A stretch of DNA of 22,106 nucleotides from a virus (IMGVR_UViG_3300024255_001095:1-22106), one strand, 5' to 3'; positions 1 through 22,106 are shown, counted from the stretch's first letter. The notes: generated by a model from the letters alone, not told the origin. Made by a program: numbers and translations.

Positions 1-2
1 GA

Positions 3-83
3 GAATATTATAATGATAATACTAAACAAATAGTAGAAAACAAGTTTAAAAAAGATATTAATACATTCGGATATAAATTCTGA
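3..83 (+). CDS. C-terminal end of an upstream gene (possibly neck/tail-completion gp14 or gp15)
   Basis: Partial: an open frame enters from the left edge and encodes 26 residues ending in FGYKF before a TGA at 81-83. The other two forward frames are closed within the first 35 bases. The fragment is too short to identify by sequence. In T4 the gene before gp16 is gp15 (tail completion), preceded by gp14 and gp13 (neck), so a neck or tail-completion gene is the synteny-based guess. Its stop overlaps the late-promoter-like octamer that precedes gp16. Confidence 0.5.
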   Translation, partial: EYYNDNTKQIVENKFKKDINTFGYKF

Positions 84-89
84 TAAATA
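82..89 (+). promoter_or_regulatory. T4-late-promoter-like octamer before gp16
   Basis: GATAAATA differs at one base from the T4 late consensus TATAAATA. If that octamer spans -13 to -6 as in T4, transcription would start near 95, leaving a 21-nt leader that contains a GGAAAG Shine-Dalgarno (105-110) before the gp16 ATG at 116. It overlaps the stop codon of the preceding gene. No phage late sigma gene is in this window, so the assignment rests on motif and position. Confidence 0.5.
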
Positions 90-115
90 ATAGTAGCAGT
101 TAATGGAAAGTTAAA

Positions 116-616
116 ATGACTAAAAAACTAGAAGATTTGCTTAATATGGATGATTCCAAAGAAATCATTAAACAAGCCGAACAACAAGAAAAAGAGCAGG
201 CCAAACACGAAATTGCTCACCAAGAAAGTTTTCGTGATATAGCAGAGTTTGATAAAATTGCTAGTGCATTACCTGCTGTCAAAGGTTTGGGCGATAAAGC
301 AGACAGTGAACTAGAAGATATTGCACAACGTGCATTAACTGCCTATGAAGATCTAATGGATTTAGGAATGAATGTTGAATCACGTTATAGTGGTAGAGTT
401 TTTGAAGTTGCTGGTGGGTTGCTCAAAACAAGTTTAGATGCTAAAACTGCAAAGTTAGATAAGAAACTAAAGATGATAGAGCTGCAACTTAAAAAACAAA
501 AAATGGATCAAGATAGTGGGCCTAGTGAAGACGGAATGATTTCCGGTGAAGGCTATGTTGTAACAGATCGCAACAGCCTACTAGAGAGGCTTAAAGGCCT
601 CGATAAGGATAAATAA
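116..616 (+). CDS. 16: Terminase small subunit, gp16-like
   Basis: 166 residues, close to the 164 of T4 gp16. The small terminase forms a ring that recognises concatemeric DNA and stimulates gp17 during packaging. The protein is charged and mostly helical: a Glu/Lys/Gln-rich N-terminus (about 1-45), a central helical region (about 70-135, with AYEDLMDLG and many Lys/Leu), and a C-terminal tail with the G-x-G-x-V-V-T-D...LL..L pattern resembling the end of gp16 proteins. The start has a GGAAAG Shine-Dalgarno six bases upstream and lies 32 nt after the previous stop. Unlike T4, where genes 16 and 17 overlap, two extra genes lie between it and gp17. The small subunit is poorly conserved, so the call leans on length, tail pattern and the gp17 neighbour. 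Confidence 0.7.
   Translation: MTKKLEDLLNMDDSKEIIKQAEQQEKEQAKHEIAHQESFRDIAEFDKIASALPAVKGLGDKADSELEDIAQRALTAYEDLMDLGMNVESRYSGRVFEVAGGLLKTSLDAKTAKLDKKLKMIELQLKKQKMDQDSGPSEDGMISGEGYVVTDRNSLLERLKGLDKDK
608..615 (+). promoter_or_regulatory. T4-late-promoter-like octamer before the 170-residue gene
   Basis: A second exact GATAAATA, overlapping the last codons and TAA stop (614-616) of gp16. With T4 geometry the transcript would begin near 621 and leave a 17-nt leader before the ATG at 638. The same octamer recurs before other late-block genes, which supports a real element rather than chance in AT-rich DNA. Confidence 0.45.
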
Positions 617-637
617 CATATAACGGGAATATGTAAA

Positions 638-1150
638 ATGATGACAAGGTTTCAAGAATTATTAAACGAGTCTAAAAAGACATACGAATTTAAAGTTGGT
701 ATTGCAGGATCGCTGCCTGACAACTGTGAAGAAAGTATCAAGAGTTGTTTAGAAAAATATAGTGTTGTAGAAATGAGCAAGGGCAAAAGAACCCCAGTTC
801 AGGAAAGACCTTTAGACTTTCCGCAATTAGAAAACACTGAAGTAACATATTTTGATGTTACTCTTAATTACGCAACAACTTCAGATGTATTGCAAGAATA
901 TATCGGTGATTGCTGTAATGTTGATCAAGCATATATTATTGTACGTAAGCCTGGCGATATGCAAGAAAAATATCAAGAGATGCCAGAAGATACTACTTAT
1001 GAAACAAAATTAACAACAGAAGATATGGGCGGCGAGAGCGCACAAGAAAGTGTAGGCGGTAACCGTGTTATGGATCTTTTGAAAGAGCTAGAAGTGGCTC
1101 GTAAAGAACGTGAGCACGATCCAAGTGCAGCGGCACCGGAGGCAAACTAA
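638..1150 (+). CDS. Unknown phage protein between the terminase genes
   Basis: 170 residues, function not recognised. The N-terminus (MMTRFQELLNESKKTYEFK) resembles the start of its neighbour, with an amphipathic ELLNES-type helix. A middle region (about 18-110) alternates beta-like stretches with Cys-containing segments, and the last 50 residues are acidic and probably disordered, ending in an Ala/Pro/Glu tail. There is no membrane segment or signal peptide. The start may be the first or second of two adjacent ATG codons (638 or 641); the Shine-Dalgarno is weak (CGGGA). It lies 21 nt after gp16 and one base before the next gene. Position in the late block suggests a virion or assembly role, but that is inference. 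Confidence 0.75.
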   Translation: MMTRFQELLNESKKTYEFKVGIAGSLPDNCEESIKSCLEKYSVVEMSKGKRTPVQERPLDFPQLENTEVTYFDVTLNYATTSDVLQEYIGDCCNVDQAYIIVRKPGDMQEKYQEMPEDTTYETKLTTEDMGGESAQESVGGNRVMDLLKELEVARKEREHDPSAAAPEAN

Positions 1151-1151
1151 A

Positions 1152-1913
1152 ATGAATATGAAAAAACTACTAGAATCAATGGACAACATTGAATTAGAAG
1201 GTGGAATGCCAATGGTACCACCAATGGCACCACAGTCACAAGAAGACAAAGGTAATCCAGTAACAATGAATGTATCAATGAATGCAAGCGGCAAAGATAA
1301 TGTTGCAGACTTAATTGATATGATGAAAAATGCAGGGCTAAAAGATGCAGAGCCAGTTGGCCCAGCAATGATGCCAATGCGCAGAGATATGGAAAGACTA
1401 CGTGATATTGTTGATGGTCCAAAAGATATGGACGATTTAAAACCAGGTGTGCAAGATGAACCTTGTGATGCTTGTGGCAAACAACACGTTGGTGCAAGCA
1501 GTTGCAATGATGATATTGAAATGGAAGACGAATTAGTTGCAGATGAAGCATATGCTAATGAGCCAGACGAAGAATACAAGTCAATCGACGATGTAATTAA
1601 TTCAGGCGATGATCTACATAGAACTAAAAAGGCATATGCTGCTACACAAGACGGCGACAATCCAATGGCAGTTGAAGATGAAGTAGACGATACTACATAT
1701 TCTGTTAAAGGTAAAAGTGCAGAAGCACAAGCAGCATTAGCAGACGCAGCAGGCGACTCGGGCGATATTAGAGAAAAACTTGCAGCAAGATTAAAAGAGC
1801 TAATGGCAGATGACGAAGGTGAACACGATCACGAAGATGGCGAAGACTGTCCAGAGTGCGGAGCACCAGGTAAGCAAAAATTAATGGCTTGCAGTAGTTG
1901 CGGCTGTAGTTAA
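1152..1913 (+). CDS. Acidic cysteine-motif protein before the gp17 terminator, unknown function
   Basis: 253 residues from the ATG at 1152, one base after the preceding stop. An in-frame GTG at 1110 would extend it into the previous gene and was not chosen; an ATG at 1158 is also possible. The N-terminus (MNMKKLLESMDNIELEG) echoes the ELLNES start of the gene upstream. The rest is strongly acidic and Met/Ala-rich. There are two cysteine clusters: CDACGKQH with a further Cys near residue 118-130, and a C-terminal CPECG...CSSCGCS that resembles a small zinc ribbon, preceded by a His/Glu/Asp run. A strong terminator follows 22 nt after the stop. A scaffold or internal head protein is possible, but I do not recognise the family. 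Confidence 0.7.
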   Translation: MNMKKLLESMDNIELEGGMPMVPPMAPQSQEDKGNPVTMNVSMNASGKDNVADLIDMMKNAGLKDAEPVGPAMMPMRRDMERLRDIVDGPKDMDDLKPGVQDEPCDACGKQHVGASSCNDDIEMEDELVADEAYANEPDEEYKSIDDVINSGDDLHRTKKAYAATQDGDNPMAVEDEVDDTTYSVKGKSAEAQAALADAAGDSGDIREKLAARLKELMADDEGEHDHEDGEDCPECGAPGKQKLMACSSCGCS

Positions 1914-1935
1914 TAACTATCGTAACATACAACTC

Positions 1936-1962
1936 AATAGCACCTTCGGGTGCTATTTTTTT
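1936..1962 (+). terminator. Rho-independent terminator before gp17
   Basis: A perfect 9-bp stem (AATAGCACC / GGTGCTATT) closed by a TTCG tetraloop, followed by a T7 tract that begins at the base of the stem. It ends transcripts of the gp16 to 253-residue gene group and lies 15 nt upstream of the gp17 ATG, so gp17 should need its own promoter or read-through. Confidence 0.92.
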
Positions 1963-1963
1963 G

Positions 1964-1971
1964 GTTAAATA
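1964..1971 (+). promoter_or_regulatory. Late-promoter-like octamer abutting the gp17 start
   Basis: GTTAAATA lies immediately after the terminator T-tract. Its last A is six bases before the A of the gp17 ATG, the distance between the T4 late octamer and its start point, so a transcript from here would be leaderless. It departs from TATAAATA at two positions, so it is weaker evidence than the GATAAATA copies, but the terminator upstream makes a promoter here likely. Confidence 0.4.
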
Positions 1972-1976
1972 ATAGT

Positions 1977-3557
1977 ATGGCAGCATCATTAGACGGCGTC
2001 TTAATTAAAAAGGCGAATAGACAAGAAACATTTACTGAATCGCAAATTGACGATATTGCACAGTGTATGGATCCTGATCTCGGATATTTACACTTCGCAA
2101 AACATTTTGCATTTATTCAACATCCAGTAAAAGGAAAACTTTTATTTGATCCGTACGAGTATCAATTGCGGTTAATGGACAGCTATCATAGTTATCGTTT
2201 TAATATTAATATGATGCCTAGACAAACAGGTAAAACTACGTGTGCTAGTATATACCTTGCTTGGTATGCAATGTTTAATCCAGATCAAACTATACTTGTA
2301 GCAGCACACAAATATACAGGTGCCCAAGAAATTATGTCACGTATACGTTACGTATATGAAACTTGTCCAGACCATATTAGAGCAGGAGTTACAAGTTATA
2401 ATAAACAATCAATTGAATTTGAAAACGGAAGTCGTATTGTAGCACAAACTACAACAGGTAATACAGGACGTGGTATGAGTATATCATTACTATATTGTGA
2501 TGAGTTTGCATTTGTGCAACCTAATATTGCTGAAGAGTTTTGGACTTCAATATCTCCTACACTAGCAACAGGTGGACGAGCTATTATTACTAGCACACCT
2601 AACAGTGACGAAGATACGTTTGCTACTATTTGGAAACAAGCAGAAAACAAATTTGATGCACACGGCAATGAAAGTGATGTTGGCGAAAATGGCTTCCATA
2701 GTTTTGTTGCAGAGTGGAACGAACATCCTGACAGAGATGACGAATGGAAAGCAGCAGAAATTGGGCGCATTGGCGAAGAAAAGTTTAGACGTGAATATGG
2801 TTGTGAATTCTTAGTATTTGATGAAACATTAATTAATTCAATTAAACTTGCAGCTATGGATGGCACAAGTCCTATATTAAATATGGGTCAAACACGTTGG
2901 TATAAAAAACCAACTGCACAGTATACATATTGCATTGCACTTGATCCTAGTATGGGCACTGGTGGTGACAACGCTGCAATTCAAGTTTATGAATTACCTA
3001 GTTACGAACAAGTAGCAGAATGGCAACACAATCAAACTGCTATACCAGGACAAATAAGAGTACTTGCTGACATATGCAAATATATAGAAACAGAAACTAA
3101 AAACCCGCAAGGAATTTACTGGAGCGTGGAGAACAATGGACTAGGTGAGGCTGCCCTTATCGTTATAAACGACTTCGGTGAAGAGAACATTCCGGGTTTG
3201 TTCGTCAGTGAGCCTATCCGCAAAGGACACGTTCGTAAATTCCGCAAGGGCTTTAATACTACACACGGTACAAAGGTTACGGCGTGTAGTAGACTAAAAA
3301 CTATGGTTGAAAACGATAAAATGATTATTCGTTCAAAGCCATTAATTGGTGAACTAAAGAGTTTTATTGCAACTGGGTCTAGTTATACTGCAAAGTCAGG
3401 AGCACACGATGATTTAATTAGTGCCACATTACTTGCACTAAGAATGATGGAAGTATTAAAAGACTGGGATCCCAGAGTATATAATACCTTTAATCAAACT
3501 GAAGAGTTTGAAGATTACGAGGCTCCAATGCCTATCTTCATTAGCAGCAACTATTGA
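1977..3557 (+). CDS. 17: Terminase large subunit, gp17-like packaging ATPase and nuclease
   Basis: 526 residues. gp17 is the motor that pumps DNA into the prohead and cuts the concatemer. The N-terminal ATPase has a Walker A-like MPRQTGKTT (80-88), Walker B with catalytic acid in LLYCDEFA (171-178) and the coupling motif TSTP (206-209). The C-terminal RNase-H-fold nuclease shows its acidic residues in ALDPSMGTGGD (Asp 323), SVEN (Glu 385) and GAHDD (Asp 478/479). I chose the ATG at 1977 rather than the GTG at 1950, which lies inside the terminator stem. No Shine-Dalgarno precedes the ATG; a late-like octamer ends six bases before it. A stretch at about 3118-3290 is noticeably more GC-rich than the rest of the gene. 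Confidence 0.95.
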   Translation: MAASLDGVLIKKANRQETFTESQIDDIAQCMDPDLGYLHFAKHFAFIQHPVKGKLLFDPYEYQLRLMDSYHSYRFNINMMPRQTGKTTCASIYLAWYAMFNPDQTILVAAHKYTGAQEIMSRIRYVYETCPDHIRAGVTSYNKQSIEFENGSRIVAQTTTGNTGRGMSISLLYCDEFAFVQPNIAEEFWTSISPTLATGGRAIITSTPNSDEDTFATIWKQAENKFDAHGNESDVGENGFHSFVAEWNEHPDRDDEWKAAEIGRIGEEKFRREYGCEFLVFDETLINSIKLAAMDGTSPILNMGQTRWYKKPTAQYTYCIALDPSMGTGGDNAAIQVYELPSYEQVAEWQHNQTAIPGQIRVLADICKYIETETKNPQGIYWSVENNGLGEAALIVINDFGEENIPGLFVSEPIRKGHVRKFRKGFNTTHGTKVTACSRLKTMVENDKMIIRSKPLIGELKSFIATGSSYTAKSGAHDDLISATLLALRMMEVLKDWDPRVYNTFNQTEEFEDYEAPMPIFISSNY

Positions 3558-3563
3558 TAAATA
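3556..3563 (+). promoter_or_regulatory. Late-promoter-like octamer abutting the 654-residue gene
   Basis: Exact GATAAATA overlapping the gp17 stop (TGA, 3555-3557). The last A is six bases before the A of the ATG at 3569. With T4 geometry the transcript would start on the start codon itself, and no Shine-Dalgarno is present in the preceding bases. Confidence 0.45.
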
Positions 3564-3568
3564 CATTT

Positions 3569-5533
3569 ATGCAGAATTTAGACTTAATAGCAAACGAATT
3601 GTTCAATAAAATAAGAGGTCGCTTTCCGAGTGTAACTATTGGCGATGCCGAAGGGAATGTAACTAACGAACCAAAACAAGCTCGTTATTTTGATTTTGAT
3701 TTTATGAATGAAGGTCGACCAGTTGGAAAGATAAGTATTAGTCTAGATGATAAAAATGTAGCAGTTGTATATGGCGAAAGTTTGGTATCTAACGAAACCG
3801 AGTTAACAAAAAACAACTGGTATGATTTTTTAAAAGAATTAAGAATGTTTGCAAGAAAAAGAGCACTGACATTCGACACAAGAGATATTACTAAATCGAA
3901 TTTAAATAGTAGAGACTACAAATTTTTAGCGAAAAACCGTGACGGGGATGGAACAATGACAGAATCTAAAATGTATGGCACATCAAAAATAAGTTATCAA
4001 GACTTTGATGGAGCACGTTTAATGATTAAACACACCGAAGGTATTGATCAAGAAGCAGCCGGTGGCAGAGCAAAGAAAGTTGGCTCTTTGTATATTGAAA
4101 GTGCAGAAGGTGAAAGATTTAAATATCCATACAAGCACATAACTGGTGCAAGAGCAATGGCTCGACACGTTGCAGAAGGTGGTAATGCTTACGATGATTT
4201 TGGTAAGCATATTGTAAGTATGTCAGAAGAAATGAACAAACTACGTAAGTTTAAATCTTATATGGGTCGTTCAGCAGTAATGGCAGAAAGCCTAGCAGAG
4301 TATGTAGATGTAGTTAAAGAACGTATTGTCACAGTTAAGAAAACACTAGAGTCACTACAACGCCCAGCATACTATAAAGAAACATTTGAAGCATTTGCTC
4401 CAGCAGTAATGGAAGATGTTCCAACTGACGTTGCTGAAAATTGGATTGATCAATTAACTATTAGACAGTTTAACGAAGAATTGTCAGATGTATTCCCGTA
4501 CATTTATAAGTTAGTAAGTGAAGCAAGTAAGGCTGAAGAATTAACTGCTGAAGATTTAATGGCAGAGGTTGCAGGACCAGACAAGTGTTGGCCTGGACAC
4601 AGAAAAGTCGGCACACAAAAAGGTACTGGCAAGAACGCAGGCAAGCGTGTAAACAAGTGTAAGAAAATTGAGTCAGAAGAAATGGAAATTGAATCAGCAT
4701 TTGAAGAAATGATGGGTCAGTTTGCTGAACAAGAAACTAACGAAACACAAGAAGGCAAAGTAGGAACTATGGCGTTGTTTGTTACTGATCAAGATGGCGG
4801 CGAACACGAAGTAGAAGTTGAAGTTGAAATTAAAAACGGTAAACCAGAGATAGTTGCTAATACATTACCTGGACCAGAAGACAGACTTTATTGGGATGAC
4901 GCTGACATTGAACAACAAGCAATGGATGCAATGAAAAATGGCGACATTGAATTTGATGAAAGTTTTGATCCACAGTCAGAGCCAAGTGAACGAGATTTAG
5001 CTGTAGAAGATATGATGAATGCATACGAAAAAGGTGGCGAAAAAGCTCTAGCAGCTTATATGCATATTAGCGAAGAAGAACTTGATCAAGATATTAACGA
5101 ATGGTGTGCAGAACACGGCAAGCATCCAGACGATGATAGAGATGAAGCAATTGAAGGTGTTGTTGAAGAGTTAGCTGATATGACAGATTTTGACGAAGGC
5201 AATGCATACTCAGGCGCTGTAGCAAAAGCCAAAATGAATGGCAAGAAAAAAGGCGACAAAGTAGACGGTCCAGACGGTGATGAGATTACACTTGAAAAAG
5301 ACCAAAAGACCCCATTAGGCGAATTTATCCTTTCTTATTACGATAAAGAAGCAGGCGAATTTCCAAAAGGCGAAACAGCAATACTTACTATGGTAGAAAA
5401 AGACTACGGTAACGAATTTATAGAACCTGCAAAACAGTTTATTACTAAAGTATACCAAGTAACAGAGGAATACAGAGAGCCCGAAACATCACCTGAATTC
5501 GAAAGAATGAGAGAACTAGCAGGCTTGAGATAA
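3569..5533 (+). CDS. Large modular acidic protein, probable virion-associated protein of unknown role
   Basis: 654 residues from the ATG at 3569; a TTG at 3554 overlapping the gp17 stop was not preferred. An N-terminal globular part (about 1-270) is rich in beta-like segments. A helical part (about 240-335) leads to a basic, Gly/Lys-rich segment flanked by Cys 340 and Cys 364 (KCWPGHRK...GKRVNKC). The rest is very acidic, with a short beta module (about 395-430), a helical module, a segment AYSGAVAKAKMNGKKKGD, and a tail ending EFERMRELAGLR. I recall similar Cys-flanked basic segments and RMRxLAG tails in marine T4-like structural proteins, but this is unverified. Position beside gp17 fits a late gene. 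No enzyme motif is evident. Confidence 0.8.
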   Translation: MQNLDLIANELFNKIRGRFPSVTIGDAEGNVTNEPKQARYFDFDFMNEGRPVGKISISLDDKNVAVVYGESLVSNETELTKNNWYDFLKELRMFARKRALTFDTRDITKSNLNSRDYKFLAKNRDGDGTMTESKMYGTSKISYQDFDGARLMIKHTEGIDQEAAGGRAKKVGSLYIESAEGERFKYPYKHITGARAMARHVAEGGNAYDDFGKHIVSMSEEMNKLRKFKSYMGRSAVMAESLAEYVDVVKERIVTVKKTLESLQRPAYYKETFEAFAPAVMEDVPTDVAENWIDQLTIRQFNEELSDVFPYIYKLVSEASKAEELTAEDLMAEVAGPDKCWPGHRKVGTQKGTGKNAGKRVNKCKKIESEEMEIESAFEEMMGQFAEQETNETQEGKVGTMALFVTDQDGGEHEVEVEVEIKNGKPEIVANTLPGPEDRLYWDDADIEQQAMDAMKNGDIEFDESFDPQSEPSERDLAVEDMMNAYEKGGEKALAAYMHISEEELDQDINEWCAEHGKHPDDDRDEAIEGVVEELADMTDFDEGNAYSGAVAKAKMNGKKKGDKVDGPDGDEITLEKDQKTPLGEFILSYYDKEAGEFPKGETAILTMVEKDYGNEFIEPAKQFITKVYQVTEEYREPETSPEFERMRELAGLR

Positions 5534-5536
5534 ATA
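5529..5536 (+). promoter_or_regulatory. Late-promoter-like octamer upstream of gp32
   Basis: A fourth exact GATAAATA, overlapping the TAA stop (5531-5533) of the 654-residue gene. The next good gene start (gp32) is about 160 nt away, so a late transcript from here would have a long leader running through the sigma-70 promoter and leader structure. It may give late expression of gp32, or be a chance copy. Confidence 0.3.
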
Positions 5537-5587
5537 GAATTGGATGAATAATCCAAAAAGTTTTTTAAGTTTTTCTTTAAAAAAGAC

Positions 5588-5616
5588 TTGACATTGTTTG
5601 TAGAATAGCATATAAT
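5588..5616 (+). promoter_or_regulatory. Consensus sigma-70 promoter for gp32
   Basis: Both hexamers are perfect: TTGACA (5588-5593) and TATAAT (5611-5616), with the ideal 17-base spacer. Transcription should start near 5623, giving a leader of about 74 nt before the gp32 ATG. This is the strongest promoter visible in the window and implies expression by the unmodified host polymerase. Confidence 0.9.
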
Positions 5617-5636
5617 AACAACTGTGCTACAAACAA
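5594..5636. repeat. 10-bp inverted repeat flanking the gp32 -10 element
   Basis: TTGTTTGTAG (5594-5603) and CTACAAACAA (5627-5636) are exact reverse complements separated by 23 bases, with the -10 hexamer and predicted start point between them. The left arm fills most of the -35/-10 spacer and the right arm lies in the early transcribed region. This arrangement suits a repressor or activator operator; a role in transcript structure is less likely because the left arm is upstream of the start. Confidence 0.6.
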
Positions 5637-5668
5637 ATAGGCACTAGTAGCAATGTAGCTACTGCACA
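5623..5668 (+). promoter_or_regulatory. Foldable gp32 mRNA leader
   Basis: The predicted leader can form AGTAGC/GCTACT (5646-5651 with 5658-5663, loop AATGTA). The adjoining GCACA (5664-5668) is complementary to TGTGC at the very 5' end (5623-5627), so two helices could stack. A competing pairing uses GTGC (5624-5627) with GCAC (5641-5644). The start codon follows a strong AGGAGG (5683-5688). In T4, gp32 represses its own translation by binding a leader that contains a pseudoknot; this leader could serve the same purpose, which is inference. Confidence 0.4.
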
Positions 5669-5696
5669 TAGGCATAACATTTAGGAGGCATTAACT

Positions 5697-6671
5697 ATGG
5701 CATCATTAGCAGAAATCCGAGCAAAGCTCAAAGCACAAGAAGCAGGCGCTTCAGGAAACCGTCAGTCAGGCGGTGATAACAGCATTTACCCATTTTGGAA
5801 TATTAAAGAAGGCGAGTCGGCAACGATGCGTTTCTTACCAGACGGTAATGCAGATAACACATTCTTTTGGAAAGAAAGACTTGTTATCAAACTACCATTT
5901 GCAGGCGTAAAAGGTGAAACTGATTCACGCCCTGTACAAGTACAAGTACCGTGTATGGAAATGTACGGCGAAACTTGTAACATTCTTAACGAAGTACGTG
6001 GATGGTTTAAAGACTCAAGTCTAGAAGATATGGGTCGTAAGTATTGGAAGAAGCGTTCGTACATCTTCCAAGGGTTTGTAACTGATAACCCACTATCGGA
6101 CGATACTACACCTGAGAATCCAATTCGTAGGTTTATTATTGGACCACAAATCTTCCAGATCATTAAGCAGGCGCTTATGGACCCAGATATGGAAGAACTG
6201 CCAACAGATTATACTGCTGGTGTAGACTTCCGTCTAAACAAAACTTCAAAAGGCGGATACGCAGACTATTCAACATCTAATTGGGCACGTAGAGATCGTC
6301 CATTAGGTGATACAGAAATGGCTGCTGTCGATACACACGGCTTGTTTAATCTAAATGACTTCCTACCTAAAAAGCCAGGCGAAGTAGAACTAAAAGTAAT
6401 GCAAGAAATGTTTGAAGCATCAGTAGATGGCGAAGCGTTTGATATGGATCGTTGGGGACAGTACTTCCGTCCTGCAGGATTCGCACAACGCACAGGCGAT
6501 CCACAAAAAGCGGCAAGCCCACAAGCAACTGCTGTAAGCCAAAGTGCTCCAGTAGAAACTGCTCCAGCGGCAGCACCAGAAGCAACTCCAGCACCAGCGG
6601 CTGAAGCAGCTCCTGCAGAAGGTGGCAACGCCCAAGACATTCTAGCAATGATTAGATCACGTCAAGGTTAA
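5697..6671 (+). CDS. 32: Single-stranded DNA-binding protein gp32
   Basis: 324 residues. gp32 coats single strands during replication, recombination and repair and contacts UvsX, UvsY and the helicase. The N-terminal segment MASLAEIRAKLKAQ is the basic cooperativity region. The core (about 28-240) begins YPFWNIKEGESATMRFLPDG and contains the aromatic and basic residues of the OB-type fold (FFWKERL, YWKKRSYIFQGF, NPIRRFIIGP). T4 gp32 holds zinc with three Cys and one His; here only Cys 86 and Cys 94 are present, so the zinc site looks incomplete or lost. The C-terminus has an Ala/Pro/Glu linker (about 270-308) and a conserved-looking tip, DILAMIRSRQG. AGGAGG lies eight bases before the ATG. 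A terminator follows directly. Confidence 0.93.
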   Translation: MASLAEIRAKLKAQEAGASGNRQSGGDNSIYPFWNIKEGESATMRFLPDGNADNTFFWKERLVIKLPFAGVKGETDSRPVQVQVPCMEMYGETCNILNEVRGWFKDSSLEDMGRKYWKKRSYIFQGFVTDNPLSDDTTPENPIRRFIIGPQIFQIIKQALMDPDMEELPTDYTAGVDFRLNKTSKGGYADYSTSNWARRDRPLGDTEMAAVDTHGLFNLNDFLPKKPGEVELKVMQEMFEASVDGEAFDMDRWGQYFRPAGFAQRTGDPQKAASPQATAVSQSAPVETAPAAAPEATPAPAAEAAPAEGGNAQDILAMIRSRQG

Positions 6672-6680
6672 TAGCAACTG

Positions 6681-6715
6681 AAAAGGGTTGCATTATTGAA
6701 TAGCAACCCTTTTTT
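6681..6715 (+). terminator. Rho-independent terminator after gp32
   Basis: An 11-bp stem (AAAAGGGTTGC / GCAACCCTTTT) with an 11-base loop, ending in a run of T to 6715. It starts 10 nt after the gp32 stop and separates gp32 from uvsX, letting the strong gp32 promoter act mainly on gp32. Confidence 0.93.
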
Positions 6716-6742
6716 GTTTAACACAGCTTAATAGGAGAAAAA

Positions 6743-7831
6743 ATGGCTAATAAATCGTTCGATCCGACTAAGTTCCGTAAGGACTTAACAAAATCCATCT
6801 CAGGAATGAGTAGTGGATTCAACGATCCTAAAGATTGGATCAGCACAGGTAACTATGCACTAAACTATCTTATTAGTGGCGACTTTCACAAGGGTGTTCC
6901 GCTTGGTAAGGTAACTGTGTTTGCAGGAGAATCTGGTGCAGGTAAATCATATATCTGTTCAGGTAACATTGTAAAGGCAGCACAAGATCAAGGTATCTTT
7001 GTAGTACTAATTGACTCAGAGAATGCTCTTGATGAAAGTTGGCTACACGCACTAGATGTAGACACTTCAGAAGACAAACTACTTAAACTTAATATGTCAA
7101 TGATTGATGATGTTGCTAAAACACTGTCAACATTTATTGCAGACTACAAAACAATGGATGAAGAAGATCGTCCTAAAGTATTGTTTGTAGTTGACAGTTT
7201 GGGTATGTTGCTAACACCTACTGATATTGATCAGTTTAACAAAGGTGATATGAAAGGTGATATGGGTCGTAAGCCCAAGCAGTTAACATCACTTGTTCGT
7301 AACACAGTTAATATGATTGGTTCGCTTAACGTAGGTTTAGTATGTACTAATCACACTTATGCATCGCAAGATATGTTTGATCCAGATGATAAGATTAGTG
7401 GCGGTTCAGGCTTTATCTATGCATCGAGTATTGTTGTTGCAATGAAAAAGATGAAGCTAAAAGAAGACGAAGATGGTAACAAGATCAGTCAAGTTATGGG
7501 TATCCGTGCTGGCTGTAAGGTTATGAAGACACGTTATGCAAAACCGTTTGAAGGTGTACAAGTAAAGATCCCATACTCAACAGGAATGAATCCTTATAGT
7601 GGTTTGCTTGAATTATTTGAAGCAAAAGACATTATTAAAAAGCAAGGCAATAGACTTGCATACACTACACTTGATGGTGAAGAAATTCTTGATTATCGTA
7701 AAAAGTGGATTGGAGAAAACCTTGATAAGGTAATGTCAGATTACTTAATAAAAGAAGCACAAGTGGTAAATACCTCTGATGACGTTACTGAAGATATAGA
7801 AGTAGACGACTTACAACCAATCGAGGAGTAG
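6743..7831 (+). CDS. uvsX: Recombinase UvsX (RecA family)
   Basis: 362 residues. UvsX forms filaments on gp32-covered single strands, aided by UvsY, and drives strand exchange for recombination-dependent replication. Walker A is GESGAGKS (62-69), Walker B is LFVVDS (about 147-152), and the segment CTNHTYAS fits the L2-proximal region of UvsX proteins. The N-terminal region (about 1-55, with NYLISGDFHKGVPLGK) matches the family layout, and the last 15 residues are acidic. An AGGAG lies five bases before the ATG. No consensus promoter is visible between the gp32 terminator and this gene, so its transcription may rely on read-through. It leads a tight run of genes into uvsY. Confidence 0.95.
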   Translation: MANKSFDPTKFRKDLTKSISGMSSGFNDPKDWISTGNYALNYLISGDFHKGVPLGKVTVFAGESGAGKSYICSGNIVKAAQDQGIFVVLIDSENALDESWLHALDVDTSEDKLLKLNMSMIDDVAKTLSTFIADYKTMDEEDRPKVLFVVDSLGMLLTPTDIDQFNKGDMKGDMGRKPKQLTSLVRNTVNMIGSLNVGLVCTNHTYASQDMFDPDDKISGGSGFIYASSIVVAMKKMKLKEDEDGNKISQVMGIRAGCKVMKTRYAKPFEGVQVKIPYSTGMNPYSGLLELFEAKDIIKKQGNRLAYTTLDGEEILDYRKKWIGENLDKVMSDYLIKEAQVVNTSDDVTEDIEVDDLQPIEE

Positions 7832-7834
7832 AAT

Positions 7835-8068
7835 ATGGAAGATACGCAAATAGTTGATATCTGGACATTGTTTAAAGAATATGTCGATAAAAAACACGTT
7901 GAGCAGGCTGCTGAACGTTATGTAGATTTAATGGCCGATTGTGGCACAGAAGATCAATCATTTATTTCTGCACTAGGTCACGATACTGCGTTAGATATTG
8001 CTATCAATTATTATCTAGATCTTGATGATGATGACGTATTAGAAGAAGAAGTAGAGTGGGATGAATAA
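7835..8068 (+). CDS. Small acidic protein between uvsX and uvsY, unknown function
   Basis: 77 residues, function not recognised. It is largely helical, with a WTLFKEYVDKKHVEQAAERYVDLMAD segment pattern (described here by its ends), a central SALGHDTALDIAINYYLDL stretch and a strongly acidic tail (DDDD, EEE). It begins three bases after the uvsX stop, has a GAGGAG Shine-Dalgarno inside the end of uvsX, and its stop shares a base with the next start (TAATG). The coupling suggests a role linked to recombination, perhaps as a partner protein. Small acidic proteins next to uvsX occur in marine T4-like phages as far as I recall. Confidence 0.8.
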   Translation: MEDTQIVDIWTLFKEYVDKKHVEQAAERYVDLMADCGTEDQSFISALGHDTALDIAINYYLDLDDDDVLEEEVEWDE

Positions 8069-8523
8069 TGGGTTGGTATAGCGAAGTATCTCGTGACATA
8101 AGCAAAATACCACAAGCAGTTGCCTACTTTGAAAACGAAATAGTTGATGCTCGCAAAGAGGTTAAACTAGTTGGAAATGTAGAACGTGCGGCAGCAAGTA
8201 TGCCAGGTATTGTTGAACAACGATTCAATCAACTTCAGGAGATTGAAGCTATACTAAACTATTTAAATATTGAGCTACGCAGATTGCGTAGTTCATTTTT
8301 TAAGAAATATCTTGAAAACTATCAACGAGCTCTGTCAAGCCGTGACGTTGAAAAATACGTAGACGGTGAGGCAGATGTCGTTGACTATGAAAAGATTATT
8401 AATGAGTTTGCATTATTGCGTAACAAATGGTTAGGGGTACTCAAAGCACTTGATCAAAAACAATGGCAGATTACAAACGTAGTTAAGCTAAGAGTAGCGG
8501 GTATGGAAGATGCCACGTTATAA
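8068..8523 (+). CDS. uvsY: Probable recombination mediator UvsY
   Basis: 151 residues against 137 in T4 UvsY. UvsY is a helical oligomer that helps UvsX load on gp32-covered DNA. Supporting features: helical content throughout, a basic central stretch (ELRRLRSSFFKKYLENYQRAL), and a C-terminal layout where an acidic turn is followed by Y-E-K-I-I..F..L...W..VL.AL..K.W.I..V..LR..GM. This parallels the end of T4 UvsY (a W-containing helix, then K-x-R-G-F-x-I-K-x-I-x-x-x-R). Position two genes after uvsX and in the same operon agrees. The start overlaps the previous stop by one base (TAATG) after a GAGTGGGATGA purine stretch. Similarity is at pattern level, hence the moderate score. Confidence 0.72.
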   Translation: MGWYSEVSRDISKIPQAVAYFENEIVDARKEVKLVGNVERAAASMPGIVEQRFNQLQEIEAILNYLNIELRRLRSSFFKKYLENYQRALSSRDVEKYVDGEADVVDYEKIINEFALLRNKWLGVLKALDQKQWQITNVVKLRVAGMEDATL

Positions 8524-9160
8524 TGTATTATTAGGATGCGATCAAAAATACTACGATGACTGGGCAGTACCTTTACTAAAAAGTATTCATTTTCATAATC
8601 CGTGGATTAACTTACACTGTCATATTGTAAATCCAACAGTTGAAAATTCTTTAGATAATGTTAGTATAACTACTGAAAAAAGAGAATTTTTAAACTCCGA
8701 TAGTAAAATAGCATATCTACAAGCGGTAAGATTTTTAGTAGCAGCTGAGAAATTTTCTAATAATGAAAACGTAGTTACCCTTGATGCAGACAGTATCTGT
8801 ACACGCCCAATAATCAGACCTACTGAAATTAAACATCTTTTTGAAAAGCAATATGTTTTAAAACATCATAAAGAAGATAGGTGGCTCGCCGGACTTGTAG
8901 TGTTTAATCAAAATGGCTTTAGGCAAGAATTAAATAAAGAATTAACATCAGTTCCGTTTGATAATTGGCAATGGGGCAGAGATCAAATAGTGTTAAATAC
9001 ATTTGCAAACGAATTTAATTTTCAGACAGTTGGCAATCAATGGATGTCAATAGGAAAAAATAAATCAAATAGTGCGTTTTTAACATTAAAAGGTAATCAA
9101 AAAGTTAAAGAAAAATTTTTAATTAATTACCGAAGATACAGGGATCAAGATACAGAATGA
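8510..9160 (+). CDS. GT-A-type glycosyltransferase-like protein
   Basis: 216 residues. It opens the accessory glycan cassette. The N-terminus (RYNVLLGCDQKYYDDWAVPLL) has the beta-strand and leading-residue pattern of GT8-like transferases. LDAD (91-94) fits the DxD metal and nucleotide-sugar site. WLAGLVVFN and WGRDQ (about 125-133, 155-159) correspond to the acceptor-side motifs of such enzymes. Donor and acceptor cannot be read from sequence. It overlaps the end of uvsY by exactly 14 nt, with a GGAAG purine stretch just before the ATG, so it is translationally coupled to the recombination operon although functionally unrelated. The protein lacks membrane segments. Confidence 0.7.
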   Translation: MPRYNVLLGCDQKYYDDWAVPLLKSIHFHNPWINLHCHIVNPTVENSLDNVSITTEKREFLNSDSKIAYLQAVRFLVAAEKFSNNENVVTLDADSICTRPIIRPTEIKHLFEKQYVLKHHKEDRWLAGLVVFNQNGFRQELNKELTSVPFDNWQWGRDQIVLNTFANEFNFQTVGNQWMSIGKNKSNSAFLTLKGNQKVKEKFLINYRRYRDQDTE

Positions 9161-9717
9161 CATTAGAAGAACATCTTGGTGGCCACAACGGAAAGACACA
9201 TTTAGATCGTGGAACGCTAGAATGGGCAAAGGCTACATTTGGCATACAGTCGATGATAGATGTTGGTTGCGGCCCAGGCGGTATGGTAGAATTAGCAAAT
9301 AACATAGGAATAAAAGCAACAGGAATAGACGGAGACTATACTTTAGATCGCTACGATAATAGTAAGTTTATAATTCACGACTTTACAAAAGGACCTGTTC
9401 CGATAACAGAAAATTACGATCTTGCTTGGAGTGCAGAGTTTGTCGAACACGTATACGAAGAATATATTCCTAATTATGTTCAGGCTATGCAACAAGCAAA
9501 ATACTTAATAATGACATACGCACCGATTGGTCACGGCGGCTATCATCACGTAAATGAAAATACACAAGAATATTGGATAGAGACAATGTCTAAATATAAC
9601 TTTACATATGACGAAAATTTAACTAATCAAATGCGACAATCGTCAACAATGGGCAAAAAGAAGAAACATCAATTTGTCAAAAAAACAGGACTTTTATTTA
9701 AAAATGAACAGAGATAG
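9157..9717 (+). CDS. SAM-dependent methyltransferase, class I
   Basis: 186 residues. Motif I is MIDVGCGPGG (33-42), which binds S-adenosylmethionine; the acidic end of the next strand is GIDGD (56-60); WSAEFVEHVYEEYIP (about 91-105) is the motif IV/post-motif region typical of small-molecule and sugar methyltransferases. No DNA-methylase DPPY motif is present, so methylation of a sugar or lipid in the cassette pathway is more likely than DNA methylation. Its ATG overlaps the previous stop by four bases (ATGA). The basic tail (GKKKKHQFVKKTG) is unusual. The substrate is unknown. Confidence 0.8.
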   Translation: MTLEEHLGGHNGKTHLDRGTLEWAKATFGIQSMIDVGCGPGGMVELANNIGIKATGIDGDYTLDRYDNSKFIIHDFTKGPVPITENYDLAWSAEFVEHVYEEYIPNYVQAMQQAKYLIMTYAPIGHGGYHHVNENTQEYWIETMSKYNFTYDENLTNQMRQSSTMGKKKKHQFVKKTGLLFKNEQR

Positions 9718-10627
9718 TTTAGTAGTAGCTATTGAGGAAATGTATAGGAATCATCCTATACCTAAGTTTCCTAATTTTAAATTAGTATCCTGGAATGACA
9801 AAGATACACTTGCATCAGCTGATGTTTTTTTACAGCATAACATAGCTGGACAAAAACGTAAAAAATTAGAAAAATATTATCAATATATTTTAGACAGTGG
9901 CAAGCCTTTTATAGTTGCCGAAGCTCCGGTGTTTCGTCGAAATATGAAACAGTCTGGTTGCCCCGGAGCATATCATAGATTTAGTTGGACTAGTTATTTT
10001 CAAAACGAAGGAAACTATTGTAATAAAGACTCGCCACCGGATAGATGGAACAGAATACAAGCAGAACAAAAAATTACAATTAAAGATTGGCGCACTACCG
10101 GAGACTATGTTTTACTAATTTTACAGCGTCCTGGAGACAGTAGTCTAAAAAACTTGTTAGAAAAACACGGATCGTATGAAAACTTTCTCACGTTTACATT
10201 AAATGAGATTAAAAAATATACCAACCGACCTATACGTGTACGAATGCATCCTTTACGCCAAGACCGTCAATTAGAAGCATTAAAAAACTTTGATGTTGAT
10301 ATTAGTATAAACACCTTAGGAAGTCGTCAAGGTCACGGCGTTACAGAAGGCGGCGACGGATTGTACAAAGACTTTAAAGACGCATATGCCGTAGTAGGAT
10401 TCAATAGTAATGCATTAACTGAAAGTATATGCGAAGGCATTCCTACATTTAGTATGTGTTCTAGTTCAATGGCTTGGGATTGTAGTAATAAAGATTTATC
10501 TCAAATAGAATCACCAGAATTATTTGATAGACAACAATGGCTATATAACTTAGGTTATTGTCAATGGCGTGAAGATGAAATAGCACAAGGCACTCCTTGG
10601 TTTCATCTATTAAAACGTTACAATTAA
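9704..10627 (+). CDS. Capsule/Kdo-transferase-like glycosyltransferase, paralog 1
   Basis: 307 residues. I start it at the ATG at 9704 (14-nt overlap with the methyltransferase) rather than the TTG at 9674. The C-terminal half has the GT-B signature shared by all five paralogs: a strand YVLLILQRP (135-143), RPIRVRMHP (175-183), GFNSNALTESICEGIP (232-247), then DRQQWL and a final G-x-P/A-W-x-H-L. This layout resembles capsule polysaccharide synthesis proteins of the KpsC/KpsS type, which are Kdo transferases. The N-terminal half includes NEGNYCNK...DRWNR (101-117), also conserved among paralogs. It has no clear Shine-Dalgarno. Donor and acceptor are unknown. Paralogs 3 and 5 are its closest relatives by motif. 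Confidence 0.62.
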   Translation: MNRDSLVVAIEEMYRNHPIPKFPNFKLVSWNDKDTLASADVFLQHNIAGQKRKKLEKYYQYILDSGKPFIVAEAPVFRRNMKQSGCPGAYHRFSWTSYFQNEGNYCNKDSPPDRWNRIQAEQKITIKDWRTTGDYVLLILQRPGDSSLKNLLEKHGSYENFLTFTLNEIKKYTNRPIRVRMHPLRQDRQLEALKNFDVDISINTLGSRQGHGVTEGGDGLYKDFKDAYAVVGFNSNALTESICEGIPTFSMCSSSMAWDCSNKDLSQIESPELFDRQQWLYNLGYCQWREDEIAQGTPWFHLLKRYN

Positions 10628-10661
10628 TAAACCATTCTAAACTTTTATTATATTAGCACAT

Positions 10662-10669
10662 AATAAATA
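10662..10669 (+). promoter_or_regulatory. Late-promoter-like octamer abutting the nucleotidyltransferase-cupin gene
   Basis: AATAAATA ends six bases before the A of the ATG at 10675, the same spacing as at gp17 and the 654-residue gene. It lies in the 47-nt gap after paralog 1, the only sizeable plus-strand gap between 8510 and 14878, and no Shine-Dalgarno precedes the ATG. It differs from TATAAATA at one base. Confidence 0.4.
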
Positions 10670-10674
10670 CCAGT

Positions 10675-11433
10675 ATGAATATAGTTTTAGTCACAGGCGG
10701 ATTTGATCCGCTACACTCCGGACACATAGAATACTTTAAAGCAGCGAAAGAACTAGGAGATCACTTAGTTGTAGGTGTTAATAGTGACGAATGGTTAACA
10801 CGCAAAAAGGGCAGACCTTTTATGTCGTTTGATGAACGGTGTGCAATTATAAAAGAACTTAGTGTTGTAGATGAAGTTATAGGTTTCAACGACATAGACG
10901 ATACTGCTAATCACGCAATATTTCAATTACAAAGCACAACAGGGTCAAGTACGAAAATTATCTTTGCTAATGGCGGGGATAGAACAAAGTCTAATATACC
11001 CGAAATGCAATATACTAATGTAGAATTTGTATTTGGCGTAGGCGGCGAGAACAAAGCCAACAGTAGTAGTTGGATACTCGACGAATGGAAGACCCAAAAG
11101 ACTGAACGCGACTGGGGCTACTGGCGTGTGTTAGATCACAAACCTGAGCAAGGTTATAAAGTAAAAGAACTTGTAATATATCCGGGTAAAAGTTTAAGCG
11201 ATCAAAAGCATTTCTTACGATCAGAGCAATGGACTGTACTTGAGGGTACAGTAAAAATGGATACAGAGTGGAATAATGTACAAAGCTGTATAATATTAGA
11301 ACAACATAGTAGACCATTTGAAATTGGTAAAGAAGTATGGCATCGAGCAAGCAACCCAGGTGCCGAAAATACCCATATACTAGAAGTACAATGGGGAGAA
11401 CAATGTGTGGAGGAAGATATTGAAAGAAGATAA
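10675..11433 (+). CDS. Nucleotidyltransferase fused to a mannose-6-phosphate-isomerase-type cupin
   Basis: 252 residues in two domains. Residues 1-about 135 form a cytidylyltransferase/adenylyltransferase fold: VTGGFDPLHSGH (6-17) with the HxGH nucleotide motif, GVNSDEW, a GRPFMSFDERCAII segment and NGGDR. Relatives activate glycerol-3-phosphate, heptose-1-phosphate or similar as CDP- or ADP-derivatives. Residues about 145-252 resemble the cupin of type II phosphomannose isomerases: WGYWRVLD, GYKVKELVIYPGKSLSDQKH, then LRSEQWTVLEGT and VWHRASNPG. In the family the central motif is usually SEHW; here it is SEQW, so one His metal-ligand position appears changed to Gln. The domains could make and activate one sugar phosphate. 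A late-like octamer abuts its start. Confidence 0.75.
   Translation: MNIVLVTGGFDPLHSGHIEYFKAAKELGDHLVVGVNSDEWLTRKKGRPFMSFDERCAIIKELSVVDEVIGFNDIDDTANHAIFQLQSTTGSSTKIIFANGGDRTKSNIPEMQYTNVEFVFGVGGENKANSSSWILDEWKTQKTERDWGYWRVLDHKPEQGYKVKELVIYPGKSLSDQKHFLRSEQWTVLEGTVKMDTEWNNVQSCIILEQHSRPFEIGKEVWHRASNPGAENTHILEVQWGEQCVEEDIERR
11409..11413 (+). promoter_or_regulatory. Shine-Dalgarno that selects a TTG start at 11420
   Basis: GGAGG lies six bases upstream of TTG 11420. The GTG at 11405 precedes this site and has no comparable element. The choice gives a 14-nt overlap with the upstream gene, matching four other junctions in the window. Confidence 0.65.
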
Positions 11434-13123
11434 ATTAAAAATTTATGTAGGCTGGGACCGAAGAGAAGACATTGCATACCAAGCGTGTAAGCAGAGTATT
11501 CTTGATACAGCAACCGTCGAAGTAGATATTATTCCGTTGAAACAAAAACAACTTAGAAAAGACGAAATGTACTGGAGAGAAAAGGATAAACTTGCAAGTA
11601 CAGAATTTACATTTACTAGATTCCTTGTTCCTGAGCTTCAAGAGTTTGATGGCTGGGCTTTATTCATTGACTGTGATTTTATTGCACTTACTGACATTAA
11701 ACAATTGTTTAACCAAAGAGACGACAAGTATGCAGTAATGTGTGCTCAGCACGATTACACACCTAAAGAAGGTACTAAGATGGACGGGCAGAAGCAAACG
11801 GTTTATCCACGTAAAAATTGGTCTAGTATGATGTTAATTAATTGTGGACATCCTTCTAATAAACAACTAACCAAAGAGCTAGTTAATAACGAAGAAATCA
11901 CCGGAGCATACTTACATAGATTTAGCTGGCTTGATGACAGCGAAATTGGTGAGTTAAGTCACGAGTGGAATTGGTTAGTAGGCTGGTACAAAGAACCAGA
12001 AGATGGCAAGCCTAAACTGTTGCACTATACAGAAGGCGGCCCGTGGTTTGAACAATATCAAAACTGTGAATATGCAAATGAATACTATAAAGCCGAACGT
12101 AAATATCTTACTAGTGAGTATCACAACATATCTAATAAATTAAGTACTGAAAAAAGAATACCTAAATTAGTTAACAATTTATCATTGCCTGATAGTTTAC
12201 GGCAATCAATTGAGGCTTTTACATATGCAACAATTGATCCCAAAGGAACTTACTATGGCTACACTGAGGAAAATGCTATGAAAATTATACAGAATAAATT
12301 TCAACAAGGAAAGACTGCAAAGGTAGCAGCAATATTTAATGACGACTTAAATTATGATAATAAATCGTACGTATACGATGAATATCTAGAAGCACTAAGT
12401 TTAGGCAGCGGTGGCAAATTAAGTAGTTGGGATAAAGAAAAAAATACAGATACTCCACTAATTATTCGAGGAGTTGGAAAGTCTAGTAGAGAAGCAGTTA
12501 AGCACTGTTGGGAAACTGGTAGAGAGTTTTATGCAATTGATACAGGTTATTTTGGCAATTCAAAAAGTAAGTCTAAAGGTTGGCATAGAGTTACAAAAAA
12601 TAACTTACAAGACTATGGTCCAATTATTGAACGTCCTACAGATAGATTACTAGGATGGAAATATAGAAAATTTAAAAAAGGAAGTAGAATATTAATTTGT
12701 CCTCCTAGTGATAAAGTTATGAAATTTTTTGATCAACCAACTCCTGAAGAATGGACAAAACAAATAGTAGCACAATTAAAGGACATTACTGATAGACCAA
12801 TTCAAGTTAGATTAAAACCTAACAGAACACACAGAATAACTGGTAATTCTATCGAAGAAGCACTAGAAAAAGATATTCATTGTCTTATAACATACAATAG
12901 CATTGCTGCCTTAGAAGCATTAAATTTTGGAAAACCTGCTATTGCACTTGGTCCTAATTGTGCGTCAATGGTATGCAATACCAAATTAGAAGAAGTAGAA
13001 AATTTACACATACCGGACAAAGATGAGATGACTGCATTAATGTCGCATCTTAGTTATTGTCAATTTTCAAGAAATGAGTTGATGAACGGTTTTGCTTGGG
13101 ATACTGTTAATGAAAGTCGTTAG
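11420..13123 (+). CDS. Two-domain glycosyltransferase: GT-A domain fused to Kdo-transferase-like paralog 2
   Basis: 567 residues from a TTG preceded by GGAGG. The N-terminal domain (about 1-235) is a GT-A transferase: KIYVGWDRREDIAY, the FIDCDF metal motif (82-87), HDYTPKE, YPRKNWSSMMLINCGH (129-144) and HYTEGGPWF (202-210). After a linker, residues about 298-567 match paralog 4 closely: IDTGYFGN, ILICPPSDKVM (424-434), RPIQVRLKP (459-467), TYNSIAALEAL (491-501), GKPAIALGPN, HLSYCQF and NGFAW. The second domain belongs to the capsule/Kdo-transferase-like GT-B group. The fusion may add two residues in sequence, or pair synthesis and transfer steps. Substrates are not predictable. Confidence 0.75.
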   Translation: MKEDKLKIYVGWDRREDIAYQACKQSILDTATVEVDIIPLKQKQLRKDEMYWREKDKLASTEFTFTRFLVPELQEFDGWALFIDCDFIALTDIKQLFNQRDDKYAVMCAQHDYTPKEGTKMDGQKQTVYPRKNWSSMMLINCGHPSNKQLTKELVNNEEITGAYLHRFSWLDDSEIGELSHEWNWLVGWYKEPEDGKPKLLHYTEGGPWFEQYQNCEYANEYYKAERKYLTSEYHNISNKLSTEKRIPKLVNNLSLPDSLRQSIEAFTYATIDPKGTYYGYTEENAMKIIQNKFQQGKTAKVAAIFNDDLNYDNKSYVYDEYLEALSLGSGGKLSSWDKEKNTDTPLIIRGVGKSSREAVKHCWETGREFYAIDTGYFGNSKSKSKGWHRVTKNNLQDYGPIIERPTDRLLGWKYRKFKKGSRILICPPSDKVMKFFDQPTPEEWTKQIVAQLKDITDRPIQVRLKPNRTHRITGNSIEEALEKDIHCLITYNSIAALEALNFGKPAIALGPNCASMVCNTKLEEVENLHIPDKDEMTALMSHLSYCQFSRNELMNGFAWDTVNESR

Positions 13124-14036
13124 TTACTATAATGTAGTTCCTAATAAAAATAAAAGCCAAGAAAAATTTGATATACTTACTAAATTTATTCAAGGCGTAA
13201 ATGCTGCCGGGGATACTGGAATTGTACACAAAGGATACGACTTGCAAAAGTGTGACGTTGGAATGATTCAAGGCTGGCAACACGAAGTTGGTAAAAATGC
13301 CCCTCACTTACAGTTACGACAGCGTGTAATGAATAATACATCAAATACACACGTATGTACAGCAGACGCGAACTTGTTTTTATACGCAAACAAAACTAAT
13401 CGCCCTCATCACTATTTAAGATATAGTTTTGACGGTGTATTTCCAAATACTGGCAATTACTTCGACGATAATCCTAATCCTAAACGTTGGCAACAAATTT
13501 CTAAACATTTAGATATAGCTCTTGAAAACCGAAAGAAAGGAAAAAATATTGTAATTTGTTTACAGCGCAATCAAGGCTGGAGTATGGGAGCATTATCTGT
13601 AACTAGTTGGTTAGAAACTACTATTCCAAAAATTTTAAATCATACCGATCGAACCATTGTTATTAGACCGCACCCAGGTGACAAAAAAGCCATAACTCAA
13701 TACTTACCACAACTAATACAAAAATATCGAAACAATAAAAACATTAAAGTTTCGATGCCTGGCTCGCCTTTAGATCAAGATTTAAACAAAGCGTGGGCTG
13801 TTGTAAATCATAATAGCAGTAGTATTGTTGGACCACTAATACAAGGATATCCTGGATTTATTACAGATCCAGATAAGAGTCAATGTGTAGAAGTTTGTCA
13901 CACAGACTTTAGTAAAATAGAAAATCCTCAAGAATTTGATCGACAAAAATGGTTAGAACGTATTAGTATGTTTCATTGGAACTTCCAAGAATTAACAGAC
14001 GGTACAGCGTGGAAACATATGAGAGAATATGTATGA
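13110..14036 (+). CDS. Capsule/Kdo-transferase-like glycosyltransferase, paralog 3
   Basis: 308 residues from the ATG at 13110, giving a 14-nt overlap with the fusion gene; a TTG at 13092 was not preferred. Shared signatures: NTGNYFDDNPNPKRWQ (113-128), strand NIVICLQRN (146-154), RTIVIRPHP (181-189), VVNHNSSSIVGPLIQGYP (231-248), then DRQKWL and GTAWKHM at the end. The N-terminal half (MKVVSYYNVVPNKN..., then QGW and HEVG) differs from paralogs 2 and 4, so acceptor or donor choice probably differs. It belongs with paralogs 1 and 5, which have RPHP or RMHP rather than RLKP. It is coupled to paralog 4 by an ATGA overlap. Confidence 0.62.
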   Translation: MKVVSYYNVVPNKNKSQEKFDILTKFIQGVNAAGDTGIVHKGYDLQKCDVGMIQGWQHEVGKNAPHLQLRQRVMNNTSNTHVCTADANLFLYANKTNRPHHYLRYSFDGVFPNTGNYFDDNPNPKRWQQISKHLDIALENRKKGKNIVICLQRNQGWSMGALSVTSWLETTIPKILNHTDRTIVIRPHPGDKKAITQYLPQLIQKYRNNKNIKVSMPGSPLDQDLNKAWAVVNHNSSSIVGPLIQGYPGFITDPDKSQCVEVCHTDFSKIENPQEFDRQKWLERISMFHWNFQELTDGTAWKHMREYV

Positions 14037-14878
14037 AAGTTGTTAAGGTCGCTGCTATTAATATGGATTCAACTTCTTATGAGTGCAACTTTCGTTGCGA
14101 TTCTATTTTACAAAACTTTGCAAAAGGAATCAATAAGCAGTTGTTACCCGCAAGTGATGCAATTACACATTCATTGCCTTTAGTAGGAAGAGGTATGTCA
14201 GAATCTGTAGGCAAATATATTTTATTGTCTATGAAAAATAATTTACCATTTTATCATATTGATACAGGGTATTTTGGTAATGTTAAAAGAAAAGTATGGC
14301 ATCGAATTACATACAATGGATTTCAAAACACAAATACAATTGTCCCTCGAGACGAACAAAGATTGTCTCAACAACTTTTTTCTTATTTTGGACAAGATGT
14401 AGAAATACCACTAGAAAAAAAGATTAATTCATTTACTCCGGGTAAAAAAATATTAATATGTCCACCTAGTAAAAAAGTTATGGGATTTTTCCAACAGCCA
14501 AGACCGCAGGAGTGGACTGAGAAAGTTATTAAAGAGTTAAGACAATATACTGATAGACCTATTGAAGTGCGCTTAAAGCCTAGTAGAACTGATAGACAAA
14601 CTGTTAAAAATATGAAAGATGCATTAAAGGATGATATACATTGTTTAGTAACATACAACAGTATTGCTGCTACGGAAGCATTAATGGCAGGAAAACCTGC
14701 TATTGTACTTGGACCAAATGCCGCACAATCTATATGTGAAACGGATCTAAAAAATATAGAAAATCCAAAAATTCCAACTCAGAGCGAAATGATTGCATTC
14801 TTAACGCACCTATCTTACTGTCAATTTACACAAACAGAAATGTATAATGGGTTTGCTTGGAAACACCTACAGCATTAG
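14033..14878 (+). CDS. Capsule/Kdo-transferase-like glycosyltransferase, paralog 4
   Basis: 281 residues from an ATG overlapping the previous stop by four bases (ATGA). It is close to the second domain of the fusion gene: FYHIDTGYFGN (73-83), WHRIT, KILICPPSKKVM (139-150), RPIEVRLKP (175-183), TYNSIAATEAL (207-217), GKPAIVLGPN and HLSYCQF, ending GFAWKHL. It lacks the GT-A half, so it is either a duplicate that lost it or the source from which the fusion was built. Nucleotide identity between the two copies is patchy, so the duplication is not recent. Its stop codon is directly adjacent to the stop of the convergent gene on the other strand, with no terminator visible. Confidence 0.65.
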   Translation: MKVVKVAAINMDSTSYECNFRCDSILQNFAKGINKQLLPASDAITHSLPLVGRGMSESVGKYILLSMKNNLPFYHIDTGYFGNVKRKVWHRITYNGFQNTNTIVPRDEQRLSQQLFSYFGQDVEIPLEKKINSFTPGKKILICPPSKKVMGFFQQPRPQEWTEKVIKELRQYTDRPIEVRLKPSRTDRQTVKNMKDALKDDIHCLVTYNSIAATEALMAGKPAIVLGPNAAQSICETDLKNIENPKIPTQSEMIAFLTHLSYCQFTQTEMYNGFAWKHLQH

Positions 14879-15721
14879 TTATTTCCAATAATCTTCAGTT
14901 CTATTAACCATTAGATCTTGTGATCGACTTTTGCCTTCTTCTTTTCGAACACCCTTCATATGATCCATCCATTTACCTAACACACTATTAATTAACGGAT
15001 GTCCGCCACCGCCTGTGCGAGCTTCTTTCAAATACATTTCGGCACTATAATCTAACACGTTAGGAAAATCTTTTTTCATATTATTAAGAATGTGTCCAAA
15101 CACAAAACTATCGTGCCATTCTTCTAATAAGAATATACCTTGTTCAGCTTCTTCGTATACACGTTCAAACTCTTTAAGAAACTCGTGGCACACAGGATGA
15201 TTTAAGTTCATACCATAGAAGCCGCACTCCGGCCACGTCTGTGATCCTTTACCTCTGCCTACATATGTTAACCAGGTATTATTTGGCAATAAGTTATTAA
15301 ACTCTTTATGGCTCCAGTCACTGTGTACAAACGTATCTGCATCCATCCATACACACCAGCCTTTAGAACGTGTACAAGCGTCATACACAGCATATGTTTT
15401 GTTAGCAAAGCGTATAGCGTCCCATTTAAATTTCTTGTGCCAATCACGCGGTCTACGTGCTTTAATAGCGTCTGTAGGTATGCCGTTTGCTCTAGGATCA
15501 TTCTTCCAACGTTCTTTAAATGCATTTAATTTAGGCAATACTTCTTTAGCATCAAGAATTGTTATTTGTTCTGGATCAGGATTAATTGGATTGCAGTCTT
15601 CGGCGTACACTAGTAGTTTTATTTTTTTACTAACTCTTTCTGCAAAACTATCTAAAAATCTTTGCCCATATGTGTCTAGTCCAGGCTTATGAAAAGTTGT
15701 AACCACTGTTATTGATGACAT
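14879..15721 (-). CDS. GT-A-type glycosyltransferase-like protein on the opposite strand
   Basis: 280 residues; the only clear minus-strand gene in the window. It starts with ITVVTTFHKPGLDTYGQRFL, has RPRDWHKKFKWDA (90-102), WMDADTFV (125-132) with the DxD site, then ECGFYGMNL and a late LLEEWHDSFVF segment, in the order expected of a GT-A transferase with a donor site followed by an acceptor region. The frame stays open to 15829, but the ATG at 15721 has a good AGAGGA Shine-Dalgarno and avoids overlap with the divergent gene. It converges with paralog 4 stop to stop. The strand switch suggests separate acquisition from the rest of the cassette. Donor and acceptor are unknown. Confidence 0.72.
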   Translation of the reverse strand: MSSITVVTTFHKPGLDTYGQRFLDSFAERVSKKIKLLVYAEDCNPINPDPEQITILDAKEVLPKLNAFKERWKNDPRANGIPTDAIKARRPRDWHKKFKWDAIRFANKTYAVYDACTRSKGWCVWMDADTFVHSDWSHKEFNNLLPNNTWLTYVGRGKGSQTWPECGFYGMNLNHPVCHEFLKEFERVYEEAEQGIFLLEEWHDSFVFGHILNNMKKDFPNVLDYSAEMYLKEARTGGGGHPLINSVLGKWMDHMKGVRKEEGKSRSQDLMVNRTEDYWK

Positions 15722-15733
15722 AGCGTTCCTCTT

Positions 15734-15760
15734 GTTAAATATGTATATGGAGTATTTAAC
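15734..15760. promoter_or_regulatory. Symmetric divergent promoter region
   Basis: GTTAAATA on the plus strand (15734-15741) and the same octamer on the minus strand (15760-15753) form an 8-bp inverted repeat with an 11-base centre. Each faces one of the two divergent genes. With T4 late spacing both transcripts would begin at the same base pair, about 15747, with leaders of 16 and 26 nt that contain GGAG or AGAGGA. The octamer is two changes from TATAAATA, so an operator for a dimeric protein is the main alternative. Confidence 0.35.
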
Positions 15761-15762
15761 CA

Positions 15763-16641
15763 ATGATTTTTTGTCTATACACTGATTATGGCGCACTAAA
15801 CAGTAAGCCAGTGTTCGAAGCATTTGCAAAGAGTGTAATTGACGCTGGCCATAAAGTAGTATACAATGAGCCTTATAGAGTTGGCGGCCATTATAGTAAC
15901 TATGATGTTGCTGTTATATGGAGTGTACTATGGCACGGCAGAATGTCAAAAAATCAAACGGTTTGGGAACAAAATCGTATGTTAGATAAACCTGTTATAG
16001 TATTAGAAGTTGGCGGCATTAATCGCGGCACAACTTGGAAAGTAGGATTAAATGGAATCAACAGAACTGCTTACTTTAGTGACAAAGACAATGATAGGGT
16101 TAGGGCTGATAGCCTGGGACTGGTTTGTAAACCTTGGAGATCCAACGGCGATTATGTTTTAATATGTGGTCAACACGACAAGAGTTTACAATGGCAAGGT
16201 ATGCCTCGTATGAGCAACTGGTTCTTAAATACCTATGACGAAATACGTAAATACACTGACCGACCTATTATATTTCGACCTCACCCACGATGTAGACTAG
16301 AACACATAGAACGTGGTCTTAAACACGTAACAAGACAGGAACCTAAACAAATTGCCAATACTTACGATGATTTTGATATGGGGTTTAATAATGTACATTG
16401 TACTATCAGCTACAGTAGTAACCCTGGCATACATAGTATCATCGCCGGCGTTCCTAGTTTTGTTAGCACTCATAGTCTTGCTTATCCTGTAGCTAACGAT
16501 ATAGACTTTTTACACGATATAGAAAATCCTGTAATGCCAGATCGTATACAATGGTTGAACGACTACGCTCATACCGAATACACAGTTGACGAAATTTCTC
16601 AAGGCTTACCACTTAAACACTTGACATCTAAGATAGTTTAG
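15763..16641 (+). CDS. Capsule/Kdo-transferase-like glycosyltransferase, paralog 5
   Basis: 292 residues, with GGAG ten bases before the ATG. Signatures: a dinucleotide-fold-like start (MIFCLYTDYGALNSKPVFEAF), strand YVLICGQHD (131-139), RPIIFRPHPRC (167-177), TISYSSNPGIHSIIAGVP (214-231), DRIQWL and a closing GLPLKHL. The N-terminal half carries EVGGINRGTTWKVG, unlike the other paralogs. It is the most divergent member but fits the RPHP subgroup with paralogs 1 and 3. A sigma-70-type promoter for the next gene is embedded in its last codons. Substrates are unknown; the family's Kdo-transferase and capsule links suggest a surface glycan. Confidence 0.62.
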   Translation: MIFCLYTDYGALNSKPVFEAFAKSVIDAGHKVVYNEPYRVGGHYSNYDVAVIWSVLWHGRMSKNQTVWEQNRMLDKPVIVLEVGGINRGTTWKVGLNGINRTAYFSDKDNDRVRADSLGLVCKPWRSNGDYVLICGQHDKSLQWQGMPRMSNWFLNTYDEIRKYTDRPIIFRPHPRCRLEHIERGLKHVTRQEPKQIANTYDDFDMGFNNVHCTISYSSNPGIHSIIAGVPSFVSTHSLAYPVANDIDFLHDIENPVMPDRIQWLNDYAHTEYTVDEISQGLPLKHLTSKIV

Positions 16642-16649
16642 CGTATACT
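16621..16649 (+). promoter_or_regulatory. Sigma-70 promoter giving a predicted leaderless transcript
   Basis: TTGACA (16621-16626), a 17-base spacer and TATACT (16644-16649), five of six matches at -10. The usual start point, seven bases past the -10, is 16656, the A of the downstream ATG. The -35 lies within the end of paralog 5. No Shine-Dalgarno precedes the ATG. Confidence 0.75.
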
Positions 16650-16655
16650 ACATAT

Positions 16656-17873
16656 ATGTTTACAGTAGAAGATTATATAGAACTCCTTACCGGATTCCAA
16701 GGTAGTGCAGACATAACACTAGATAGCAGTGACCATTCTCTTATGTTTAGTTTTGCAAAACAAATATCAAATAGTATACCGTTTACCGACAGGCAGTGTG
16801 ACCTTGCTAAAACAAAAATTAGTTATTACAAAGAACAACTTGAAAAAAATAACTATGAGGTAAACGAGTTATCGCAGTTGCGTATGCCATTGCGTTCTAT
16901 TGACAGAAGTAGATGGATTAAGATTGTTGAATTAAATGATAACGAATTGTGGATAGGCATTAGATTTATTTTTCAAAAGAAATTAATTCTACAACTTGAC
17001 AAATTAAAAAGATTGATGTCAGATTCGCAAGATGCATTTTATGATAAAGAATACAAAATCCATTATTTTAAATTAAGTGAAAGTAACGTATATGATATAG
17101 TAAGCACATTTAAAGACGTTACTAGTTTTGAAGTTCAAGATGAACTTCTTATATATTTTGAAAAGTTAAAAGAAATGAAAAATAATAAACATAATTATAT
17201 ACCAGGCATATACGGAATGCAACTTAAAAACTTACATAGTAAAAGTTTAGATTATGCTATTAGTAATGTAGGTACTCCAACAGCAGATAATCTATATCAA
17301 TTTTACGATCAAAAAGATCGATTAGGATTATACCATTTTGATAAAGACGATTTATCTGAAAGTTTAAAACATCTAACTCCGTTATCGCAAAAGATTGTTA
17401 ATAGAGAGTTTCACCAAGTATTAGTCAATTCATCACAATACACAATTAATAATTTAGCAGAAGTAATACTTGAATTATATCGTTTTCCTTTAGTAATAGT
17501 TTTAAATGAAAAACAATGCTACGACGAATTAGTACAGTTCCATAGAGCGTTTAGTGGTATAATACCAAATGAACGTTGTAGTGTATTATTTAGATTAGAT
17601 AATAATTCAGAAGGTGAGGAATTTAATCAATACATTAAGGCTAATAATCTTAATAATAAGGTTGACAATAATACAAAAATAGTGTATATTAGTAATAATA
17701 AAGTTCCAAAGCCTTTGTTAAAGAGTGATTGGTTACCAATTACTGCTATAACGACTTCCTCGAATAGAAGTGCTGGTGCAAAAACAGATGCATATATCGA
17801 GATGCTAGATCTTGTAATGCATTATGATTCTGATGTAAGTCCTTGGAAACGAAAACAAATAGAGACCCTTTAA
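16656..17873 (+). CDS. Unknown 405-residue protein preceding uvsW
   Basis: 405 residues, not recognised. The N-terminus (about 10-65) has DSSDHSLMFSFAKQI and a TDRQCDLAK pattern. The middle is rich in Leu, Lys and Asp, with W segments (SRWIKIVEL, ELWIGIRF). The last third has alternating hydrophobic strands (PLVIVLNE, CSVLFRLDN, TKIVYISNN) that look like a Rossmann-like or P-loop-derived fold without a Walker A motif, and it ends with an HYDSDVSPWKRK tail. It is coupled to uvsW by a one-base overlap (TAATG) and has its own promoter, so a role in DNA replication or recombination is plausible. Base composition is markedly AT-rich (many AAT/ATA codons). Confidence 0.8.
   Translation: MFTVEDYIELLTGFQGSADITLDSSDHSLMFSFAKQISNSIPFTDRQCDLAKTKISYYKEQLEKNNYEVNELSQLRMPLRSIDRSRWIKIVELNDNELWIGIRFIFQKKLILQLDKLKRLMSDSQDAFYDKEYKIHYFKLSESNVYDIVSTFKDVTSFEVQDELLIYFEKLKEMKNNKHNYIPGIYGMQLKNLHSKSLDYAISNVGTPTADNLYQFYDQKDRLGLYHFDKDDLSESLKHLTPLSQKIVNREFHQVLVNSSQYTINNLAEVILELYRFPLVIVLNEKQCYDELVQFHRAFSGIIPNERCSVLFRLDNNSEGEEFNQYIKANNLNNKVDNNTKIVYISNNKVPKPLLKSDWLPITAITTSSNRSAGAKTDAYIEMLDLVMHYDSDVSPWKRKQIETL
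17662..17690 (+). promoter_or_regulatory. Internal sigma-70-type promoter upstream of uvsW
   Basis: TTGACA (17662-17667), a 17-base spacer and TATATT (17685-17690) lie inside the 405-residue gene. Transcription would start near 17697, about 176 nt before uvsW. It is the third TTGACA/17-base pair in the window, which argues for function, but the AT-rich setting makes chance possible. Confidence 0.45.
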
Positions 17874-19336
17874 TGGCAACTTGCAAACTAATAATTGAAG
17901 ATGAAGTAAACATTAAGCTAGAAGGACTAGAGGTTGATGTACGGAGAAAGCTCGCGAATGCTCTTAAGTTTGAAGTGCCATACGCAAAGTATATGCCACA
18001 ATATAAACTTGGTCGATGGGACGGTAAAGTTGCTTTCTTTGGTATTGGCGGTACTGGTTATGTCAATCATCTTGATGTTGTTAGTGAAGTTTTGCAAAAA
18101 AATAATGTACAAATAATAGACATCGAAGACAACAGGCATCCTATACAATTTGACTTTCAGCCAGTAACAGAACGTTATTGGGCTGATCAAAATGTACGCT
18201 GGCCAAAAGGACATCCTGCAGAAGGTGAAGAAATTATTCTGCGTGACTATCAAGTAGAGTCAATTAACAACTTTTTAAAACATCCACAGAGCTTGCAACA
18301 GATTGCTACTGGTGCAGGTAAAACAATTACTACAGCAACACTTTCACATATAACTGAGCCGTATGGACGTAGTCTTATTATTGTGCCTAACAAGAGTCTT
18401 GTTACACAAACAGAGGAAGACTACATTAACTGCGGACTCGATGCTGGGGTGTACTTCGGCGACAGAAAAGAGTTAGGTAAGACTCACACTATTTGCACTT
18501 GGCAGAGTTTGAATATACTCGACAAGAAGCACAAGGACGGAACAGCAGTATTATCATTAGCTGAGTTCTTAGATGGTGTAAGCACTATTATTGTCGACGA
18601 AGTACACCAGGCTAAAGCAGAAGTACTAAAGAATTTACTTACACGTAATTTAAAGAACGCTCCAATACGTTGGGGACTAACAGGAACAATACCAAGAGAA
18701 AAGTTTGAGTTTGAAAGTATTCATGCTAGTCTAGGTCCTGTGATTGGACAAATTAGTGCTAAAGAACTGCAAGACAAAGGTGTACTATCACAATGTCATG
18801 TTAATGTAGTTCAACTATTAGATGTAGTAGCACACAGTAACTATCAAGAAGAATTAAAATATCTAACAACAAATCAGGCAAGACTAGAATATATAGGCAA
18901 ATTATTAAGCACAGTAAAAGAATCAGGAAACACACTTATACTTGTAGATAGAATTAGTGCTGGAGAAATACTTCAACAACTAATACCAGGTAGTGTGTTT
19001 GTAAAGGGCGATGTAAAATTAAAAGATCGCAAGGAAGCATATGATGAAATCAATCAAGGAACTAACCACGTGGTTATCGCAACATACGGAGTCGCGGCTG
19101 TTGGTATTAACATACCGCGTATTTTTAATTTGGTTCTCATTGAGCCTGGCAAAAGTTTTGTCCGGGTAATTCAAAGTATTGGTAGAGGCGTAAGAAAGGC
19201 AAAGGACAAGGACTTTGTGCAAATTTGGGATATCACGTCATCGTGCAAATTTGCAAAGAGACATTTAACACAACGTAAAAAATTCTATAAGGAAGCAGAA
19301 TATCCATTCACTATAGAAAAAGTAGACTGGAATTAA
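17873..19336 (+). CDS. uvsW: Helicase UvsW (superfamily 2)
   Basis: 487 residues, close to the 503 of T4 UvsW. UvsW unwinds branched DNA and R-loops, stops origin-primed replication and helps recombination. An N-terminal domain (about 1-110, with QYKLGRWDGKVAFF) precedes the helicase core: the Q-type RDYQ (124-127), Walker A ATGAGKT (145-151), DEVH (242-245), GLTGT (268-272) and motif VI QSIGRGVRK (434-442). The ATG at 17873 overlaps the previous stop by one base; an earlier TTG at 17843 lies wholly in the upstream gene and was rejected. The stretch 18421-18540 is clearly richer in GC than its surroundings. In T4 uvsW is next to uvsY; here the glycan cassette and one gene separate them. Confidence 0.95.
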   Translation: MATCKLIIEDEVNIKLEGLEVDVRRKLANALKFEVPYAKYMPQYKLGRWDGKVAFFGIGGTGYVNHLDVVSEVLQKNNVQIIDIEDNRHPIQFDFQPVTERYWADQNVRWPKGHPAEGEEIILRDYQVESINNFLKHPQSLQQIATGAGKTITTATLSHITEPYGRSLIIVPNKSLVTQTEEDYINCGLDAGVYFGDRKELGKTHTICTWQSLNILDKKHKDGTAVLSLAEFLDGVSTIIVDEVHQAKAEVLKNLLTRNLKNAPIRWGLTGTIPREKFEFESIHASLGPVIGQISAKELQDKGVLSQCHVNVVQLLDVVAHSNYQEELKYLTTNQARLEYIGKLLSTVKESGNTLILVDRISAGEILQQLIPGSVFVKGDVKLKDRKEAYDEINQGTNHVVIATYGVAAVGINIPRIFNLVLIEPGKSFVRVIQSIGRGVRKAKDKDFVQIWDITSSCKFAKRHLTQRKKFYKEAEYPFTIEKVDWN

Positions 19337-19341
19337 AAACT

Positions 19342-19848
19342 ATGCAAATACTAACATTAGAAAATCAAACGTTTCCACTTAAAGATATACCCGAAGAATT
19401 AGAAGACGAAGTACGGTTTGCTGTACTAGACAACAGCGATGCAAAAAATCCTGACTTCTTTTTTGTACCTATGATCTTTTTAGAAAGTTTCTCCGCACCA
19501 GCAATGGTAATGGAAATAGGCGGACACGAAATAACAATGCCAGTTGATTGGCACATTGCCGTTGGTGACTCAATGTCAGGCAACGACTTAGAAGTATTAC
19601 CACTAACAAGTATTAATGATAGGGGCTTTGAAGCATTCTTGTTTAACCCTTTATCAAGTTACAAATTTGACTTTGCGGAAATAAAAATAACAAACTTTTA
19701 CAATGATGTAAAATGGTATTTTCCTAAAGTTAAAAACGGACAGTTACTTGCTGTACCGTTAACGACTAAAGATAAATCTGTGTGTGCTTACTTTATTAAA
19801 GACATTAGTAGACAGAGTGAGCTTATAGATTATACAAACTTGCTGTAA
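19342..19848 (+). CDS. Unknown protein downstream of uvsW
   Basis: 168 residues, no recognised family. It is mostly beta-like with many aromatic residues: DFFFVPMIFLESFSAPAM, then VDWHIAVGDSMSGNDLEVLPL, then FNPLSSYKFDFAEIKI and VKWYFPKVKNG. There is no signal peptide, no membrane segment and no catalytic motif that I can name. The start lies five bases after the uvsW stop with only a weak GGA upstream. A good Shine-Dalgarno for the next gene overlaps its stop. A structural or regulatory role is equally possible. Confidence 0.75.
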   Translation: MQILTLENQTFPLKDIPEELEDEVRFAVLDNSDAKNPDFFFVPMIFLESFSAPAMVMEIGGHEITMPVDWHIAVGDSMSGNDLEVLPLTSINDRGFEAFLFNPLSSYKFDFAEIKITNFYNDVKWYFPKVKNGQLLAVPLTTKDKSVCAYFIKDISRQSELIDYTNLL

Positions 19849-19858
19849 GGAGATAAAG

Positions 19859-20215
19859 ATGAAAGCAGGAAAGATTTGGGGTCAGACAGAATTGATCCAC
19901 GCTAACGGTGTACTAGAGTTTCACCGCATTGAATACAAAGCAGGTTACAAGTGTTCTGAACACGAACATCAATATAAATGGAATGGCTTTTTTGTAGAGT
20001 CAGGAAAAATGATTGTACGTGTTTGGCAAGAAGACCAAGGACTAGTTGATGAAACTATTCTTGGCCCTGGTGACTTTACACAAGTAAGGCCAGGAAAAAT
20101 TCACCAGTTTGAAGGTTTAGAAGATGGTGTCGCTTTTGAACTATACTGGGCTGAATTCAATCACGATGACATTGTTCGTCGAACATCTGGCACCGCAACA
20201 GGAAAGAAGAAATAG
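19859..20215 (+). CDS. Small single-domain cupin
   Basis: 118 residues forming one cupin barrel. EHEHQYKW (34-41) gives the first His-x-His motif, FVESGK (45-50) its following glycine turn, GPGDF (69-73) the mid-barrel turn and PGKIHQF (78-84) the second motif His. The tail VAFELYWAEF (91-100) is like sugar-processing cupins such as phosphomannose isomerases and epimerases. A basic C-terminus (TATGKKK) follows. Metal binding is therefore probable; the substrate is unknown. A strong TAAGGAGA Shine-Dalgarno (19846-19853) precedes the ATG. The gene is one base from the transporter gene. It could act on a sugar used by the cassette, but there is no direct link. Confidence 0.8.
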   Translation: MKAGKIWGQTELIHANGVLEFHRIEYKAGYKCSEHEHQYKWNGFFVESGKMIVRVWQEDQGLVDETILGPGDFTQVRPGKIHQFEGLEDGVAFELYWAEFNHDDIVRRTSGTATGKKK

Positions 20216-20216
20216 A

Positions 20217-20825
20217 ATGTTTAAAAACATCGATGTAAAGATGATGCTAAAACTTGCGCTGTTGCAAGTTGTAGTCATCACAGTAAGTAACGCACTAGTT
20301 GCGATTCCAGTAGAGATTGCTGGGTTTAAATTAACTTGGGCGGCATTTACGTTCCCATTAGTTATTCTAGCAACTGACTTAACAGTACGTTTGTTAGGTA
20401 AGAACATTGCTAGAGCAACTATTGCCGCGGCATATCCAATTGCAATCATTACAAGTATTGCAGTAGTATTAGCAGAAGGTGCACCAGAGAGTGTAGCAAT
20501 GCGTATTGGATTTGCATCAGCAACAGCATATGCTGTAGGTACGTTTATTGACGTATATGTATTCCAAGCAATTAGAGAGCGTATGAATGTTTGGTGGTTA
20601 GCACCTGCATTATCAACTATTGTTGCAAACGTAATTGATAGTTACACGTTCTTTGCAGTTGCATTCAACAACAGCGCCGATGAGTATATGGCCGCTAACT
20701 GGATGGAAATTGCAGGCTCACAGGCTGTACTAAAAATTGCAGTAGGCTTAATATTATTCCTACCAGCATATGGCTTATTGTTACGTTACCTAAAAGGTAA
20801 AATGAGTGATACTGAAGCAGGTTAA
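20217..20825 (+). CDS. YhhQ/DUF165-type queuosine-precursor transporter
   Basis: 202 residues, with six hydrophobic segments near 11-30, 38-57, 66-86, 97-118, 126-150 and 170-190. The signature TFPLVILATDLTVRLLGKNIAR (split here as TFPLVILATD, then LTVRLLGKNIAR), about residues 45-66, is that of the VUT/YhhQ family, whose bacterial members import 7-cyano- or 7-aminomethyl-7-deazaguanine for queuosine synthesis. The start at 20217 follows a purine-rich GAAAGAAG and lies one base after the cupin stop; a longer frame from 20124 overlaps the cupin and was rejected. No queuosine or deazaguanine enzyme (QueC/D/E/F, Tgt, DpdA) is visible in this window. A phage transporter could raise precursor supply for DNA or tRNA modification. 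Confidence 0.85.
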   Translation: MFKNIDVKMMLKLALLQVVVITVSNALVAIPVEIAGFKLTWAAFTFPLVILATDLTVRLLGKNIARATIAAAYPIAIITSIAVVLAEGAPESVAMRIGFASATAYAVGTFIDVYVFQAIRERMNVWWLAPALSTIVANVIDSYTFFAVAFNNSADEYMAANWMEIAGSQAVLKIAVGLILFLPAYGLLLRYLKGKMSDTEAG

Positions 20826-21367
20826 TGTATAGCAATAGCTACATAAAACAACTCCAAAGCCTACATGCTGATGCTAGTCGTCAATTGGGCTTTGGAGGCA
20901 AAGCAAAAAAGTTAGGTAAGTTTCATTCGTTCATGGACAAATGGCAACCTAGCTCTTTGCTTGACTATGGTTGCGGCAAGGGTCGTATACTTGCAGACTT
21001 AAGAGATAGATATCCTAATGTAGTCTGTGAAGGTTACGATCCTGCTGTACCTATGTTTAATAAAGATAAGTTTAGCACATATGATTGTGTATTTTCAAAT
21101 GATGTACTAGAACACATTGAACCAGAATTTATTAGCCAAGTATTAGGACATATTAACACACTTGCATCTAAATACATTTGGCTACGCATTGATACAGTGC
21201 CTGCAAGAAAAAGACTATCAGACGGGCGCAATGCACATTTAATACTTGAAGGTGAACAGTGGTGGCTAGATAAAATTAAAGACCACACTGACATCAAAGT
21301 AGTATATTCTAACTTAGATAGAAAAGGAAAACTAGACATTGCAGGAACAAAAAATGATACCAGGTGA
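20825..21367 (+). CDS. SAM-dependent methyltransferase, class I (second)
   Basis: 180 residues. LLDYGCGKGR (45-54) is motif I; GYDP (70-73) the acidic end of strand 2; and FSNDVLEHIEP (90-100) the following active-site region. The segment after (FISQVLGHINTLASKYIWLRI) matches the later strands of small methyltransferases. There is no DNA-methylase motif. Its overall plan resembles the cassette methyltransferase at 9157 (same motif I and EH signature), suggesting a related substrate class such as a sugar or lipid. It overlaps the transporter stop by one base (TAATG) and the next gene by 14 nt. Confidence 0.8.
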   Translation: MYSNSYIKQLQSLHADASRQLGFGGKAKKLGKFHSFMDKWQPSSLLDYGCGKGRILADLRDRYPNVVCEGYDPAVPMFNKDKFSTYDCVFSNDVLEHIEPEFISQVLGHINTLASKYIWLRIDTVPARKRLSDGRNAHLILEGEQWWLDKIKDHTDIKVVYSNLDRKGKLDIAGTKNDTR

Positions 21368-21629
21368 AGCATTACTATATGAACGTTACGACGGTGTAGT
21401 ATATGCAAAGTATAGAGATGCTCCTCATAATAAAATACCTCGTTGGATTATAGGCGGAGATCCTGCAGGTGTAGCAAGAGCGCAAGGCGACATGTTGTAC
21501 TATGCAGAGTGGCAAGAGTTGTGTGAGTTAGCAGAGGAGTACCCCACAATAAAAAAGCTCTTAGACAAGTTGGTAACAACTTACTATACAGTAAAGGAAG
21601 AACGTAATGGACAAAACAATATATCATGA
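21354..21629 (+). CDS. Small protein of unknown function
   Basis: 91 residues from the ATG at 21354; a TTG at 21339 would extend it into the methyltransferase by 29 nt and is less likely. It begins MIPGEALLYERYDGVVYAKY, has RWIIGGDPAG (30-39), then an acidic helical stretch (AEWQELCELAEEYPTIKKLL) and a short basic tail. A conserved look (aromatic, Gly turn, helices) suggests a real protein, but I do not recognise the family. It overlaps the methyltransferase by 14 nt and the oxygenase by 23 nt, so all three should be translated together. Confidence 0.75.
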   Translation: MIPGEALLYERYDGVVYAKYRDAPHNKIPRWIIGGDPAGVARAQGDMLYYAEWQELCELAEEYPTIKKLLDKLVTTYYTVKEERNGQNNIS

Positions 21630-22106
21630 ACAGATAGCAGATCAATTATTTTGTGATCGACTGTATAACCCAAGCAGAGAGATTGCTCGAGATGTAGTTG
21701 TCTTTTGGCAAGATTATTTAAAAGAGAACGAAACTAAACCTCGTTGGATGGATTTCGCTGACGGTAGTGACAGTACAAAAATATATGAAGCATACAACAT
21801 ATTTTTAAATCATCGCCCAGGCATTACTACATTGTATCAAAAGATTGTAGAAAGTTTTAAAACAAAAGTTGACAACCCACAGAAGTACGCTATTGCGGGA
21901 TGGGTTAATGTATATGAAGGCGGTGGCTTTTTAGACTGGCATACACACGGCGTTGGTCAAGGAGGATACTTTGATGGACGATGGCACGGTTACTTTTGTG
22001 TAAACGGTGAGCCAAGTAAAACAATGTATAGAGATAATGAAACGCATCAACTTGTACAATCAGTAGAAAATAAAAACGGTTGGCTTACAATGAGTCCCGG
22101 GGGAAT
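21607..22106 (+). CDS. 2OG-Fe(II) oxygenase-like protein, cut by the window edge
   Basis: 166 codons are visible and the frame is open to the right edge. The ATG at 21607 has an AAGGAAG Shine-Dalgarno and overlaps the previous gene by 23 nt. KYAIAGWVNVYEGGGFLDWHTHG (residues about 93-115, given here as KYAIAGWVNVYEGG then FLDWHTHG) contains the His-x-His or His-x-Asp-like metal motif (His 112, His 114). It is followed by WHGYFCVNGEPSKTMYRD, and GWLTMSPGG runs to the edge. This order (metal motif, then GYFCV...S.T, then a Pro-Gly-Gly loop) matches phage 2OG-Fe(II) oxygenases, which usually hydroxylate proteins or small molecules. The second metal His and the 2OG-binding Arg should lie beyond the edge, so activity cannot be judged. 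Confidence 0.75.
   Translation, partial: MDKTIYHEQIADQLFCDRLYNPSREIARDVVVFWQDYLKENETKPRWMDFADGSDSTKIYEAYNIFLNHRPGITTLYQKIVESFKTKVDNPQKYAIAGWVNVYEGGGFLDWHTHGVGQGGYFDGRWHGYFCVNGEPSKTMYRDNETHQLVQSVENKNGWLTMSPGG

Follow-up and report, generated by a model that had tools for sequence, protein, structure and literature searches.

A putative Kdo-glycan assembly cassette between uvsY and uvsW in uncultured giant bacteriophages

How does a bacteriophage come to hold, amid its recombination genes, five related domains that resemble the transferases of Kdo, a hallmark of Gram-negative envelopes, and what might it build with them? The question is raised by a complete IMG/VR record of 22,106 bases (the window), in which head genes, terL, SSB, uvsX and uvsY are followed, from left to right, by a cassette of glycosyltransferase-like genes, a gene for a protein of 405 amino acids, uvsW and further small genes. 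A first-pass annotation of the sequence had described this cassette as what looked like a complete glycan-building route, containing five homologous capsule/Kdo-transferase-like domains (here D1 to D5), three GT-A domains, a methyltransferase and a nucleotidyltransferase-cupin.

The cassette and its carriers

The open reading frames sit where that annotation had placed them, between uvsY and uvsW, the left flank being identified as UvsX/UvsY (PHROG 97, 3e-67; PHROG 231, 6e-16). The features are as follows:

8068..8523, + strand: uvsY, left flank (PHROG 231, 6.4e-16)
8510..9160, + strand: g1, GT-A glycosyltransferase (GT8-like) with conserved LDAD, variable part of the cassette (profile A3 against PDB)
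9157..9717, + strand: g2, candidate SAM-dependent methyltransferase, variable part (Pfam Methyltransf_11)
9704..10627, + strand: D1, Kdo-transferase-like, complete catalytic signature (E73, Q141xxxD145, H182-P183; AlphaFold2 and Foldseek)
10675..11433, + strand: g4, nucleotidyltransferase (HldE domain II or cytidylyltransferase-like) fused to a PMI-type cupin, core gene
11420..13123, + strand: g5, GT8-like GT-A N-half and D2 as C-half (about 12200 to 13123), RLKP type
13110..14036, + strand: D3, QxxxG, HP kept, Asp at the base position, core gene
14033..14878, + strand: D4, duplicate of the D2 type, RLKP, lacking Gln, Asp and His
14879..15721, - strand: g8, GT-A glycosyltransferase, GT6/GT8-like fold (AlphaFold2 and Foldseek)
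15763..16641, + strand: D5, QHDKS (QxxxS), Glu base and HP kept, core gene
16656..17873, + strand: conserved protein of 405 amino acids between D5 and uvsW, present in the whole lineage
17873..19336, + strand: uvsW helicase, right flank (PHROG 16, 2.8e-82; ResIII, 7.6e-18)

Most junctions on the + strand are overlaps of 4 or 14 bases (uvsY-g1, g1-g2, g2-D1, g4-g5, g5-D3 and D3-D4), g1 overlapping the stop of uvsY by 14 bases, which is the pattern expected of an operon read together with uvsY. The one glycosyltransferase gene on the opposite strand, g8, lies on the + strand in several relatives; its reading frame is open to 15829, with the start probably near 15721. The cassette proteins show no hydrophobic stretch suggestive of a membrane segment, and all are soluble. 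The 405-aa protein, for which Pfam and PDB returned no match, is not clearly a member of the glycan route.

The carriers are giant bacteriophages, uncultured and for the most part marine, for which 163 loci were first examined, mostly gathered by scans with uvsY and with an alignment of D domains. Wherever uvsY and uvsW are both present (50 of 50 loci, on about 45 contigs), three to five D genes lie between them, so that the same cassette does recur at this site in related genomes; moreover, none of the uvsY-selected loci that extend at least 8.7 kb downstream is without a D gene, and the pattern is therefore not a selection effect alone. The constant core consists of the nucleotidyltransferase-cupin, the GT8 domain with D2, D3, g8, D5 and the 405-aa gene, while the left part varies, with genes for sulfotransferases, polysaccharide pyruvyl transferases, FkbM methyltransferases, GT25, an epimerase and UDP-glucose dehydrogenase. 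D2, D3 and D5 are universal in complete cassettes; D1 is dispensable, being missing for example in G001, L132 and L143, and D4 is found only in near relatives of the window and a few other phages. The nearest relative, G011, has a D1 85% and a D4 96% identical to those of the window, and in G001, of 357,559 bases, there are exactly three D genes, all inside the cassette.

The isolated jumbo phages XaC1 and Phosso share the order terL-SSB-uvsX-uvsY-uvsW and have no D gene in the gap between uvsY and uvsW (1.1 and 2.7 kb, respectively). Compared with them the cassette has been inserted, though long ago: the idea of an insertion holds against these other jumbo phages, whereas that of an expansion in one phage gives way to a feature general in the lineage. 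Outside phages, no relative in bacteria emerged when genome contigs were scanned with a podovirus D protein, and a scan of bacterial kdsA loci for D homologs gave a single marginal match (L306, E=0.002).

The three GT-A domains are supported by different kinds of evidence. The family profile of g1 (A3) matched WbbM in PDB with E=0.0018, and LgtC weakly (0.053); the N-half of the protein starting at 11420 matched Pfam Glyco_transf_8 with 1.5e-6; and the AlphaFold2 model of g8 (pLDDT 89) led Foldseek to GT-A enzymes, including alpha-1,3-GalT at 3.4e-8. The two domains of g4 are clear (Pfam CTP_transf_like 1.1e-15 and MannoseP_isomer 1e-17; NCBIfam rfaE_dom_II 1.6e-20, under its cut-off), and the methyltransferase is suggested by a weak Pfam match of 4.4e-5 only.

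Could these enzymes glycosylate the phage DNA, as had been proposed among other functions? Jumbo phages frequently modify their DNA, and the recombination genes adjoining the cassette would suit such hypermodification. However, the 357-kb relative G001 has just one thymidylate synthase, the sulfo-, pyruvyl- and FkbM enzymes indicate a polysaccharide, and we know of no DNA modification with CMP-Kdo. The proposal found no positive support in this analysis and we regard it as very improbable.

Fold and catalytic residues of the D domains

The five D domains are homologous to one another, with blastp values from 9e-82 (D2-D4) to 8e-6 (D2-D3, 35.4 bits), while 10,000 shuffled copies gave best scores of 27.7-32.0 bits against the five, below the weakest real pair; the possibility that they are unrelated can thus be set aside. 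The motifs originally ascribed to all five are recognisable in the alignment, except that D3 has RTI instead of RPI, D5 has S-S instead of N-S, and D2 and D3 follow the closing motif only loosely. The division into HP (D1, D3, D5) and KP (D2, D4) domains is exact and matches the tree, the variants being RMHP in D1, RPHP in D3 and D5, and RLKP in D2 and D4.

Searches with single D proteins, or with the five alone, against Pfam, PHROGs and PDB sequences returned nothing convincing, and family-wide alignments were therefore used; matches to PX, MRP-S22, DHO_dh and a transposase were rejected as chance-level. A profile of 108 D-family relatives (A2) ranked the beta-Kdo-transferase domain of WbbB first in PDB by hmmsearch (E=0.025, aligned at the HP motif), and another profile (A6) matched no PDB sequence. 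When the 108 members were scanned one by one against Pfam with E up to 0.1, DUF6716 appeared in 18 and Capsule_synth (PF05159) in nine, the latter with a best E of 1.7e-5; in 11 records none exceeded the curated cut-off for Capsule_synth. The AlphaFold2 model of D1 (pLDDT 94, pTM 0.92) points more directly to the fold, since its top 27 Foldseek matches in PDB are all retaining beta-Kdo transferases (KpsC, KrkA and WbbB, 1.5e-7 to 4e-5), with TM-scores of just 0.42-0.55 and identities of 10-17%. In a viral structure library, four Tetraselmis virus 1 proteins and one of a Caulobacter phage are among the best matches (4e-17 to 4e-11). The model thus supports the proposed Kdo-transferase-like fold of GT-B type for D1, to which D2-D5 are assigned by sequence homology alone.

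In retaining Kdo transferases the nucleophile is the Asp of a QXXXD motif, of which the Gln binds the Kdo carboxylate, CMP is held by a (K/R)XHP motif and a Glu acts as the base (PMC9587256, PMC10148158, PMC12887879). The R-x-(H/K)-P sequence noted earlier in the D domains is this CMP-binding motif of retaining beta-Kdo transferases. We scored the signatures of each class in an alignment of 396 relatives, by which the residues of D2-D5 were placed. Among the five, D1 alone has the complete set of Glu73, Q141xxxD145 and H182-P183, and its class combines E, QxxxD and HP in 102 of 105 members, with spacings (E-D 72, D-H 37) close to those of WbbB (74 and 33). From its model and residues we expect D1 to be a retaining beta-Kdo transferase of the classical kind. 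The class of D5 has E, a QxxxS-type motif and HP in 74 of 78 members, with QHxKS as its conserved signature; Glu occupies the base position in 77 of these 78, as in 103 of 105 members of the D1 class, with a spacing like that of WbbB. An Asp two residues past the Gln of D5 was considered as nucleophile and rejected, many members having N, T, E or another residue there. Nearly all of the 92 members of the D3 class show D, QxxxG (mostly QRxGGW) and HP. The classes of D2 and D4 have no Gln and have K or R replacing the His in 120 of 121 members, and in 117 of them the base position is occupied by Asp.

Four of the five copies in the window therefore lack the nucleophile Asp and two of these, D2 and D4, also lack the CMP-binding His, and a reading of the five paralogs as five sequential transfers of one kind is not supported. 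Without QXXXD, the nucleophile motif of GT99, GT107 and GT140, D2-D5 are not filed as members of these families; the D domains are a glycosyltransferase family without an existing name. In the tree, QxxxG and QxxxS each have a single origin (97 and 99, respectively), and the group without Gln is nearly one clade, in which D2 and D4 group together and which includes both Mosig proteins. One origin for each signature indicates that the signatures mark old, separately maintained paralogs.

Are D2-D5, then, inactive scaffolds or regulators, with D1 as the sole enzyme where it is present? The losses of nucleophile and His just described extend to nearly all members, and KpsC with the substitution D160A has no activity (PMC10148158). 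Against this, D2, D3 and D5 are universal, D3 and D5 having strictly conserved signatures (QRxGGW and QHxKS) along with the base and HP, motifs that dead proteins would be unlikely to keep while D1 is dispensable. We consider wholesale inactivity unlikely.

Kdo synthesis in related phages and the proposed glycan route

The genes for the Kdo donor lie beyond uvsW. Among contigs having at least 7.5 kb there, 14 of 15 have kdsA, 1-4 kb downstream (up to 4.1 kb), and kdsB usually overlaps or adjoins it. In G011, kdsA lies 1.4 kb past uvsW; the window record ends 2.8 kb past uvsW, with no kdsA up to there, and we infer from sister phages that its own phage has kdsA and kdsB. Seen from the other side, D genes and uvsW lie upstream in 38 of 44 phage kdsA loci with more than 8.5 kb upstream, and kdsB accompanies kdsA in 75 of 80. 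This evidence needs some qualification: shared lineage may be a partial cause of the linkage; around six kdsA loci there is no D gene within 10 kb, although in G045, one of the six, such genes occur at another place on the contig; in L132 the 7.9 kb past uvsW contain no kdsA; L057 has kdsA without kdsB; and Mosig, CcrBL9 and ct7QV12 have D genes with no kdsA.

The KdsA proteins of two relatives score 337 and 340 bits, over the NCBIfam equivalog cut-off of 242, and the KdsB-like proteins have kdsB as best family with 172 and 160 bits, under the cut-off of 193 and with PF02348 over its own. It could be argued that the D domains use another CMP-sugar (sialic, pseudaminic or legionaminic acid) and that kdsA and kdsB serve some other purpose, since sialyltransferases too have (K/R)XHP, and pseudaminic acid is the sugar transferred by one KpsC homolog (PMC12887879). 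Yet the cytidylyltransferase with 172 bits as KdsB scores only 20 as PseF, its neighbour is KdsA rather than NeuB or PseI, and QXXXD has been described for Kdo transferases, so this explanation appears improbable.

A further puzzle comes from G001, which keeps kdsA and kdsB despite having no D1: D1 alone cannot explain the need for CMP-Kdo. As phages without D1 retain D2, D3 and D5, and G001 its kdsA and kdsB, D5 and/or D3 probably use CMP-Kdo as well, in a mechanism that dispenses with an Asp nucleophile. D2 and D4, conversely, are probably not users of CMP-Kdo, because Mosig has only the D2/D4 type and no kdsA.

The explanation that we prefer, with moderate confidence, is a phage-encoded cassette for Kdo-glycan assembly in which a single retaining beta-Kdo transferase of canonical type is accompanied by several paralogs that have diverged from it. 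With this set the phages would probably make, or alter, a sugar coat that contains Kdo. CMP-Kdo would be made from host arabinose-5-phosphate by the phage KdsA and usually KdsB, as the relatives suggest. To judge from its fold and residues, D1 would bind CMP-Kdo through the HP motif and Gln141, take up Kdo covalently at Asp145 and hand it on, with retention, to an acceptor that Glu73 activates. D3 and D5 may transfer Kdo in one direct displacement step (inverting, with alpha-Kdo as the product) or may assist in some other way, and D2 and D4, having presumably lost the CMP-Kdo site, may have another substrate or a structural role. The three GT-A enzymes would add ordinary sugars, the nucleotidyltransferase-cupin would supply a sugar or polyol in nucleotide-activated form, and the methyltransferase (in other phages sulfo-, pyruvyl- or FkbM methyltransferases) would decorate the product. 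It is possible, but for now doubtful, that D3 and D5 actively transfer Kdo from CMP-Kdo with Asp replaced by Gly and Ser, in which case retaining and non-retaining enzymes from one ancestor would together make a phage-specific Kdo glycan of mixed linkage.

The notion of a glycan-building route is thus supported; it is its completeness that falls, since the window holds no Kdo donor genes, and neither an ABC-2 exporter nor a SIS-type isomerase (KdsD) was found in seven large relatives. Without KdsD the phages would draw the precursor from their host, suggesting that the latter is Gram-negative, and without an exporter of their own, which bacterial capsule loci usually have, they would need host machinery; KdsA, about 50% similar to many bacteria, pointed to no particular host. 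Addition of the glycan would most likely take place in the cytoplasm, onto a precursor of the host envelope. We favour the LPS core or a capsule precursor as acceptor, because of the combination of Kdo with an HldE-like nucleotidyltransferase and of the lack of exporter genes, virion glycosylation being nearly as plausible. With the same enzymes acting on a virion protein, the glycan would sit on the tail fibres or capsid instead of the host envelope: in Caulobacter phage CcrBL9, D-family and GT8-like genes directly follow the tail-fibre genes, the soluble cassette proteins and missing exporter suit this acceptor as well, and the variable decorating enzymes fit antigen-like variation. In the present lineage, however, the cassette lies among recombination genes and overlaps uvsY, not beside structural genes, and its Kdo and HldE-like chemistry is typical of the LPS core; we keep decoration of the particle as the main, though tentative, alternative to the host envelope.

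Relation to known systems

Phage LPS clusters are commonly annotated without naming the sugar, while here the fold, the catalytic residues and the neighbouring synthesis genes all point to Kdo. In the open-access literature we found no earlier report of phage CMP-Kdo, of KdsA together with a glycosyltransferase, or of a Kdo-transferase-like paralog family with phage Kdo synthesis. A marine virus with KdsA, NeuA and LPS genes (PMC5332604) and kdsA/kdsB as viral auxiliary genes (PMC10653327) have been described; these are alike in Kdo synthesis genes and, in the parts of these reports consulted, are tied neither to dedicated Kdo transferases nor to a cassette between uvsY and uvsW. Cafeteria roenbergensis virus has a Kdo pathway (PMC9614988), and the host of Tetraselmis virus 1 has Kdo-type 2-keto sugar acids in its theca (PMC10762512). 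Both resemble our phages as large viruses with Kdo synthesis or structurally similar, capsule-type transferase paralogs, but they are giant viruses of eukaryotes.

Glycan clusters of the P-SSM2 type, known in jumbo phages and cyanophages (PMC7824862), also form multi-gene blocks with paralogous glycosyltransferases, a HIGH-type nucleotidyltransferase, a cupin and a methyltransferase. The cassette differs in being centred on a Kdo-transferase-like family with kdsA/kdsB, in its fixed place between uvsY and uvsW and in a core without PfkB kinase or epimerase.

An uncultured-phage fragment thus yields several directly testable enzymes, and its paralogs constitute a natural experiment on the gain or loss of the double-displacement Kdo mechanism: one fold with Asp, Ser, Gly or nothing as nucleophile, each variant fixed in its own old group. 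Compared with WbbB (GT99), KpsC (GT107) and KrkA (GT140), the D domains are alike in fold (Foldseek 1e-7), in the QXXXD of D1, in the (K/R)XHP of D1, D3 and D5 and in an acidic base at the matching place; they differ in negligible sequence similarity, in the residues lost from four of the five copies, and in being single domains of about 300 amino acids borne by phages in sets of three to five paralogs.

Orientation and conservation at the uvsW end of the cassette

Three genes of the window merit comment here:

14879-15721 (minus strand): g8, a GT-A glycosyltransferase gene of the cassette
16656-17873: gene for a 405-aa protein, in a place between D5 (the fifth Kdo-transferase-like domain) and uvsW that is kept across the lineage
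20217-20825: gene for a Vut_1/YhhQ-type transporter (Pfam, 2.7e-24)

Relatives have the g8 gene at an unchanged position but not always on one strand: in many it is on the minus strand, as in the window, and in others on the plus strand. This occurrence of both orientations at one place suggests local inversion or replacement. The 405-aa protein is conserved across the lineage and carries invariant motifs; searches of Pfam and PDB gave no match for it. The transporter is probably one for a queuosine precursor, and its gene is adjoined by those for a cupin and a methyltransferase.

Large related contigs

The related 357-kb contig G001 (L164-L181), which has 27 tRNA genes and one tmRNA gene, is apparently a large portion of a jumbo-phage genome. 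A putative NodU/TobZ-like carbamoyltransferase gene, recognized by eye in the sequence, follows uvsW at about 8 kb in G001 and 11 kb in G006 (L182).

Related gene sets in other viruses

Related sets occur in two named phages:

L002 10895-14519, Pelagibacter phage Mosig: a mini-cassette of g8-like and GT8-like genes, two D genes of the no-Gln type (the D2/D4 class) and a sulfotransferase
L004 6198-10687, Caulobacter phage CcrBL9: D-family and GT8-like genes, an FkbM methyltransferase and a GT9-like gene

The Kdo synthesis gene kdsA was not found with the Mosig mini-cassette; the CcrBL9 set directly follows tail-fibre genes. Among BFVD viral structures, four proteins structurally similar to the D1 model (A0A2P0VP54, A0A2P0VNK4, A0A2P0VP74 and A0A2P0VP72) belong to Tetraselmis virus 1, a giant virus whose algal host has a theca with Kdo-type sugar acids (PMC10762512).
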